From the NCBI RefSeq assembly GCF_900129295.1, contig NZ_FQUU01000022.1:1-64000 (forward strand): a stretch of 64,000 nucleotides of DNA, read 5' to 3'. The notes under the pieces are model-generated. The model did no database searches, was not told where the DNA came from, and worked only from the letters and a program-made list of their open reading frames with translations. The translations under genes and the position numbers were made by a program. Source of the stretch: Flavisolibacter ginsengisoli DSM 18119 (GTDB lineage Bacteria > Bacteroidota > Bacteroidia > Chitinophagales > Chitinophagaceae). This document shows, piece after piece, positions 1 to 64,000 of the stretch. How positions within the stretch are numbered: position 1 is the first letter of the stretch; each line of letters opens with the position of its first letter.

Positions 1-1404
1 CTGACTGTTAATCCATTACCTGAGTGCAGCATTACAGGTAACAACATCATATGTTCAGGAGGAACAACTTCCTTCACTGCTACGGCAGGCATGACAACGT
101 ATGCATGGACAGGACCTGGTGGCTTTACAGCTTCAACACAAAGTACGGGCAATATCAGTGTAGCAGGTACATACACAGTGACCATTACCAATGCCAATGG
201 TTGTTCATCTACCTGTTCAAGAACACTGACAGTGAATACAATAGGTGCGGTTGTGGCAATTGCTACTCCAACAACCTGTGGTTTGAATAATGGTAGCTTC
301 ACCATTACATCCCCGGTTGGTCCTGGAATTACTTATAGCATTAATGGAGGAGCCTTTGTAAGTCAAACAACATTCAGTGGTTTGGCCGCGAATACTTACA
401 GTATTGTTGCACATAGCACAGAGGGTTGTACTTCATCTGGCTCTGTAACAGTAGCCGGCTCGCAGCCTTGTCTTACTTATTGCTCTTATACTCAAGGTTT
501 CTGGGGTAATAGGAATGGCTTGAAATTGTTGCCTGGATTGTTGACAACACCAATTGTTATTGGCAGAACAGGACATTCATTTACCATTCCTGCAGGTAGT
601 GCCACGATGTTGAATAATGCTATGCCTGGTGGTACCACTCCAAGAATGCTTCTTCCTGGTGATTGTGTAATGTCTACAGCTTCCAATGGATGCTTTGTTA
701 CAAAGTACATGACCAAACAGGGAAAGATCAATAATGTGTTCTTAGCACAAACGATCACATTAACCCTGAACACCAGGTTGGCGGGTAATCCTTTGCTGAC
801 ATTACCAATTCAGTCAGGTTGCCTGAATACAGGCATGGGCTCATTCACGATGAACCAGAGTGTAGTAAATTATCTTACATACAATGGTGCTTCTGCAACT
901 GTGGCCGACTTGTTGAATTTGGCTAATGACCTCTTGGGTGGAACATTAACTCCGGGTGCCAATGTTGGTACACCTTCTAAACCTCGCATTGTACCATCTT
1001 ATAGCGCCGTAAACGATGTTGTAGATGCAATTAACAATGCAATTGATGGTTGTACGAACTTTAATGGTTATCAAACTTGCGTAACCAGTTCATTGGTTGT
1101 TTTGGCAAAAACTGCGCCGGTAGACAATACCATTTCCAATCATATAAAAGTGAGTGCTTATCCAAATCCTTACACCGATAAAGTAAGATTTACTATTAAG
1201 TCTACAGTATCCGGCCATGGATCACTGGATGTATTCAACATGGTTGGTCAGAAAGTCAAAACGGTTTACCAGGGATATTTACATGCTAATACAGAACAGG
1301 TAGTTGAATACCGCGTTCCTGATGTCAGCAGGCAAAACCTGATCTTCGTTATGACCGTCAACAGTGAAAGAGTAACCGGTAAATTGCTAAACGCAAAAGA
1401 ATAA
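1..1404 (+). CDS. T9SS-sorted modular surface protein, C-terminal part (5' end outside window)
   Basis: The frame is open from base 1, so only the last 467 residues are visible. They begin inside an Ig/PKD-like module (about residues 1-80, with TYAWTGPGGF and GTYTVTITNANGC), followed by a SprB-like repeat (about 82-155, with ITYSINGG and GLAANTYSI). A Cys-bearing region starts with CSYTQGFWGN near residue 161. The last 85 residues or so (from AYPNPYTDKVRF near 385) match a type A T9SS C-terminal sorting domain. Such proteins are exported by Sec, moved across the outer membrane by T9SS and anchored or released at the surface. The function of the middle region is unknown to me; adhesion or gliding is a guess from the modules. 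A strong terminator follows directly. Confidence 0.85.
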   Translation: MTVNPLPECSITGNNIICSGGTTSFTATAGMTTYAWTGPGGFTASTQSTGNISVAGTYTVTITNANGCSSTCSRTLTVNTIGAVVAIATPTTCGLNNGSFTITSPVGPGITYSINGGAFVSQTTFSGLAANTYSIVAHSTEGCTSSGSVTVAGSQPCLTYCSYTQGFWGNRNGLKLLPGLLTTPIVIGRTGHSFTIPAGSATMLNNAMPGGTTPRMLLPGDCVMSTASNGCFVTKYMTKQGKINNVFLAQTITLTLNTRLAGNPLLTLPIQSGCLNTGMGSFTMNQSVVNYLTYNGASATVADLLNLANDLLGGTLTPGANVGTPSKPRIVPSYSAVNDVVDAINNAIDGCTNFNGYQTCVTSSLVVLAKTAPVDNTISNHIKVSAYPNPYTDKVRFTIKSTVSGHGSLDVFNMVGQKVKTVYQGYLHANTEQVVEYRVPDVSRQNLIFVMTVNSERVTGKLLNAKE

Positions 1405-1426
1405 CCGACAAAAAAGCCGATATTAC

Positions 1427-1454
1427 AAGGATGCCCAACCGGGCATCCTTTTTT
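1427..1454 (+). terminator. Rho-independent terminator after the T9SS protein gene
   Basis: A 10-bp perfect stem (aaggatgccc / gggcatcctt) with the loop aacc is followed by a T run. It lies 22 bases after the stop codon of the plus-strand gene. Confidence 0.9.
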
Positions 1455-1462
1455 ATGAATAA

Positions 1463-1490
1463 ATAAAAAAAAGCGGCCATAAAGCCGCTT
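1463..1490 (-). terminator. Rho-independent terminator of the papain-like protease gene
   Basis: Read on the minus strand, aagcggc and gccgctt form a 7-bp stem around a 6-base loop and are followed by a T run. The site is 24 bases past the protease stop codon, next to the oppositely oriented terminator of the neighbouring gene. Confidence 0.85.
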
Positions 1491-1514
1491 AGTATAGGTG
1501 GAATGAATTGTCAA

Positions 1515-2741
1515 TTAAAAGTTCATCACCAAAAGGTTGGAAGATACTTTAGGTAGCAGATCATAATCGATCCAGCTATATCCTGCATCACCCCATGATG
1601 TTCCCCACTGGTTGATGATTTTGTAAGCATGCTTAGCGTCATCATATCCGCAAATAGCAAGAGCGTGATAACCAATAACAGAACTAAAGGTTTTCCAGAT
1701 GAAGCCAGTCTTTGCATTGTAAAATTCATTATCAACCGAGTATTGTGATACCAGCGGGCGATTGGCAACAAGCATGTTTTTGATGGCCGTTACATCAGAT
1801 GCATAGATCTGGGAGTAAGAAGCAATGCGGTAATTGGCAGCTTGTGCTGTTTGTGTGCTGTTAGGCATTGTAGAGCAATCTGTCCAGGTATATGGCATAG
1901 AGGTCCATGTACAAACTCCATTATTTTTCAGGAAATCAAAAGTTGTAATTAAGGCAGAACCTGAGCAAGATGTGGCACTTGTTTTTGTTTGGTTAAATAA
2001 ATATTCCGGGCTTAAGATATTAGTAGATTGGCTATAGCTGGTAGCACCACTTCTTTTATAAGCTTCATAAGAACGGGCATAAACTGCTGCAAATGCTACG
2101 CATGATCCTTCACTTCCCTGGTTCATTACCGGGGGCATTACTAAAGCATAACTGGAGGGTAAAGTAGTAGAAGTAGGGGGTTGAACCACGATAGTAGTTT
2201 TGATTCCCACAGTAATACTATAGGTGCCCGTATTGCCTGCTGCATCTTTTGCAGTGGCGGTGATAACATAATTGCCATCAGCTAAACCACTTGTGTTCCA
2301 TGAAAAACTGGCCGATGAGTTGGCGGCTGAGCCTATATTTGTTCCGCCCGCAGTAGCACTGATTGAAGTTACTCCCACATTGTCACTTGATGAAATTGAA
2401 ACTGTTACTGTTCCGGATACAGTAGATCCGTTGGATGGAGATGTGATTGATACTGTTGGTGCTGTAGCGTCACCAGTTGTTGTTGGTGGTCTGTAAGGTT
2501 TTCCTTTAGCTGAAGCCATAAGAGCATTTTCAGGCTCTATGTTTCCTTTTGCAAGGTCTGAAGACATGATCAGGGGAACCTTGCTCATTTCTTCGGCATT
2601 AACCTGTAGCGCTCCGAAGTTCTTAACATACTGCGCTGTTTCCGACTTAGGCTGTTGATCAGCTGTGTTTTTTTGACAACCAACCCATAAAAGGGATAAG
2701 CCCATCATAGCGGTTAGGAGTAGGACTTTACTGTTTTTCAT
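1515..2741 (-). CDS. Papain-family (C1) cysteine protease lipoprotein with an Ig-like domain
   Basis: The N-terminus is a lipoprotein signal peptide ending in LLWVGC, so Cys22 would be lipidated after cleavage. An Ig-like domain of the bacterial cadherin/Big type lies at about residues 92-180 (APTVSITSPSNGSTVSG). The C1 peptidase domain covers about 195-408: oxyanion Gln208 and catalytic Cys214 in NQGSEGSC, His359 in GYHALAICGYDD, and Asn377 in NQWGTSWGDAGY. All catalytic residues are present. No propeptide of the usual papain form is evident, so the Ig-like region may act as spacer or targeting module. The likely location is the outer or inner membrane, facing periplasm or surface; the substrate is unknown. 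It is a single-gene unit with its own terminator. Confidence 0.88.
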   Translation of the reverse strand: MKNSKVLLLTAMMGLSLLWVGCQKNTADQQPKSETAQYVKNFGALQVNAEEMSKVPLIMSSDLAKGNIEPENALMASAKGKPYRPPTTTGDATAPTVSITSPSNGSTVSGTVTVSISSSDNVGVTSISATAGGTNIGSAANSSASFSWNTSGLADGNYVITATAKDAAGNTGTYSITVGIKTTIVVQPPTSTTLPSSYALVMPPVMNQGSEGSCVAFAAVYARSYEAYKRSGATSYSQSTNILSPEYLFNQTKTSATSCSGSALITTFDFLKNNGVCTWTSMPYTWTDCSTMPNSTQTAQAANYRIASYSQIYASDVTAIKNMLVANRPLVSQYSVDNEFYNAKTGFIWKTFSSVIGYHALAICGYDDAKHAYKIINQWGTSWGDAGYSWIDYDLLPKVSSNLLVMNF

Positions 2742-3354
2742 TAAGAGAATTTTAGGTTATAAAAAGGAAATGGCTTAAAATAAAAATCTATCATCTGTTA
2801 CATAATGCAGAGCTATTTGGCAAATACACCAATATCCATTGCATACTATGTATGTTTGGCTATACCTAGCCCTGTCAGCATCATCTTGATTCTATATGTT
2901 TTTGGGAAAAGCCCGGCTTAATCGTGAATGGTTTTTCTGAGATCAGGATATTGTTCTTTAGTTCAACGCTCGTCTTATACAAAATTATAGGGCACTTATA
3001 GGTCTTCAAAGTAAAAAGTACTCGATTAAAATAGACAAATCACACAGGTAAAATTACTCCTCTCACGGCGCGCATTATTAGCCAAAACTGTGCCGTTATT
3101 TGTTATAATGTATATCATTTGATTTAATATAATAAATGCCTGAAAATCAATACCAGTGAGAGTTTTGAGCATAAGTTTGTGAATAACTGGTAAAGAATAA
3201 CTGATGTGCTTTTCTTGAGTCAGGGTCAATTCTATTGATCATAATCAATCAAATGAATAACGCCTTATTTAAATCCGGAGTAGTTATACGAACACAGGAT
3301 TAGAAATTTAAATAATAATGGCTCATTGGCGCAAAATTTTAAATAAGTATATGG
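2742..3354. other. 613-base intergenic region, no convincing gene
   Basis: This AT-rich stretch separates two divergently transcribed genes and should hold promoters for both. I could not pick a -33/-7 pair with confidence. The only reading frame of note (3026-3229, minus) starts with TTG, resembles nothing I know and is not called. Confidence 0.6.
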
Positions 3355-4212
3355 ATGAAAGAGCAGCCTTTTTCAACAATCTGTTTACAAAGCTGGCAGG
3401 AGTTTAAAGACTATATCGGGATATTTAATGAGAACTGGGCATTCAGGGGACAGGGACATTCCGGGTGGATATTAAATACTGCCATTGAAAGGACCAATTT
3501 TATCAATTATCATCATGCAATCGAAGCAGAGTTTGTGGCAGAATTTCAACGTGGCGCTCGTAACTACCTTAGTAAGGATGATACACCTCAGCACCTGATA
3601 GAATGGCTGGCATTAATGCAACACCATGGGGCACCTACACGCCTTTTGGATTTAACCAAATCGCCTTTCATCGCTGCCTATTTTGCTTTTGAATTCAGCC
3701 CGGTTCACCAGGACCATTCCATAGGTATATGGGGAATTAATGTAAATTATTTAAAGCATAGAGCCATTGAGTTCCTTTCTGAAGAATTTGGGGAAGCACT
3801 AACCAAAAACAAAAACCTCATCAATGAGCAGCTTTTTGAAAAGCTATTTTACGAGAACAATAAGAACCTGGTATTTCCTGTGGAACCATTTAGCATGAAC
3901 AGGCGTTATTCCATTCAGCAATCAATCTTTTTAAGTACAGGCACCAGCCATGAAACTTTCATGAACCAACTTCAGTTCCTGGGCGAAGACCTGGAAAAGA
4001 CCGTAGTAAAAATGATCTTACCTGGCTGTCATCGCAGGGAGGTGATGAGAGATCTTCAGCAAATGAACCTTCATCGTGCCAGTTTATTCCCCGATCTGGA
4101 CGGTTATGCCCTTTCTCTCCGGCTTCGTTATGACAATATGAAATCACCCTGGGAAAAAAAGGAGGAAGAAGAATTGAAATCGAAAAGCCAGGAATACCCT
4201 TTCTTTCCCTAA
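3355..4212 (+). CDS. FRG domain-containing protein
   Basis: The 285-residue protein has the FRG signature near its start (WAFRGQGHSGW, Phe30-Arg31-Gly32) and the second conserved block HHGAPTRLLDLTKSPFIAAY at about residues 90-109, a pattern typical of FRG proteins. The domain is of unknown biochemical activity; homologues occur widely in accessory regions of bacterial and phage genomes. No signal peptide or membrane segment is visible, so it should be cytoplasmic. The ATG at 3351 is in another frame and runs into an early stop, so 3355 is the start. The gene stands alone at the edge of a repeat-rich region, which fits an accessory or defence role, but that is inference. Confidence 0.82.
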   Translation: MKEQPFSTICLQSWQEFKDYIGIFNENWAFRGQGHSGWILNTAIERTNFINYHHAIEAEFVAEFQRGARNYLSKDDTPQHLIEWLALMQHHGAPTRLLDLTKSPFIAAYFAFEFSPVHQDHSIGIWGINVNYLKHRAIEFLSEEFGEALTKNKNLINEQLFEKLFYENNKNLVFPVEPFSMNRRYSIQQSIFLSTGTSHETFMNQLQFLGEDLEKTVVKMILPGCHRREVMRDLQQMNLHRASLFPDLDGYALSLRLRYDNMKSPWEKKEEEELKSKSQEYPFFP

Positions 4213-4291
4213 CCGTGAAGAACGTGGTGCCTCAACTCAACTGATTGTACCTCGTAAGGATAACAATAATACGATTCAGCCTCACCTTCTT

Positions 4292-4360
4292 CCTATCAAC
4301 TCCCCATCAACTGTATAGCTACGGTATAGATACTGCGTGATGATCACGCAGTATCTATAC
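4292..4360. repeat. Dispersed palindromic element, copy 1
   Basis: The core is a perfect 17-bp inverted repeat (gtatagatactgcgtga at 4324-4340, its complement at 4344-4360) with a 3-base loop. A 20-base left flank (4292-4311) matches copy 2 at 45974-45993 in 17 of 20 positions; copy 1 carries 11 extra bases between flank and stem. One stem base pair is G-C here and C-G in copy 2, so the pairing is preserved. No T run follows, which argues against a terminator. It resembles a REP- or MITE-like intergenic element. Confidence 0.8.
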
Positions 4361-4402
4361 TGTTAGTAGGGCTTTCCCATGCCTTAGGGTAGGAAGAAGG
4401 AG

Positions 4403-4440
4403 GGAATATCGAACAGATGAACAAGGAATATCGAATGATG
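4403..4440. repeat. Direct repeat of ggaatatcga in intergenic DNA
   Basis: The ten bases ggaatatcga occur at 4403-4412 and again at 4425-4434, each followed by a similar gaacagatga / atgatga tail, giving a 22-base period. I recall similar blocks between genes of other Bacteroidota, but that is memory, not a search. Confidence 0.6.
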
Positions 4441-4503
4441 AAGGAAAGAACTATGATTAGCAGGATTTATAAGGAGGATTGGGGAGTTGAAGTGAGAACT
4501 ATT

Positions 4504-4548
4504 CCTTATCAACTTTTCAACCTGTTAACCTTTCAACTTTTCAACTCT
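4504..4548. repeat. Pyrimidine-rich caacttttcaac repeat, upstream copy
   Basis: This block is built from caacttttcaac and cctgttaacc motifs. The same motif order returns at 5425-5497, on the other side of the orphan gene, in the same orientation. Confidence 0.7.
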
Positions 4549-4554
4549 CTCCAG

Positions 4555-4611
4555 CGGCCAAAAGCGGTCATTATCGGTCAAATCGGCCAAAAGCGGCCAA
4601 AACGGACATGG
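4555..4611. repeat. Helically phased CGG(C/T)CAAAA array
   Basis: CGG-led units start at 4555, 4565, 4575, 4584, 4594 and 4603, i.e. every 9-10 bases. Most continue as CGGCCAAAAG or CGGTCA. The last unit is CGGACATGG, and its gacatgg part is seen again at 4623-4629. Spacing of about one helical turn would put all units on one face of the DNA, as in operator or iteron arrays. The array ends 57 bases before the next gene. Confidence 0.65.
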
Positions 4612-4667
4612 TGGTTTTGAACTGACATGGATTTTCAAAATCTTGCAGCTATAAAATTTAATATCAT

Positions 4668-5270
4668 ATGGCTAAGCAAACAGGATACATTAAGGCAACA
4701 GGTAAAGTGGATGGTGACACCAACTTTTATTATGATGAGTTGTGGGGCTACCTGGTAAGAATGCTTCCCGGAGTGGACTCAAAGCGCTTCTGGAAGGACC
4801 CTGCCTTTGAAGGAAGCAGGAGAAGCGCTCAGAGGTTTGGTACTGGTAATATCATGTCTTCCATCATCTACCGCTTTGTACCCACTAAAAGAAGATACAG
4901 GCATTTGTTTAAACAGGTAAGAACTATAGCTATTGTTGGTTTAAAGCAGGGAATGGCTAAAGGGGAGGTATTTACAGCCTTGTATAACTTTCTTTCAGAG
5001 CAAAAGCGAATCTCTTTAACCGGGGAGCAGTTTACCCTTCTTTTATCTTCCTTTGAGGAGGAACTGGAGTCTAGGCTGAAAGAGCCAAAGCGTGAAAAGG
5101 AAAAGGAGATGAAGAATAAGCTTAATATTAAAGTAGAAGCTCCGCTAACTGCTGAAGACACAGAGTACTTTCAACTATATATGGAGGATTATGACTGGAA
5201 GATAAAGTTTGAAGGAGACTTTCCAACGGATTATCAAATCCCACTGTTTTTGCTTAAGCATGTTGCTTAA
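4668..5270 (+). CDS. Orphan 200-residue protein of a Bacteroidota family (MAKQTG N-terminus), function unknown
   Basis: The N-terminus MAKQTGYIKATGKVDG, followed by a YLVRMLPGVDSKRFWKDPAF segment, resembles a family of small uncharacterised proteins I know from Bacteroidota that begin MAKQTG and share an R..DPAF..R....FG core (here residues about 40-60). The protein is rich in Lys and Arg and has no signal peptide or membrane segment. A charged segment (KEPKREKEKEMKNK, about 140-153) may be helical. No enzymatic motif was seen. The gene lies alone, with a phased CGG array upstream and matching pyrimidine-rich repeats on both sides, so it may be part of a mobile or recurrent cassette. DNA binding is possible given its charge but is only a guess. 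Confidence 0.7.
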   Translation: MAKQTGYIKATGKVDGDTNFYYDELWGYLVRMLPGVDSKRFWKDPAFEGSRRSAQRFGTGNIMSSIIYRFVPTKRRYRHLFKQVRTIAIVGLKQGMAKGEVFTALYNFLSEQKRISLTGEQFTLLLSSFEEELESRLKEPKREKEKEMKNKLNIKVEAPLTAEDTEYFQLYMEDYDWKIKFEGDFPTDYQIPLFLLKHVA

Positions 5271-5638
5271 GCGTTTCTGGTTTTTGGTTTTTTGTTTCTG
5301 GTTCGTTAGGTTTGAACAGAACTATTGTATTTAGTTATTTCCGAAGGTCAAACAATTGGTTAGGTTGGAGAGCATTGTTGAATACAAACCTTACATTCGG
5401 CAAATCAAGGTTGTGGTTTCCTCCTTGTTAACTTTTCAACTAGTTAACCTGTTAACCCTTTCTCTTGTCAACTTTTCAACTTGTTAACCTGTCAACCATT
5501 GTTGCCTTTCCAAATCCCAATTGCAAAACAATTGATCATGCTCAATTTCAGCCGTTTACTGATGAGAATGTGAATAAGGGATTTTACTGACTGGCTCATT
5601 TTTTAGCGATTAATTTGCCCCAATTCATCGATAAAGGG
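5271..5638. other. Intergenic region after the orphan gene
   Basis: Apart from the tandem repeat at 5425-5497, nothing recognisable was seen. There is no clear terminator behind the orphan gene. Confidence 0.6.
5425..5497. repeat. Tandem pyrimidine-rich repeat, downstream copies
   Basis: Two 33-base units start at 5425 and 5465 (period 40). Both read as ttgt(t/c)aacttttcaact, then a gttaacctgt core, then (t/c)aacc. They differ at three positions. The related single block is at 4504-4548. Confidence 0.75.
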
Positions 5639-5669
5639 TTGCGTTTTTAGAGGTTCTTGTTTAAGTTTG
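5639..5669 (+). promoter_or_regulatory. Bacteroidota-type promoter for the small basic protein gene
   Basis: TTG at 5639-5641 is followed, after 20 bases, by TAAGTTTG at 5662-5669, which fits the -33 TTG / -7 TAnnTTTG consensus of Bacteroidota sigma factor. Transcription would start near 5676, leaving an untranslated leader of about 60 bases. Confidence 0.65.
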
Positions 5670-5737
5670 TAGGGATAGTAATTAACAGACCCTTGTAAAA
5701 CCTTGAATTAAAGTTGAAGTCCAATAATCCTAAATAT

Positions 5738-5950
5738 ATGACCAGAATGAATATTTGTTTACGCAACCTATTTGTCTACTTTGAATCTGTACTGCATCCT
5801 GCAGGTGGAGCATCTGATAAGCAGCCGGTAAAGAAAAAAAGAACAACTATAGAAGCTACCAGTTATTTCAGTCAACCATCTCCTGATGGATATAATATGC
5901 GTGCAGTAGCTAAAAAGCAGGATAAAGTTCGTCGCAATCCTGCTCCTTAA
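5738..5950 (+). CDS. Small basic hypothetical protein (70 residues)
   Basis: I do not recognise the family. The open frame extends to a TTG at 5714, but the ATG at 5738 (MTRMNICLRN) is the more likely start, and the ATG at 5747 is a third option. The N-terminal 20 residues are hydrophobic and aromatic (NICLRNLFVYFESVLHP). The rest is strongly basic, with a KKKR patch and a KKQDKVRRNPAP tail. A good promoter upstream and a strong terminator 29 bases downstream make it a complete transcription unit, which is the main reason to believe the gene. The basic tail could bind nucleic acid or lipid head groups. Confidence 0.6.
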   Translation: MTRMNICLRNLFVYFESVLHPAGGASDKQPVKKKRTTIEATSYFSQPSPDGYNMRAVAKKQDKVRRNPAP

Positions 5951-5978
5951 GGTGCTATAAATGAACTCTTTTTATAGT

Positions 5979-6007
5979 AAACTGTATCTTTATGATACAG
6001 TTTTTTT
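5979..6007 (+). terminator. Rho-independent terminator abutting the next start codon
   Basis: A perfect 10-bp stem (aaactgtatc at 5979-5988, gatacagttt at 5994-6003) with loop tttat is followed by seven T. The T run ends at 6007 and the next gene's ATG begins at 6008. Confidence 0.85.
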
Positions 6008-6175
6008 ATGGGCATACTAAAACAAATGGCTGAATACCTTTACCTCCGCAAACCAGATCCAAACCGGCCAAAGTCAGATTTTGTAAAATATATGCATGGC
6101 ATCAATCGGCTGAGCCTGATTTTATTCATCATGGCCTTGATCATATTGATGATAAAGCTGCTGGTTAAACACTAG
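6008..6175 (+). CDS. Small single-pass membrane protein, DUF6728-like
   Basis: The 55-residue product starts MGILKQMAEYLYLRKPDPN, contains KYMHGINRLS, and ends in one hydrophobic segment (about residues 34-51) and LVKH. This layout, with a basic DPNRP-type cytoplasmic part, a conserved MHxxN..S block and one membrane helix, fits the DUF6728 family of small Bacteroidota proteins, named from memory. Its function is unknown. Its start directly follows the T run of the upstream terminator; the ATG at 6026 (Met7) is an alternative. The last 11 bases overlap the end of lpxB, which runs the other way. Confidence 0.7.
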   Translation: MGILKQMAEYLYLRKPDPNRPKSDFVKYMHGINRLSLILFIMALIILMIKLLVKH

Positions 6176-7328
6176 CTTTCACAAACTCTACTATTTCCTG
6201 GGCTGCCCTTTGGGAAGCATCTCCTCCCTGCATTAATAATTGCTTGAGGTCCTGGTAATCTTTTTTCAACTTGCTGATGCGATCCTGGTTGTGTAAAATA
6301 GCATCCAGTTCTGCGCCCAGGTTTTCTACCGTCAGTTCATTCTGAATAAGTTCAGTTACGATCTTTTTATCCATGATCAGGTTTACCAGTGAAATGTATT
6401 TGATCTTTAATAACCTGCGTGCAATCTGGTAGGAGATGGGAGAACCTTTATAGCATACCACTTGTGGAACTCCAAATAAAGCTGTCTCAAGCGTAGCCGT
6501 ACCGGAAGTGACCAATGCGGCTTTTGCATTACTAAGTAAGGCATAGGTTTGGCCAGGAAATGCTACTTCAACATTGGGATGGTTGGCAATGAGGTCTTTG
6601 TACAATTCAAATGGTTGGCCAGGTGCCTGTGCAATAATGAACCGGTAGCCTGGGAATCGTGGTGTTACAGCAAGCATAAGCGGTAGCTTCACCAGGATTT
6701 CCTGCTTACGGCTGCCCGGCAATAATATGATGCGTTCCCTGTTATCTTTTGTGATCTCTTTGGTTGCCGGATCTTCTGCAGTTGACTGACTTTGGGTAAT
6801 GAATGTATAATTTGATTTATCAAACCTGTCGATCAGGTAGGCTAGCGGGTGGCCAACATATTCCACCTTATAGTCCCACCGGGCAAAGAACTCTTTCTCA
6901 AATGGCAGGATGACGAGCATTTTATCTACAACCTTCTTGATCATTTTGGTGCGGCTTTCTTTCCATGCCCACACCTGCGGAGAGATGTAATAGATGACCT
7001 TGAACCCATTTTCTTTGGCCCATTTTGCAATGCGCAGGTTGAAGCCGGGATAATCTATTAGCACTACTACATCTGGTTTAAACTCCAGTATATCCTGTTT
7101 GCAGAATTTAAGGTTGTGTAAAATGGTGGGTAGGTTTTTGATGACCTCAATAAATCCCATAAATGCGAGGTCGCGGTAGTGCTTTACCAGCTTAGCACCT
7201 GCAGCCTCCATAAGATCTCCACCCCAGCAACGGATATTGGCCTGCTCATCGAGTTTGATGATCTCTTTAATGAGATTGCTACCGTGTAAGTCTCCTGAAG
7301 CTTCTCCTGCTATTATATAATATTTCAT
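6165..7328 (-). CDS. lpxB: Lipid-A-disaccharide synthase
   Basis: The 387-residue protein is a GT-B family glycosyltransferase that joins UDP-2,3-diacylglucosamine and lipid X into the lipid A disaccharide at the inner face of the inner membrane. The N-terminus YIIAGEASGDLHG and the C-terminal donor-site block SGTATLETALFGVP are hallmarks of LpxB, and VVLIDYPGFNLRIAK is also typical. The length matches the family. It appears to be the last gene of a surE - small membrane protein - lpxB unit, 70 bases after its upstream neighbour. The stop overlaps the convergent DUF6728-like gene. Confidence 0.96.
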   Translation of the reverse strand: MKYYIIAGEASGDLHGSNLIKEIIKLDEQANIRCWGGDLMEAAGAKLVKHYRDLAFMGFIEVIKNLPTILHNLKFCKQDILEFKPDVVVLIDYPGFNLRIAKWAKENGFKVIYYISPQVWAWKESRTKMIKKVVDKMLVILPFEKEFFARWDYKVEYVGHPLAYLIDRFDKSNYTFITQSQSTAEDPATKEITKDNRERIILLPGSRKQEILVKLPLMLAVTPRFPGYRFIIAQAPGQPFELYKDLIANHPNVEVAFPGQTYALLSNAKAALVTSGTATLETALFGVPQVVCYKGSPISYQIARRLLKIKYISLVNLIMDKKIVTELIQNELTVENLGAELDAILHNQDRISKLKKDYQDLKQLLMQGGDASQRAAQEIVEFVKASV

Positions 7329-7398
7329 AAAGCACTTGTAGGCTTAGGATAATATTGATTGCTATGTCTGAAAATAAGCCCGAAACTAAAGCAGGCTT

Positions 7399-7713
7399 TT
7401 AATTAAAAAGCTTTATAAGTAGCACCCCTATACCATAGATTAGCGTGACAGCAAAAATTCCTTTGGCTGTCTGGTCCCTGGAAGTATTGATGTAATAAGT
7501 AAAGAGCGCAATGTTCCCGACAAGGCACCATACACCAAAAAAGGTGATCAACCTGTTTTCCCTGAAAAACACCCTTATGAATTCAGGAAAAGTGTATCCG
7601 GAAAAGCGGGCTATATAAATGATGATAAAAACAATGACGGGGGTGATGAGACCCAATATAAGTCCCATTTGCAGGTTATCCTTCTTTAGAAAGAATGTTC
7701 CAGTTTTTTTCAA
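7399..7713 (-). CDS. Small membrane protein between surE and lpxB
   Basis: There are three hydrophobic segments (about residues 16-38, 55-75 and 81-102 of the long form) and a short NTSRDQTAKGIF motif before the last one. I know no function for it. The long form starts with TTG at 7713 and overlaps the end of surE by 38 bases; the ATG at 7668 gives an 89-residue protein starting right after the surE stop. The region in between (FFLKKDNLQ) looks like a plausible N-terminus, so the start is uncertain. The arrangement suggests co-transcription with surE and lpxB, hence a possible envelope role. Confidence 0.75.
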   Translation of the reverse strand: MKKTGTFFLKKDNLQMGLILGLITPVIVFIIIYIARFSGYTFPEFIRVFFRENRLITFFGVWCLVGNIALFTYYINTSRDQTAKGIFAVTLIYGIGVLLIKLFN

Positions 7714-8470
7714 GGTGCTCCTTTTGTTTGTAGTGGGTTAAGTCAAATTGAACGGGTACAATACTAATATAATTATTGGCTAATGCCCATACATCGGTAT
7801 CAGTGCCTTCATCAAAATTAACAAACTCACCAGTAAGCCAGTAATATTTACGACCATGAGGATCGTTTCGCTCTATAAAGTCTTCTTCATATTTGGCATA
7901 GGCCTGCCTGCACACTTTCACTCCTTTAATTTCATCCACGGTCGCGATGGGAATGTTCACGTTCAAAACACAATGCTTATTAGGCGGTGACTGTAGCATC
8001 TGTTCAACGATGATCCTTGCATATTTTCGTGCAGCGGAAAAATCAGCTTCAAGGCTATAATCAAGCAATGAAAATCCAATAGAAGGAATGCTTTCTATAG
8101 CTGCTTCCACGGCTGCAGACATAGTGCCTGAATAAATAACGTTGATACTATGATTAGCACCATGGTTGATGCCACTAAGACAGATATCAGGTTTGTGGTG
8201 CAATACTTTATCTACGGCAAGCTTAACACAATCTACAGGGGTGCCTGAGCATTGGTAGGCTTCTATGCCTTCAAATAAATTCACTTTATGTAACCGTAAG
8301 GGAACGCCAATGGTAATGGCATGTCCCATTCCTGATTGGGGTTTATCCGGGGCCACCACTACTACCTTTCCCAGGTCTTTTACGGCTTCGATCAGGTTTT
8401 TTATTCCGGGTGCTGTAATTCCATCATCATTTGTAATCAGAATAACGGGCTTCTTCTTTTCCTTTTCCAT
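7676..8470 (-). CDS. surE: 5'/3'-nucleotidase SurE
   Basis: The 264-residue protein is a SurE-family nucleoside-monophosphate phosphatase. It carries the metal-binding ITNDDG motif (Asp15, Asp16), the Ser/Asn loop KPQSGMGHAIT and the conserved block SGINHGANHSINVIYSGTM. SurE enzymes release phosphate from nucleoside 5'- or 3'-monophosphates in the cytoplasm and have been linked to survival under stress. It is the first gene of a unit with a small membrane protein and lpxB, and is divergent from the XRE/S24 regulator. Confidence 0.96.
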   Translation of the reverse strand: MEKEKKKPVILITNDDGITAPGIKNLIEAVKDLGKVVVVAPDKPQSGMGHAITIGVPLRLHKVNLFEGIEAYQCSGTPVDCVKLAVDKVLHHKPDICLSGINHGANHSINVIYSGTMSAAVEAAIESIPSIGFSLLDYSLEADFSAARKYARIIVEQMLQSPPNKHCVLNVNIPIATVDEIKGVKVCRQAYAKYEEDFIERNDPHGRKYYWLTGEFVNFDEGTDTDVWALANNYISIVPVQFDLTHYKQKEHLEKNWNILSKEG

Positions 8471-8633
8471 TCCACTGGTTTATTTGGTTCACAAATTTGA
8501 TCACTTTTTATGGATAACCAAAATTTGCACCAGTCAAAGGACAGTATATTAACAATGTATCATTTAGCCGCAGGTGTTAGATTTTATTAAATAGTAGCTT
8601 ATTGAAAAAAGATTGTGCCTAAGTTTTTTAAAT

Positions 8634-8670
8634 CTAAATAAATTAGTATTTTGCGGCTAAATAAATTAGT
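8634..8670 (+). promoter_or_regulatory. Twin 14-base direct repeat before the XRE/S24 gene, possible operator
   Basis: The sequence ctaaataaattagt occurs at 8634-8647 and 8657-8670, a 23-base shift, just before the ATG at 8674. Each unit is close to palindromic (ctaa...ttag). Such a pair in front of a gene for a DNA-binding repressor is a natural place for autoregulation. No experimental support is available from sequence. Confidence 0.5.
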
Positions 8671-8673
8671 GTT

Positions 8674-9423
8674 ATGTCAATAGCTAACAAAAATCTTAAG
8701 TACCTGAGAAAGCTACGTGGATGGACACAAGAAGAGTTTGCACAAAAGCTACGCATCAAAAGATCATTGCTTGGAGCTTATGAGGAAGAAAGGGCGGAGC
8801 CGCGTATTGAGATACTTGAAGTAGTGGCAGACATGTTCAAGCTTACGCTGGATGATCTGCTTCGTAAAGATGTTAGCGACACTAAGACCAATTATATAGC
8901 CAGGCGCAGGGCACAAAAAATGTCCAATGGCAGGACGGATATACCTTTTGTTCCTGTAAAGGCAGCAGCAGGCTACCTCAATGGTTATGCTGACCCTGAA
9001 TTTGTAGATGAGTTGAACACCTTTACGCTGCCAATGCTTGCCGGGGGCGACTACAGGGCCTTTGAGATAGTAGGTGATTCCATGATGCCTACACCAAGTG
9101 GATCTGTGATTGTGGGCGAAAGAGTTCAGAACCTGGATGAAGTGAAAACCAACCAGACCTATATTGTAGTATCAAAGTCTGAGGGCATTGTGTACAAGCG
9201 CATGATGAAAAATAACCGCCAGAAGAACAAGTATACATTAGTCAGCGATAATCCTACTTATCAGCCTTATATCATTGCTGCTGATGATATACTGGAGGTA
9301 TGGCAGGCTCAAATGATCATAGCAAAAGCCAATACCCAACAGCGCTGGGATGTGGGACAGTTGGCAAGCCTGGTTAACAATCTTCAGCAACAGGTAACTG
9401 TTTTGAAGAAGCGTATGAATTAA
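8674..9423 (+). CDS. XRE-family regulator with S24 (LexA-like) peptidase domain
   Basis: An N-terminal helix-turn-helix of the Cro/C1 type (about residues 6-62, RGWTQEEFAQKL) is joined to an S24 peptidase fold (about 92-215). The catalytic Ser136 lies in EIVGDSMMPT and the Lys175 in GIVYKRMMK. An Ala99-Gly100 pair in VKAAAGYL sits where LexA/CI-like proteins cut themselves. A coiled coil closes the protein (VNNLQQQVTVLKKRMN). By family it is a repressor that may self-cleave on RecA activation; it is not LexA itself, because the HTH is of the XRE type. The target genes are unknown. Direct repeats in front of its start suggest autoregulation. Confidence 0.88.
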   Translation: MSIANKNLKYLRKLRGWTQEEFAQKLRIKRSLLGAYEEERAEPRIEILEVVADMFKLTLDDLLRKDVSDTKTNYIARRRAQKMSNGRTDIPFVPVKAAAGYLNGYADPEFVDELNTFTLPMLAGGDYRAFEIVGDSMMPTPSGSVIVGERVQNLDEVKTNQTYIVVSKSEGIVYKRMMKNNRQKNKYTLVSDNPTYQPYIIAADDILEVWQAQMIIAKANTQQRWDVGQLASLVNNLQQQVTVLKKRMN

Positions 9424-9482
9424 TTTGCCTTTTCAGTTATTGAATTTATCTATTATATTTACGCTCAGCGAAAACTAGTTGC

Positions 9483-11996
9483 ATGCTGAGAATGATGTTC
9501 TTATGCGTACCCTTGTGTTTTAGTATTTTACTATTTGGACAAAAGACGCTTACTTCAATTAAAACCTTACAGGCGCCCCACATTGACGGGGTATTGGATG
9601 ATGCATGCTGGAAGCAGGCACCTGTAGCATCCGATTTCATTCAAAATTTTCCTTCTTATGGCTCACAGGCCCTGGTAAAGACCGAGGTGAAAATTCTTTA
9701 TGATAATGAGGCAGTCTATATTGGCGCCCGCCTGTATGATGAGCCCTCACAGATTCGCAAGCAGTTAACATCAAGGGATGGAGAACAAAGGCAGGACGTT
9801 GATTACTTCTCTGTTTTCTTTGACACGTACAATGATCACCAGAATGGGTTCCAGTTTTTGGTTACCCCCAATAATGTGCAGAGCGATGCCAAGCTAAATG
9901 CTAATGCCAGTGCAAGCTTTGGTGATTTTGGAGACAAAAGCTGGGATGCAGTATGGGAAAGTAAAACAAAACTCGCAACCGATGGATGGTATGTAGAAAT
10001 GCGTATTCCTTATATCTCTTTAAGGTTTGCCAAAAAGGATCTCCAGACCTGGGGTTTGCAATTCCTGCGGTTTACCCGTCGCAATAATGAGAGTTCTTAC
10101 TGGAATGCTGTAGATCCCAATGTAAGTGGGTTTATTAATCAATTTGGACAATTAAAAGATCTTAAAAATATCCAGCCTCCGCTCAGGCTAAGTTTCTCTC
10201 CATATGTGTCAGGTGGTATCAGAGTGAATCCTGAAGGCAGTAAAAAAAACAAGGAATGGTTGCGCAATGGCGGCATGGATGTAAAATATGGTATCAATGA
10301 AAGTTTTACACTTGATGCCACATTGATACCCGATTTTGGACAGGTGGTTTCTGATAATGTGGTGAACAATCTTTCTCCATTTGAAATTCAATTCCAGGAG
10401 AACAGGCCTTTTTTTACAGAAGGCACTGAGTTGTTCAACAAATCAGGATTGTTTTATTCAAGGCGCATAGGAGCTACCCCGTCGGGTTATTATGGAGTGG
10501 AGTCCCTTGTAAATAATAGTGCGGATTACGAAGTTGTCAAAAATCCTACGCTTACACAATTATATAACGGTATAAAATTTTCCGGGCGGAATAAAAAGAA
10601 ACTGGGGATTGGCATTTTCAATGCTGTAACTGCCCCTATGAAAGCGGAGCTAAGAAATATTGGTTCCAGGGCCGATACTGTTATTGAAACCGAACCATTA
10701 AGCAATTATAATATTATTGTACTTGACCAGGCATTGAAGGGACGTTCCTCCGTAACCTTCACAAATACCAACGTGGTCAGGAATGGGGCAGCCCGGGATG
10801 CGAATGTCAGCGCCCTTGACTTGTCTTTATATACCAACGATAACAAGTTTCGATTACAGGGTACAGCAAGGTATAGTAAGATATTTGGTTATTCTTTGTA
10901 TCCCTCTGGAAACATCAATCTTGTGTATGATACTATGACCAGGTTGGGGAGGGTGTATGTAAAACCTTATGATGGTTATAATACAAGCCTGCAGCTAAGT
11001 AAGGCTAATGGCCAGGTGCGCTATTATGCCGGCACCAGCATTACATCGAATACCTATGACCCCAATGACCTGGGATACCTGCAGACGCCAAACCTGGTAA
11101 ATTATTCCGGTGGGATAAGTTATAACCAGTTTAAACCAACAGCAAAATTTATTACCTACCGGTATAGTTTTGATGTCACGACCAGATACCTGTATAAACC
11201 TTACCGGTATAATGAAATGATGGTAAGTGCATCCGGGTTCTGGATATTTAAAAATTTTTGGGATGTTACCTTTACAGTTAGCAGTTTTCCCACTAATCAG
11301 AATGATTATTTTGAGTTACGGACACCAGGCAAATATTTAAAAAAGCCGGCTGAGGCCACCTTCCAGGTAGAAGGTAGTACAGATAGTCGTAAAAGGCTGT
11401 TTATAAATTATGAACTGGCTTATGCACCAAGGGCAAAAGCAGATAATAATTATAACCGGACTGAATTTGGCGTCAGGTATCGGTTTAGTGACAGGCTTAC
11501 TTTAAGCACAGATGTTTTCAGGCAATTTGAAAATAACCAGATAGGTTACGCTTTTCGCAGGGAGTCGAATAAGGAACCGATAGTTGGTTACAGGGATTTT
11601 ACCGAGATACAATCTATTGTTTCAGGGACTTATAATTTCAATTCAAGGCTGAATGTGGTTGTTAGAGGCAGGCACTATTGGAATAAAGTAAAGTATAACA
11701 GCTTTTACAATGTGGATGCAAATGGTAATACCATTCCAAGAAGCTTTATTCCTGGTTCTGATGATAATTACAATGCATTCAACCTGGATGCATTCATTAC
11801 CTGGGATTTCAGGCTGGGTAGCAGGGTGATACTGGGATGGAAAAACTGGTTAGGTGATGAATATGGTGTAAATGGATGGGATAACCGTAATTATTGGAAA
11901 AACCTGAACAACTCACTTAAAATCTCTCATGGGAATGAAATTACGCTGAGGTTTATTTATTTTCTTGATTACAACCAGTTGAAAAAAGGCCGTTAG
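9483..11996 (+). CDS. DUF5916 / CBM9-like outer-membrane protein
   Basis: The 837-residue protein has a signal peptide (FLCVPLCFSILLFGQ) and a carbohydrate-binding-family-9-like domain (about residues 25-235; start IDGVLDDACWKQA, later DVDYFSVFFDTYNDHQNGF and GWYVEMRIPY). The rest, about 600 residues, is rich in aromatic and alternating polar residues, as in an outer-membrane beta-barrel. This is the DUF5916 architecture, common in Bacteroidota, with no settled function; ligand binding and uptake at the outer membrane is likely. Met4 or Met5 could also be the start. The last bases overlap the convergent deacetylase gene by four. Confidence 0.88.
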   Translation: MLRMMFLCVPLCFSILLFGQKTLTSIKTLQAPHIDGVLDDACWKQAPVASDFIQNFPSYGSQALVKTEVKILYDNEAVYIGARLYDEPSQIRKQLTSRDGEQRQDVDYFSVFFDTYNDHQNGFQFLVTPNNVQSDAKLNANASASFGDFGDKSWDAVWESKTKLATDGWYVEMRIPYISLRFAKKDLQTWGLQFLRFTRRNNESSYWNAVDPNVSGFINQFGQLKDLKNIQPPLRLSFSPYVSGGIRVNPEGSKKNKEWLRNGGMDVKYGINESFTLDATLIPDFGQVVSDNVVNNLSPFEIQFQENRPFFTEGTELFNKSGLFYSRRIGATPSGYYGVESLVNNSADYEVVKNPTLTQLYNGIKFSGRNKKKLGIGIFNAVTAPMKAELRNIGSRADTVIETEPLSNYNIIVLDQALKGRSSVTFTNTNVVRNGAARDANVSALDLSLYTNDNKFRLQGTARYSKIFGYSLYPSGNINLVYDTMTRLGRVYVKPYDGYNTSLQLSKANGQVRYYAGTSITSNTYDPNDLGYLQTPNLVNYSGGISYNQFKPTAKFITYRYSFDVTTRYLYKPYRYNEMMVSASGFWIFKNFWDVTFTVSSFPTNQNDYFELRTPGKYLKKPAEATFQVEGSTDSRKRLFINYELAYAPRAKADNNYNRTEFGVRYRFSDRLTLSTDVFRQFENNQIGYAFRRESNKEPIVGYRDFTEIQSIVSGTYNFNSRLNVVVRGRHYWNKVKYNSFYNVDANGNTIPRSFIPGSDDNYNAFNLDAFITWDFRLGSRVILGWKNWLGDEYGVNGWDNRNYWKNLNNSLKISHGNEITLRFIYFLDYNQLKKGR

Positions 11997-12916
11997 TCCA
12001 GCTCAAAGATGTCTTTTGCCTGCCTGAATGTATTGCAATGCGCTTCAACTATTGTTTTGATATCGGGTGAGTATCCTCCACCCATAGCTACTACGCAGGG
12101 AATTTTTCGTTGTTTTAAATAATTAAATACAATAGCATCCCGTTGTGCGCATCCTTTGATTGATAATTTTAATTTTCCAAACTTATCTGTTTCCAGTACA
12201 TCAACTCCGGAAAGGTAAAAAGCAAAGGAAGGATCAAATTGATGCAATATTTTTTGAAGGGAATTTTGAAGCAGCTCATTGTATTCATTGTCTGAAATGC
12301 CGTCGGGTAGCTCTATGTCAAGATGACTTTTCTCTTTATGAAAGGGGTAATTATTTTTTCCATGCATACTGTAAGTAAATACCTGTGGATTGTTCTTAAA
12401 TATGCTGGCTGTGCCATTTCCCTGGTGTACATCCAGATCAATGATCAGGATCTTTTCCGAAAGTTTATGATGCAACAGATAATTAGAAGCAACTGCAAAA
12501 TCATTCAACAGGCAAAAACCTTCACCCCTGTCAGTGAAAGCATGATGCGTACCGCCTGCCACATTTAAAGAAACACCATTTTCAAAAGCGTATTGACAAC
12601 AATCTATAGTACCCTGGGTGATTATTAATTCTCTATAAGTTAATGCTGGTGATTGAGGGAAGCCAATGCGTCTCTGCTCGCTTGCTGACAGGTTTTGTTC
12701 CTTTAATTTTCGCAGGTATTCAGCATCGTGTGTTAACAGGATGTCATCGTCATTACATGGCATAGGCCGGAACAAATGGTGTTCATTTATGGTGCCCTCA
12801 TATAATAGTTGAGCAGGTATCAACTCATATTTATCCATAGGAAACCTGTGGCCTTCGGGAAGCGGATGTGCATAGACCGGGTCAAAGGCAATATGCAGTT
12901 TCTTTTCCAGTGTCAT
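11993..12916 (-). CDS. Histone-deacetylase family protein
   Basis: The 307-residue protein belongs to the arginase/deacetylase superfamily. Tandem His124-His125 in GGTHHAFTDRGEGFC, zinc ligands Asp162 and His164 in IDLDVHQGNGT, Asp239 in LSGVDV and the late MGGGYS loop are all present, so it should be an active zinc-dependent hydrolase. Bacterial members deacetylate acetoin-pathway proteins, polyamines or other small acyl amines; no substrate can be read from this sequence. Its ATG overlaps the pdeM stop by four bases (ATGA), so it is translationally coupled to the ligase-associated DNA-repair operon as its last gene. Confidence 0.92.
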   Translation of the reverse strand: MTLEKKLHIAFDPVYAHPLPEGHRFPMDKYELIPAQLLYEGTINEHHLFRPMPCNDDDILLTHDAEYLRKLKEQNLSASEQRRIGFPQSPALTYRELIITQGTIDCCQYAFENGVSLNVAGGTHHAFTDRGEGFCLLNDFAVASNYLLHHKLSEKILIIDLDVHQGNGTASIFKNNPQVFTYSMHGKNNYPFHKEKSHLDIELPDGISDNEYNELLQNSLQKILHQFDPSFAFYLSGVDVLETDKFGKLKLSIKGCAQRDAIVFNYLKQRKIPCVVAMGGGYSPDIKTIVEAHCNTFRQAKDIFELD

Positions 12917-13563
12917 TGCATTTGGACCAGGCTATTATCAACTATGGCAAAGACGCTTTCTTTAGGTTCAGGAGCAATTAAAGCCGTGCCGGTGAATTTG
13001 CTGAAGGCAGGGAGTATGCAATGGTTGGCTCCAAAATAAAAGCATGGTAATCTTAATGCCTGTTTTCCTAATCCCTGTAAATAGATGCCGGGGTGGATGT
13101 GGCCACAAAACGTATAAAGATCAGCGTGGTCCCCGCACCGTTCGTGTGTGAAAATAAAAGGCGATAATTCCAATTCATTTTCAATCACGTCTATCCTTGC
13201 TTCCCGGTACCAGGAACTTTTCAGAATATCATGGTTGCCCCGGATCAGGATGATCTGGAGATGAGAGAAGTCATCCCTCCATTTTTTAAACCAATCCAAT
13301 TCCATATTGGCATGGCTATGAAAAAAATCACCTACGACCAGGAGTTTTCCAGGCTTAAAATAAAGTAGCAGGTTTACCAGCCTTTGGAGATCTTCTTTAT
13401 AAATCCCTTGCGGAACGGGGATGCCGGATTTTCTAAAGTGGCCGGTTTTACCAAAATGAAGATCAGAAACGATGAGGGCTTTTTGCTCTTCCCAAAAAAT
13501 AGAACGCTGTGCCGATAACCACAGGTGCTGACCGCGAAGCGTATGAAGGAGAGGAGCTTGCAT
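12913..13563 (-). CDS. pdeM: Ligase-associated DNA-damage-response endonuclease PdeM
   Basis: A calcineurin-like metallophosphoesterase with the expected metal-site series: VSDLHFGK, VVGDFFHS, IRGNHD, FTHE and CGHIHPG. The family, known as MPE/PdeM, is a manganese-dependent nuclease encoded beside an ATP-dependent DNA ligase, an exonuclease and an Lhr-type helicase, as here. The open frame continues to a TTG at 13590, but ATG 13563 (MQAPLLHTLRG) matches the family N-terminus better. The gap to the upstream helicase gene is 133 bases, so the gene may have its own promoter or be the end of a long transcript; its stop overlaps the deacetylase start. Confidence 0.9.
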   Translation of the reverse strand: MQAPLLHTLRGQHLWLSAQRSIFWEEQKALIVSDLHFGKTGHFRKSGIPVPQGIYKEDLQRLVNLLLYFKPGKLLVVGDFFHSHANMELDWFKKWRDDFSHLQIILIRGNHDILKSSWYREARIDVIENELELSPFIFTHERCGDHADLYTFCGHIHPGIYLQGLGKQALRLPCFYFGANHCILPAFSKFTGTALIAPEPKESVFAIVDNSLVQMQ

Positions 13564-13696
13564 AGAAATAAGCGCTGGAATAAGCTGCAAAAGTAAGTTC
13601 AGGTAAGGGCCCCGGCCACTATATTTTGTTAATAGTTGTTTGAAGTTTTGAGTCTGTGGCCTTGAAATGGAATATTGTTTAGCATGGCGAGTGAAA

Positions 13697-16207
13697 TCAT
13701 AAAGAATTCAATTGGTTTTGCATACGCTTTACCCTATCGGCAAGTTTTTCAGATGTGAGGTTTTCCCGCATGCTGTCAACTTTTATAGGAAAGCAAAAAG
13801 GCGTGAGTCTTTGAGGATAGGTTATAATAATCCTTGAATGTTGAATACGTTGCAGCATTTCTCTCAGCCGCACTTCTTCCATTTGTTGGTCAAAGACCTC
13901 CTGGAAGGCCTGCCTGATCAATACATTGTTAGGGTCGTATTCATTAAATACATTAAACAGAAGGCCGGCAGATGCCTGCAGATGCCTGGTTTTTTTATGT
14001 TCACCAGGGTACCCCTGGAATATCAGGCCCCCGATAACAGCAATATCCCTGAATTTTCTTTTTGCCATTTCAGTGGCATTGACACTACGCTGAATGTCTT
14101 CCATTAAATTATCCAGTGAAAACAATTCATAAGCATTGCTATCATCAACAGGTATGGGTTGATCACTCAATAATTCAAAGCCATAATCATTCATGGCAAT
14201 GGAAAATGTAATAGGAGTGATCTTGCTGATACGGTAGGCCAGCACTGCAGCCATAGCCTCATGTACCAATCTTCCTTCAAATGGATACACAAACAAATGA
14301 AAACCATCACGGGTTTCAATTTGCTCAATAAGCAATTCTGCAGCCTTAGGTACCTGTGACAAGGTTGCCTGTAATTGAAGCAATGGCTTTAGAACAGTGA
14401 TCTCTATAGCAACCTTCATTTTATGGTTAGGTGCTTCCAGGCTGGTGCCGGCAATATCAAATTGTTCCCGCAATACTTTTCCCAGGCTGGCTGAAAGAGG
14501 TAAACGTCCACCCATCCAGCTTGGAACGATGGATTTTTTTACATTGGATTTTTTAACGATCACCGTCATGTCTTTGATCATTACAAGTTCCAATTGCCTG
14601 CCTGCCAATGTAAAGCTGTCCCCGGGTTCCAGCCTCGAAATAAAGGATTCTTCAATGATACCTACATAGCCACCTGCAAGGAACTTTACTTTCAACATGG
14701 CATCACTAACAATGGTGCCGATATGTAAACGGTGTCGCATGGCTATGCGTCTACCAGTGATCTTATACAGCCCGTCGATCACTTCCACTTTTTTGTATTC
14801 ATCATATTGTTGCAAAGCGTTGCCTCCAACAGTAATAAAGTATAACATCTCCTGCCATTCCTCTTCAGTTATTTCACTAAAACAATGAGTTGACTTTACT
14901 TCTTCCCAAATTATATCCGGGATAAAGCCATCTGAAACAGCCAGGGTACAGAGGTATTGCACCAGTACATCGTAACATAACAGCAAGGGTTCACGGCTCT
15001 CAATAAACTGTTCTTCCACTGCCGATTTAAGTGCAGCGGCTTCAATGAGTTCGAGAGAATGGGTGGGCAGGAAATAGATCTTACTAACAGCATCAGGACT
15101 ATGGCCGCTTCGACCTGCTCTTTGCAGAAAGCGGGCAACTCCTTTTGGTGAGCCTACCTGGATCACTGTTTCCACTGGCCGAAAGTCCACACCCAAATCA
15201 AGGCTGGCGGTGCATACAACTGCTTTCAGTTTGCCTTCATGCAAAGCCTCTTCAACCCAGGTTCTCAATTCACTTTCAATACTTCCATGATGGAGCGCAA
15301 TGGTACCTGCCAGGTCAGGGGCTATATGTAAAAGGGTCTGGTACCACATTTCACTCATTCCCCTTGTATTAATGAAAATTAGCGTCGTTTTACTTTGGTT
15401 GAGAATAGGCAATACTTTATCAGCGAGTTTGATTCCCAGGTGCCCTGCCCAGGGGTATTTTTCAATTTCATCCGGAAGTATGGACTCGATCTCTATTTTC
15501 TTACTAAGCTTCGCCCTAACAATCACGCCATTCTCTTCGTTTTTGCCGGTAAGTCGTAATGGAAATAACAATACTTCCATTGCTTGTGAAAGGTTGCCGA
15601 TAGTTGCTGAAATGCCCCAGATTGCTGTAGGTGTATTCTTAGCATTGATGCAGCCTATGATCCTGCTCAGGGCCAGCTCCACCTGTACTCCACGTTTGCT
15701 GCCTATCAGTTCATGCCATTCATCTACTGTAAACAACTTTAAAGTTTGAAATACCTCAGGATGGTGTTTTTGTCCTAATAACAGGTGCAGGCTTTCGGGA
15801 GTGATGATCAGCACTTCGGGCATCTGCCTTTTTTGTTTCTGACGTTCTGCCATGGAAGTATCTCCATTGCGGATGCCCACTTTCCATTGCATGCCGAGGT
15901 CCGCGATCACTTCTTCCATAGCCCTTCCAATATCCTTGGCCAATGCCCTTAATGGGGTAACCCAAATAAGTTGCAGACCATTCTTGCTTTTGGTTTTGTA
16001 ATTACCTGGGTGCAGGTTAATGAATTGAATAAGGCTTCCGAGGAATACGGAAAAAGTTTTACCTGTGCCTGTGGGTGCATTCACCAACCCGCTTCTGCCA
16101 TCAATGATATGTTGCCAGGCTTCTTCCTGGTAAGTAAATGGTTTGTATTCTTTTGCTGATAACCATTGAATAATGACTTTATATCCAGGTGTGCTTTTTA
16201 ATTTCAT
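13697..16207 (-). CDS. Ligase-associated DEXH-box helicase (Lhr-core type)
   Basis: The 836-residue superfamily 2 helicase has a Q-motif-like start (FTYQEEAWQ), Walker A APTGTGKT (Lys50), VTPLRALAKD, motif II DEWH, SATIGN, and motif VI QRAGRSGH. After the two RecA folds comes the winged-helix and C-terminal part of the Lhr core (about residues 400-836). Lhr-core enzymes are 3'-to-5' DNA translocases that unwind RNA:DNA hybrids in studied relatives. Its ATG overlaps the ligase stop by four bases, placing it third in the exonuclease-ligase-helicase-PdeM operon. Confidence 0.95.
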   Translation of the reverse strand: MKLKSTPGYKVIIQWLSAKEYKPFTYQEEAWQHIIDGRSGLVNAPTGTGKTFSVFLGSLIQFINLHPGNYKTKSKNGLQLIWVTPLRALAKDIGRAMEEVIADLGMQWKVGIRNGDTSMAERQKQKRQMPEVLIITPESLHLLLGQKHHPEVFQTLKLFTVDEWHELIGSKRGVQVELALSRIIGCINAKNTPTAIWGISATIGNLSQAMEVLLFPLRLTGKNEENGVIVRAKLSKKIEIESILPDEIEKYPWAGHLGIKLADKVLPILNQSKTTLIFINTRGMSEMWYQTLLHIAPDLAGTIALHHGSIESELRTWVEEALHEGKLKAVVCTASLDLGVDFRPVETVIQVGSPKGVARFLQRAGRSGHSPDAVSKIYFLPTHSLELIEAAALKSAVEEQFIESREPLLLCYDVLVQYLCTLAVSDGFIPDIIWEEVKSTHCFSEITEEEWQEMLYFITVGGNALQQYDEYKKVEVIDGLYKITGRRIAMRHRLHIGTIVSDAMLKVKFLAGGYVGIIEESFISRLEPGDSFTLAGRQLELVMIKDMTVIVKKSNVKKSIVPSWMGGRLPLSASLGKVLREQFDIAGTSLEAPNHKMKVAIEITVLKPLLQLQATLSQVPKAAELLIEQIETRDGFHLFVYPFEGRLVHEAMAAVLAYRISKITPITFSIAMNDYGFELLSDQPIPVDDSNAYELFSLDNLMEDIQRSVNATEMAKRKFRDIAVIGGLIFQGYPGEHKKTRHLQASAGLLFNVFNEYDPNNVLIRQAFQEVFDQQMEEVRLREMLQRIQHSRIIITYPQRLTPFCFPIKVDSMRENLTSEKLADRVKRMQNQLNSL

Positions 16208-17802
16208 TTCCCGTATACCTCCAGCAATTGCTTTAGATCCTCAAGGGTATTGATTTCTTCAGGTGTTTTATCTTTTCTCCACCTGCTGATACGTGGAAAT
16301 CGTAGGGCCACTCCCGATTTATGCCTGTTACTGGCAGCAATACCTTCAAAAGCGATCTCAAATACCAGCTCTGGCTTAACAGTTCTGACAGGGCCAAACT
16401 TCTCTAAAGAATTGCGTTTTACAAAAGCGTCCACTTGTGCAAATTCCTTGTCCGTCAATCCTGAATAGGCCTTTGTGAATGCAATTAGTTTGTCTCCATC
16501 TTTCACTGCGAATGTATAGTCTGTATAAAGATTACTTCTTCTTCCGGCGCCTTTTTGTGCATAGATCATCACTGCATCAATGGTTAGTGGGTCGATCTTC
16601 CATTTCCACCAGTCGCCTCTTTTTCGGCCAACCTGGTAGGTAGATTGTTTTTTCTTCAACATAAAACCTTCAGCACCCAGTTCACGTGAAGATTCCCTAA
16701 GCCTTGCCAGTTCTTCCCAATTACTAAAGGGAACTATGGGTGATATGATCAAAGAAGGATGATTAGTGGCCGCAATGACCTCTTCCAGTTGTGATCTTCT
16801 TTCTTCCAATGGCCTGTCACGCCAGTCCTCTCCATTGTATTCCAGCAGGTCGTAGGCAAAGAATGCAATAGGGACTTCCTGTAGTTGTTTTTTGGTGATA
16901 TTCTTCCTTCCAATCCTGGTTTGTAACAATGCAAATGGTAAAGGTTTTTGGTCCACGGAAGGAATGATCTCGCCATCTATGGCTATTCCATCCGGCAGTA
17001 CCTGTGCCAATGAATGATATTCTGGAAACTTTTCAGTCATCAATTCTTCGCCCCGGCTCCATACAAAAAGCTCCTGGTTTCTTTTGATGACCTGGCCACG
17101 GATGCCATCCCATTTCCATTCGGCCTGCCAGTCTTTAGGGTCACCTAATTGGCTAACATCTTCTTCTATAGCATAAGCCAGGTAGAAAGGATAAGGTTTT
17201 GAAAAATCGGTATTGAGTGAATGCTCACTTAAGAGTTCATCGAAAGTTATGGTAGATGGATCCCAATTGCCACTGATGCGATGCGCAATCACTGATGAAT
17301 CCAGGTTGATTGTTTTTGCCAGGGCATTTACAATTACTTTTTGGGAAACTCCAATACGGAAGCCACCAGTGATCAGTTTATTGAAAACAAAGCGTTCAGC
17401 AAAGTTCATTTCCTTCCAGGCCTTCAGTATGAATTGTTTCTTTATTTCTTCAGCTTGTTTTTCAAGGTCCCGTAATTGTTCTATGTAAAGGTGTAATGGT
17501 TTTGAGGTATTGGGGGCATTTTCATTTCCGGGTAATAAAAGCGCTATGGTTTCGGCAAGATCTCCCACTGTATGATAGCTTTCTTCAAAGAGCCAAAAAG
17601 GTAAGTCCACCAGTTCAACGCAATAAGTGGCTAGCTGGGTAGTATTCACAGCTCTTTTGGGTCTCCTGCCGCTAAAAATGGCTATCACCCAAACCTTATC
17701 CTTATTGTCTGCATTATTGAAATAATGCATTAAGGCTTCCAGCTTATCATTGGTTTTCGTGCTGCTGCCTAACTTCATTACCAGTTCTGCAAACTCTCTC
17801 AT
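16204..17802 (-). CDS. ATP-dependent DNA ligase of the damage-response cluster
   Basis: The 532-residue protein has an N-terminal ligase DNA-binding domain (about 1-205), the nucleotidyltransferase domain with adenylated Lys230 in EWKWDGIRGQ, motif III-like FAYDLLEYNG, motif IV-like GAEGFMLKK and motif V-like WWKWK, then an OB-fold with FGPVRTVKPELVFEIAFEG. It seals nicks using ATP. This clade accompanies an exonuclease, a helicase and PdeM, and is distinct from the NAD-dependent replicative LigA expected elsewhere in the genome. One base separates it from the exonuclease stop, and its own stop overlaps the helicase start. Confidence 0.95.
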   Translation of the reverse strand: MREFAELVMKLGSSTKTNDKLEALMHYFNNADNKDKVWVIAIFSGRRPKRAVNTTQLATYCVELVDLPFWLFEESYHTVGDLAETIALLLPGNENAPNTSKPLHLYIEQLRDLEKQAEEIKKQFILKAWKEMNFAERFVFNKLITGGFRIGVSQKVIVNALAKTINLDSSVIAHRISGNWDPSTITFDELLSEHSLNTDFSKPYPFYLAYAIEEDVSQLGDPKDWQAEWKWDGIRGQVIKRNQELFVWSRGEELMTEKFPEYHSLAQVLPDGIAIDGEIIPSVDQKPLPFALLQTRIGRKNITKKQLQEVPIAFFAYDLLEYNGEDWRDRPLEERRSQLEEVIAATNHPSLIISPIVPFSNWEELARLRESSRELGAEGFMLKKKQSTYQVGRKRGDWWKWKIDPLTIDAVMIYAQKGAGRRSNLYTDYTFAVKDGDKLIAFTKAYSGLTDKEFAQVDAFVKRNSLEKFGPVRTVKPELVFEIAFEGIAASNRHKSGVALRFPRISRWRKDKTPEEINTLEDLKQLLEVYGK

Positions 17803-17803
17803 A

Positions 17804-18820
17804 TCAATCTTCTTCTAATTTAAGTTCTGCAGGTTCCAGTTCATCATCCCCATATTCTGTTTTCACTTCTTTGGCATTAATACCGTGTTCATTTAGATAA
17901 CGTGTAAACACAGCTTGAAAGCCATGTGTAGCATAGATGCATTCTGCTTCAGTTTCCCTGCAGGCCTGTAGCAGGCCGTTCCAGTCTGCATGATCACTTA
18001 AGGCAAAGCCTGCATCTGCATTTTTACGTCGGGCATTACCCCGTACCTGCATCCATCCACTGCAGATACCTATCTCGTAGGGAGCAAACCTGCGCAGCCA
18101 TGGTGAACCTTCCGCACTGGAAGGAGCAATGACCACTGCACCTTTCAATTCTTCTTTACTTGTTTCTGGTGTTACTCTTTGTACTGCAGGTAACTTCCAA
18201 CCGGCGTTTACTAATGCCATATGAATGTTATATACTGCTCCATGCACAAATATTTTATCTGTGACCTCAGCGATAGGGTGAAGCAATCTTTGGGCTTTGC
18301 CAAGGCTATAGGCAATTAAAACAGAGGTTTTAGAGACTTCCTGGTTCTTCCTGATCCAGTTTTGAACGTCAGTATATATTTCCGTTTGAGGCTTCCAGTT
18401 ATATATGGGTAGGCCAAATGTGGATTCTGTAATAAAGCTGTGGCATTTAACTGGCTCAAACTGCCCGCTGATACCATCATTTTCAATTTTGTAATCCCCG
18501 CTAACAACCCATATTTCGCCATTGCTTTCAATGCGCACCTGTGAGGAGCCAATGATATGGCCGGCAGGAAAGAGCGTGATTCGAACCCCATTCATATATA
18601 CCGGTTCATTCCATGCAATATCCTGGTAGGTATTGGGCCCAAGCCTTTGCTGTAAAATAGGCCTGGTATCATGGTGGCATAAATAATATTTGTTGCCCCA
18701 ACGGGCATGGTCACTATGGGCATGTGTAATAACAGCCTTATCTACTGGTCGCCAGGGATCTATATAGAAATCGCCCGCACGGCAATAAAGACCTTTATCA
18801 GTGAATTCAATCAAAGGCAT
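17804..18820 (-). CDS. Ligase-associated DNA exonuclease (metallo-beta-lactamase/beta-CASP fold)
   Basis: The metal-binding motif HAHSDHARWG (His33, His35, Asp37, His38) identifies a metallo-beta-lactamase hydrolase; FPAGHIIGSSQ and ISGDYK-like (VSGDYKIEND) blocks and the late LSDHADW motif agree with the SNM1/beta-CASP type. The family is annotated as the exonuclease of the ligase-associated cluster. The open frame reaches a TTG at 18841, but ATG 18820 (MPLIEFTDKGLYC) is the natural start. It is the first gene of the operon; the downstream ligase begins one base after its stop. Confidence 0.93.
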   Translation of the reverse strand: MPLIEFTDKGLYCRAGDFYIDPWRPVDKAVITHAHSDHARWGNKYYLCHHDTRPILQQRLGPNTYQDIAWNEPVYMNGVRITLFPAGHIIGSSQVRIESNGEIWVVSGDYKIENDGISGQFEPVKCHSFITESTFGLPIYNWKPQTEIYTDVQNWIRKNQEVSKTSVLIAYSLGKAQRLLHPIAEVTDKIFVHGAVYNIHMALVNAGWKLPAVQRVTPETSKEELKGAVVIAPSSAEGSPWLRRFAPYEIGICSGWMQVRGNARRKNADAGFALSDHADWNGLLQACRETEAECIYATHGFQAVFTRYLNEHGINAKEVKTEYGDDELEPAELKLEED

Positions 18821-18922
18821 GATTCTAAAGTTACTTAACAAGAATCCATAATCCTGCCAGTAATTGATAAAGGAATCTTGTATAAGATTGTTTAATTACA
18901 ATAAAAGGCTGCCTGGAAATAA

Positions 18923-20080
18923 TTAATTGACAATATTTCTTACCCGTCCGAATACCTTAATAAAGTACAGGTGACGGTTCTCAAAATAATCAAGGGACAT
19001 GGCAGCGCTGTCTTTAAAAACAGGCTGGATATCGAATTGTGTAAATACAGTATTGCCCTTTCGTGTGAGGTTTGAGGCTACATCTTTTTTAGTATCAAGC
19101 AGCAACAAGGCAAATCTCATGATGCTTTCGTACCCTCTGTAGAAAAGATCGGAAGGTTTATTGCTGTATTCATCTTCATATACATCAGAAAGCCTGTTTT
19201 CGAGTGTGGTTCCCTGGTTATAATAAAAAGGGGTAGTGTAAATAACTTCCAGGTTTTCAAACTTGCTGAAGTTCAATTTATCCCATGTTGGCATACCTAT
19301 TACCGTTTTGGAATAGGAAGGGCTTGTATTAGAAAGATTTAACGCCAGCCTTTGGGCAAAGACTTCATCCATAGAACCACCTATACAAACATTTTTCCTG
19401 GTGCTATCAAGGTGAGCTGCAAGTATCTCCGGAGTGAAGTTGCTGCCTACTTCAACTATTTTTATGGAAAGAGGTTTGCCAGAGGTGTTTTTTGAATATT
19501 CCAGGAAATGTTGTTTAATAAGGTCTTCCTGCTGGCCTGGTTTTCTGAACAATACAATGCGGTCCTGGCTATGGTATTTTTGTAGAAATTCATAAATGCC
19601 TTCAACATGTGCCTGTAACGTGGTGTTTAATATCACGAAATAAGGGTTATTGGTAATGCCTACATCGTTGGGCAGGGTGGTTGAAATAAATGGTATTTTT
19701 CTACGTAAAGCTTCCTGTGCAAGCATACGTGTTTCAGGGGCGTTAGAGTTGGCAATGACCATTTCTACATTGTTCAACTCAGGTTTGGCTAATTGTTGCG
19801 TCAATGATTGTTTCCCTCTTGAATCCAATATAAATACTTCTATTGGAGCCCCTCTTTTATTTAGGGAGTCCAGCGCATATTGCACTCCCTCGTAGTACTC
19901 AAGACCAGGAACCGAATAACGGGGGATATAGTTTTTATCCAACTGGATGCCAGTGCTATTAAAAACTGAATCGAGGTACAGAGGGGTAAATATGGCGATC
20001 TTATGGCGCTGAACAACTTGTCCAAACACTGAACAAGTTATAATAAGAGCCAGTAAAAGGGAAACATACTTTCTTTTCAT
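18923..20080 (-). CDS. Periplasmic-binding-protein-like (LivJ-type) exported protein
   Basis: A signal peptide (MKRKYVSLLLALIITCSVFGQ) precedes a type I periplasmic-binding fold: HKIAIFTPLYLDS, YYEGVQYALDSLNKRGAPIEVFILDS, a MVIANSNAPETRMLAQEA stretch, and ALLLLDT near the end. The fold is that of branched-chain amino-acid receptors. No permease or ATPase gene adjoins, so it may be a sensory or lipid/peptidoglycan-associated protein rather than a transporter part. The open frame begins with a TTG at 20086; ATG 20080 fits the signal peptide. The gene follows guaA with a 50-base gap on the same strand and may be co-transcribed. Confidence 0.8.
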   Translation of the reverse strand: MKRKYVSLLLALIITCSVFGQVVQRHKIAIFTPLYLDSVFNSTGIQLDKNYIPRYSVPGLEYYEGVQYALDSLNKRGAPIEVFILDSRGKQSLTQQLAKPELNNVEMVIANSNAPETRMLAQEALRRKIPFISTTLPNDVGITNNPYFVILNTTLQAHVEGIYEFLQKYHSQDRIVLFRKPGQQEDLIKQHFLEYSKNTSGKPLSIKIVEVGSNFTPEILAAHLDSTRKNVCIGGSMDEVFAQRLALNLSNTSPSYSKTVIGMPTWDKLNFSKFENLEVIYTTPFYYNQGTTLENRLSDVYEDEYSNKPSDLFYRGYESIMRFALLLLDTKKDVASNLTRKGNTVFTQFDIQPVFKDSAAMSLDYFENRHLYFIKVFGRVRNIVN

Positions 20081-20130
20081 AATCAATCTTTCGGTGATAC
20101 CACCATTTTATCCTACTAAATAACAGGATA

Positions 20131-21666
20131 TTATTCCCATTCAATAGTTGCAGGAGGTTTACTGCTGATGTCATAAACCACACGGTTGATACCCCTGACT
20201 GAGTTAATGATATCGTTGGATACATTGGCCAGGAAATCGTAAGGAAGATGAGCCCAGTCTGCTGTCATTCCATCTACACTGGTCACTGCTCTTAAGGCCA
20301 CAGTAAACTCATATGTCCTTTCATCACCCATAACCCCTACACTACGAACTGGCAATAAGATAGAACCTGCCTGCCAAACCGTTGCATATAAATTATGGTC
20401 TTTTAGCGCTTTAACATAAATATCGTCTGCTTTTTGAAGCAGCTTTACCTTTTCTTCTGTTACCTCACCTAAGATACGGATAGCCAAACCAGGACCGGGG
20501 AAAGGATGGCGGCTAATCATATCTTCAGGTATACCCAATTCAGTCCCTACTTTTCTAACTTCGTCTTTGAACAGGTTACGCAGGGGTTCTACAAGCGATA
20601 AATGCATTTTTTTAGGTAACCCTCCCACGTTGTGGTGAGATTTGATTGTTACCGATGGCCCATGAACAGAAACACTCTCAATGACATCAGGATAAATAGT
20701 GCCCTGCCCTAAAAAGGATACGCCTTTGATCTTTTTAGCTTCCTGTTGAAAGATCTCTATAAACAATTTTCCAATGGCCTTCCGTTTCTTTTCCGGGTCT
20801 GTTTTCCCTTTTAGCTTTTTATAAAAATCATCCTTTGCATCAATACCTTTTACGTTAAGCCCCAGCTTTTTATAGGTTTTTAAAACTGTTTCATATTCAT
20901 CTTTTCTAAGGACGCCATTATCAACAAAAATTCCATGCAGTTTGTCACCAACAGCCCGGCTGATTAGTGTTGCAGCCACTGTTGAATCCACACCACCACT
21001 TATGGCCATTACAACTTTATTATCACCTATTTGTTTTTTCAGGGCAGCAATTGTATCTGTAATAAAGTGAGCAGGTGTCCAGTCCTGGCTACAGCCACAG
21101 GTATGAACGAGAAAATTATGTAGTATCTTTTTTCCTTCAATGGAATGATATACTTCGGGATGGAACTGTAAGCCGTACAAAGGATGCTTTGCTGTTGCAT
21201 TGAGCTTAAACGCGGCCACGGGTATGCTGTCTGTCGTGGCTAATAATTCAAATCCTTCAGGAAGTTTTAATATAGAATCACCATGGCTCATCCACACTTG
21301 TGAAGAGGGTAGTAAATTATCAAGCAGCTTGTCTTCTTTTTCAAGGTGAAGAACGGCACGTCCATATTCTCTTTTATTACTTTTTTCAACCTTACCGCCA
21401 AACTGTTTAGCCGTAAGCTGGGCTCCATAGCAAATGCCAAGTACAGGTATTTTTTCTACCAGGGACGAAACGGGAACCTGGGGTGCATTTTCATCGTTTA
21501 CCGAAAAGGGCGAGCCGGATAATATGATACCTTTTAGTTCAGGCCCATATTCTATCGATTTGCTAAAAGGTTGTATCTCGCAGTAAACATTTGCTTCCCG
21601 GACCGCCCTGGCTATCAATTGCGTGTATTGGGAGCCAAAGTCAAGGATAAGTATCTTTTCTGTCAT
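20131..21666 (-). CDS. guaA: GMP synthase (glutamine-hydrolysing)
   Basis: The 511-residue protein converts XMP to GMP with ATP and glutamine. The class I amidotransferase domain comes first ([13 protein letters not shown]; nucleophile Cys79 in [16 protein letters not shown]), then the PP-loop ATP pyrophosphatase [12 protein letters not shown], and the dimerisation domain ending in KPPATIEWE. Length and all motifs match GuaA. It is divergent from the GIN-domain lipoprotein gene; 142 bases between them carry the promoters. Confidence 0.98.
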
Positions 21667-21808
21667 GTTATGTAAAAATAAGAAACCTGCCTGTAACCGT
21701 AAGGCTTACTAAAGATTGCAAAGTATAAAACGCCAGTATTGATTTAGAAATCTCAATTAGATTGTAACTTGCCTCAAGTGATAGTAGTCTAATACCAAAA
21801 CTATAAAT

Positions 21809-22531
21809 ATGAGGATCTCAAATATTGTTCTGGCAATAGTAATTATATCTGTAAGCTCCTGCCGCTATTTTGGCGGTGAACGTGTATATGGAGATGGCCA
21901 CATTGTAACACAACAAAGAAATACCGGCGGGTTTGAAAAGGTAGATGTCAGTGGCGGAATAAAGGTTCATGTACGCCAGGAAGCCTCTCCATCTGTGAAA
22001 CTGGAACTGGACCAGAACTTAATGGAATATATTGATGTATATACTGAAGGAAATACCCTGGTGATAAAGGAAAAGCAGGGCTATAATGTGCAGGCAACCA
22101 AGGATATAATAGTATATGTTGCAGCACCTGTGTTCAAAGACATTGATGTTTCAGGTGCCTGTGATATAATTGGGGATAACACCATTACCGGTAACCAGGA
22201 ATTGAATCTGCATGTCAGTGGTTCAGGTGATATTTTCATGGAAGTGGCCTTGCCTAAACTTTTTGCTGAAATATCCGGTAGTGGCAGTATCAACATCAAA
22301 GGCCAGGCAACCAATTTTTCTGCACATGTAAGTGGATCTGGTGATGTCAAATGTTTAGACCTTTCAACAGATGTTACGGAACTGGATCTCTCAGGTTCAT
22401 CAGATGCAGAAGTAAATGCCAATAAACAATTAAATATTGAAGCATCCGGCTCCAGCAGCATTACCTATAAAGGAAATGCAAGCGTTAATCAGAATATCTC
22501 CGGATCCGGAAGTGTAAAAAAGATAGGTTGA
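21809..22531 (+). CDS. GIN-domain (DUF2807) lipoprotein
   Basis: A short lipoprotein signal ends in ISVSSC (Cys18). The rest is a repetitive right-handed beta-type fold with recurrent VSGSGD, ISGSGS and LSGSSD turns, and begins with the usual FEKVDVSGGIKVHV block. This is the head GIN domain (DUF2807), frequent in Bacteroidota and described as a putative autotransporter-like adhesin, with no proven function. It should sit at the cell envelope. A terminator follows immediately. Confidence 0.9.
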   Translation: MRISNIVLAIVIISVSSCRYFGGERVYGDGHIVTQQRNTGGFEKVDVSGGIKVHVRQEASPSVKLELDQNLMEYIDVYTEGNTLVIKEKQGYNVQATKDIIVYVAAPVFKDIDVSGACDIIGDNTITGNQELNLHVSGSGDIFMEVALPKLFAEISGSGSINIKGQATNFSAHVSGSGDVKCLDLSTDVTELDLSGSSDAEVNANKQLNIEASGSSSITYKGNASVNQNISGSGSVKKIG

Positions 22532-22569
22532 TTTATTCCATCAAGGAACATTTAAGCCATTATATTTAT

Positions 22570-22594
22570 AACGAGATGCCACATCTCGTTTTTT
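22570..22594 (+). terminator. Rho-independent terminator abutting the lipid-kinase start
   Basis: A 9-bp perfect stem (aacgagatg at 22570-22578, catctcgtt at 22582-22590) with a 3-base loop is followed by T to 22594. The lipid-kinase ATG starts at 22595 with no gap. Confidence 0.8.
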
Positions 22595-23449
22595 ATGCCT
22601 GAAACTGTACAGCACATAGCACTAATATGCAATCCTACCGCAACCAATAAAAAGGCAGTTGAAGTTTGCAGAAAGGTTTCAACATTGCTTCAGGAAAGGA
22701 ATATTAAACATTCCATTTTTATTACTAAATGGCCTGCCGGCTGGGAAGGAATATCTGGTGCCTGGATCATAGGAGGGGATGGTACAGTAAATTATTTTAT
22801 CAACCAGTATCCCTATTGTTCCATTCCACTTTCAGTATTTGCAGGGGGAACAGGGAATGATCTTCATTGGATGTTATATGGTAAAACCGAAGTTATCTCC
22901 CAGGTAGATAGATTGCTTCAGGCAAGCCCCAGGCCAATAGATGCGGGGTTTTGTAATGGAACTCTTTTTTTGAATGGGGTAGGGATTGGTTTTGATGGGT
23001 CTATAGTAAAAGACCTTGCAGGCAAAAGCAAATGGCCCGGCAAAACCTCGTATTTTATTTCAATTATAAAGCATTTGTGGGGCTACAGGGAGCAACGGGG
23101 AAAGATCAATACTGGCGAAGAAAGAATGCAAGGCAAATATTTTCTTATCAGTGTTGCGAATGGACAACGTTATGGAGGTGGTTTTCAGGTGGCACCAAAA
23201 GCCTCTTTGAGCGATGGCTTACTGGATCTGAATGTTGTAAAAGAAATTGCTCCTATAAAAAGATTATGGTATTTACCAGTAATTGAACAAGGCCGGCATC
23301 TGGAACTTCCATTTGTAATGTATCGCCATGTTAAGGAAATAGAGATATCTTTTGAAACCATACAGCCAGCGCATATGGATGGGGAATATTTTGAAGCGAA
23401 GGAATTTAAAATAGAGATACTACCAAAACGCTTTTCTTTTGTTTATTAA
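22595..23449 (+). CDS. Diacylglycerol/lipid kinase family protein (YegS/LCB5 type)
   Basis: The 284-residue protein has the ATP-binding IIGGDGTVNYFIN motif and the AGGTGNDLHW motif of the DAGK catalytic domain, followed by DAGFCNGTLFLNGVGIGFDG and the C-terminal HMDGEYFEA block. It should phosphorylate a lipid substrate at the membrane; which one cannot be told. Its start directly abuts the terminator of the preceding gene, and no later Met gives a full domain, so the start is firm. Its last 30 bases overlap the rhomboid gene tail to tail. Confidence 0.92.
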   Translation: MPETVQHIALICNPTATNKKAVEVCRKVSTLLQERNIKHSIFITKWPAGWEGISGAWIIGGDGTVNYFINQYPYCSIPLSVFAGGTGNDLHWMLYGKTEVISQVDRLLQASPRPIDAGFCNGTLFLNGVGIGFDGSIVKDLAGKSKWPGKTSYFISIIKHLWGYREQRGKINTGEERMQGKYFLISVANGQRYGGGFQVAPKASLSDGLLDLNVVKEIAPIKRLWYLPVIEQGRHLELPFVMYRHVKEIEISFETIQPAHMDGEYFEAKEFKIEILPKRFSFVY

Positions 23450-24181
23450 TACCGGCTTCTTTTTCACAAACAATTTAACCAGGAACAGGCCAGCAATAAA
23501 ACCACCAATATGTGCTGCATAGGCCACGCCGCCTGTTTCTTCACCTAATGCACCCATACTGTTTATTAGCTGGAATAAGAACCAAATTCCAACTGCAATG
23601 AATGCAGGTACAGAAAAAATGCCAAATAAGATCCAAACATGTACACGCCGGCCTGGATGCTGTAAAATATATCCTCCCATTACACCCGAAATAGCACCCG
23701 ATGCACCAAGGCTGGGCATTAAAAGATTATGTCCCAGGTAGGCACTAAAAAGTACATGGCTCATACCTGCGATGACTCCACACAATAAATAAAATAGCAG
23801 GTAATTAAAATGACCCATATCGTTTTCCAGGTTGTCGCCAAAGATCCAGAGGAAGAGCATGTTGCCTGCTATATGGGCAATGCCACCATGCATGAACATA
23901 GAGGTTAGCAAGGTGAGGTAAACGGGTATATCGGTATGTTGCAGGCCTGGCATCTCAAACCGTTGATGTGTAACCGGGTCCATAAGAATTGTAGTACCAG
24001 TAATAATGTCCCTACCGCTAAGGATTTCGCCTGGGACTACAGAATAGGCATAAGTAAAATGCATATTATTACCCCAGTTTTGAAGAAAGACAAAGACAAT
24101 GATATTCAGGATGATCAGCAAATAATTGACGAGGGGTGTAATCTGCCTGTCCCTGTTATCATCTCCGATTGGTAGTAACAT
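23420..24181 (-). CDS. Rhomboid-family intramembrane serine protease
   Basis: The 253-residue protein has six or so membrane segments, with the family's HGGIAHIAGNMLFLWIFGDN block, the catalytic Ser in SLGASGAISGVMGGY and the catalytic His in AAHIGGFIAG. Rhomboids cut membrane helices of substrate proteins; the substrate is unknown. It starts with MLLPIGDDNRD, typical of Bacteroidota members. A terminator separates it from the upstream RRM gene, so it has its own promoter. Confidence 0.95.
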   Translation of the reverse strand: MLLPIGDDNRDRQITPLVNYLLIILNIIVFVFLQNWGNNMHFTYAYSVVPGEILSGRDIITGTTILMDPVTHQRFEMPGLQHTDIPVYLTLLTSMFMHGGIAHIAGNMLFLWIFGDNLENDMGHFNYLLFYLLCGVIAGMSHVLFSAYLGHNLLMPSLGASGAISGVMGGYILQHPGRRVHVWILFGIFSVPAFIAVGIWFLFQLINSMGALGEETGGVAYAAHIGGFIAGLFLVKLFVKKKPVLINKRKAFW

Positions 24182-24223
24182 TCTTTATTTTATTTTTCTG
24201 ATGCAAAGCTTATTCCCTTAAAT

Positions 24224-24247
24224 AAAAAAGTCCCTTAAAAGGGACTT
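24224..24247 (-). terminator. Rho-independent terminator of the RRM protein gene
   Basis: On the minus strand aagtccc and gggactt pair around a 6-base loop and are followed by a T run. It lies 24 bases beyond the RRM stop codon. Confidence 0.85.
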
Positions 24248-24270
24248 ATAGTTAGCTCGATGTATGAAGA

Positions 24271-24699
24271 TTAATAGCTGTCTCTGTATCCACCACCGCC
24301 GCTGCTGCTGCCACCGCGGTTGTATCCGCCGCCGCTTCCGCCACGGTTTCCACCACCGCCGAATCCACCGCCGCCGCCTTTCTTAAAGCCGCCGCCACCG
24401 CCGCTGCCGAAGCTTCTTTTCTTGAAGCCACCGCCGCCGCCGTTACCGCTGCCGCCTTCTTTAGGACGAGATTCGTTCACAACAAGGTTTCTTCCTTCAA
24501 TTTCGCTGCCGTTTAATTGTGCAATGGCTGCCTGCGCCTGTTCGTCATTAGGCATTTCAACAAAGCCAAAGCCCTTGCTGCGTTGTGTGAATTTGTCCAT
24601 TACGATCTTAGCAGATGCTACTTCACCGAATGGTGTAAACAAGTTGGCCAGATCCTGATCCTTCAGGCCCCAACTAAGGTTTCCTACGTAAATGTTCAT
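24271..24699 (-). CDS. RRM RNA-binding protein with Gly-rich tail
   Basis: The 142-residue protein has one RNA-recognition motif: RNP2 NIYVGNLSW at the start and RNP1 KGFGFVEM near residue 40. The tail from about residue 80 is made of Gly runs with Arg, Lys, Phe and Tyr (GGGGGFKKR, NRGGSGGGYNRGG) and ends in YRDSY, like RGG-type low-complexity tails. It is a cytoplasmic RNA chaperone-like protein; similar ones in Bacteroidota are post-transcriptional regulators. The longer frame from a GTG/TTG-type codon at 24795 is rejected because RNP2 begins at ATG 24699. About 245 bases of non-coding DNA precede it, possibly including a leader. Confidence 0.9.
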   Translation of the reverse strand: MNIYVGNLSWGLKDQDLANLFTPFGEVASAKIVMDKFTQRSKGFGFVEMPNDEQAQAAIAQLNGSEIEGRNLVVNESRPKEGGSGNGGGGGFKKRSFGSGGGGGFKKGGGGGFGGGGNRGGSGGGYNRGGSSSGGGGYRDSY

Positions 24700-24943
24700 T
24701 TGAGAAAAGTTTAAAAATAAAAAGTGTTTACAGCCATCAAGAAACCATGAACATTTTACGTAACGTTCAAAGGAACTGTGAAACTGAAAGAACACAAAAC
24801 GTAACGAATATAATGAAATAATGTTAATACCAAAATTTCCAAAATAAAAGATCTGTTCTGGGTTTAAGGACAGAATAAGATACTATTCAACAGCGATATT
24901 AAGTTAAAGGGTACTTCTAATATGAATAATGTGTATATGTAAC

Positions 24944-24974
24944 AAAAAAAGGTCCGCACTGATTAGTGCGGACC
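24944..24974 (-). terminator. Rho-independent terminator of the rpsF-rpsR-rplI operon
   Basis: A perfect 10-bp stem (ggtccgcact / agtgcggacc) with loop gatt is followed, on the minus strand, by seven T. Confidence 0.92.
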
Positions 24975-24995
24975 CTAAAGAAATAACTATCTGGT

Positions 24996-25442
24996 TTATT
25001 CAGCTACCACTTCAAATTCTACATCTGCATGATGTCCTGAACCGAAATCGATAGAAGCCTTATAAGTACCTAATTCTTTTACTTCCTCATTGATATGGAT
25101 CTTCTTGCGATCGATCTCATATCCTTTCTGATCACGTATAGCACGGCTGATCTGCAATGAAGTAACACTTCCGAAGATCTTTCCGCTGGTACCTGTTTTG
25201 GCACCAACCTTTAACGGGGCTTCCTGTAGTTTAGCAATTACACTGTTGATCTGTGCAAGCATCAGATCTTCCTTCTTCTTAGCCACTTTCAATCTTTCTT
25301 CCAGTTGTTTGCGATTAGAAGGATTTGCTTCAACGGCCAGGCGCTGGGGAATCAGGAAGTTACGGGCATAGCCGTTTCTAACTTTCACCAGTTCATTCTT
25401 ACCACCCAGGTTGTCTACGTCTTGAATTAAAATGATTTCCAT
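24996..25442 (-). CDS. rplI: 50S ribosomal protein bL9
   Basis: The product starts MEIILIQDVDNLGGKNELVKV, the classical L9 N-domain, followed by the long central helix (RKQLEERLKVAKKKEDL) and the C-domain with GKIFGSVTSLQI. bL9 binds 23S rRNA at the base of the L1 stalk. The open frame reaches a TTG at 25460, but ATG 25442 gives the family N-terminus. It is third in the rpsF-rpsR-rplI operon; two hairpins lie in the 77-base gap after rpsR. Confidence 0.97.
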   Translation of the reverse strand: MEIILIQDVDNLGGKNELVKVRNGYARNFLIPQRLAVEANPSNRKQLEERLKVAKKKEDLMLAQINSVIAKLQEAPLKVGAKTGTSGKIFGSVTSLQISRAIRDQKGYEIDRKKIHINEEVKELGTYKASIDFGSGHHADVEFEVVAE

Positions 25443-25461
25443 ATTACTTGTTTTAGCCAAC

Positions 25462-25504
25462 CCCGGTCAAACCGGGACTGTCCTCTCTTTATTTTCATAA
25501 AGAG
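25462..25504 (-). other. Two hairpins between rpsR and rplI
   Basis: Read on the minus strand, ctctttat/ataaagag (25504-25485, loop gaaa) comes first and cccggt/accggg (25476-25462, loop ttg) second. Neither is followed by a T run, so they are not classical terminators. They could slow ribosomes, protect mRNA ends or regulate bL9 translation. Confidence 0.55.
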
Positions 25505-25519
25505 GTTAGGTTAAAAATT

Positions 25520-25786
25520 CTATTTTAAAAGGTCTGTTACGAATGGTAATAATGCCATCTGGCGTGCCTTTTTAATAGCATCGCTCACCTTACGCTGGTA
25601 TTTTAAAGAATTACCTGTAATACGGCGTGGCAGCATTTTACCTTGTTCGTTCAGGAACTTTTTGAGGAACTCTACATCTTTGTAGTCAATATAGCGGATG
25701 CCATATTTCTTAAAACGGCAGAATTTCTTAGGACGCTTCTCGCTTTTAATAGCGGTCAGGTATTTAATTTCATTAGCTTTTGCCAT
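25520..25786 (-). CDS. rpsR: 30S ribosomal protein bS18
   Basis: The 88-residue protein has the S18 core [25 protein letters not shown] and the C-terminal block [29 protein letters not shown] in segments typical of the family. It forms a heterodimer with bS6 on the 30S platform. It lies 3 bases after rpsF and 77 bases before rplI. Confidence 0.98.
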
Positions 25787-25789
25787 GTT

Positions 25790-26146
25790 TTAAGCCTCCT
25801 GTACTTTTTCGGTTCCTGTTGGTATGCCACTTCTCTTTTTGTGATTGTACTCGACGGCATATTTGTCGAGTTTTGTAGTCATGTGACGGAGAACACTCTC
25901 ATCACGAAGAAGCTGGATCTTCAGCTTCTCATTGAAGTCGGATGGCGCAATAAATTCCATAACCCAGTATAAACCAGTGGTTTTTTTCTGGATAGGATAC
26001 GCCAGTGATTTCAGTCCCCATGGATTTTCAGCTACTATCTGGCCGCCATTGTCGGTAACCAATGTAGTGAACTTCCGCTGTGCAGCTTTGAATTCATCAT
26101 CGCTTAGCACGGGGGTAAAAATCACCATCAATTCGTAATTGTTCAT
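25790..26146 (-). CDS. rpsF: 30S ribosomal protein bS6
   Basis: The 118-residue protein starts MNNYELMVIFTPVLSDDE and has the S6 ferredoxin-like fold blocks WGLKSLAYPIQKKTTGLYW and LRDESVLRHMTTKL. It partners bS18. It is the first gene of the operon; a TAccTTTG element and a short structured leader lie upstream. Confidence 0.98.
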   Translation of the reverse strand: MNNYELMVIFTPVLSDDEFKAAQRKFTTLVTDNGGQIVAENPWGLKSLAYPIQKKTTGLYWVMEFIAPSDFNEKLKIQLLRDESVLRHMTTKLDKYAVEYNHKKRSGIPTGTEKVQEA

Positions 26147-26180
26147 TACCCTGTTTTTTGTTTAAAAATTAAGATTATTA

Positions 26181-26236
26181 CCCGCTGGTATTTTGAAACC
26201 TTATTAAGGATTCTTTTTTACGGGAGCGCAAAGGTA
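26181..26236 (-). promoter_or_regulatory. rpsF -7 element and possible S6:S18 leader
   Basis: On the minus strand TACCTTTG (26236-26229) matches the Bacteroidota -7 consensus. Directly after it, cccg (26224-26221) can pair with cggg (26184-26181), enclosing a small atcctt/aaggtt hairpin. In many bacteria a structured leader before rpsF binds the S6:S18 dimer for feedback. I cannot confirm that this one folds into that motif. Confidence 0.4.
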
Positions 26237-26418
26237 TGATTTAGAGCTAAGATCTTGTCTTTTTGCGCTTTATTATTTTGATAAGTGTCCGTTAAAAGGC
26301 TTTTGGGGGCAGTGTTCACAAGTAATCTTATTAAAAGGAATACCAGGTGGTGATAGCCAATTATTGATCTTAGTTTGTTGAAATATAACAAGTTACAGTT
26401 TTGTGAGTGTTCTTTTGC

Positions 26419-28122
26419 TTATTCACTGATTCTGCAATCAATAACTTTTAATTGAAGGGTGGTTTCCCCGTTCCATTCGTTTTCATCTATTTTGAACACA
26501 ATATCAAGCGGATGGCCTGTTAGTAACAAGGGCATCTTTTCAGCCATATTAAAGCCAATACCATTCATTCTCACACCGTTTTGCTGAACGGAAAATTTAA
26601 GATGTGCTTCTTTTACCACCTTGCTCCATCCGGTATTGAAAACTTTCTTGGCAACGAATGTTGGCCGAAGATTATCAGGGCCAAATGGTTCCATCTGGCA
26701 AAGAATATCATAAAAAGGTTTTCTTATGTCTGATAATGCTACTTCGGCATCAATAACTATTTCAGGTATCAATAATTCAGGGTGGATAGTTGCTTGCACC
26801 ACTTCTTCAAACCGCTCACAAAAAGCTTCCACTTTGTCTGTTTCCAGGGTCATTCCGGCAGCATAGAAATGTCCGCCATAACCAAGCAGGAGATCTTTAC
26901 ACTGGTGGATTGCTTCATAAACATTGAAACCTGCTACACTTCGTGCAGATCCCGCAACATACTCCCCGCTTTGGGTTAAAATGATTGTGGGGCGGTAATA
27001 ATGGTCAATTAACCGGGAGGCAACAATACCGACCACCCCTTTGTGCCAATGGGGCTGAAAAAGCACTGTACTGCTCCTTTTTATTAAAACTTCATCCGCT
27101 TGAATTATTGATAGGGCTTCCTCTGTAATGTTTGTATCTGCTTCCTTTCGGTTTGAATTGTCGCTATGGAGCTGCTCAGCCCAATGGAGGGCTTCATCAT
27201 AAGTTTCTGAAACGAACATTAAAACTGCCTTCCTGGCATCATCCATTCTCCCGGCAGCATTTACCCGCGGTGCTATGATAAAGACCAGGTTATTGACAAA
27301 CAGCTCTTTATCATAATTACTTAAATGGCTTAAGGCTTTTATGCCAAGGTTAGGATCAGTATTAGCTTTTTTCAAACCATAATAGGCTAGAACCCTGTTT
27401 TCACCTGATAGAGAAACTATATCTGCTGCTATTGCAGTGGCTACCAGGTCAAGAAATTGAAAAGCAACATCTATAGATAAATTCATAGACTTGCAAAGCG
27501 CAGTAATCAATTTAAACCCAACTCCACACCCGCAAAGCTCCTTGAATGGGTATTTGCAATCCTTTTGTTTTGGATTTAATATGGCTACCGCCGGGGGTAG
27601 AACATCATCCGGCAAGTGGTGGTCACATACTATAAAATCAATACCTAGTGATTTGGCGTACCGGATAAGATCTGTCGATTTTATACCGCAGTCCAGTGAA
27701 ATTATCAGGGTATAATTGTTTTCAAATGCAAAGTCAATCCCTGCTTTGCTAATACCATATCCTTCCCTGTAACGGTGCGGAATGTAAAATTCAGTATGGT
27801 CGTAGTGCTGTTTAAGGAATTGATACATAGATGCTACCGCTGTCGTTCCATCCACATCGTAGTCGCCAAAAACCAGGATCTTTTCATTTTTGGAAAAAGC
27901 TTCGAGTATGCGGTCGACTGCTTTATCCATATCTTTCATTAGGAAGGGGTCATGTAGGTCGGATAGCTGAGGCCTGAAAAACCTTTTGGCCTGTTCATAG
28001 GTTTGTATTCCCCTTTGCACCAGAATATTACATAATACAGGATTTATTTTCAGTTCCCTGAATAAGGCATCAGCGATTGCCTGGTCAGCACTATTAATTC
28101 TCCATCGTTTCAGGGACGCCAT
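26419..28122 (-). CDS. recJ: Single-stranded-DNA exonuclease RecJ
   Basis: A DHH/DHHA1 nuclease of 567 residues. The motifs are VFGDYDVDGTTA, SLDCGI, VCDHHLPDD, NAAGRMDDA and the DHHA1 block GYGGHFYAAGMTLE, with an OB-fold following. RecJ degrades single strands 5' to 3' in recombination and mismatch repair. The open frame begins with TTG at 28125; the next codon is ATG (28122), used here. It follows the polyprenyl synthase gene by 7 bases on the same strand, so both are probably one operon. Confidence 0.96.
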   Translation of the reverse strand: MASLKRWRINSADQAIADALFRELKINPVLCNILVQRGIQTYEQAKRFFRPQLSDLHDPFLMKDMDKAVDRILEAFSKNEKILVFGDYDVDGTTAVASMYQFLKQHYDHTEFYIPHRYREGYGISKAGIDFAFENNYTLIISLDCGIKSTDLIRYAKSLGIDFIVCDHHLPDDVLPPAVAILNPKQKDCKYPFKELCGCGVGFKLITALCKSMNLSIDVAFQFLDLVATAIAADIVSLSGENRVLAYYGLKKANTDPNLGIKALSHLSNYDKELFVNNLVFIIAPRVNAAGRMDDARKAVLMFVSETYDEALHWAEQLHSDNSNRKEADTNITEEALSIIQADEVLIKRSSTVLFQPHWHKGVVGIVASRLIDHYYRPTIILTQSGEYVAGSARSVAGFNVYEAIHQCKDLLLGYGGHFYAAGMTLETDKVEAFCERFEEVVQATIHPELLIPEIVIDAEVALSDIRKPFYDILCQMEPFGPDNLRPTFVAKKVFNTGWSKVVKEAHLKFSVQQNGVRMNGIGFNMAEKMPLLLTGHPLDIVFKIDENEWNGETTLQLKVIDCRISE

Positions 28123-28129
28123 CAAACAC

Positions 28130-29092
28130 TTAATATTTTCTGTCTGTTACAAAATTGACAAGATCTTCAAAACCTTTCCTGATTTCTGAATCGGGGAATG
28201 TATTTAAAATCTGAAGGGCCTCAGATTTATATTGATTCATTTTATTGATAGTATAATCAATGCCCCCTGTTTTAGTGACTACATTTATGAGATAATCTAT
28301 CCTCGGCCGTTTTGTATTTTCGTTTTTGATAATGTATATGAGCTCTTTTTTCGTTTTTTTATCCACATTGTTCAATGTATAAATCAATGGCAGGGTTAAC
28401 TTCTTTTCTTTAATATCGTTTCCGGTGGGTTTTCCTATGTCTTCGCCTGCATAATCAAAAAGGTCATCTTTAATTTGAAAAGCTATACCCACTTTTTCTC
28501 CAAACTGACGGAGCCTGGAGGTTATTTCTTCGTCATGGGAAGTTGAAAAGGCGCCTGCTCCACAGGCTGAGGCCAATAAAGAGGCTGTTTTATTTCTGAT
28601 TATTTCAAAATAAATGGATTCATCCAGGTTCAATGAGCGGGATTTTTCAATTTGCAAAAGTTCTCCTTCACTCATTTGCCTGACAGCCTCTGAAAGTAAC
28701 TGTAATATGCGGAAGTCATTGTTATCCAATGAAAGAAGTAAGCCCTTGGCTAAAAGATAATCTCCTACCAAAACTGAAACTTTATTCTTCCAAAGCGCAT
28801 AAACTGAGAAAAATCCTCTACGTTCCAAAGAGTCATCCACTACATCATCGTGTACTAATGTGGCAGTGTGCAAAAGTTCTACTAAAGAGGCTGCTCTATA
28901 AGTAGATTCATTCACTTCACCACAAAGCTTAGCCGAAAGAAAGACAAACATAGGCCTTAGTTGCTTTCCTTTTCGCTTAACTATGTACCGCATAATACGG
29001 TCGAGCATGGAAACATTGCTTTTGGCGGCATCTTTAAACTTTTCTTCGAAGATGCGCAATTCATTCTCTATGAGATTAACGGGTAGCTGCAT
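28130..29092 (-). CDS. Polyprenyl diphosphate synthase (trans, long chain)
   Basis: The 320-residue protein has the two Asp-rich motifs of trans-prenyl synthases: HDDVVDDSLERRG (FARM) and KDDLFDYAGED (SARM), with KQLRPMFVFLSAKLCG near the start. It should condense isopentenyl diphosphate units into a chain of about C35-C40, most likely the side chain of menaquinone, which fits the mqn genes in this window. It is upstream of recJ in the same direction and divergent from the OmpA gene. Confidence 0.94.
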   Translation of the reverse strand: MQLPVNLIENELRIFEEKFKDAAKSNVSMLDRIMRYIVKRKGKQLRPMFVFLSAKLCGEVNESTYRAASLVELLHTATLVHDDVVDDSLERRGFFSVYALWKNKVSVLVGDYLLAKGLLLSLDNNDFRILQLLSEAVRQMSEGELLQIEKSRSLNLDESIYFEIIRNKTASLLASACGAGAFSTSHDEEITSRLRQFGEKVGIAFQIKDDLFDYAGEDIGKPTGNDIKEKKLTLPLIYTLNNVDKKTKKELIYIIKNENTKRPRIDYLINVVTKTGGIDYTINKMNQYKSEALQILNTFPDSEIRKGFEDLVNFVTDRKY

Positions 29093-29218
29093 TCGTAAAT
29101 GGGGGAAAGGTACAACTGCAATCCAATAAATAGCTTCTCGTGGTACAAGAATTGCTGAATTGGTGCAGACAAAATATATAAATAATTGAGGTCAATTGCA
29201 GTAAATAAAATTTAAAAG

Positions 29219-29249
29219 TTTGGTAATTGTAACTCAATTTATATTTTTG
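29219..29249 (+). promoter_or_regulatory. Bacteroidota-type promoter for the OmpA-family gene
   Basis: TTTG at 29219-29222 and TATTTTTG at 29242-29249 are separated by 19 bases, a near-ideal -33/-7 pair. Transcription would start near 29256, 35 bases before the ATG. Confidence 0.7.
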
Positions 29250-29290
29250 TCAACGATTAGGACATTGTTTTTAAAATTTAATCAATAGTT

Positions 29291-30931
29291 ATGGCAAGCA
29301 AAAAGTACTCTTTTCTGGCAGGTTTATTATGCCTGTTCACGTCGTACGGTTTCGCGCAAACCACCACTACCACTGGTAGTATCGGAGCGTACGATCCCGC
29401 AGACTCATCCGTTATCCCGTCGCGAAGAATGCCTCAGCACACAGAGTTTATGAATGGGACTTACAACTATCCCGCAAAGCCAAAGAATATGTGGGAGATT
29501 GGTATAAAAGCCGGTTCTTTCACAGTAAATGGAGATGTTGATGGAAAGTTTTTTTCTCCAGGTTTTGGCGTGCATATCAGGAAAGCATTCGGATATCTTT
29601 TCTCTGCACGTTTAGAGTATGTTTATGGAATAGCTAAAGGTTTAAGCTGGCAAGGTTCTTCCCAAACCAGTTATGGTCAGGGAGGCACAGGCAACCCTTG
29701 GCAGAGACTTGGTTATACTGGTACTGTTTATAATAATTATAAATCCAAAGTTCAGGACCTTTCTTTAGAAGGATTATTCTCATTGAATAATATCATGTTC
29801 CACCAATCCAGACCTAAAGTGAATGTTTACGCTTTAGTTGGTGTTGGAGCCTCTATTTATGATGTAAAGGTGAATGCTTTGAACGGCAGTACTCCTTATG
29901 ATTTCTCAGGTATTCCTGCAGGAACATACAAAACAAGGAAAGATGTAAAGGATGCTTTGAAGAATTTAATGGATGATTCTTACGAGACTGATGCTGAAAA
30001 TGCAAAAACCCGCAGACCAAACCTGTTTGGCAAAACATTACGTCCTGTTGGCCAGTTAGGTGGTGGAATCGCTTTCAAATTGAATAACCGTGTTAATTTA
30101 GCTTTAGAAGATCGTGTTTCTATAACTAAAGATGATTTGTACGATGGTGTTCAGTGGACTGAGCGTGGAGATTTCACTCGTGATTTCGATACTTATAATT
30201 TCTTATCTCTTGGCCTGAACTTCAATATTGGTTCTAAATCCGTTGAGCCATTATGGTGGATCAATCCTTTGGATTATGCTTACCAGGAAATTCGCAAGCC
30301 TCGCCTGATGATCTTACCAAAACCAGTTCTGCCTGATGCTGATGGTGATGGAATTACTGACCAATTTGACCAAGAGCAAACTCCTCAGGGTGTTCCGGTT
30401 GATTCTCATGGTGTAAGCCTTGATACTGATGGTGACGGTGTTCCTGATGCACGTGATAAAGAAAAGATCACTCCAACTTATTGCCAGCCAGTTGATGCTG
30501 ATGGTGTAGGTAAATGCCCATGTCCTGATTCTACTTGCTTTGCTGGATATACTAAGACCGGCGCTTGTGAAGCTGCTTTAGGAACATTACCAAGTGTAAC
30601 TTTCTCTGGCAACGGTGTTAGCCTGAATAACGATGCTAAAGCATTGTTGGCAAGTGTAGCTTCCCGCTTACGTAATAGCCCTGAGTGCAAAATAGTTGTT
30701 ACTGGCTATTGCGCTTCAAGCAAATCAGAGCAACAAAGAAGCTGGGATAGAGTAAATGCTGTAATCAGCTACATGGTTGAAAAAGAAGGTATCAGCCAGG
30801 ATCGTTTCTTCTGGAATTATGGCCAGGAAGGCGGAGACTGCAATACTATCGACTTACGTGCTGCAGCTTCAGATGAGCAAGGTCAAACAACTGTACCTGC
30901 TCCTCATCCAAACCTGAGAAGAAGCAAATAA
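29291..30931 (+). CDS. OmpA-family outer-membrane protein with Ca-binding repeats
   Basis: A signal peptide (FLAGLLCLFTSYGFAQ) is followed by an outer-membrane beta-barrel-like region (about residues 60-340), then thrombospondin-type-3-like calcium motifs (DADGDGITDQFD, DTDGDGVPDARD) and a Cys-rich linker (GKCPCPDSTCFAGYTKTGAC). An OmpA-like peptidoglycan-binding domain closes the protein (about 435-520; VSLNNDAKALL, VTGYCASS, WDRVNAVISYMVEKEGI). It likely links the outer membrane to peptidoglycan and is expected to be abundant, as its strong promoter and terminator suggest. Confidence 0.93.
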   Translation: MASKKYSFLAGLLCLFTSYGFAQTTTTTGSIGAYDPADSSVIPSRRMPQHTEFMNGTYNYPAKPKNMWEIGIKAGSFTVNGDVDGKFFSPGFGVHIRKAFGYLFSARLEYVYGIAKGLSWQGSSQTSYGQGGTGNPWQRLGYTGTVYNNYKSKVQDLSLEGLFSLNNIMFHQSRPKVNVYALVGVGASIYDVKVNALNGSTPYDFSGIPAGTYKTRKDVKDALKNLMDDSYETDAENAKTRRPNLFGKTLRPVGQLGGGIAFKLNNRVNLALEDRVSITKDDLYDGVQWTERGDFTRDFDTYNFLSLGLNFNIGSKSVEPLWWINPLDYAYQEIRKPRLMILPKPVLPDADGDGITDQFDQEQTPQGVPVDSHGVSLDTDGDGVPDARDKEKITPTYCQPVDADGVGKCPCPDSTCFAGYTKTGACEAALGTLPSVTFSGNGVSLNNDAKALLASVASRLRNSPECKIVVTGYCASSKSEQQRSWDRVNAVISYMVEKEGISQDRFFWNYGQEGGDCNTIDLRAAASDEQGQTTVPAPHPNLRRSK

Positions 30932-30950
30932 TCAGATTCTCTTTATATCT

Positions 30951-30978
30951 AAACCCTCCAAACCGGAGGGTTTTTTTT
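30951..30978 (+). terminator. Rho-independent terminator of the OmpA-family gene
   Basis: A 9-bp stem (aaaccctcc / ggagggttt) with a 5-base loop ends in eight T. Confidence 0.93.
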
Positions 30979-31040
30979 ATGGATTTACTTCTAATGGCAC
31001 ATAATAGTCCCTATAAATACCTTGATAGTTATTTCAGCTT

Positions 31041-31057
31041 TAGTTAAATCTTAACTA
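31041..31057. repeat. Perfect small palindrome upstream of bamD
   Basis: tagttaa and ttaacta flank atc. It lies 67 bases before the bamD start and could be a binding site; nothing else supports that. Confidence 0.4.
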
Positions 31058-31106
31058 TGGGGTTTAGCCTATTTGCCAATTTTCGAGAATATTTGCTTAA
31101 ACTGAT

Positions 31107-31114
31107 TAACTTTG
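31107..31114 (+). promoter_or_regulatory. -7 element for bamD
   Basis: TAACTTTG is a perfect match to TAnnTTTG, ten bases before the ATG at 31124. Transcription would start only about 3-5 bases before the start codon. No convincing -33 TTG is found at the usual distance. Confidence 0.5.
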
Positions 31115-31123
31115 CCACCCTTT

Positions 31124-31936
31124 ATGAAATTTATAGGCGTATTAGCATTGGCTGTTTTGATGGTGAGCTGTGGAGGTTTTAATAAGGTCTTAAAGAATAA
31201 AGACCCACATTATAAGCTTCGTATGGCTGAACAATACTATGCTAAAAAGAAATATAATTATGCCCAGCAGTTATATGAGGATATTATGCCTTATTTCAGA
31301 GGTGGGCCTGAATTTGAAGATATTTATTATAAATATGCCTATACTGGTTACTACCAGGGAGATTATTTAAACGCTGAAAATCTGTTTAAAACCTTTTTGG
31401 AAATCTATCCCAACAGTTCCAGGGCTGAGGAAATAGATTATATGAGGGCTTATACTTTTTATAAGCAGTCACCGAAACCCTCATTGGACCAGACCAATAC
31501 TATCAAGGCGATGGGTATGATGCAGACATTTATTAATACCCATCCAGGTTCGGCAAGGAACAAAGAGGCCGCTGAAATTATTAATATTTGCCGTCAAAAG
31601 CTTGAAATCAAGGACCATAATGCTGCCCAATTGTATTATGACCTGGGACAATTTAGAGCTGCTGCAGTTGCATTTAATACTTTATTGAATTCTTATCCTG
31701 AATCAAATAAGTCGGACGAATATAAAATGATGGCTATCAAATCATATTTTCGATTTGCCGAGTTGAGTATTGAAGATAAAAGAGCTGAAAGATTTGAAAA
31801 GGTGATAGAAGAATGTAATGAATTTATCGATCGTTTTCCGCAAAGTCCCTTATCCCCACAGGTACAGGAATATTTAACCCAATCTCAAAACAATTTAAAA
31901 TTATATACAAATGAGCCTGCTAAGACGTCAACTTAG
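31124..31936 (+). CDS. bamD: Outer-membrane assembly lipoprotein BamD
   Basis: The lipoprotein signal MKFIGVLALAVLMVSCGGF (lipid Cys16) is followed by TPR-like helical repeats (KYNYAQQLYEDIMPYFRGG, YAYTGYYQGDYLNAENLF, FRAAAVAFNTLLNSYPES). This is the BamD/ComL family, the essential lipoprotein of the BAM complex that folds outer-membrane proteins. The frame runs up to TTG 31112, but ATG 31124 fits the signal peptide. Its last 26 bases overlap rpoZ. Confidence 0.94.
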   Translation: MKFIGVLALAVLMVSCGGFNKVLKNKDPHYKLRMAEQYYAKKKYNYAQQLYEDIMPYFRGGPEFEDIYYKYAYTGYYQGDYLNAENLFKTFLEIYPNSSRAEEIDYMRAYTFYKQSPKPSLDQTNTIKAMGMMQTFINTHPGSARNKEAAEIINICRQKLEIKDHNAAQLYYDLGQFRAAAVAFNTLLNSYPESNKSDEYKMMAIKSYFRFAELSIEDKRAERFEKVIEECNEFIDRFPQSPLSPQVQEYLTQSQNNLKLYTNEPAKTST

Positions 31937-32252
31937 TACAAGTACATCAAACAATATCGAAACCCGCGATGTAAATGAGCTAAAGAACAAAACGGGTAAT
32001 TTGTACGAGTCTATTTCTATTATTGGTAAAAGAGCAAACCAGATTAATATTTCCTTAAAAGAAGAACTTCATAATAAACTGGAAGAATTTGCAAGCCACA
32101 CAGATTCTTTGGAAGAAATTCATGAGAATAAGGAACAAATTGAAATCTCAAGGGCGTATGAGCGTATGCCTAATCCAGCATTATTAGCTACCCAGGAATT
32201 TATGGAGGCTAAAATTTATCATCGCAAAAATGAAGATGACCTGTTTCAATAA
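31911..32252 (+). CDS. rpoZ: RNA polymerase omega subunit, Bacteroidota type
   Basis: The 113-residue protein has the omega/RPB6 core TGNLYESISIIGKRANQI, then the family's LEEFASHTDSLEEIHENKEQ-like segment and PNPALLATQEFMEAKIY. The order bamD - rpoZ - coaBC is characteristic of Bacteroidota. Omega stabilises the beta' subunit. The ATG lies 26 bases inside bamD in another frame, so translation is probably coupled. Confidence 0.93.
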   Translation: MSLLRRQLSTSTSNNIETRDVNELKNKTGNLYESISIIGKRANQINISLKEELHNKLEEFASHTDSLEEIHENKEQIEISRAYERMPNPALLATQEFMEAKIYHRKNEDDLFQ

Positions 32253-32279
32253 AAACATTATCATTAAAGGTTTTCAAGG

Positions 32280-32313
32280 GCGATTTACTTCCAGTAAATC
32301 GCTTTTGTTTTTT
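32280..32313 (+). terminator. Rho-independent terminator between rpoZ and coaBC
   Basis: A perfect 10-bp stem (gcgatttact at 32280-32289, agtaaatcgc at 32293-32302) is followed by ttttgttttttt. The coaBC start is only 22 bases beyond, so its promoter must overlap this region or rely on read-through. Confidence 0.9.
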
Positions 32314-32335
32314 ATAAATAGTATTTTCGGGCTGT

Positions 32336-33523
32336 ATGTTATCGGGTAAGAAGATTTTATTAGGTATCACAGGCAGTATTGCAGCCTATAAAACTCCTAT
32401 TTTAGTAAGGCAATTAATTAAGAATGGAGCTGAAGTAAAAGTGATAATGACCCCGGCGGCCAAGGACTTTGTATCTTCTCTCACATTATCCACTCTTTCT
32501 CATAATAAGGTACTTATTGATCTTTTTGATGAAGATACATGGGCTAACCATGTTATGCTGGGAAGATGGGCAGATCTATTATTGATTGCCCCGCTTAGCT
32601 GCAATACTTTAAGTAAAATGGCTCATGGCCAGTGTGATAATCTCCTTTTAGCTATTTACCTATCAGCTACCTGCCCTTTATTAATTGCTCCTGCTATGGA
32701 TGAAGATATGTGGCATCATCCTGTTACTAAAAACAATATCAGCCTGATAGAACAACATGGTTGCAGGATTATGCCTGTAGGATATGGTGAACTGGCAAGT
32801 GGCCTTGTAGGTGAAGGCCGAATGGCAGAGCCTGAAGAAATTGTAGGTTTCCTGGAACAGTATTTTGTTAATTCAGGGAACTTAAAGGGGAAAAAAGCCC
32901 TGGTAAGCGCGGGGCCTACATACGAACCAATAGACCCAGTGCGTTTTATAGGTAATCATTCTTCAGGGAAAATGGGTTATGCTATAGCCGAGGAATTGGC
33001 TGCAAGAGGTGCTAAAGTTACCTTGGTTAGTGGGCCTGTGGCTTTTGACAAACCCCTTCCAGGTGTCAATATTGTGAAGGTAATGACAGCCGAAGAAATG
33101 TACGAATCGTGTATTAATGAAGATGACTATGACATTGCAGTAATGGCGGCAGCAGTTGCAGATTACACACCATCTTCTGTTTCAGAGACGAAGATTAAAA
33201 AGACAGAAGGAAACCTGGAACTTTCACTGAAAAAAACAAAGGACATTCTTAAGACCCTTGGAGCCAGTAAAAAAGAAAGCCAGGTTTTAGTTGGGTTTGC
33301 ACTTGAAACAGATAATGAGCAGGAGAATGCTGCCAAAAAATTGAAAGATAAAAATGCTGATATGCTGATCTTGAATTCTTTAAATGATGAAGGGGCTGGT
33401 TTTGGATATGATACAAATAAGGTTACCTTTTTCTTCAAGAATGGTGATAAGAAAGATGTCGCATTAAAATCAAAGAAATTGCTGGCTAAAGATATTATAG
33501 ATGCTATAACTGAATTATTATAA
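32336..33523 (+). CDS. coaBC: Bifunctional phosphopantothenoylcysteine decarboxylase/phosphopantothenate-cysteine ligase
   Basis: The 395-residue protein joins the FMN-binding CoaC domain (about 1-180; GITGSIAAYKTP, catalytic-type His72 in NHVMLGRWAD, SCNTLSKMAHG, PAMDEDMW) to the CoaB ligase (about 185-395; SAGPTYEPIDPVRFIGNHSSGKMG, AAAVADYTP). It carries out two steps of coenzyme A synthesis. In the substrate-clamp motif usually written ACGxxGxGRM the Cys is replaced by Ser155 (ASGLVGEGRM). The next gene starts within its stop codon (taATG). Confidence 0.96.
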   Translation: MLSGKKILLGITGSIAAYKTPILVRQLIKNGAEVKVIMTPAAKDFVSSLTLSTLSHNKVLIDLFDEDTWANHVMLGRWADLLLIAPLSCNTLSKMAHGQCDNLLLAIYLSATCPLLIAPAMDEDMWHHPVTKNNISLIEQHGCRIMPVGYGELASGLVGEGRMAEPEEIVGFLEQYFVNSGNLKGKKALVSAGPTYEPIDPVRFIGNHSSGKMGYAIAEELAARGAKVTLVSGPVAFDKPLPGVNIVKVMTAEEMYESCINEDDYDIAVMAAAVADYTPSSVSETKIKKTEGNLELSLKKTKDILKTLGASKKESQVLVGFALETDNEQENAAKKLKDKNADMLILNSLNDEGAGFGYDTNKVTFFFKNGDKKDVALKSKKLLAKDIIDAITELL

Positions 33524-34437
33524 TGAGAAAGTTGTTTCTTCTTTTTTTAATGGTGTTGGGTGGTCATATTTTATTTGCCCAGGAATTGCAAGCCAGATTC
33601 TCTGTCCTGGCTAATAGGGTAAGTACACAGGTAGATAAAAAAACCTTTCAAACACTTCAAACAGCCCTTACCAATTTCATTAATAATCGTAAATGGACAA
33701 CCGATAGTTACCAGCAACAGGAAAAGATCAAATGCAATTTCCTGTTAACTATTGATCAGGACATGGGGCAAAATATATTCAAGGCTACGCTAACTGTTCA
33801 GGCAGCGAGGCCAGTATATAATAGTACTTATGAGTCTCCTATTATTAATTTTCAGGATGCAGATGTAGTTTTTAAGTACATAGAATTTCAACCTGTTGAG
33901 TTCAATGAGAATCGAGTGCAGGGTAATGACCCTCTCTCTGGTAATTTAACTGCTATTGTTGCGTATTATATCAATATTATACTTGGAATGGATTATGATT
34001 CATTTGCACCTAAGGGTGGAGACCCTTACTTCCAAAAGGCTCAATATATTGTGAACAATGCCCCGGAATCTTCGCAAATAACCGGGTGGAAAGCATTCGA
34101 TGGTTTGCGCAACAGGTTTAAGCTTGCTGAAGGCCTTGTTGATAATCGTTATAACCTTGTGCATGATGCTGTTTATTCCTATTACAGGAATGGCCTTGAC
34201 CAGTTTTACGATAATGAAACTACAGGCAGAACAGGCCTTTTAAAGGCCATTAGTTATTTAAATACCATAAATACAGAAAACCCTGGCTCAATGGTCATAC
34301 AGTTTTTTTTCCAGGGCAAAAGCAATGAATTGGTAAAAGCCTTCAGCAAAGGAGAACAAAAAGTGAAAGTACAGGCCAGGGAAATTCTTACAAGGCTTGA
34401 TCTTTCAAATTCAAATGCATATAAGGAATTAAAATGA
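33523..34437 (+). CDS. porD: T9SS-associated protein PorD (DUF4835)
   Basis: A signal peptide (LFLLFLMVLGGHILFAQ) leads into a 304-residue protein whose early ELQARFSVLANRV and later NLTAIVAYYINIILGMDYD stretches are characteristic of DUF4835, the family of the type IX secretion protein PorD. The position right after coaBC is typical of Bacteroidota. It acts in the periplasm in T9SS function or assembly; the exact role is not established. It overlaps coaBC by one base and the next lipoprotein gene by four. Confidence 0.88.
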   Translation: MRKLFLLFLMVLGGHILFAQELQARFSVLANRVSTQVDKKTFQTLQTALTNFINNRKWTTDSYQQQEKIKCNFLLTIDQDMGQNIFKATLTVQAARPVYNSTYESPIINFQDADVVFKYIEFQPVEFNENRVQGNDPLSGNLTAIVAYYINIILGMDYDSFAPKGGDPYFQKAQYIVNNAPESSQITGWKAFDGLRNRFKLAEGLVDNRYNLVHDAVYSYYRNGLDQFYDNETTGRTGLLKAISYLNTINTENPGSMVIQFFFQGKSNELVKAFSKGEQKVKVQAREILTRLDLSNSNAYKELK

Positions 34438-34781
34438 ACCGAACCCTGAAACTATTGTTCTTATCATTATATTTTTTCTCCTGTTCATCTGATAAAGTTC
34501 CTGATAATGTTTTAGCCCCCAAAAAGATGGAGGCAGTGTTATGGGATGTGATTATGGCAGATGAAGTGGCGGATTATTACGTACAAAAAGACTCCTCTTT
34601 GAAGGCACTTGACAAGCATGTAGATCTTTATCAAAAGTTATTCAACATTCATAAGATTTCCAGGGAACAATTTATAAATAGCTTGCAGTACTACGAAAAA
34701 AGACCCGATCTTCTTAAACCTATCTTTGATTCCTTGCAAAAAAGGTCTGAACGCCAAACCATTAGAACAAAACCTGTGTAA
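34434..34781 (+). CDS. DUF4296 lipoprotein
   Basis: The 115-residue protein has a lipoprotein signal ending in LYFFSC (Cys17) and a helical domain with MEAVLWDVIMADEVADYY, which is the DUF4296 pattern. The function is unknown. It overlaps porD by four bases (ATGA), so the two are translationally coupled, making an envelope role linked to T9SS or outer-membrane biogenesis plausible. Confidence 0.85.
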   Translation: MNRTLKLLFLSLYFFSCSSDKVPDNVLAPKKMEAVLWDVIMADEVADYYVQKDSSLKALDKHVDLYQKLFNIHKISREQFINSLQYYEKRPDLLKPIFDSLQKRSERQTIRTKPV

Positions 34782-34806
34782 TACTATTTCTTTCCAACGC
34801 TATTGT

Positions 34807-34814
34807 TATTTTTG
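34807..34814 (+). promoter_or_regulatory. -7 element for the CoA-transferase operon
   Basis: TATTTTTG matches TAnnTTTG and lies 17 bases before the ATG at 34831. A matching -33 element was not found. Confidence 0.45.
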
Positions 34815-34830
34815 AATACAATTGGTTGCT

Positions 34831-35532
34831 ATGAATAAAGTTGTTGCTGACGCAGATGAAGCTTTGCATGGAGTAGAGGATGGATCCACTATCATGCTCG
34901 GTGGTTTCGGCCTGTGTGGAATTCCGGAAAATTTAATCAATGGACTTGTTAAGAAAGGCGTCAAAAATCTCACCTGTATATCCAATAATGCAGGAGTGGA
35001 TGATTTTGGCCTGGGATTATTGCTGCAAACCAGGCAGATAAAAAAAATGATGAGTTCTTATGTGGGCGAGAATGCTGAATTCGAACGCCAACTTTTGAAT
35101 GCCGAACTTGAAGTTGATCTTATCCCACAAGGTACTTTAGCTACAAGGATACAAATGGCAGGGATGGGCATTCCTGCATTTTACACTCCTGCCGGGTATG
35201 GAACTGAAGTGGCGGAAGGGAAGGAGGTAAGGAATTTTAATGGTAAAAACTACCTAATGGAATATGCCCTGCATGCGGATTTTGCGTTAGTGAAAGCATG
35301 GAAGGGAGATAGATATGGCAATCTCGTTTTCAGAAAAACCACCCGGAATTTTTCTTCTTCAATGGCCAAAGCGGGAACAATAACAATTGCTGAAGTGGAA
35401 GAGTTAGTAGAGCCAGGTCAACTTGACCCGGATGATATTCATGTTGCCAGCGTATATGTGCACAGGATTTTCCAGGGGCAACAATATGAAAAACGCATTG
35501 AGCGGAGAACCGTTCGTTTAACCAGTAATTAA
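34831..35532 (+). CDS. scoA: 3-oxoacid CoA-transferase subunit A
   Basis: The 233-residue protein has the glycine-rich [13 protein letters not shown] block, [15 protein letters not shown], and [16 protein letters not shown], typical of the alpha subunit of succinyl-CoA:3-ketoacid CoA-transferase. With subunit B it moves CoA from succinyl-CoA to acetoacetate or related acids. The open frame extends to TTG 34822, but ATG 34831 is preferred. Subunit B follows 35 bases later. Confidence 0.93.
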
Positions 35533-35567
35533 TCCTTTTTTTCAGCAATACTAATTTCTTTATAATT

Positions 35568-36224
35568 ATGGCTTTAGATAAATATGGCATAGCACGTAGA
35601 ATTGCGCAGGAATTAAAGGATGGCATGTATGTAAATCTTGGTATTGGCATACCAACGTTGGTCTCTAATTATATTCCCGAAGGGATGTTTATCATGCTTC
35701 AAAGCGAGAATGGAATGTTGGGAATGGGACCTTATCCTTGTGAAAATGAAATAGATGCAGACCTGATCAATGCAGGTAAAGAAACAGTAACACTAATGCC
35801 TGGAGGCGCATTTTTCGATAGTGCAGAAAGCTTTGGGATGATAAGGGCCGGTAAAATTGATTTAACGGTCTTAGGCGCCATGGAAGTAAGCGAAAATGGG
35901 GATATAGCTAACTGGAAGATCCCTGGAAAAATGGTGAAAGGGATGGGAGGTGCCATGGACCTTGTAGCCAGTGCTCAGAACATCATAGTGGCTATGATGC
36001 ATACAAATCCTAAGGGTGACTCAAAATTGCTCTCTAAATGCAGCCTGCCATTGACGGGAGTCGGTTGTGTTAAGAAAATAGTGAGTGACCTGGCTGTGGT
36101 TGATGTTACTCCACAAGGATTTAAATTATTGGAAAGGGCTCCTGGTGTAAGTGTTGATGAAATTGTATCTAAAACCGCAGGGAAACTTATCGTGGAAGGA
36201 GAAATTCCTGAAATGCAATTATAA
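35568..36224 (+). CDS. scoB: 3-oxoacid CoA-transferase subunit B
   Basis: The 218-residue protein has the catalytic Glu47 in [12 protein letters not shown], the [10 protein letters not shown] motif, and GGAMDLV and [11 protein letters not shown] blocks of the beta subunit. Together with the preceding gene it makes the complete heteromeric CoA transferase used in ketone-body and short-chain acid metabolism. Confidence 0.95.
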
Positions 36225-36249
36225 GTTATAGCAGATGGGTAGCAAGGAC

Positions 36250-36900
36250 TTAATCAACAAGGTTATTCTTGACAGCAAAAAATACCAGGCCCGCAGTATT
36301 TTTACTTCCAAACCGCTCCATTAACCTGTCTTTGATTGCCTCAACTGTCCGTGGGCTAATCTCCATCTTTTGAGCTATTTCCTGTGCTGTAAATTCCATG
36401 CAGATAAACTTTAGCACATCTCTTTCCTTATCGCTTAATGTGATCTCATTTGTTAGCGATGGAACCACCTTTTGCTTGGAATGGGATTTCTTTAAAAGTA
36501 TGCGGTTAACAAAATTGTTCAGATAATATCCTTTTTCATGGACATCCATAATGGCACGCCTTATCTCCTGGGGTTCGGCATTTTTTAGCAGATACCCATT
36601 AGCGCCATTCTCCATCATATGAGAAACAAATCGCTCATCTTCGTACATGCTGAGCACAATAATATGTATTTGGGGATACTGCTTAGCTAACAGTTTAGTG
36701 GTTTCCATTCCATCTTTACCAGGCATCCTTAAGTCCATAAGGACCACGTCAGGTTCTGCCTCGGCAATTCCATTTAGTAATTCATCTCCATGCTCTGCTT
36801 CCAGTACAAACTTGATGTTTGTAAATGCACGCAAAGAAAGTATCACACCTTTCCTGAATATTTTATGATCGTCGGCAATAGCTACTTTGATAATTTCCAT
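36250..36900 (-). CDS. NarL/FixJ-type response regulator
   Basis: A receiver domain (about 1-120) with phospho-acceptor Asp56 in VVLMDLRMP, acidic Asp10-Asp11, and Lys105-type KNAE, joined to a LuxR-type HTH (about 148-216; LSDKERDVLKFICMEFTAQEIA, SPRTVEAIKDRL). It should act as a DNA-binding regulator phosphorylated by the histidine kinase encoded 23 bases upstream. Two related regulators lie at 39127 and 40786. It is the last gene of the minus-strand signalling unit. Confidence 0.94.
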   Translation of the reverse strand: MEIIKVAIADDHKIFRKGVILSLRAFTNIKFVLEAEHGDELLNGIAEAEPDVVLMDLRMPGKDGMETTKLLAKQYPQIHIIVLSMYEDERFVSHMMENGANGYLLKNAEPQEIRRAIMDVHEKGYYLNNFVNRILLKKSHSKQKVVPSLTNEITLSDKERDVLKFICMEFTAQEIAQKMEISPRTVEAIKDRLMERFGSKNTAGLVFFAVKNNLVD

Positions 36901-36923
36901 AGCACAGTTGGGATGCGATAAAA

Positions 36924-37766
36924 TTAGGAATTATGCGTTAATGATTCATTAACATCATCTTTTGGAATTTCCATGGTTACCTTATAATATGTCTGGGAAG
37001 GGTCTTTTTCGAAAAATATTTTACCCTGGGCTACCCTCAGGCGGCTGTTAATGTTCTTTAATCCCAGCCCTATATTACTTTTATTCAATTTTTCAAAGTC
37101 CGCCTGGACAATCCCTCTTCCATCATGATGAATACGCAATATAAACATACCATCATGCATATTCTGGGTTAGATGAATGAAGCTGGAATTACTATGTTTT
37201 AAAATATTATTGATCAGTTCCTGGATCACCCTGAAAACGATCAGTTCAATTTCTGGTTTCAATCGTTCCCTGTAATCATGAAAGCGGCTACTTGCATTTA
37301 TGGTACCTGAGCCACTTATCTTTTGGAAAAGATCATTAGTTGCAGACTCCAAACCAAAATTCTTCAGGGTAGGTGGCATCAGGCTATGACTGATGTTCCT
37401 GATCAGTTGTATAGTATCATCAAGAATCTGCCTGGCCTGGAAAATGGATTGTAATTGCGTGGCTTTATCCTGGTTTACCAGGTTTTCATTCAGGTAAAGT
37501 CGGGCAGTGGCCAGTAAGGGTCCGGCATCATCATGCAGGTCAGCAGCCAGCCTTTGTCTTTCTTCTTCCTGTAGTCGTATAGATGCATTAAGCAATATCT
37601 TTTGCTGTTCCTGCTCCATAGATTGAAGCCTCAGCTGGTAGCGAATTACCTTTCTTTGATGGAAAATGATAAAAAGTATAAGACCTATGGTCAAAGCAAG
37701 CATTCCTAGCGTTCCTAAGAACAAGACAAGGGAGATACCGGGTGGATTGGCTTGCAGAAAGTACAT
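36924..37766 (-). CDS. Sensor histidine kinase, HisKA_3 (NarX/LiaS-like)
   Basis: One membrane helix at the N-terminus (about residues 12-35), a coiled linker (RYQLRLQSMEQEQQKIL), and the HisKA_3 dimerisation domain with His78 in AADLHDDAGPLLA. The ATPase part has ELINNILKHS as N-box and DGRGI and GLGLKNINSRL as G-boxes. There is almost no extracytoplasmic domain, so it needs another protein for sensing; the 7-TM protein encoded 18 bases upstream is the obvious candidate. The regulator partner follows downstream. Confidence 0.93.
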   Translation of the reverse strand: MYFLQANPPGISLVLFLGTLGMLALTIGLILFIIFHQRKVIRYQLRLQSMEQEQQKILLNASIRLQEEERQRLAADLHDDAGPLLATARLYLNENLVNQDKATQLQSIFQARQILDDTIQLIRNISHSLMPPTLKNFGLESATNDLFQKISGSGTINASSRFHDYRERLKPEIELIVFRVIQELINNILKHSNSSFIHLTQNMHDGMFILRIHHDGRGIVQADFEKLNKSNIGLGLKNINSRLRVAQGKIFFEKDPSQTYYKVTMEIPKDDVNESLTHNS

Positions 37767-37784
37767 GGGTTGCGAATCTATGTT

Positions 37785-38489
37785 TTAATTAGATGGGTAG
37801 AAGTTATAATTTTTCGGGGGCTTTTTTATAGATTCATTGGCTTGAATATATATAGCTACAGTAAAAAATATATTTTTTACAATAGAAGAAATGTTTGTAA
37901 TGATCCAATACTTATTTAACTCCTGTATAGAAATTTGGTTTGCGAAAATATAAATGAAAAAAGAACCGGATAAGTAAATTAATATTCCTAATACTCCCCA
38001 AAAGGAAGCCTGGCTATAAATGAAAAAGTTTGAAGTATTATTTAATTGTTCATAGAAATATAGAAACGAGAATATAAAAATCAATATAGATTCAATCCCA
38101 ATGGGTATGGAATCAAGTACAGGTATATTCCTGATAACGAAGAATAAATAAAAATAATAGCCTATCAGGCAAATGGAAAATATCAATGTGATGAGTAGTA
38201 TTAATTTCCGTATGTAAGCTTTTGAAATTGTACAGTAAAAGAACCCGGCAAAAAATAAAGATTCGAATAAGGTAAATACAGGATATATATAGTTGTGATA
38301 ATTCGGGGGTATAAAGTAATAAAGGGAAAGATTTGTAATAAAATCAAATACAGTAAATGCTATCAGTACCCAAATGATTCTTTTGCTTTTTATTGATTTA
38401 AAAAAAATAGCAAAAAGTAAAATAGGTAAGATGTCAGAGAAGATGGCTAGTAATACAAAAAGGTTTTCTATAGTTTTGGTTTTTGCCAA
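37785..38489 (-). CDS. 7-TM membrane protein of a two-component gene cluster, function unknown
   Basis: Seven hydrophobic segments can be counted (about residues 9-30, 38-60, 68-87, 94-117, 127-146, 158-186 and 193-213), with only short loops and a Lys-rich tail. The base composition is more AT-rich than in its neighbours (many Ile, Phe, Asn, Lys, Tyr codons). I know no named family for it. There is no ATG anywhere in the frame: the best start is TTG 38489 (MAKTKTIENL), and the same frame upstream meets a stop at 38526. It lies 18 bases before the kinase gene and probably senses a signal for it. Confidence 0.75.
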   Translation of the reverse strand: MAKTKTIENLFVLLAIFSDILPILLFAIFFKSIKSKRIIWVLIAFTVFDFITNLSLYYFIPPNYHNYIYPVFTLFESLFFAGFFYCTISKAYIRKLILLITLIFSICLIGYYFYLFFVIRNIPVLDSIPIGIESILIFIFSFLYFYEQLNNTSNFFIYSQASFWGVLGILIYLSGSFFIYIFANQISIQELNKYWIITNISSIVKNIFFTVAIYIQANESIKKPPKNYNFYPSN

Positions 38490-38525
38490 ATATAGAAAAC
38501 CTTTTAAAGATTTAATAATTCTAAA

Positions 38526-38597
38526 TTAAAATTCCCACCAGCTTGGAGTAGTTGGCCATTCTATTGGGGGTACTGCTCTAAATACTTTTTTTGTCAT
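38526..38597 (-). CDS. Possible 23-residue peptide gene upstream of the 7-TM/kinase/regulator genes
   Basis: An ATG-started frame encodes MTKKVFRAVPPI followed by EWPTTPSWWEF and a TAA. The peptide has a basic start and a Pro/Trp-rich, aromatic end, unlike a random translation of such AT-rich DNA. It is the first frame of the minus-strand unit peptide - 7-TM - kinase - regulator and is 36 bases before the 7-TM start. It has no obvious leader cleavage site. It could be a secreted or surface signal sensed by the 7-TM protein, a leader peptide, or a chance frame. Its stop lies in the frame of the 7-TM gene. Confidence 0.4.
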   Translation of the reverse strand: MTKKVFRAVPPIEWPTTPSWWEF

Positions 38598-39126
38598 GAC
38601 AGTAAGTTTTTGTTATTAACGGATGTAAATATTGCCAGGACTACACCCGATTTCAATGGGTAACTAAACCCCTTAAATTCTAATTTTCACTAATAATGCA
38701 GAGATTACAACGCTTTCAGCCCAAAATCATAGTAAGCTTACTTGTCCAAATCGAGTAATCTCACGATATGAAAATAGTATTTTTACTAACATGAAAAAGA
38801 AATATTCCGATCAATTCTAAAGAGGGATAGTTTAATTGTTCAGTTAATAGGGCAGAATGGATCGTTGGAATGCACTTTAATTCTATCTATTCAAAACGAA
38901 AATTAGCCCCCTGTTTCTTTATAATCAATGTTATATAAAAAGAATTTTGAAGAAAGCTTTTATAATTGGTATGGAATCGTAAATTTACGAGATGTCAAAC
39001 GTGGTTCTACTAATTACTCGTTTCTGAAAGCGCTAAAATATCTTTTTATGATCATAGTATTTCAGAGTAAAAAACAATTAGTTTTGTAGACTACTGCTTA
39101 TAAGTCAATTACTTAAACCAATTTCC
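38598..39126. other. 529-base AT-rich intergenic region between divergent signalling genes
   Basis: The stretch should hold promoters for the minus-strand signalling unit and for the plus-strand regulator at 39127. A 53-codon frame at 38928-39089 was noted and not called. On the minus strand an aatattta block about 30 bases before the peptide ATG, with a TTG some 20 bases above it, is a weak promoter candidate. Confidence 0.5.
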
Positions 39127-39783
39127 ATGACTGCCCAGCAAATTAAAGTGGCCATTGCCGATGACCATAAGATCTTTCGGGATGGTATTAAAATGGCCTT
39201 GAGAGACCGCGATTATCTTAAAATTTTATGGGAAGCTGAGGATGGCAAAGACCTCATGCACAAATTGAAGCTTAAGGTGCCGGATGTGCTTCTGATGGAT
39301 ATCCGTATGCCCGAGATAGATGGCGTGAACGCAATTGGAATTTTACGCAAGGAATACGAGGAGATAAAGATCATTGTACTTACCATGTATGATGACCAGG
39401 AAATGATCACAAAAATGATGGAGATGGGAGCTAATGCCTATCTCACTAAAACCACTGATCCTGAAGAGATCTACCAGGCCATCCTGACCTGCATGAATGA
39501 TGACTTTTATTTCAATGACCTGGTAAACAAGGCGGTATTACTGAAACTGCAACACAAGAAAACTGTCCGCCAATTCTACCCCAACCCTATAAAGTTTTCA
39601 GAAAAGGAGATCAAAATACTAAAATGCATTGCTGAGGATAAAACCACTGAAGAGATATCTAAAGAGGTTTTCTTAAGCCCCCGGACAATTGAAACAATCC
39701 GACAGCAAATGAAGCAAAAAGTAGGTGCTAAAACTATTGCCGGGCTTGTAATGTATGCTATGCGTAACAAATTGCTGGAGTAA
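39127..39783 (+). CDS. NarL/FixJ-type response regulator, no adjacent kinase
   Basis: A receiver domain with Asp58 in VLLMDIRMPEIDG and a LuxR-type HTH (FSEKEIKILKCIAEDKTTEEIS, SPRTIETIRQQM). It resembles the products at 36250 and 40786. No kinase gene is next to it on the plus strand; the divergent kinase at 36924 is the nearest and may phosphorylate it. Its stop overlaps the start of a methyltransferase gene (taATG), so the two are co-translated. Confidence 0.93.
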   Translation: MTAQQIKVAIADDHKIFRDGIKMALRDRDYLKILWEAEDGKDLMHKLKLKVPDVLLMDIRMPEIDGVNAIGILRKEYEEIKIIVLTMYDDQEMITKMMEMGANAYLTKTTDPEEIYQAILTCMNDDFYFNDLVNKAVLLKLQHKKTVRQFYPNPIKFSEKEIKILKCIAEDKTTEEISKEVFLSPRTIETIRQQMKQKVGAKTIAGLVMYAMRNKLLE

Positions 39784-40541
39784 TGACTACCTCAACAGAT
39801 AATATTAATAATTCCTTTTTCAATAGTGTCTATAAAGATGTCTGGAAAAAGCTGATCCCTAATGGCTTGACAGAGGCGGAAGTTGACTTTATTATAGAAA
39901 CAGCAGGTTTGCAACCCGGTAATAAAGTACTGGATATTATGTGTGGTTATGGGCGACATAGTATTGAACTTGGTAAAAGGGGTATCGATGTTACATCCAT
40001 AGATAACCTTAGTGAATACATTGAGGAGATCAAGGCTAAAGCCCAGGAGCAAAACCTTCCTGTTAGAGGCCTTCAGGCCGGTATTTTGGAAGTGGAACTA
40101 CAGGAAAACTATGATGCCATTATCTGTATGGGCAATAGCTTTTCCTTTTTTAATAAGGAAGAAACCAGCCAGATCTTAAAGAAATTGTCACTTAGCCTGA
40201 AGCCGGGAGGTATATTGATCATTAATTCCTGGATGATTGCCGAGATAGCCCTAAAACATTTTAAAGAAAAAGATTGGTTTCAGGTAGAAGAATACAAATA
40301 CCTGCTTGATTACAAATTTCATTTCCAACCCAATCGCATTGAATCAGAACAAACAATAGTTTCAGCTGACGGTACTATAGATGTATTAAAAGGGATAGAT
40401 TATATTTTTTCACTGGATGAGTTGGAATCTATGTTACAGGATGCGGGGCTAAATACAAAAGAGTTGTATAGTACCCCTAGAAAAAGAAGATTTGTACTAG
40501 GAGATGGAAGAATTTATATAGTGGTTGAAAAGACACTGTAA
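39783..40541 (+). CDS. Class I SAM-dependent methyltransferase
   Basis: The 252-residue protein has motif I VLDIMCGYGRHSIEL, an acidic end of strand two in VTSIDNLSEY, AIICMGNSFSFF and the LKPGGILIINSW block of class I methyltransferases. The substrate is unknown; the central region resembles small-molecule methyltransferases. It shares one base with the upstream regulator gene, which suggests a functional link such as modification of a metabolite or signal controlled by that regulator. Confidence 0.88.
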   Translation: MTTSTDNINNSFFNSVYKDVWKKLIPNGLTEAEVDFIIETAGLQPGNKVLDIMCGYGRHSIELGKRGIDVTSIDNLSEYIEEIKAKAQEQNLPVRGLQAGILEVELQENYDAIICMGNSFSFFNKEETSQILKKLSLSLKPGGILIINSWMIAEIALKHFKEKDWFQVEEYKYLLDYKFHFQPNRIESEQTIVSADGTIDVLKGIDYIFSLDELESMLQDAGLNTKELYSTPRKRRFVLGDGRIYIVVEKTL

Positions 40542-40747
40542 GCAGTCGATCAAATCAGAAGCTGTTTCCGGGGAATGCAATAGTACCGCCTTTTCCAGGT
40601 GGGAACGTAAGTTTACACAGCACTGGTAAGGTAAAGCCCTTATTTTTTAGAACTCAAGCTGAAAAATTTCTAAGTAATCGTACTTTCCACAATTAAAAAT
40701 AACGTAGTAGTACTATATAATATTCACCCGTTTTTTACCAATTTGCA

Positions 40748-40764
40748 CAAGGTTTGGAACCTTG
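40748..40764. promoter_or_regulatory. Perfect palindrome before the third regulator gene
   Basis: caaggtt and aaccttg flank tgg, 22 bases before the ATG at 40786. No T run follows. The place and symmetry fit an operator or a leader hairpin. Confidence 0.45.
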
Positions 40765-40785
40765 AAGTCTAACTAAAAATACCTT

Positions 40786-41451
40786 ATGAATAATCTCGAC
40801 TCTATTATCAAAGTTGCAATTGCAGATGACCATGCACTTTTCCGCACTGGTGTTAAAACCTCACTATCCAGCCGAAAGGATATACAGATGATTGCTGAAG
40901 CTGAGAACGGCATGCAACTTATGAACTTACTAAAGCATATTAAGCCCGATGTTATTCTTCTTGATATACATATGCCAATTATGGATGGGTATACAACATT
41001 ACCGGAAATAAAGAAGCTATACCCGGAAATGAAGGTTATAATGCTATCCATGAATAACGATCCTTCCATTATAACTAAAATGATGGAAATAGGTGCTAAT
41101 TCATACTTAACAAAGGAATCAGATTCAGAAACTATATACCAGGCAATAAAAACCTGCTATGAGCAGGAGTTCTTCTTTAATGACCTAACCAATAAGGCAC
41201 TATTGAATGGGTTACGAATGAAGAAACCACAGGAAAGCCCAATGCAGGAAGTGGTGCTTACAGATAAGGAGATCACCATACTAAAATTAATGTGCGAAGA
41301 AAAAAGCACTAAAGAGATAGCTGATATCGTTGATCTGAGCCCCCGCACAGTTGAAGCTATACGGGACAAACTAAAAACAAAGACCGGGGTTAAGTCAATG
41401 GCTGGCCTTGTAATGTACGCAGTAAAAGCAGGCATTGTAGAACAAGCCTGA
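40786..41451 (+). CDS. NarL/FixJ-type response regulator, no adjacent kinase
   Basis: A receiver domain with Asp60 in VILLDIHMPIMDG and a LuxR-type HTH (LTDKEITILKLMCEEKSTKEIA, SPRTVEAIRDKL). It is the third member of this family within 5.2 kb. It stands alone, with a palindrome before its start and a terminator after its stop, so it is a single-gene unit. The kinase is not identifiable from position. Confidence 0.93.
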   Translation: MNNLDSIIKVAIADDHALFRTGVKTSLSSRKDIQMIAEAENGMQLMNLLKHIKPDVILLDIHMPIMDGYTTLPEIKKLYPEMKVIMLSMNNDPSIITKMMEIGANSYLTKESDSETIYQAIKTCYEQEFFFNDLTNKALLNGLRMKKPQESPMQEVVLTDKEITILKLMCEEKSTKEIADIVDLSPRTVEAIRDKLKTKTGVKSMAGLVMYAVKAGIVEQA

Positions 41452-41471
41452 GAATATAACGCAAATTAGTG

Positions 41472-41504
41472 AGCCATTTACTTCAACAGTAAGTGGCTTT
41501 TTTT
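41472..41504 (+). terminator. Rho-independent terminator of the regulator gene
   Basis: agccattta (41472-41480) pairs with taagtggct (41490-41498) with one G-U pair, followed by a run of T. Confidence 0.85.
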
Positions 41505-41519
41505 ATTCATTTTTGAGCA

Positions 41520-42335
41520 ATGATGCATGTTTGTTTCAATGGTCAGATGATCGCTGAGAATACCCCCGTTTTCAATGCTGATAACAGGGGTTTTAGGTAT
41601 GGTGATGGCGTATTTGAAACTATTAAAGTATCTAAAGAAAGGATCCCTCTCATTGATTTTCATTTTGAAAGGCTAATAACAAGCTTACAACTTTTAAAGA
41701 TCCAGCATAGCTATACCAAAGAATTATTGGTTCAATGGATTATGCGTCTTTGCCAATTGAATCAATGCAAGGACTCGGCGAGAGTTCGCCTGGCCGCGTT
41801 TAGAAATGCAATTGGACATGCAGAAATTATTATTGAAGCACAGCCTGTTAAAAGTATAGATATTCAAACATGGTCACAAGGCTTTTCTCTTACTATATAT
41901 CCCTATGCCAGAAAGTCGAGGGATGTCTTCGCTAATTTAAAAACAGCCAATTTCCTTCCCTATGTAATGGCGGGTTTTTATGCTGTTGAAAAGGGATTCG
42001 ATGACTGTATTGTACTCAATGATGATAATAAAATTTGTGATAGTTCAAAGGCCAACATCTTTATGATCCGTGATAACGAATTTTATACACCAGCCCTGCA
42101 CCAGGGTTGCATAAATGGAGTAATGAGAAGATATCTTATAGATGCTCTAAAAGAATTGAACTATGTTGTTCACCAGGAAGAAATAGTGGAGGAAGACCTG
42201 GTGTCGGCAGATGAACTTTTTTTAACTAATGCAGTAAAGGGTATAATGCCTGTTAATACTTTCAAGGGAAAACAGTATAATAATTCCATTACCTCTGGAA
42301 TTTATGAAAGATTGATAATTCCATTATTCGCTTAG
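41520..42335 (+). CDS. Class IV aminotransferase family, probable aminodeoxychorismate lyase
   Basis: The 271-residue PLP enzyme has the fold-type IV start FNADNRGFRYGDGVFETIKV and the PLP Lys141 in ANLKTANFLPYV. The size and the short first domain fit 4-amino-4-deoxychorismate lyase (PabC), which makes p-aminobenzoate for folate; branched-chain or D-amino-acid aminotransferase are alternatives that sequence reading cannot exclude. The PLP-phosphate loop reads ICDSSKANIF, with Asp where many relatives have Glu. Two ATG codons in tandem (41520, 41523) could both start it. Confidence 0.82.
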   Translation: MMHVCFNGQMIAENTPVFNADNRGFRYGDGVFETIKVSKERIPLIDFHFERLITSLQLLKIQHSYTKELLVQWIMRLCQLNQCKDSARVRLAAFRNAIGHAEIIIEAQPVKSIDIQTWSQGFSLTIYPYARKSRDVFANLKTANFLPYVMAGFYAVEKGFDDCIVLNDDNKICDSSKANIFMIRDNEFYTPALHQGCINGVMRRYLIDALKELNYVVHQEEIVEEDLVSADELFLTNAVKGIMPVNTFKGKQYNNSITSGIYERLIIPLFA

Positions 42336-42372
42336 ATTAATATCCAGCTACCTTGACCAACTTTTTAATCCA

Positions 42373-43194
42373 CTAGAAAATAGTTTCGTTGGTAGTTAAA
42401 TTGTTTTGTGCCTTGTAGACATTGAATAATTGTTCAATAGCCAGTTTACCTTGCTCTCCCAGGTCTATACTATGATCATTCACATACAATTCAATATGCT
42501 GCCTCATCACACTCTCTTCCATAGCTTGTGCATGTTCTTTTATGTAGGAAGATATTTCGGGGTAAGATTTAAATGAGTACTCTACGCTTTTCTTTATCAA
42601 CCTGTCAACCTTATCAATTACCTCCCTAGGCAAATCTTTTTTAGCAGCAATACCACCTAATGGTATGGGAGCGTTTTGTCGCTCTTCCCACACCTGGCCC
42701 AGGTCACAAATTTTATGCAGTCCTCTTTGCTGGTAGGTAAAACGGTTCTCGTGGATGATTACACCCAAATCCGCCTTTTCTTCAAGTACGGCATCTTCTA
42801 TCTGGGAAAATAAGAATGGTACTTTCCTGGCAATATTTGGGAAAGCGAAACTTAAAAGGAAATTGGCAGTGGTGTTTTCTCCGGGAATGGCAATAGTGCA
42901 ATTTGAAATTTCCCTGACGTCAACCATTTTTTTGCCTATTAAAAGCGGACCTACACCTTTCCCTAATGCAGATCCTGCATTTAATAAAGTGTATTTATCC
43001 AGGTTATTGAACAAAGCGGGGAAACTGAGTTTGGTGACGCTTAATTTTCCTATTGATGCCCATTCATTAAGGGTTTGCACATCTTCCAATACAGGCTCAA
43101 ACTCAATTCCTTCTGTATCAATTTTCTTATTTACAAGGGCATCAAAAATAAATGTATCATTTGGGCAGGGAGAGAATCCAAGGCTCAACTTCAT
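42373..43194 (-). CDS. mqnD: 1,4-dihydroxy-6-naphthoate synthase
   Basis: The 273-residue protein has the periplasmic-binding-like fold of MqnD: LGFSPCPNDTFIFDALVN at the start, KLSFPALFNNLDKY, PGENTTANFLLSFAFP and the DLGVIIHENRFTYQQRGL block with its conserved His. It forms 1,4-dihydroxy-6-naphthoate from cyclic dehypoxanthinyl futalosine in menaquinone synthesis. Its start overlaps the stop of mqnB by four bases. Confidence 0.96.
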   Translation of the reverse strand: MKLSLGFSPCPNDTFIFDALVNKKIDTEGIEFEPVLEDVQTLNEWASIGKLSVTKLSFPALFNNLDKYTLLNAGSALGKGVGPLLIGKKMVDVREISNCTIAIPGENTTANFLLSFAFPNIARKVPFLFSQIEDAVLEEKADLGVIIHENRFTYQQRGLHKICDLGQVWEERQNAPIPLGGIAAKKDLPREVIDKVDRLIKKSVEYSFKSYPEISSYIKEHAQAMEESVMRQHIELYVNDHSIDLGEQGKLAIEQLFNVYKAQNNLTTNETIF

Positions 43195-43838
43195 AGTCTC
43201 ACAAATTTTGAAATGATCGGTATTAATTCCTTATTTAAATTTTCAATGGCTTCTTTTATTTGCCATTTACTTTTATCTCGCTCGCCCACAAAGTTCGACA
43301 ATGATCTCACTTGAAGGAAAGGAATATTTTCCATTAACCCCACATAATGCAAGGCAGCCCCTTCCATAGATTCAACCGAGGCTCCCATGGTATCTTTATA
43401 TTGTTCAATTCGTGATGGTAAAGTAGTGATCTCATTAATTGATACGCCTTTTACCCTGGGTAATAATAATTCATCCAATATGCCTGTGGCATTTAGAAGC
43501 GTTGCATTGGTCCATGGAGCATCATTCTCTTGTAAAAATTTCATATCAAAGAGCGAACGAAACGAACCCTGCTCCATAACACCCAGGTCTCCAATAGTTT
43601 CCGATTCAATTATTACTACACTTCCTAATTTTAAATTAGTATCCAGCGCACCTGCTATTCCAGCCTGTAAAATCAATTGAGGCCTTTTCTGGTATACTGC
43701 TTTAGTAATATGGTAAGTGGCGGCTATTAATCCAACACCAGTTACCAGGATATCTATATTCTTGATGTTTTGAGATGCTAAATATTGAATGGTAGGATCT
43801 ATTTCAAGCCTTGTTGCCGCGCAAAGAAGAACTTCCAT
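43191..43838 (-). CDS. mqnB: Futalosine hydrolase
   Basis: A nucleoside-phosphorylase-like hydrolase of 215 residues with LVTGVGLIAATYHI, LQAGIAGALD, the DLGVMEQGSF segment and VESMEGAALHYV, followed by VRSLSNFVGERDKSKW. It releases hypoxanthine from futalosine. It is coupled to mqnD, so two consecutive parts of the futalosine menaquinone pathway are encoded together; the other mqn genes are outside the window. Confidence 0.94.
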   Translation of the reverse strand: MEVLLCAATRLEIDPTIQYLASQNIKNIDILVTGVGLIAATYHITKAVYQKRPQLILQAGIAGALDTNLKLGSVVIIESETIGDLGVMEQGSFRSLFDMKFLQENDAPWTNATLLNATGILDELLLPRVKGVSINEITTLPSRIEQYKDTMGASVESMEGAALHYVGLMENIPFLQVRSLSNFVGERDKSKWQIKEAIENLNKELIPIISKFVRL

Positions 43839-43879
43839 TGCTCAAAAGTCGTAAATTAAATTACTTTTTTACCAACCAT

Positions 43880-43887
43880 TACCTTTG
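43880..43887 (+). promoter_or_regulatory. -7 element for the PTPS-folE-fabD genes
   Basis: TACCTTTG is a perfect TAnnTTTG match, 25 bases before the ATG at 43912. No matching -33 element was found. Confidence 0.5.
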
Positions 43888-43911
43888 CACAATTGTTGTT
43901 GACTCAGAATT

Positions 43912-44325
43912 ATGAATAATAAAGTTGCTGTAGTACGCCGTGAACATTTCAATGCTGCTCATCGTTTATACAGGCCTGATTGGTCTTCTGAAGCCAATAC
44001 AGCTACTTTTGGTAAATGCAGCTTGCCCAATTTCCATGGACATAATTATGAACTGGAAGTTAAAGTAGTAGGAGATATCAACAAGGAAACTGGATTTGTA
44101 ATGGATCTGAAGATGTTATCAGACCTCGTCAACGATAAGGTATTGGAGAAGTTTGATCATAAGAATTTAAATATTGACCTGGAAGAATTCAAAAACCTGA
44201 ATCCAACAGCCGAAAATATAGCCGTGGTCATTTATAATATCCTGCGGCCGCATATTGAGCCATCTTTAGAGTTATTCATCAGGCTATTTGAAACACCGCG
44301 TAACTATGTTGAATACCCAGCATAA
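43912..44325 (+). CDS. 6-pyruvoyl-tetrahydropterin synthase / 6-carboxytetrahydropterin synthase family
   Basis: The 137-residue protein has the zinc His set (HFNAAH and the two His of [10 protein letters not shown]), the catalytic Cys in [12 protein letters not shown] and the Asp-His pair in [11 protein letters not shown]. The spacing GKC-x3-N-x-HGHNY is closer to eukaryotic-type PTPS than to Escherichia coli QueD. It acts on dihydroneopterin triphosphate, the product of the GTP cyclohydrolase encoded 18 bases downstream. Whether the end product is queuosine precursor or tetrahydropterin cofactor cannot be decided here. Confidence 0.9.
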
Positions 44326-44342
44326 ATAATAGATTAGCAATT

Positions 44343-44942
44343 ATGGCATTTCATAAAACAGAAAGTTTTGATACGGATATTACCGAAGGATTAATGACCA
44401 ACTACAGTAGCATTATCGAGCTATTGGGAGAAGATCCACAAAGGGAAGGATTGATAAAGACCCCTGAGCGTATGGCCAAGGCCATGCAATATATGACACA
44501 AGGATATAGCCAGGATGCTGTCTCAATTCTAAATGGTGCCAGGTTCAGGGAAGAAGTGAGTGAAATGGTGATCGTTAAGGATATAGAACTTTTCTCCATG
44601 TGCGAACATCACCTTTTACCTTTTTTTGGAAAGGCGCATATTGCTTATATACCAAATGGTTATATTACCGGGCTTAGTAAGCTCGCCCGCGTGGTGGATG
44701 TATATTCACGGCGGCTGCAGGTACAGGAAAGACTGACTACGCAAATATTAAAAGCCATAAAAGAAAGCCTGAATCCTCTTGGGGTAGCTGTTGTCATTGA
44801 GGCCAAGCACCTTTGTATGATGATGAGAGGTGTTCAAAAACAAAATTCCGTTACCACCACATCTTCCTTCGATGGGGAATTCTTAAATAACCACATAACC
44901 CGGAATGAGTTTTTAAAATTAATTACCGCTGATCTGGACTAA
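44343..44942 (+). CDS. folE: GTP cyclohydrolase I
   Basis: The 199-residue protein has the zinc and catalytic block [36 protein letters not shown], and [17 protein letters not shown] with the second Cys ligand. It converts GTP to 7,8-dihydroneopterin triphosphate, feeding folate and pterin synthesis. It lies between the PTPS-like gene and fabD on one strand with gaps of 17 and 16 bases. Confidence 0.98.
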
Positions 44943-44958
44943 TTAGTAAACTTGCCAC

Positions 44959-45849
44959 ATGAAACATGCATTTGTATTTCCCGGGCAGGGAGCGCAGTTC
45001 CCGGGAATGGGAAAATCTCATTACGATAACAGTTCATTTGCTAAAAGGATCTTTGAGCAGGCAAATGAGATATTAGGATTTAGAATATCAGATGTAATGT
45101 TCAATGGTTCTGAAGAAGAATTGAAGCAGACCAGGATCACGCAGCCTGCCATTTTTCTCCATTCCATCATTGCTTTTAAAGGGGTTGAAAATATACGGCC
45201 GGATGCGGTTGCCGGGCATTCACTTGGTGAATTTTCTGCATTGGTGGCAAATGGAACACTAAGCCTTGAAAGTGGTTTACTGTTGGTAAGCCTACGTGCG
45301 GAGGCCATGCAAAAAGCATGTGAACTACAACCTTCCACTATGGCTGCTGTGCTTGGCCTTCCCGACGACCAGGTTGAGGAAATATGCAGACTGGTGCAAT
45401 CAGAAACTGGTGAAGTGGTAGTGCCGGCTAATTATAATTGCCCGGGTCAATTAGTGATCTCTGGCACCGTTAAAGGCATACAGGAAGCATGCGACAGGCT
45501 AAAAGCTGCAGGTGCTAAAAGGGCAATGGTTTTACCGGTTGGGGGAGCCTTTCATTCGCCATTGATGGAGCCCGCCCGCAAAGAATTGCAACAGGCTATT
45601 GAAGGAACCACTTTTCATACGCCTTCATGCCCTGTTTATCAAAATGTAGTGGCTAAAGGAGTAATCAACAAGGACGAGATCAAAGAAAATTTAATAGATC
45701 AGTTAACCGGCGCTGTAAAATGGACTCAATGTGTTCAGGCAATGGTAGCTGATGGAGTATCCAAGTTCACAGAAATAGGGCCTGGAAAAGTTCTCACAGG
45801 GTTGATCCTTAAAATTGATAAGGAAGTAAGTGCTGAATCTATAAGTTAA
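44959..45849 (+). CDS. fabD: Malonyl-CoA:ACP transacylase
   Basis: The 296-residue protein has FPGQGAQFPGMGK at the start, the catalytic Ser in AGHSLGEFSALV, and the catalytic His in VGGAFHSPLM, with GPGKVLTGL near the end. It loads malonyl groups onto acyl carrier protein for fatty-acid synthesis. It is the last gene of the PTPS-folE-fabD run and is followed by a terminator. Confidence 0.97.
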   Translation: MKHAFVFPGQGAQFPGMGKSHYDNSSFAKRIFEQANEILGFRISDVMFNGSEEELKQTRITQPAIFLHSIIAFKGVENIRPDAVAGHSLGEFSALVANGTLSLESGLLLVSLRAEAMQKACELQPSTMAAVLGLPDDQVEEICRLVQSETGEVVVPANYNCPGQLVISGTVKGIQEACDRLKAAGAKRAMVLPVGGAFHSPLMEPARKELQQAIEGTTFHTPSCPVYQNVVAKGVINKDEIKENLIDQLTGAVKWTQCVQAMVADGVSKFTEIGPGKVLTGLILKIDKEVSAESIS

Positions 45850-45873
45850 ACGTTATTAGAAATCTTAATATAA

Positions 45874-45905
45874 AATGGCTGTCCAATAAGGACGGCCATT
45901 TTTAT
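45874..45905 (+). terminator. Rho-independent terminator of the fabD unit
   Basis: aatggctgtcc (45874-45884) pairs with ggacggccatt (45890-45900) with one G-U pair, then a T-rich tail. Confidence 0.88.
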
Positions 45906-45973
45906 TGTAAGCTTTACTTTAGGATCAACATGTGCCGGGCAGTACTAAAGCCTGGTTACTCCTATGCTACGCC

Positions 45974-46031
45974 CTATCTACTCCCTATCTACGGTATAGA
46001 TACTCCGTGCCAGCACGGAGTATCTATACCT
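45974..46031. repeat. Dispersed palindromic element, copy 2
   Basis: A perfect 17-bp inverted repeat (ggtatagatactccgtg at 45994-46010, its complement at 46015-46031) has the loop ccag and a 20-base left flank shared with copy 1 (4292). The pair at the tenth-to-twelfth stem position is C-G here and G-C in copy 1. Further gctatagcgtagc-type inverted motifs follow to about 46062. It lies between two convergent genes. Confidence 0.8.
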
Positions 46032-46141
46032 TTTCTATACCGGAGCTATAGCGTAGCTATAAAGAAACTATAGGTGAACCCAATTAGTAAATGGTCTTTA
46101 AACTATGATTCTATGCCTTTGGAAGCACCCGGGATGGCTGG

Positions 46142-46603
46142 TTATTTATTGCTGTCAAAACTAATCCCGCAGTTTACCCATTCAGGGTCAAAGCTGGCAG
46201 CATACTTTTTATAGAAGTTGATGGCAGGTTCATTCCATTCCAATACCTGCCACTGTATACCTTGTAATTTGCGCTGTTTAGCTTCCATGAGCAATTGATC
46301 AAAAAGCAGCTTGCCTAGTCCCTTGCCTCTCATTTCTTCTGTAACTAACAGGTCTTCAAGGTACATTCGCTGCCCTTTCCAGGTGCTGAACCTGATATAA
46401 TATAAGGCAAACCCCTGAACCACACCGTCTACTTCTGCTACAAAGGCCCACCATACAGGGTTGGGACCAAAACCACTTTCTTCAAAATGGTCATAATCTA
46501 CAGTTACTTCATCTGGTGCTTTTTCATATACAGCTAATTCCTTCACCAACTCCAGGATCCGGGCACAGTCTTGTTTTACAGCTTTGCGAATATTTACATT
46601 CAT
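46142..46603 (-). CDS. GNAT-family N-acetyltransferase
   Basis: The 153-residue protein has the acetyl-CoA loop EEMRGKGLGKLLFDQLL, the NVNIRKAVKQDCARILELV start and the C-terminal NEPAINFYKKYAASFDPEW block, resembling diamine/thialysine N-acetyltransferase relatives. It transfers acetyl from acetyl-CoA to an amine; the substrate is not certain. It is a single gene between a convergent repeat region and the Cys/Met PLP gene. Confidence 0.9.
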   Translation of the reverse strand: MNVNIRKAVKQDCARILELVKELAVYEKAPDEVTVDYDHFEESGFGPNPVWWAFVAEVDGVVQGFALYYIRFSTWKGQRMYLEDLLVTEEMRGKGLGKLLFDQLLMEAKQRKLQGIQWQVLEWNEPAINFYKKYAASFDPEWVNCGISFDSNK

Positions 46604-46672
46604 AGGTCCATTTTGCGCGAAAATAATACCATTAGCGAAGGCTTATAGTTCATGGTATTTAATATTAATTAT

Positions 46673-47875
46673 TTATAATGCCTGTGCCAGGTCAGCTAAA
46701 ATATCCTGGAGGTTTTCTATGCCTACATTCATCCTTATGAGGCCATCTGTAATACCATATCTTTCCCTTTGTTCTTTGGGGACACTATAATGCGTCATCG
46801 AGGCAGGGTGGGATAGAAGGGTATCTACAGTGCCTAAAGAAACTGTTCTAACACACATTTTTAGCTTATTCATAAAGTCAATACCTCCCTGTATCCCCGA
46901 TTTCAATTCAAAACTTAGCATGGCTCCAGGGTGACGCATTTGTTTTAAAGCCACCTTATGATCAGGGTGTGAGGTGAGACCGGAATAATTCACTTTTTCA
47001 ATGGAGTTGTGGCTCTCTAAATATTTTGCAACCTCCATAGCATTGCTGCAATGCCTGTCCATGCGTATCTCAAGAGTTTTGATTCCCTGTATCAGCAAGA
47101 AGGCATCAAATCCATTGGAATTACCTCCTAACAGGCGGTGTACTTTGGTAGCTTTGGTTTTCATAAACTCAATATCTCTTCCAATGAGTACTCCTCCTAT
47201 GGCAGTGCCATGCCCGTTTAAAAATTTAGTAGTGGAATGCACAACAAAATCTACATCATATTTAAATGGTTGTTGCAGGTAAGGCGTGGCAAATGTGTTG
47301 TCGCAGGCTACAATAAGATTATATTTCTTGCCCAATTTGCTCAGTTCTTCAATATCTACACATTGGATGGTTGGATTGGCAGGGGTCTCCAGGTACATTA
47401 ATTTTATATCCCTGTTCTTTTTCAACACATCTTCTACCTCATCAAGCTTTCTCAGGTCAACGATGATAGGTTCAATATTTAATTCAGGAAGTATTTTAAA
47501 GAGTATTTCGTTGGAACCGCCATACAAAGAAAAATGAGAGAGCACCTTATCACCTGCCTTTAAATTGGAAAATAATAATGTGGAAATAGCAGCCATGCCT
47601 GATGCATGCAGTATTCCCATTACTTCCAGGTCAAGGCCAAAAGTTTCCAGCGCTGCTATTCTGTCTGCAGCTTCAGTCATAGTCGGATTACCCCAACGGG
47701 AATATATATATCCAGGTTCTTCGCCACTAAAGCGCTTCATTCCCTGTTCGGCAGTATCAAAAATGAAGGTGCTTGAAGCATATATTGGAGTTTGATGTGC
47801 ATGAAGAGGTTCGGGGTGATGACCTGCATGTACAGATGCAGAGCCAAAACCTTGTAAAGAGAAATTTTTATCCAT
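46673..47875 (-). CDS. Cys/Met-metabolism PLP enzyme (cystathionine gamma-synthase/lyase family)
   Basis: The 400-residue fold-type I PLP protein has YSRWGNPTMTEAADRIAALE, the VACDNTFATPYLQQP block and the PLP Lys in DFVVHSTTKFLNGHG. The loop after the PLP-stacking Tyr is SLYGGSNEIL, without the Cys seen in true methionine gamma-lyases (LYGCT), so O-acetyl/succinylhomoserine sulfhydrylase or cystathionine synthase/lyase is likelier. It is divergent from the DinB gene. Confidence 0.9.
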   Translation of the reverse strand: MDKNFSLQGFGSASVHAGHHPEPLHAHQTPIYASSTFIFDTAEQGMKRFSGEEPGYIYSRWGNPTMTEAADRIAALETFGLDLEVMGILHASGMAAISTLLFSNLKAGDKVLSHFSLYGGSNEILFKILPELNIEPIIVDLRKLDEVEDVLKKNRDIKLMYLETPANPTIQCVDIEELSKLGKKYNLIVACDNTFATPYLQQPFKYDVDFVVHSTTKFLNGHGTAIGGVLIGRDIEFMKTKATKVHRLLGGNSNGFDAFLLIQGIKTLEIRMDRHCSNAMEVAKYLESHNSIEKVNYSGLTSHPDHKVALKQMRHPGAMLSFELKSGIQGGIDFMNKLKMCVRTVSLGTVDTLLSHPASMTHYSVPKEQRERYGITDGLIRMNVGIENLQDILADLAQAL

Positions 47876-47930
47876 TAGCTGCTTTTGATTTTGTTAATTC
47901 GTGTTATCAAATGTATTTACAAAAAAAGAA

Positions 47931-48425
47931 ATGAAAGAGCTCTTACTTCAACTGGCAGGATATCATTATTGGGCTAACCAACAATTAACAGACGTTATCC
48001 AGCAATTGCCAGAGGAAAAGAAATCGCAAATGGTGCCGAGCAGTTTTAATAGTTTATTAAAGACTGCCTTACACATGTGGGATGCGGAATCGATTTGGTG
48101 GCAAAGGATAAAGTTGAGTGAAAGGATCATGGTCCCTTCTGAAAACTTTACGGGAACTTTCCAGGAAGTTGCTAACCAGCTATTGTTGCAAAACAAGCAA
48201 TGGATAGAGTGGATCAGCAATGCACAGGAGCATATGTTTCAACACGAATTCATTTACCTCAATTCAAAAAAAGAGCAATTTAAACAGCCGGTTTACCAGG
48301 TGCTGGTACATATATTCAATCATGGCACTTACCACAGGGGGCAACTGGTAACTATGTTAAGAGAGCTTGGTGTTGAAAAGTTACCTCAAACAGACTATAT
48401 AGTATGGACAAGGAAAGTCCGTTAA
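47931..48425 (+). CDS. DinB-family protein
   Basis: The 164-residue protein is a DinB/YfiT-like four-helix bundle. The His residues that bind metal fit GYHYWANQQL, LHMWDAESIWWQ and IFNHGTYHRGQLVTML. Members are metal-dependent transferases or hydrolases of small thiol or other substrates; a DNA-damage role is not implied by the name. The longest frame begins with GTG 47901, but ATG 47931 (MKELLLQLAGYHYW) fits the family. Confidence 0.85.
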   Translation: MKELLLQLAGYHYWANQQLTDVIQQLPEEKKSQMVPSSFNSLLKTALHMWDAESIWWQRIKLSERIMVPSENFTGTFQEVANQLLLQNKQWIEWISNAQEHMFQHEFIYLNSKKEQFKQPVYQVLVHIFNHGTYHRGQLVTMLRELGVEKLPQTDYIVWTRKVR

Positions 48426-48437
48426 AGGAATTGATCA

Positions 48438-49283
48438 TTACTCGGAAGGAGATGGAACCAGTTCAGGAGCATCATCATGCGTAAGGTCTTCCATGTTCCT
48501 GTCATTGGCTATCTTACCGGTTTCTTCCAGCATGCGCATATCCTTAGCATCACGTAGAAACTCTGACGCAAATATGAATTCATTCAGGCGTTGGTTCTTA
48601 CTAAAAATTATCTCTTTATTATTTCCTTCCCATTCCTTTTCACCCTGGTACATGTAAATAATATGGTCGCCAATTTCCATTACGGAGTTCATATCATGGG
48701 TGTTGACAATGGTGGTGATCTTGTATTCTTCAGTGATTTCCTTAATCAATTGATCTATCAATCCTGAAGTTTGAGGGTCAAGCCCGGAGTTAGGTTCATC
48801 CACAAATAAGTATTTGGGATTTAGCACAATAGCCCTGGCTATACCAACACGTTTCATCATACCACCACTTAATTCAGCAGGGAATTTTTTATTGGCACCT
48901 TCCAGGTTCACCCTGTTTAATACCTCGTTCACCCTGTCCATTTTTTGTTTCCTTGAATCACGGGTAAACATATCCAGTGGGAAGATGATATTTTCTTCCA
49001 CAGTCATACTGCTAAAAAGTGCTGAGCCCTGGAAAAGCATGCCTATCTCTTTCCTTATTTCTTTCTTTTGATCGACGGACATCTTGGTGAAATTCTTTCC
49101 GTCATATATAATGTCACCACTATCCGGCTGAAAAAGACCTACGAGGCATTTCATGAAAACTGTTTTACCACTTCCACTGCTACCAATAATTAGGTTGCAT
49201 TGCCCGGGCAACATGTTCACACTGACATCCTTAAGAATGGTCTTATCGGCAAAGCCCTTTCGTAAATTTTTTACCTCAATCAT
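48438..49283 (-). CDS. mlaF: ABC transporter ATP-binding protein, MlaF type
   Basis: The 281-residue protein has Walker A GSSGSGKTVFMKC, the signature LSGGMMKRVGIARAI, Walker B YLFVDEPNSGLDP and the HDMNSVMEIGD switch. It pairs with the MlaE permease encoded just upstream, overlapping by eight bases. The Mla complex moves phospholipids between outer and inner membranes. A substrate-binding MlaD gene is not in this window. A C-terminal extension of about 30 acidic residues (EDLTHDDAPELVPSPSE) is unusual. Confidence 0.93.
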   Translation of the reverse strand: MIEVKNLRKGFADKTILKDVSVNMLPGQCNLIIGSSGSGKTVFMKCLVGLFQPDSGDIIYDGKNFTKMSVDQKKEIRKEIGMLFQGSALFSSMTVEENIIFPLDMFTRDSRKQKMDRVNEVLNRVNLEGANKKFPAELSGGMMKRVGIARAIVLNPKYLFVDEPNSGLDPQTSGLIDQLIKEITEEYKITTIVNTHDMNSVMEIGDHIIYMYQGEKEWEGNNKEIIFSKNQRLNEFIFASEFLRDAKDMRMLEETGKIANDRNMEDLTHDDAPELVPSPSE

Positions 49284-50022
49284 TTTTCAATAATATGGCT
49301 GCAAGGAAATAATCTGCAAATAATACGGCTACGCAGGTTACAACAACTGCCTTTGTGCTGGCACGACCAATTTCAAGGGCACCTCCTTTCACATTATAAC
49401 CATAGTATGCCGGGATACTTGAAATGAGGAAAGCGAAAGTGTAAGCCTTTGCCATGGCAAAAAATACATTATAAGGTATAAAGCCTGCAAATAAGCCTTT
49501 ATTGAATTCGTCTGATGAAATGATGCCTGACATTGTTCCTGCTAATTTGCCTCCCCAGATTCCTAACATAGCTGCTATAACGATCAACATCGGAATGACC
49601 ACCAATGCTGCGAGGATCTTTGGAAGCACCAGGTAGGCTTTTGTATTGATGCCCATAATTTCCAGGGCATCAATTTGCTCGGACACGCGCATATTGCCAA
49701 GCTCACCTGCTATCTTACTTCCTACCACGCCGGCAAGTACAATAGATACCAGGGTAGGAGCAAATTCAAGTATCACAGTATCCCGCACCACCTGGGCTAT
49801 TGTAAATTTGGGAATTAAAGGATTGGTAAGCTGGTAGGCTGTTTGAACTGTGGACACAGCACCCATGAATACAGAAATGATCACCACTATCCAAAGGGAA
49901 CCCATTCCCACTTCAGAACACTGGTGCATGAATTCTTTCCAATACATCTTCCAGTTTTCTGGTTTGGAAAACATGCCTTTGATCATTAATAAATACTTTC
50001 CTATCTCGCTGAAAAAACCCAT
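49276..50022 (-). CDS. mlaE: ABC transporter permease, MlaE type
   Basis: The 248-residue membrane protein has VVIISVFMGAVSTVQTAYQL, EFAPTLVSIVLAGVVGSKIAGELG and VSEQIDALEIMGINTKAYLV, the core of the MlaE family. It forms the inner-membrane channel with MlaF. The open frame starts with TTG 50028, but ATG 50022 (MGFFSEIGKYL) is more natural. Confidence 0.94.
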   Translation of the reverse strand: MGFFSEIGKYLLMIKGMFSKPENWKMYWKEFMHQCSEVGMGSLWIVVIISVFMGAVSTVQTAYQLTNPLIPKFTIAQVVRDTVILEFAPTLVSIVLAGVVGSKIAGELGNMRVSEQIDALEIMGINTKAYLVLPKILAALVVIPMLIVIAAMLGIWGGKLAGTMSGIISSDEFNKGLFAGFIPYNVFFAMAKAYTFAFLISSIPAYYGYNVKGGALEIGRASTKAVVVTCVAVLFADYFLAAILLKND

Positions 50023-50127
50023 AACCAAATTGTTATTATGTGCCGGCAGATGAACTGATAAGCAACTTATACATTAAAATTCAAAGCTCAAAACCACTCT
50101 CTTTTCCCTCTGGAACCCATGCCTATA

Positions 50128-52461
50128 CTAGGCTTTTTTCTTAAATCTCTTCCACCAGGGCGATTTCCTTATCAATTCTTCGGTCTCCGCCTGGCTTTTC
50201 AATTGGGCATCTACAACAGCTATCATTGCCATGTTAACAATGTTTCGGACTGAGCTTCCCAATTGAAGAATATGCACCGGCTTCTTCAACCCTAATAAAA
50301 TCGGGCCAATAGCATCTGCCGCACCTAATTCCTTTAAAAGGTTATAGGCAATATTTCCTGACGCAAGATTAGGGAAGATCAGTGTATTGACATCTTTGTC
50401 TACCAATTCACTGAATGGGTAGTTTTCTTTTAAGAGGTTGTTATTAAAGGCTACACTGGCTTGCATTTCCCCATCAACAATTAAATTAGGCATTTGTTGT
50501 TTTACCAAAGCCCTTGCTTTAGCCACCAGGTGGGCCTCGGGTGAATTGCTACTACCAAAATTGGAATAACTAAGCATCGCTATCCTCGGAATAATATTGA
50601 AATGTCGCATTTCGCGGGCTACAAGCAAAGTGATCTCTGCCAATTCCTCAGCAGTTGGGTTGAAGTTCACCGTGGTATCACCAAGAAATATAGGTCCTTT
50701 CTTTGTGAGCATCAGGTACATACCAGCAATGCGCTTGGTGCCTTCTTCAATGCCAATGCATTGGATAGCTGGCCTGATGGTATCAGGGTAATTCTTGGAA
50801 AGCCCGGAGATCATGGCATCAGCATCACCTGTTTCCACCATCATGCAACCAAAATAGTTGCGATCCTTCATGATCTTTTTAGATTCATAATAGTTGAATC
50901 CTTTACGTTGACGCTTTTTGAAGAATAATTCAGCGTATGTATTACGTTTTTCCTCCATGGCATCGCTCCTTGGGTCATATATAGGTAGTCCTTCAAGGTC
51001 GATGCCATTAGCCTGCGCAATGATCCTGATCTTATTCTCATCACCTAATAGAATAGGATATCCTATGCCTTCATCAATCACAATTTGTGCAGCTTTCAAT
51101 ATTTTGACATTCTCTGCTTCAGCAAAAACGATCCTTCGGGGATCCCGCCTGGCCTTGTTGCCTAATATTCGCATCACCTGGTTGTCCAGCCCTAACCTGC
51201 GGTTGAGGTCATTGGTATAAGCTTCCCAATCGGTAATAGGTTTTGAAGCCACCCCGCTCTCCATGGCAGCCTTTGCTACCGCTGGTGCTACCACTGATAA
51301 CAAACGTGGATCAAGAGGCTTTGGAATGATATATTCCGGGCCAAACATGATGGTCTTTTCATTATACGCAAGGTTTACAATGTCTGGTACAGGAGACTGT
51401 GCCATTTCTGCCAATGCCTTTACAGCTGCCAGCTTCATGGCCTCATTGATTTGTGTAGCCCTTACGTCAAGTGCGCCACGGAATATATAGGGAAATCCTA
51501 ACACATTATTTACCTGGTTGGGATAATCGCTTCTGCCAGTTGCCATGATCACGTCCTTGCGTGCAGCAGTAGCTTCTTCCCAACTGATCTCAGGATCAGG
51601 ATTAGCCATAGCAAAAACAATGGGGTTTTTGGCCATGCCTTTGATCATTTCTCCATTAACTACATTACCTACGCTTAATCCAACAAATACATCGGCATCT
51701 TTCAATGCCTTATCCAGTGATAATTCTTCTTTGGCATTGGCAAATTTCTTCTTAAACTCTTCAAGGTCTTTACGGCCTGAATGCAAAACACCTTTCCTGT
51801 CAAACACTAAAAAGTTTTCAGGTTTTGCCCCCAGTGAAACATATAACTGGATACAGGCCATGGCAGCAGCTCCTGCTCCATTGATAACGAACTTTACCTT
51901 GTCTATTTTCTTTTTCTGGATCTGCAATGCGTTTAATAAAGCCGCTGCACTGATGATGGCTGTACCATGCTGGTCATCATGCATAACGGGAATGGTCAAT
52001 TGTTCACGCAGTTGTTTTTCTATGTAAAAGCATTCTGGTGCTTTAATATCCTCCAGGTTAATACCACCAAATGTGGGTTCTAGGGCTTTTACTATCTGTA
52101 CAAATTTTTCAGGATCTGTTTCGTTGATCTCTATATCAAAAACATCTATATCAGCAAATATTTTGAAAAGCACACCTTTCCCTTCCATCACTGGTTTGCT
52201 GGCTTCTGGTCCAATATCACCCAGGCCCAGAACGGCTGTCCCATTGCTGATCACTGCTACCAGGTTTCCCTTGGCAGTATACTTATATACATCTTCTTTA
52301 TTGGCTGCGATTTCTTTACAAGGTTCTGCTACCCCAGGTGAGTAAGCCAGTGAAAGATCTCTTTGTGTTTTAGCTTCTTTGGTAGGAACCACTTCAATTT
52401 TTCCTGGTTTTCCTTTGGAATGGTAGCGTAATGCTTCTTCTTTTCTTAAATCTCTCTGCAT
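50128..52461 (-). CDS. maeB: NADP-dependent malic enzyme with phosphotransacetylase domain
   Basis: The 777-residue protein joins a malic-enzyme domain (about 1-430; [53 protein letters not shown]) to a phosphotransacetylase-like domain (about 440-777; EDNKIRI-type start, [18 protein letters not shown]). It turns malate into pyruvate with NADP reduction; the C-terminal domain is usually regulatory, binding acetyl-CoA. The length matches MaeB. It is alone between mlaE and the M20 gene on the same strand. Confidence 0.96.
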
Positions 52462-52608
52462 ATTTTTCTTTTGGCAATCAAAAAGGGAAAGCGAATAAAT
52501 TATATTACACTTTTACCTGTTGTTCAGCTACACTGCAAATTATCATTCCGGAAATTGAACCAGGTATGATAGCATGCAACTGAATCTGGCAAAAGTAATA
52601 TACTATCA

Positions 52609-53796
52609 TTAACTCTGGAAGGAGGCAGTGGCTCCCAGGGAGGCCATAATACCAATTCCTATCTCTATAGCCTTTTCATCAATATTAAATTTTGGGGTAT
52701 GTACGCCAGAAATAATTCCACGGGAAGTATTAGCTGTGCCTAACCTGAAAAAACATCCAGGCACCTGCTGTGAGTAATAACCAAAATCTTCCGCACCCAT
52801 TCTTATTTCAGTTTCCCCAACATTATCAACGCCTAAAAAGGCTTCTGCTATATTTTTGGCGCTGCTATTTAGTTCTTCATTATTAATTACTGTTGGATAG
52901 CCTACGTCGATATGTACATCCACTTCTGCACCCATGGAATGAACAAGTTCAGTGGATAATTTCCTGATGATATCATGTGCTTTAAAGCGCCATTTTTCAT
53001 CCATTGCCCTGAAAGTACCCATCAACTTCACCTCCGAAGGGATCACATTGGTTGTATGTCCGCCCTGGAAGGATGTTATAGAAAGTACAGAAGGCGATAG
53101 CGGGTCACAATTTCTGCTAATGACCTGTTGCAGGGCAACTATTAAATGGCTTGTAATTAAAATTGTGTCTGCAGTCAGGTGTGGTGCGGCAGCATGCCCT
53201 CCTTTACTCCTGATAGTCATATAGATCTCATCTGCACTGGCCATTACCTTGCCAGCCCTGAAGCTTAAATTGCCTACTTCCAGTTGGGGATTTACATGCA
53301 GGGCGAATATCGCTTGAGGCTTAGGATTTTCCAGTACTTTTTCACTGATAAGGAGGCTGGCTCCTCCCGGGTTTTTCTCTTCCCCCGGTTGAAAGATCAA
53401 TTTAACTGTGCCTTCCCATTCCTCCTTTGTTTGAGCTAATATTTTTGATGCGCCCAGCAGGCAGGTGGTATGCACATCATGTCCACAGGCATGCATAATG
53501 CCCGGCCTTGTGGATTTATAGGGAATATCATTCTCTTCTATAATGGGTAAGGCATCCATGTCTGCACGTAGGGCAATGATCCTGGAAGAAGGGTTCTTAC
53601 CTTCTATAATTCCGATCACTCCGGTAGTGGCCTTTACTTCGAAGGGTATATTATAAGATGTTAGTTTTTCCTGTACAAATTTTGAAGTTTCAAATTCCTG
53701 GTAGCTTAATTCCGGATGGGCATGAAGGTAATGCCTGATATCAATGAACTCCGGAGCTAAATGCCTGGCTAAGTCTTTGATCTTTTGTATAATCAT
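52609..53796 (-). CDS. M20-family amidohydrolase (N-acyl-amino-acid hydrolase type)
   Basis: The 395-residue protein has HAHPELSYQEFETSKFV, ALRADMDALPI, the metal ligands in HACGHDVHTTCLLGA and QPGEEKNPGGA, and SKGGHAAAPH in the dimerisation domain; GAEDFGYYSQQVPG supplies the last His-type region. Such enzymes cleave N-acyl, mostly acetyl or hippuryl, amino acids with two metal ions. No signal peptide is seen, so it is cytoplasmic. A role in amino-acid salvage is likely. Confidence 0.93.
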   Translation of the reverse strand: MIIQKIKDLARHLAPEFIDIRHYLHAHPELSYQEFETSKFVQEKLTSYNIPFEVKATTGVIGIIEGKNPSSRIIALRADMDALPIIEENDIPYKSTRPGIMHACGHDVHTTCLLGASKILAQTKEEWEGTVKLIFQPGEEKNPGGASLLISEKVLENPKPQAIFALHVNPQLEVGNLSFRAGKVMASADEIYMTIRSKGGHAAAPHLTADTILITSHLIVALQQVISRNCDPLSPSVLSITSFQGGHTTNVIPSEVKLMGTFRAMDEKWRFKAHDIIRKLSTELVHSMGAEVDVHIDVGYPTVINNEELNSSAKNIAEAFLGVDNVGETEIRMGAEDFGYYSQQVPGCFFRLGTANTSRGIISGVHTPKFNIDEKAIEIGIGIMASLGATASFQS

Positions 53797-53854
53797 GGTA
53801 ATAACTGAACTGCAAAAGTCAGTTATTTAACTGAAATGGGAATGCAAGGTATAA

Positions 53855-54313
53855 TTACATGTCTTTTGAGTCGGTATTGTCTTTTTCTGGAGTTATTTCA
53901 ATAGTATCATTGATTATATATACGCCTTTAGGGAATACGGAATTTAAGTTTTTCCGGTACCGTTCTGCTTCGTCCCTTGTTCTGAAATTACCAGCCTTTA
54001 ATTTGAAATATGGGGTCTGGTAAATAAGGTAGGCTTTTAGATCTGGGAAATAAGTATAGATCTTTGTTTTGGCATCTATTGCTTCATTGCGTTTATTGGT
54101 ATTAATTACCAGCAACCTGTATCCGCGCATGCTACGTGCAGAAGCTTTTTTTATGGCTGCATTTAAAGCAGCCTGTTTTTTTGCTAATGCATCAACCCTT
54201 GGATCTTTATGAATGACAACGGAATTGGTATCTGTATAATTATTTCCCTGTGCCATTACAAAATTAAAGCTGAATAGGGCGGCCAATAGAAGAAGACTTT
54301 TCATGATGGGCAT
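53855..54313 (-). CDS. SPOR-domain exported protein
   Basis: A signal peptide (KSLLLLAALFSFNFVMAQ) is followed by a helix-rich linker and a SPOR domain (about residues 60-138; RLLVINTNKRNEAIDAKTKIY, YFKLKAGNFRTRDEAERYRK). SPOR domains bind denuded peptidoglycan glycan strands, often at division sites. Two starts are possible, ATG 54313 or ATG 54304; the latter gives the more typical MKSLLLL signal. The gene follows deoC on the same strand. Confidence 0.88.
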   Translation of the reverse strand: MPIMKSLLLLAALFSFNFVMAQGNNYTDTNSVVIHKDPRVDALAKKQAALNAAIKKASARSMRGYRLLVINTNKRNEAIDAKTKIYTYFPDLKAYLIYQTPYFKLKAGNFRTRDEAERYRKNLNSVFPKGVYIINDTIEITPEKDNTDSKDM

Positions 54314-54358
54314 AGTTAACCGATAACCAAATATAGTTCCAACTTTGTTTTTTTATTG

Positions 54359-55030
54359 TTAATAGCCCCCTTCTGAAACCTTTTCGCCGTTTACAATGGC
54401 CACTCCAGCACTGCAACCTAAACGTGTGGCCCCGGCATCAACCAGTTGCCTGGCAAATTCATAAGTCCTGATACCACCGCTGGCTTTGATTTGTATAGAA
54501 GATGGAAGATGTTTACGCATAATTTCAATAGCTTCCACTGAAGCTCCTTTATCCGCATACCCCGTAGAAGTTTTCATATAGTCAACAGGAAAATGTTTGT
54601 ATAGCTCGCAACATTTAATGATTTCATCATTGGTTAGCACACCACTTTCGATGATCACTTTCAACACACAGCCATTTTCTTTAATGACGTTGGTTATCTC
54701 TTCGATCTCCTTTTCGAGGTATGCCATATCATTGCTTTTAAAAGCAGCTATGTTCATCACCATGTCCAATTCTTCTGCGCCGTCTTTTATTGCTTCTTTT
54801 ATCTCTTTGCGCTTGGCTTTATAATGGCTATATCCAAAAGGAAAACCTATAACAGTGGCTAATTTTACTTTCCTTTTTTCAAGCACCTGGCTGGCATCCC
54901 TTACATAATAAGGAGGAACACAGACGGCGGCGAACCCATATTCTAATGCTTCTTCACACACCTTTTCAATTTCTGCAAGGGTAGTTGTCGGCTTTAGAAT
55001 AGTATGATCTATAAATTGTGCGATGTTCAT
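54359..55030 (-). CDS. deoC: Deoxyribose-phosphate aldolase
   Basis: The 223-residue aldolase has IDHTILKPTTT at the start, the Schiff-base Lys153 in VDYMKTSTGYADKGAS, and Lys182 in IKASGGIRT, with Asp89 in ELDMVMNI. It splits deoxyribose-5-phosphate into glyceraldehyde-3-phosphate and acetaldehyde in nucleoside catabolism. The frame reaches 55075 upstream, but ATG 55030 gives the family N-terminus. Confidence 0.96.
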   Translation of the reverse strand: MNIAQFIDHTILKPTTTLAEIEKVCEEALEYGFAAVCVPPYYVRDASQVLEKRKVKLATVIGFPFGYSHYKAKRKEIKEAIKDGAEELDMVMNIAAFKSNDMAYLEKEIEEITNVIKENGCVLKVIIESGVLTNDEIIKCCELYKHFPVDYMKTSTGYADKGASVEAIEIMRKHLPSSIQIKASGGIRTYEFARQLVDAGATRLGCSAGVAIVNGEKVSEGGY

Positions 55031-55097
55031 ATAAAAAGTATTTATTTTTAGAACCTTTGAACTTATCCACAACAAAGTAATTTAAATTTTATCCAAG

Positions 55098-58000
55098 ATG
55101 AGAAAAGCACAATGCTTTTTACTGTCATGCACATTATTAATAGGTTTTGTAGTGCATGCACAGACCAGTTTTCCTGTAAATGGTGTAGCTGATGAACGAA
55201 GCGGTTATTATGTTTTTACCAATGCAACTATTGTAAAGGACGCAGCTACCACTCTTTCCTCCGCTACAATGGTAATAAAAGATGGAGTGATTAAAGCAAT
55301 AGGAAAGGACATTGCAATCCCAAAGGATGCAGTAACTATTGATTGTAAGGGAAGATATATATATCCTTCCTTTATTGATATTTATACAGATTATGGTATG
55401 CCAGTACCACAACCTGGCACTGGTGGATTTAATTTTTTTGGTCCCACCCAGTTCAATTCTGCTACCAAGGGAGCTTATGGCTGGAACCAGGCTATTAAAA
55501 GTGAAGTGGATGCCTACCGGTCTTTTGCTAAGGATGAAGCTAAAGCCAACAGCCTTAGAGAGCTTGGTTTTGGAACAGTACTCACCCACATAAAGGATGG
55601 AATAGCTCGTGGTACCGGCGCATTAGTTACCCTTGCAAATGATAATGAGAACTTTTCCATCATCAAAGAAAAAGCTTCTGCAAATTATTCCTTCAATAAA
55701 GGTACTTCCACACAAAGCTATCCAGGCTCGATGATGGGAATGATAGCACTTTTAAGACAAACTTACCTTGATGCACAATGGTATAAGCAGAAGCCACCAG
55801 GTGAGGGTTTGAACCTTAGCCTCCAGGCCTGGTTAGATAATCAATCTTTACCACAAATTTTCGATGCCGGAGACAAATGGAATGACCTTAGGGCTGACAG
55901 GATAGGGGATGAATTTGGTGTTCAATATATAATTAAAGGCGGCGGCAATGAATACCAGCGCATCAAAGAAGTGAAAGCTACGAATGCAACCTATATCATT
56001 TCACTAAATTTCCCTCAGGCTATGGATGTTGAAGATCCAAATGATGCCAGGTTTGTTTCGGTTAGTGATATGAAACACTGGGAACTGGCCCCAACCAACC
56101 CGGCGGCTCTTGAAAAAGCAGGTATTCCCTTTTGCCTTACTACTTCCGATCTGCGTGACATGAAGCAATTTACAGCCAATCTGAAGCTGGCTTTTCAATA
56201 TGGACTATCGGAGCAGGAAGCTTTGAATGCGCTAACTAAAACTCCTGCCACTGCTTTAGGTGTTTACAGCCAGGTAGGAAGCCTGGATGCTGGCAAACTG
56301 GCAAATTTTATAATTACTTCCGGGCCTGTTTTCAATGAAAAGACACAGATCATTCAGAACTGGATACGTGGAAAGAAATATGGGGTTAAGGATGATATCT
56401 ATGATGAAATGCGTGGGAAGTATAAACTTGTTTTAAATACTGTAAACGGGCCGGTGAATTACACGCTTGACTTTAAATCGCCCTCCAGTGCAAGCCTTAT
56501 AGGTAAAGACACCGTCACATCTAAATTTTATTTCGATGGCCGCCAGGTACGTATTAATGTAGCTCCTGAAAGAAGGCTTGATAATAATCTTCGTTTAAGT
56601 GGCATGGTGAATGGTACCCAATGGTCAGGTACAGGAGAAGATAGCTCAGGCAACAGGTTTACATGGACGGCATCTTATTCCGGGGCCCTTGCTGAGAAAG
56701 TTGACAGTGCCAGGAAGCGTCCTTCGGGTGCATTAGGTAAGGTGACCTACCCATTTTTGCCTTTTGGCTGGGAAGAAGGACAGGCTCCCAGGCAGGAAAC
56801 CATACTAGTGAAAAATGCTACTGTATGGACCAATGAAAAAGATGGTGTACTTCAAAATACAGATGTATTGATCCGTAATGGTAAGATAGCAGCTGTGGGT
56901 AAGAATTTGCAGGCTAATGATGCCCGCATAATTGATGGGACAGGAAAGCATGTCACACCGGGGATAATTGATGAACATTCACATATCGCAGCCTCTTCTA
57001 TCAATGAAGGCGGGCAAAGCGTTACATCTGAAGTGCGCATTGCAGACAATCTGAATCCTGATGATATTAATATATACAGGCAATTGAGTGGGGGAGTTAC
57101 CACTTCACATATTCTTCATGGCTCGGCTAATACCATTGGTGGTCAAACGCAATTGATCAAATTAAGATGGGGCGCTAATGATGAAGACCTGAAGTTCAAA
57201 GGTTCCGCACCTTTTATCAAGTTTGCCCTGGGAGAGAATGTAAAAAGATCTCCTGCCAATGCAGGTCAGCAGAACAGGTTCCCTGATACAAGAATGGGTG
57301 TGGAAGAAGTACTAACTGATGCCTTTACCAGGGCTAAAGATTATGAAAGATCCTGGAAGGAATATGAGTCAGCCAGGAATAAGAAAGGAATGACCGCTCC
57401 AAGGAAAGACCTGGAACTGGATGCACTGGTAGAGATACTAAATAACAAGCGGTTCATTACCTGCCATTCGTATGTGCAAAGTGAAATTACCAGCGCGATG
57501 AGGGTAGCGGACAAAATGGGGTATAAGGTCAATACCTTTACCCATATCCTTGAAGGTTATAAGGTTGCTGATAAAATGAAGGCACATGGAGCTAATGCTT
57601 CCACCTTTTCCGACTGGTGGGCTTATAAAATGGAAGTGCAGGATGCTATACCTTATAATGCTGCCATCATGAGCAGGGTGGGTCTGAACGTAGCCATCAA
57701 TTCAGATGATGCAGAAATGGCAAGGCGATTGAACCAGGAAGCTGCCAAGATTGTAAAATACGGAGGTGTTTCGGAGGAAGAAGCTTTAAAGATGGTTACA
57801 TTGAATCCTGCTAAAATGCTTCATGTAGAAGATAAGGTGGGTAGCCTTAAAGTTGGCAAAGACGGAGATATCGTTGTATGGACCGATAATCCATTAAGTA
57901 TTTATGCCAGGCCAGATTATACTATTGTTGATGGAACCATTTATTTCGACAGGTTGAAGGATGAGCAAATGCAAAAACTGGTTGATGCGGAAAGAAGCAG

Positions 58001-58145
58001 GCTGGTAAAGAAAATGATAGGGGAGAAAAGAAGTGGCGCTCCTGTTCAGCAGGCCATACCCAGTTATGAGATCATGCATTCCTGTTCTGAACATATGCAT
58101 AGCCATGGCCTATTGGTAATCGATGCCAGTGAAGCCGGGGATTAA
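55098..58145 (+). CDS. Exported tandem amidohydrolase-family protein
   Basis: After a signal peptide (FLLSCTLLIGFVVHAQ) come two amidohydrolase-type modules. In the first (about residues 28-430) the usual HxH metal motif is replaced (YPSFIDIYTDYG), so it is probably not catalytic. A beta-rich linker (about 440-560) follows. The second module (about 570-985) keeps TPGIIDEHSHIA, CHSYVQSEI, FTHILEGYK and the NSDDAEMARR Asp, and should be active. The end has a short His-rich tail (CSEHMHSHG). Related proteins are imidazolonepropionase-like or prolidase-like; the substrate is unknown. A smaller relative follows 62 bases later. Confidence 0.88.
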   Translation: MRKAQCFLLSCTLLIGFVVHAQTSFPVNGVADERSGYYVFTNATIVKDAATTLSSATMVIKDGVIKAIGKDIAIPKDAVTIDCKGRYIYPSFIDIYTDYGMPVPQPGTGGFNFFGPTQFNSATKGAYGWNQAIKSEVDAYRSFAKDEAKANSLRELGFGTVLTHIKDGIARGTGALVTLANDNENFSIIKEKASANYSFNKGTSTQSYPGSMMGMIALLRQTYLDAQWYKQKPPGEGLNLSLQAWLDNQSLPQIFDAGDKWNDLRADRIGDEFGVQYIIKGGGNEYQRIKEVKATNATYIISLNFPQAMDVEDPNDARFVSVSDMKHWELAPTNPAALEKAGIPFCLTTSDLRDMKQFTANLKLAFQYGLSEQEALNALTKTPATALGVYSQVGSLDAGKLANFIITSGPVFNEKTQIIQNWIRGKKYGVKDDIYDEMRGKYKLVLNTVNGPVNYTLDFKSPSSASLIGKDTVTSKFYFDGRQVRINVAPERRLDNNLRLSGMVNGTQWSGTGEDSSGNRFTWTASYSGALAEKVDSARKRPSGALGKVTYPFLPFGWEEGQAPRQETILVKNATVWTNEKDGVLQNTDVLIRNGKIAAVGKNLQANDARIIDGTGKHVTPGIIDEHSHIAASSINEGGQSVTSEVRIADNLNPDDINIYRQLSGGVTTSHILHGSANTIGGQTQLIKLRWGANDEDLKFKGSAPFIKFALGENVKRSPANAGQQNRFPDTRMGVEEVLTDAFTRAKDYERSWKEYESARNKKGMTAPRKDLELDALVEILNNKRFITCHSYVQSEITSAMRVADKMGYKVNTFTHILEGYKVADKMKAHGANASTFSDWWAYKMEVQDAIPYNAAIMSRVGLNVAINSDDAEMARRLNQEAAKIVKYGGVSEEEALKMVTLNPAKMLHVEDKVGSLKVGKDGDIVVWTDNPLSIYARPDYTIVDGTIYFDRLKDEQMQKLVDAERSRLVKKMIGEKRSGAPVQQAIPSYEIMHSCSEHMHSHGLLVIDASEAGD

Positions 58146-58207
58146 TCATCAATTGCATTAAACTATTGAAATACTCATAATAACCTGAAGTACTCAAATA
58201 ATAACAA

Positions 58208-59512
58208 ATGAAAAAGATACTTATTTATATAACAATATTATTTTCTCTCTCTGTCAATGGGCAGGAGACAGTTTACCCGGCGCCAAGACAGGTGGGTACT
58301 ACTGTCATTACAAACGCTACTGTACACGTTGGAAATGGACAGGTATTGAATAACGCAACTATTATTATAACTGATGGTAAAATTGCTGCTGTTGGAAATA
58401 ACATTTCCATTCCTCCCGGTTCTACCCAGGTAAATGCACAGGGAAAACAAGTGTATCCGGGGCTGATCCTTCCAATTACTAATTTAGGTCTTGTAGAAAT
58501 AGGAGCAGTTCGCGCTTCTAATGATGTGCAGGAGTTAGGTGAAATGAACCCGAATATTCACAGTATTGTTGCGTATAACACAGATTCAAAAGTTATCAAT
58601 ACCCTCAGGTCCAATGGGATCTTATTAGCTAATGTAGTTCCGGAAGGAAGCTTTGTTGCCGGTCAATCTTCTGTTGTTCAACTGGATGCATGGAACTATG
58701 AAGATGCAGCCTATAAAACCGATGGTGGTTTGCATGTATACATGCCTTCACTATTGGCGCGTCCCAGGCGTGTTCGGGGTGCTGGTCCACAGCAACCAGA
58801 CGAAGATCCGGTTAAGGAAGGATTGCAAAAAGTGGATGGGTTAAAGGATTTTTTCCGTGAAGCAAAAGCGTATTATAATCAATCTTCTCATACCAATACC
58901 AATTTGAAGTTTGAATCCGTACAGCACTTATTTGACAAAAAGCAAAAGTTATATGTACATGCAAATACAGTAAAGCAAATGCTTGTTGCCCTGGATTTTG
59001 TAAAGGAATTCGACTTCGATGTGGTAATAGTAGGTGGAAGCGATAGCTGGCAAATTGCTGATCTGCTAAAGCAAAATAATGTAGCTGTAATTTTAGATAC
59101 ACCACATAGCCTTCCTACTTTAAATGATGATGATGTGGACCAGCCATATAAAACAGCAGCTGCATTGCATAAGGCAGGTGTTTTGTTTGCCATTTCAGAT
59201 GAAGATGGACAAACAAGGGGAAGGAATTTGCCATTCAATGCGGGCACTACTGCTGCGTATGGTCTCAGCAAGGAAGAAGCATTGCAGGCCATTACCCTTA
59301 ATGCCGCCAAAATATTAGGCGTATCGGACAAGACCGGTAGTATTGAAGTAGGTAAAGATGCCAACATCATTATCAGCGAGGGTGATATCCTGGATATGAG
59401 AACAAGCCAGGTGACTGATGCATTTATCCAGGGCCGTAAAATAGACCTGACGGATAAGCATAAGCAATTAAATGAACGGTATAAAAGAAAGTATGGTTTG
59501 AAAGATTTCTAA
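58208..59512 (+). CDS. Exported amidohydrolase-family protein lacking the HxH motif
   Basis: The signal peptide (KKILIYITILFSLSVNGQE) leads into a 434-residue amidohydrolase-like fold. The place of the metal motif reads YPGLILPITNLGLVE, without HxH, while VHANTV and the AISDEDGQTRGRN Asp region and the composite LNAAKILGVSDKTGSIEVGKDAN tail remain. It is therefore probably a non-catalytic or partner protein for the larger amidohydrolase encoded upstream. A terminator follows its stop after three bases. Confidence 0.87.
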   Translation: MKKILIYITILFSLSVNGQETVYPAPRQVGTTVITNATVHVGNGQVLNNATIIITDGKIAAVGNNISIPPGSTQVNAQGKQVYPGLILPITNLGLVEIGAVRASNDVQELGEMNPNIHSIVAYNTDSKVINTLRSNGILLANVVPEGSFVAGQSSVVQLDAWNYEDAAYKTDGGLHVYMPSLLARPRRVRGAGPQQPDEDPVKEGLQKVDGLKDFFREAKAYYNQSSHTNTNLKFESVQHLFDKKQKLYVHANTVKQMLVALDFVKEFDFDVVIVGGSDSWQIADLLKQNNVAVILDTPHSLPTLNDDDVDQPYKTAAALHKAGVLFAISDEDGQTRGRNLPFNAGTTAAYGLSKEEALQAITLNAAKILGVSDKTGSIEVGKDANIIISEGDILDMRTSQVTDAFIQGRKIDLTDKHKQLNERYKRKYGLKDF

Positions 59513-59515
59513 AGA

Positions 59516-59545
59516 AAATGCCTCACGAAAGTGGGGCATTTTTAT
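59516..59545 (+). terminator. Rho-independent terminator of the amidohydrolase pair
   Basis: aaatgcctcac (59516-59526) pairs with gtggggcattt (59531-59541) with one G-U pair and the tetraloop gaaa, followed by T. Confidence 0.9.
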
Positions 59546-59652
59546 TTTAAGACACTTGTAATGCTAATTGTTGTTGCAGATATATAATTGTCTTTGCATT
59601 GTGATAGTTTGTCTTTTATTATGAAGGCTCATAAAAGCCAACTCGTTTTTAG

Positions 59653-59853
59653 TTACACTTTTTGTTTGTAAACCTTTACATATGTAATTGTCCAAAATAC
59701 CCATAGCCCAAGCATACCTATCTGTAATAAAATTCTTGGAAGGTTATTTTGATTAATGGCTACAATTAAATTTGGAATACATAAGATAAAAGCAACAATT
59801 CCCAACAAGGAAAGGAAAAGATATTTTGATTTGTTAAATGGTTTTAGTTTCAT
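59653..59853 (-). CDS. Small two-helix membrane protein
   Basis: The 66-residue product has a basic start (MKLKPFNKSKY), two hydrophobic stretches (about residues 11-31 and 40-57), and a basic end (VKVYKQKV). I do not know its family. It is flanked by terminators on both sides. Function unknown. Confidence 0.6.
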   Translation of the reverse strand: MKLKPFNKSKYLFLSLLGIVAFILCIPNLIVAINQNNLPRILLQIGMLGLWVFWTITYVKVYKQKV

Positions 59854-60030
59854 CTTCCTCGAATTGTACTGTCAATTTTAGTAGTAGAAAAGAAGAATTT
59901 CTTTGGGTTAATTAATAACTAAGTAAATAAATATTTTAGTGAAAAGGAAATATCGATTTTATCTGGTACATCGACCTAAACACTTCGCATCATTCTGAAT
60001 TTTTTTCTGGAAGTGAAAATGGATCTAAAT

Positions 60031-60059
60031 AAGAAAGCCCCGCATTGCGGGGCTTTCTT
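60031..60059 (-). terminator. Strong hairpin, probable secA terminator
   Basis: aagaaagccccgc and gcggggctttctt make a perfect 13-bp stem around a 3-base loop, 22 bases past the secA stop. On the minus strand the stem itself ends in ctttctt and is followed by atttag, so the T run is weak but the stem is strong. Confidence 0.8.
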
Positions 60060-60080
60060 ATTTATAAAATATGCTATTCC

Positions 60081-63000
60081 TTAAGCTTCTTTGCCATGGC
60101 AGTTCTTATACTTCTTTCCACTTCCACAAGGGCATGGGTCATTACGTCCAATCTTTGGACCCACTTTGATGGGTTCCTGCTTCACTGCCACATCACCTGA
60201 AGGATCAAAATAATCATTTTCATTAGCGCCATAATCACTGCCTGCGGCATCTATCTGTTCTTTATTGGCAGTCATCTTACTCATGTCGGTTTTCTGCTGC
60301 CTGCCTTCTCTTAGATTAGGCGCTTCTTCCTGTATGGGTAATTGTGCATGGCATAAGAAAGAAACAATATCACGATTTACTTCGCTGCTCATACGCTTGA
60401 ACAGGTTGTAAGCTTCCACTTTATAAATAACCAATGGATCCTTTTGCTCCAGGTACACTGTTTGCACACTTTGCTTCAGATCATCCATAGCTCTAAGATG
60501 TTCTTTCCAGGCATCGTCAATAATGGCCAATGTAATGTTTCGTTCCATTGCACTGCACAATTCTTCACCATCTGTTGATACAGTTTTGTCAAGATTGGTT
60601 AAAACATTAATGCCTTTTTTACCATCAGTAAAAGGAACCACTACATTTTCAATATGTTGACCTTGCGACTGGCGTATATTTTTAAATACGGGTACTGCCT
60701 GTTTCCTTATGCCTTCCTTATGTTCCTGGTAAGCTTCAATAGCCTCATTATATAAATGATCTGTAAGGCTGTTAACATCATTGCTCTTGAACTCTTCGTG
60801 GGTAATCTTTGTATCCAGTCCGAAGTTTACTATGCAAGAAAGTTTAAACCCTTCATAATCGTCCTGTTCACGGTTGCTGCTTACAAGATCTTCTGCGGTT
60901 ACAGAAAATGCATTATCAATATCCAATGCCAAACGATCACCAAATAAAGCGTGGTTACGCTTCAGGTAGATAGCGTTACGCTGCATGTTCATCACATCAT
61001 CGTATTCAAGCAGGCGTTTACGTATACCGAAGTTGTTTTCTTCTACCTTACGTTGCGCTCTCTCAATAGATTTAGTGATCATGCTGTGCTGGATCACCTC
61101 ACCCTCCTTGTATCCAAACTTATCCATTAAGCCTGCGATACGTTCACTACCAAACATACGCATCAGGTCATCTTCCAAAGAAACATAGAACTGTGAAGTT
61201 CCAGGGTCTCCCTGGCGGCCTGCACGACCACGCAACTGGCGGTCAACACGGCGTGACTCATGACGCTCAGTACCAATGATAGCCAAACCACCTGCTTCTT
61301 TCACGCCTGGCCCAAGCTTAATATCCGTACCACGACCAGCCATGTTGGTGGCAATGGTAATGGCTCCGGCTAAACCTGCTTCCGCAACCACCTGTGCTTC
61401 ACGGGCATGTTGTTTAGCGTTCAATACATTGTGAGGGATCTTCTTGGCGGTAAGCATCCTGCTAAGCAATTCACTTACCTCCACAGATGTTGTACCAACC
61501 AGCACGGGACGGCCCGCATTCCTCAATTGTTCTATTTCGTCAATAACTGATTTAAACTTCTCTCTCTTGGTTTTATAAACCAGGTCCTGTTCATCCTTCC
61601 TGATAACAGGAATATTGGTTGGGATGGTTACCACATCCAGTTTGTAGATGCTCCACAATTCTGCCGCTTCCGTTTCCGCAGTACCGGTCATACCGGCAAG
61701 TTTATGATACATACGGAAGTAGTTTTGCAACGTTACGGTAGCATAGGTTTGAGTGGCCGCTTCGATCTTCACATTTTCCTTTGCCTCAATAGCCTGGTGC
61801 AAACCATCACTATACCTTCTGCCTTCCATAATACGGCCAGTTTGTTCGTCAACGATCTTCACCTGGCCTTCTATCACCACATATTCTACGTCTTTGTCAA
61901 ATAAAGTATAAGACTTTAAAAGTTGCTGAACAGAATGTATGCGGTCAGCTTTTTGGGAGTATTCATTTAGAATGGCTTCTTTCTGATGCAGCTTTTCATC
62001 GGCAGGAAGATCACTTTCCTCTATTTCACTCAATCGAACACCAATATCAGGTAAAACAAAGAATTCAGGATCTTCCCCAGCTTTGGTAATAGCTCCAATT
62101 CCTTTATCAGTAAGATCTACTGATTTATTTTTCTCATCAATCTGGAAGAGCAGTTCTTCATCAACAATATGCATGTTGCGTTGTTGATCGGCCAGGTAAA
62201 AGTTCTCCGCTTTCTGCATTTTCACCTTAATGCCAGGCTCACTCAGGAACTTGATCAATGGACCATATTTTGGTAATCCCCTGTAAGCACGGAAAAGGAA
62301 CAATCCACCACTCTTGGGATCATCATCTCCTTCAGAGAATTTCTTTTTGGCTTCATTAAGGTTTTGCCTTACAATTCTTTCCTGGGCTTCTACCAATTGC
62401 TGCACCCTTGGCTTTAATATATGGTATTGCTGATCATCACCTTTAGGCACCGGGCCCGAAATGATCAATGGAGTACGTGCATCATCGATCAATACACTAT
62501 CCACCTCGTCCACCATGGCATAATGGTGTTTGCGTTGCACCATTTCTTCTGGTGTATGCACCATGTTATCCCTTAAGTAATCAAAACCAAATTCGTTATT
62601 GGTACCATAGGTAATGTCTGCCAGGTAAGCATTCCTGCGTTCTTCACTATTAGGTTGATGTTTGTCTATACAGTCCACTCTCAGACCTAACCATTCGAAT
62701 ATGGGTCCATTCCACTCACTGTCACGGCGAGCCAGGTAATCATTGACAGTTACAATGTGAACACCTTCACCCGCCAGTGCATTCAGGTAGGCAGGTAAAG
62801 TGGACACCAATGTTTTACCCTCACCTGTTGCCATCTCCGCTATCTTGCCCTGGTGCAATACAGCACCACCAATTAGCTGCACATCATAGTGAACCATATT
62901 CCAGGTGATCTGTCCACCACCTGCTGTCCATGTATTTTTATAGGTAACCTTATCACCATTGATGTTGATATAATCCCTGGTTACACTTAGTTGCCTATCC

Positions 63001-63407
63001 AGTTCAGTGACGCCGGATTCTATTTCAGTATTTTCTTTAAACCTGCGTGCAGTTTCCTTAACTACAGCGAAAGCCTCAGGTAACAGGTCCTTTAGAACTT
63101 CTTCTATTTTCTGATCCCTTTCTTTCTTTAGCTTGTCTACTTCCTGGTAAATGGTATCCTTGCCAACCAGGTCAGTAAAGGGAAGTTCTTCAGCTCTTTT
63201 ATTGGTATCAGCTATTTGCTCATCTATTGCTTTAAGGTGATCCTTGATGCGTTGGCGAAACTCATTCGTTTTATTTCGTAATTCATCATTGCTTATAGAT
63301 TTCAGGGAATCAAAGGCCTGGTTAACTTTTGTTACCAATGGCAGAATGAGTTTAACGTCTTTTTCCGACTTGCTGCCACCGAACATTTTAGATAAAAAAC
63401 CGATCAT
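60081..63407 (-). CDS. secA: Preprotein translocase ATPase SecA
   Basis: The 1108-residue protein has Walker A MATGEGKTLVSTLPAYL, the DEVDSVLIDDARTPLI motif II region, motif VI QLRGRAGRQGDPG, and the zinc-binding SEC-C tail DPCPCGSGKKYKNCHG. SecA drives protein export through SecYEG. It is about 200 residues longer than the Escherichia coli protein, as is usual in Bacteroidota, with inserts in the first nucleotide-binding region. It is a single-gene unit. Confidence 0.98.
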   Translation of the reverse strand: MIGFLSKMFGGSKSEKDVKLILPLVTKVNQAFDSLKSISNDELRNKTNEFRQRIKDHLKAIDEQIADTNKRAEELPFTDLVGKDTIYQEVDKLKKERDQKIEEVLKDLLPEAFAVVKETARRFKENTEIESGVTELDRQLSVTRDYININGDKVTYKNTWTAGGGQITWNMVHYDVQLIGGAVLHQGKIAEMATGEGKTLVSTLPAYLNALAGEGVHIVTVNDYLARRDSEWNGPIFEWLGLRVDCIDKHQPNSEERRNAYLADITYGTNNEFGFDYLRDNMVHTPEEMVQRKHHYAMVDEVDSVLIDDARTPLIISGPVPKGDDQQYHILKPRVQQLVEAQERIVRQNLNEAKKKFSEGDDDPKSGGLFLFRAYRGLPKYGPLIKFLSEPGIKVKMQKAENFYLADQQRNMHIVDEELLFQIDEKNKSVDLTDKGIGAITKAGEDPEFFVLPDIGVRLSEIEESDLPADEKLHQKEAILNEYSQKADRIHSVQQLLKSYTLFDKDVEYVVIEGQVKIVDEQTGRIMEGRRYSDGLHQAIEAKENVKIEAATQTYATVTLQNYFRMYHKLAGMTGTAETEAAELWSIYKLDVVTIPTNIPVIRKDEQDLVYKTKREKFKSVIDEIEQLRNAGRPVLVGTTSVEVSELLSRMLTAKKIPHNVLNAKQHAREAQVVAEAGLAGAITIATNMAGRGTDIKLGPGVKEAGGLAIIGTERHESRRVDRQLRGRAGRQGDPGTSQFYVSLEDDLMRMFGSERIAGLMDKFGYKEGEVIQHSMITKSIERAQRKVEENNFGIRKRLLEYDDVMNMQRNAIYLKRNHALFGDRLALDIDNAFSVTAEDLVSSNREQDDYEGFKLSCIVNFGLDTKITHEEFKSNDVNSLTDHLYNEAIEAYQEHKEGIRKQAVPVFKNIRQSQGQHIENVVVPFTDGKKGINVLTNLDKTVSTDGEELCSAMERNITLAIIDDAWKEHLRAMDDLKQSVQTVYLEQKDPLVIYKVEAYNLFKRMSSEVNRDIVSFLCHAQLPIQEEAPNLREGRQQKTDMSKMTANKEQIDAAGSDYGANENDYFDPSGDVAVKQEPIKVGPKIGRNDPCPCGSGKKYKNCHGKEA

Positions 63408-63632
63408 AAATTGTATAGATATTTCAATTATCGACTATAACTAAAGATAAGTCTCTGCAAAACAGAGAATTATTTTTGTCAAAAAGAGTGCTAATATAGT
63501 TTAGAAGCCATTTTGACAGAGCCGTCAAAGATAATTCAATTTGCAGTGCTCTTTACCAGGTTAACAAAGCCAAAACTTTTATTACTGGTTTAGCGTACTT
63601 TTCAGTCTTCATATAATAAACCAGGGGATTAA
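63408..63632. other. Divergent promoter region between secA and a lipoprotein gene
   Basis: Both genes start outward from this 225-base stretch. No convincing -33/-7 pair was fixed; a small inverted repeat (tctctg / cagaga) is at about 63452-63468. Confidence 0.4.
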
Positions 63633-64000
63633 ATGAGGAAATCAGGATACTTGCTTTTGTTCATAATCATCATTCTCTATAGCAGTTGTACCAATCCTGA
63701 AAAAAAGGTTGAAAGTCCTGGTTCAGGGGGGGCAATATTTTACAGTTTAAGAATATGGGGTGAGGAAGGCAATGATAGTGTTAGTTGTATGTTTCAATAT
63801 CATGCCGGAGGTATTAATGGACCGGTTGTATTTCCAGGAGAGAAAACCCGGGTTGAACTTGACAAGGTGTCGATGAAACTAGATAGTGCTAATTTATCTG
63901 GACCTTATTACGATGTTAGAAGGCCCCTCCAGGGTTTTAATGGCCGGCATGAGGTAGTATTTTCAGGCCATGGCAACCATTCCAATGAAATCCAGTTTGA
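63633..64000 (+). CDS. Lipoprotein of unknown function, 5' part (runs off the window)
   Basis: An ATG-started frame remains open to the window end, giving at least 122 residues. The N-terminus is a clear lipoprotein signal (LLLFIIIILYSSC, lipid Cys19). The rest is beta-type, with FYSLRIWGEEGNDSVSC, GPVVFPGEKTRVELDK, and RHEVVFSGHGNHSNE, and may be an envelope lipoprotein with an Ig-like fold. I do not recognise the family. Confidence 0.75.
   Translation, partial: MRKSGYLLLFIIIILYSSCTNPEKKVESPGSGGAIFYSLRIWGEEGNDSVSCMFQYHAGGINGPVVFPGEKTRVELDKVSMKLDSANLSGPYYDVRRPLQGFNGRHEVVFSGHGNHSNEIQF

Follow-up and report, generated by a model that had tools for sequence, protein, structure and literature searches.

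What does a frame of only 23 codons do at the head of an operon that also encodes a histidine kinase and a response regulator? In the window (the whole 64,000-nucleotide stretch of Flavisolibacter ginsengisoli DNA analyzed here), the ORF listing shows four consecutive minus-strand frames, for a peptide, a seven-helix membrane protein (7TM protein), the kinase and the regulator in this order (Table 1). The listing bears out the layout described in a sequence-only reading of this DNA, i.e., gaps of 36, 18, and 23 bases and a first frame of 23 codons with an ATG start. Both the kinase and the regulator lie downstream in 59 of 62 named loci, the records of the remaining three ending before them, and the precursor is recognizable in 59 of the 62 by a tally over several locus sets.

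Table 1. Features of the locus, with positions in the window.
Feature	Positions	Strand	Basis or remark
23-aa peptide gene (MTKKVFRAVPPIEWPTTPSWWEF), short form of the precursor	38526..38597	(-)	ATG start; 23 codons
Seven-helix membrane protein, putative receptor, 234 aa	37785..38489	(-)	TTG start; AlphaFold2 and loop charges
HisKA_3 histidine kinase, 280 aa, one membrane helix, without sensor domain	36924..37766	(-)	Pfam
NarL-type response regulator, 216 aa	36250..36900	(-)	Pfam Response_reg and GerE
Hairpin of ~20 pairs followed by a T-run, across the 7TM gene start at the peptide/receptor junction	38458..38505	(-)	Folding
TATATTTG, matching the Bacteroidota -7 box TAnnTTTG, within the hairpin and overlapping the TTG start	38487..38494	(-)	
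Promoter-like TTG (38654-38656) and TATTTACA (38624-38631) upstream of the peptide	38624..38656	(-)	Putative, from alignment
AAAACTTACTG immediately 5' of the peptide ATG	38600..38610	(-)	Alignment, by eye

The short frame

Frames of 23 codons are numerous in the ORF listing of the window, so that size alone is unremarkable and would fit a chance frame in a non-coding leader region. However, of 17 close loci in the genus, 16 have a short frame at the equivalent place, with the loose pattern M..K..R..P(P)...WW[ED] (WW in 15 of the 16 short frames), and a comparison of 14 peptides of the WWE type gave 274 synonymous single-base codon differences where 121.3 were expected. The conserved Arg is coded by AGA, CGC, or CGT, one conserved Pro uses all four CCN codons, and amino-acid constraint is seen at both ends of the peptide in the WWE-type comparison. 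The WW-E pattern upstream of 7TM, HisKA_3, and NarL-type genes, for which the sequence-only reading had proposed a search, was found again in other named genera, and its proposed check of conservation and synonymous bias was run in relatives that keep the other genes, where the frame is conserved with a synonymous excess and the claim was not refuted. Because of the same loose pattern at the same place and the synonymous excess, the frame is more than a chance occurrence; we reject the chance frame as hardly credible, and by these codon-level comparisons the 23-codon frame is a real gene under selection. At locus G003 the 7TM gene is retained, with a peptide that ends in LFGQD, without WW. The short peptide lacks both a signal sequence and a hydrophobic stretch, and the recurring neighbors, judged by eye from their first residues, showed no exporter or peptidase.

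The seven-helix protein, the kinase and known systems

An AlphaFold2 model with a bundle of seven long helices (mean pLDDT 93.1) supports the earlier claim of a seven-helix membrane protein, and the loop charges fit an N-out/C-in topology. Pfam gave no family for the window protein (one non-significant match, not AgrB) and no significant family for 58 relatives (best E 0.003). A sequence search of solved structures with the 7TM profile had no match, and Foldseek with the model had none that reached E 0.001 (lowest E 0.076). GPCRs and microbial rhodopsins top the Foldseek list, the better ones with TM scores by query of about 0.45-0.54 and rmsd of about 6-8 A; the modeled protein may weakly resemble them, sharing a seven-helix bundle of predicted N-out/C-in topology. 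Microbial rhodopsins have an invariant retinal-binding Lys in TM7. Here K204, in the middle of TM7, is at least 90% conserved in a 30-row alignment, but it is Arg in the genus member L007 and lies outside the 90%-conserved list of the 58-row 7TM alignment; weak Bac_rhodopsin matches occur in 2 of the 58 relatives (best E 0.024). We rejected the rhodopsin reading because the TM7 Lys is not invariant. An enzyme reading was also rejected, for want of a conserved His and a significant Pfam family: CREST/PAQR 7TM hydrolases have conserved His residues of a metal site, whereas no His is found among the invariant or nearly invariant 7TM columns. The 7TM part was found in 99 of 395 sampled genomes of the window's class, and some genomes carry at least seven copies.

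The kinase matches HisKA_3 and HATPase_c and the regulator matches Response_reg and GerE, all above the Pfam gathering cut-offs, in agreement with the NarL-type assignment made from the sequence alone. The kinase has a single hydrophobic stretch, within residues 7-41, and therefore almost no extracytoplasmic part, as had been claimed. By domains the pair is a HisKA_3/NarL two-component system, with putative phosphotransfer between the two proteins.

The Agr system of Firmicutes is an operon of a short precursor, a membrane protein, a histidine kinase, and a regulator in which ligand and receptor diverge fast, and the present locus is alike in this composition and in its fast-diverging putative ligand and receptor. 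It differs in phylum, in its NarL-type regulator, in a HisKA_3 kinase with one helix where Agr has a polytopic receptor kinase, and in that AgrB is absent for the window 7TM protein and from the weak families of the 58 relatives, of which 25 of 30 were listed. ComRS/Rgg systems use short WW-motif peptides without a signal sequence that act on a cytosolic RRNPP regulator. The peptide here is likewise short, lacks a signal sequence and carries Trp-Trp in its C-terminal part, but no cytosolic peptide-binding regulator is encoded among the three genes after it. 7TMR-DISM proteins (PF07695) also pair a seven-helix membrane sensor with intracellular signaling parts. In contrast, PF07695 is absent in the window protein and gives weak matches in 2 of the 58 relatives (best E 0.004), and the 7TM protein here has a gene to itself, preceded by its partner gene.

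Precursor forms across the class and divergence of the genes

In relatives, the proteins encoded in the slot of the peptide gene range from about 100 to more than 300 aa, and some are lipoprotein-like. The long form of the precursor is a ~120-aa protein with a tail that nearly always contains Trp, and long-form and short-form loci have the same slot, a similar 5' leader, and a shared tail. On a quick, unrooted 7TM tree with no bootstrap and many long branches, the short-peptide loci form one clade and their sister keeps a long form ending in NWWDI, both relevant nodes having 97% SH-aLRT. Tail types, labeled by eye, cluster on this tree (drawn without L068, L072, L075, L081, L085, and 10 of the 27 first class loci) with 10 changes against a shuffled mean of 48.7, none of 200 shuffles being as low. 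The 23-aa peptide looks like a reduced relic or derived mini-form of the ~120-aa precursor; the direction from long to short form we infer, the tree being unrooted.

Class-wide matches were read in a first set of 27 loci and in 60 further loci. In the latter set the precursor slot ends in CPx(1-3)C at 41 of 60 loci, counted with the strict motif over all frames of at least 40 aa that end near the 7TM gene. Nine of these 41 Cys-tail precursors are lipoprotein-like, so their tails should be outside the inner membrane, while a crude rule finds the N-terminal signal lacking in 28 of the 41. No signal sequence was evident by eye in the listed W-tail long forms. A solved-structure sequence search with the long form gave two matches, both non-significant, and Foldseek with its model (pLDDT 79) gave no useful match. 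As judged from these loci, the scope is broader than that of the sequence-only reading: the precursor slot occurs across the class, and the peptide looks like its derived mini-form.

Precursor and 7TM protein diverge fast; kinase and regulator do not. Median identities over 12 loci, computed without L038, are 41.7% for the peptide, 38.1% for the 7TM protein, 75.5% for the kinase, and 82.7% for the regulator. In partial Mantel tests precursor distance tracks 7TM distance beyond kinase/regulator distance (n = 19, r 0.50, 0 of 2000 permutations), and the same holds for long forms (n = 21, r 0.55, 0 of 2000 permutations). The WWE group alone gives a non-significant precursor-7TM partial correlation (n = 12, r 0.19, p 0.10) and a precursor-regulator value nominally above it (r 0.26, p 0.037); in the other two sets the precursor-regulator correlation likewise reaches nominal significance (r 0.21, p 0.04; r 0.22, p 0.0065). 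Among long forms the values against the 7TM protein are similar for whole precursor (0.55), domain (0.49), and tail (0.52), so the tail does not stand out in this test; there the correlations of tail with kinase (r 0.30, p 0.002) and of domain with regulator (r 0.27, 0 of 2000 permutations) are significant too. The sets comprised 12 of 13 WWE rows (the window included, L038 excluded with a kinase cut at the contig end), 7 of 12 WEE-type loci, and 21 of 29 long-form loci; near-copies were left out, as were loci in which a gene was cut or split. The sequence-only reading proposed the 7TM protein as the receptor. Its loop charges, its rapid divergence, and, in two of the three sets, its covariation with the precursor agree with this putative role.

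Junction hairpin, rival readings and upstream elements

The hairpin between peptide and 7TM gene comes from minimum-energy and centroid folding. The box within it matches the Bacteroidota -7 consensus TAnnTTTG given in PMC7366714. Of 61 junctions, 52 have this motif, compared with 19 of 406 background windows that are mostly coding and unmatched in composition (61 of the 62 loci were counted, L068 being skipped, and L039, with a box just outside its counting window, was scored as a miss). Among the 54 loci with a box near the frame opening, 31 have a strong stem around the junction box, versus 7 of 218 other such boxes. Folding of junction windows gave z of -2 or lower in 32 of 61 loci, with windows placed by match start, so that several late-match loci were read off the junction. 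Among relatives, 18 one-sided stem changes lead to G-U pairs and 41 cells are unpaired; of five stem measures, that of pairs changed on both sides was reached by 39 of 500 shuffles and that of further pair types by 85 of 500. Rfam had no match within 36000-39200, and scans for sigma-70-type promoters and short-loop terminators gave matches no more numerous than in shuffles, the junction hairpin not among them. Following the precursor gene, the hairpin is terminator-like, and termination is predicted. The strong enrichment of TAnnTTTG raises the bare idea of an internal promoter within the hairpin, yet the TTG start overlaps the box in the window, and a transcript begun after the box would lack this TTG. 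The inverted repeat may also be a DNA operator. Neither this hairpin nor the long-form relatives figured in the sequence-only reading.

The order of a short frame and then a terminator-like hairpin across the 7TM gene start is that of an attenuator leader peptide (termination here being predicted); such leaders also have an alternative antiterminator fold under ribosome control and codons that match the pathway. The sequence-only reading had left open ligand or leader. As a leader, the frame would act through its translation or through ribosome pausing, which would govern either transcription beyond the hairpin or reinitiation at the start of the 7TM gene, the peptide itself being inert. An in-frame ATG is missing from the searched stretch in 28 of 39 7TM loci, and leader genes raising downstream translation have been described (PMC4833913). 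We nevertheless regard a leader as quite improbable: the constraint falls on amino acids at both peptide ends, the distance from the peptide stop to the hairpin differs between loci in the 16-locus genus alignment, and the three genes 3' of the peptide form no Trp or Pro pathway. The long-form and lipoprotein-like proteins in the same slot favor a partner protein over a pure leader.

We lean, with modest confidence, towards a dedicated ligand-7TM-kinase-regulator pathway encoded by a four-gene signaling module. The first gene would supply a dedicated ligand, here of just 23 residues, derived from the ~120-aa precursor by loss of the domain and retention of the tail, and the Trp-rich acidic C-terminus would be its working part. 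The ligand would engage the seven-helix protein, with contact and membrane side both conjectural, and this protein together with the sensor-less HisKA_3 kinase would form the receptor, the 7TM protein presumably driving the kinase. The kinase would then phosphorylate the NarL-type regulator and so act on putative targets, and the terminator-like hairpin after the ligand gene could give different expression levels of ligand and receptor. Counting against such a module are the lack of a signal sequence in the peptide and of an exporter or peptidase nearby (by eye), the WW-less peptide of G003, the non-significant precursor-7TM correlation in the WWE group alone, and the 28 of 41 Cys-tail precursors without an N-terminal signal by the crude rule. 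Several of these points would suit one form of the module, in which the precursor would be a subunit, inside the cell or associated with its membrane, that tunes the 7TM-kinase complex of the same cell. Small-protein regulators of kinases act likewise, signal sequences are wanting in the peptide, in the W-tail long forms as listed and, by the crude rule, in most Cys-tail forms, no exporter was seen nearby by eye, and the Trp-rich tail might lie on the surface of the membrane. This form is somewhat unlikely, since lipoprotein-like and N-terminally hydrophobic relatives put the tail outside the inner membrane and fast ligand/7TM turnover would be more usual for exchanged signals. The other form, a quorum signal excreted by an unlinked exporter and sensed outside by the 7TM protein, agrees with the N-out/C-in loop charges, with ligand and receptor diverging faster than kinase and regulator, and with the covariation in two of three sets, but no exporter or protease was seen by eye at the locus and the peptide lacks a signal sequence; we rate it unlikely.

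Two-component peptide signaling is known mainly from Firmicutes. The sequence-only reading had proposed an undescribed peptide-signal pathway in Bacteroidota, and no description of one was found in the open-access literature, subscription papers and preprints being mostly outside the search; the peptide-ligand role in that claim is still putative. More tentatively, the loci could belong to a Bacteroidota-wide module family. Its ligand would evolve fast, carry a short conserved tag at the C-terminus (PCPxxC, GCPxPPC or Trp-rich), and act through a stand-alone GPCR-like 7TM receptor on a sensor-less HisKA_3 kinase; in the Flavisolibacter clade it would be reduced to a peptide hormone with 15-29 residues. 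Should the ligand reading hold, many Bacteroidota would have several private ligand-receptor channels, with a separate seven-helix protein of GPCR-like topology as receptor, and the partner of such sensor-less HisKA_3 kinases would be revealed. The precursors would then form a natural series, from lipoprotein-like proteins of nearly 300 aa to a 15-aa peptide, from which the active tag could be read.

Upstream of the peptide gene, TTG and TATTTACA are mostly conserved by eye in the 16-locus genus alignment and may be its promoter. As a genome-wide signature, AAAACTTACTG-N2-ATG was rejected as unspecific, with 103 matches against 92 in the reversed control at up to 2 mismatches; the sole other exact match precedes a 6-codon frame. 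Stretches similar to AAAACTTACTG lie 5' of many long-form precursors.

The operon and its short peptide gene

The sequence-only reading had described four consecutive minus-strand frames separated by 36, 18 and 23 bases, and this layout was recovered exactly. It had also described the second product as a seven-helix membrane protein (7TM) and the third as a kinase with almost no extracellular domain; both descriptions hold: the AlphaFold2 model of the membrane protein, made with 58 aligned relatives, has seven long helices (mean pLDDT 93.1, pTM 0.89), and the kinase lacks a sensor domain and has a single hydrophobic stretch, close to the N-terminus. In the 58 sequences the C-terminus and the TM1-2 and TM3-4 loops carry positive charge, and the TM2-3, TM4-5 and TM6-7 loops are neutral or negative. 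This would fit an N-out/C-in topology, which is not clear-cut because the TM5-6 loop is neutral.

Features of the operon and its surroundings, with a further module of this genome
Feature	Position	Strand	Description
Operon	36250-38597	minus	four frames
Short peptide frame		minus	23 aa, MTKKVFRAVPPIEWPTTPSWWEF
7TM frame	37785-38489	minus	234 codons, hydrophobic, TTG start
HisKA_3 kinase and NarL-type regulator		minus	remaining two frames
Two further NarL-type regulators	39127-39783; 40786-41451		divergent from the operon, no kinase between
Second module (locus L134)	G000:C6:18100-18741		88-aa precursor, 7TM, kinase, regulator

Conservation in close relatives and a synonymous-substitution bias had been suggested as checks on the peptide; both were run, and both came out in its favor. 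A close 7TM relative is present in 16 of 18 genomes of the genus, at 17 loci; genome G001 has no relative and G008 only a distant one, these genomes being 78% and 84% complete, respectively. At 16 of the 17 loci an ATG frame of 21-29 codons occupies the same position, with the loose consensus M..K..R..P(P)...WW[ED], and at the seventeenth, in genome G004, a contig-cut long form of the precursor (the product of the gene slot upstream of the 7TM gene) takes its place. The second Pro or the acidic residue is missing in a few peptides, and that of G003 (locus L004) ends LFGQD, without WW, next to an intact 7TM gene. Among 14 aligned peptides of the WWE type (short classes are named by their C-terminal residues), codon pairs differing at one base include 274 synonymous ones vs. 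121.3 expected and 229 non-synonymous ones, a ratio that is a guide rather than a test since codon pairs are non-independent and most of those that differ (1062, 50 of them synonymous) do so at more than one base. One conserved Arg is encoded by AGA, CGC or CGT and one conserved Pro by all four CCN codons. Peptides of the second short type, whose C-terminus is W-E-E or similar, gave 96 synonymous pairs vs. 44.1 expected and 138 non-synonymous pairs (10 peptides, two of them alike). Judged at the sequence level, the short frame is a gene. Regulators related to the two divergent ones recur near the operon in relatives.

Precursor forms and their distribution

A single conserved pattern taken from the 7TM alignment, run once against a one-genome-per-species collection, matched 62 named loci; where the title gives a family or genus, most belong to Chitinophagaceae. 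The kinase and regulator lie downstream of the 7TM gene in 59 of them; the records of L038, L063 and L067 stop before reaching these genes. By our own tally a precursor is encoded upstream in 59 of the 62 loci, with none found at L081, L084 and L085: 12 are WWE-type, 12 WEE-type, two are other short Trp peptides, 29 are long forms (those of L034 and L090 cut by contig ends) and four are Cys-tail precursors, one of them (L089) identified by eye. The long form (~120 aa) consists of a conserved domain, with G14, I17, G43, Q53 and C56 invariant in the 29 aligned, and a variable tail that contains Trp in all except L064 (28/29). Comparison of its AlphaFold model (pLDDT 79, tail of low confidence) with solved structures gave nothing useful, and searches of Pfam and NCBIfam assigned neither the long form nor the 7TM protein to a family with significance. 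At L012, L014, L016 (= L035, L038, L043) and L042, which are Flaviaesturariibacter-type loci, a gene for a different multi-helix membrane protein is located ~0.3-1.1 kb upstream, before the peptide gene.

In a quick tree of 87 7TM proteins (no bootstrap, many long branches, no outgroup), the 23 short-peptide rows, WWE and WEE together, group in a single clade with an SH-aLRT of 97. L034, with a long form ending GIVADRGIRTGITTEDENWWDI, is placed as the sister of this clade, again with an SH-aLRT of 97. The five tail classes require 10 changes on this tree (shuffled mean 48.7; 0/200 as low). A leader stretch near AAAACTTACT precedes, by eye, the short forms and many long forms. On the simplest reading, the short form may have arisen by a single domain loss with the Trp-Trp-acidic tail retained.

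Samples of the window's family (394 genomes) and class (395 genomes), which judging by the named loci are Chitinophagaceae and Bacteroidia, contain 7TM relatives in at least 260 and at least 99 genomes, respectively. Copy numbers reach seven per genome and are likewise lower bounds, as no more than seven candidates were scored in each. The precursor of the second module, on contig C6 of the window's own genome, ends GCPYPPPCL, and its genus cousins carry GCPxPPC-like tails. CPx(1-3)C is found within the last 45 residues of an upstream frame at 41 of 60 further class loci, compared with 0/108 window frames and 8/797 frames of the named loci, some of which are perhaps precursors themselves. A crude rule, which narrowly missed the lipobox-like L218 and L237, sorts the 41 into nine lipoprotein-like, four with a hydrophobic N-terminus and 28 without signal. 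Precursors with a lipoprotein signal should have their tail on the outer side of the inner membrane. Ten class-level precursors had no Pfam match and one weak NCBIfam match below cut-off (L230, to a lipoprotein-family N-terminus). Near the genus paralogues L137, L139 (as L205) and L141, proteins end in NPSPPATRS, NPSPPRATN or an ADPSPPATA-like tail, which may be one more tail class. The upstream gene of L131 is lipoprotein-like, with a stretch resembling the long-form domain by eye. Tandem adjoining 7TM-type frames were seen at L160, L169 and L179, and in genomes G625, G125, G705 and G739.

Covariation and the role of the precursor

Across the 12 WWE loci the kinase and regulator have median pairwise identities of 75.5% and 82.7%, and the peptide and 7TM protein of 41.7% and 38.1%. 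Partial correlation of precursor with 7TM distances, with kinase and regulator distances removed, gave r = 0.50 for the 19 short-form loci and r = 0.55 for the 21 long-form loci (0/2000 permutations each); for the 12 WWE loci by themselves it gave r = 0.19 (p = 0.10). The precursor-regulator partial values (0.26 in the WWE set, 0.21 and 0.22 in the other two) are nominally significant in all three sets and lower than the precursor-7TM values in the two larger ones. Such covariation may be read as the sign of a ligand and its receptor, as support rather than proof, because a fast gene can hold more history than slow ones.

Most likely, the 7TM protein would have the precursor product as its dedicated ligand, and the pair would feed the kinase. 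The main rival is a pure leader role, in which translation alone would matter and the peptide sequence would not. The ligand may act within the producing cell or between cells; each of these forms alone is less likely than not, together they make up the ligand reading, and for the signal-less precursors we lean slightly towards action within the cell. No system of this kind turned up in an open-access paper library that covers a minority of subscription papers and no bioRxiv preprints.

The peptide-7TM junction

The RNA from the peptide to the 7TM start (fold z -3.1) has a stem of ~20 pairs followed by a T-run. TAnnTTTG, given as the -7 box of the phylum in PMC7366714, is present at 52 of 61 junctions; in background windows the count is 19 of 406. 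A strong stem (score >=11) surrounds the junction box at 31 of 54 loci, namely 21/25 in the short-peptide clade plus L034 and 10/29 elsewhere, with differing arms; controls gave 7/218 at other TAnnTTTG sites of the same loci and 5/1077 at random positions. Of the 45 TAnnTTTG sites in the 64-kb window, a strong stem surrounds 2 (random positions, 6/600), and both belong to the junction hairpin, one on each strand. When 25 hairpins were aligned, 91.8% of cells pair, vs. 89.2% after shuffling and at most 67.6% after sliding. All 500 shuffles stayed below the alignment in the covariation score, and this was not so for two other measures. The plain reading is that the hairpin would be a terminator after the ligand gene. 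An internal promoter within it is possible, but clashes with the TTG start of the window.

In the searched N-terminal 7TM stretch, 11 of 39 loci have an in-frame ATG (already within the first helix in L044, L045 and L048), 16 have only GTG or TTG, and 12 have none of the three. Loci also differ in the phase between the 7TM reading frame and the TATATTTG box, and in L072 the 7TM frame carries an in-frame stop inside the hairpin region, ahead of the first helix.
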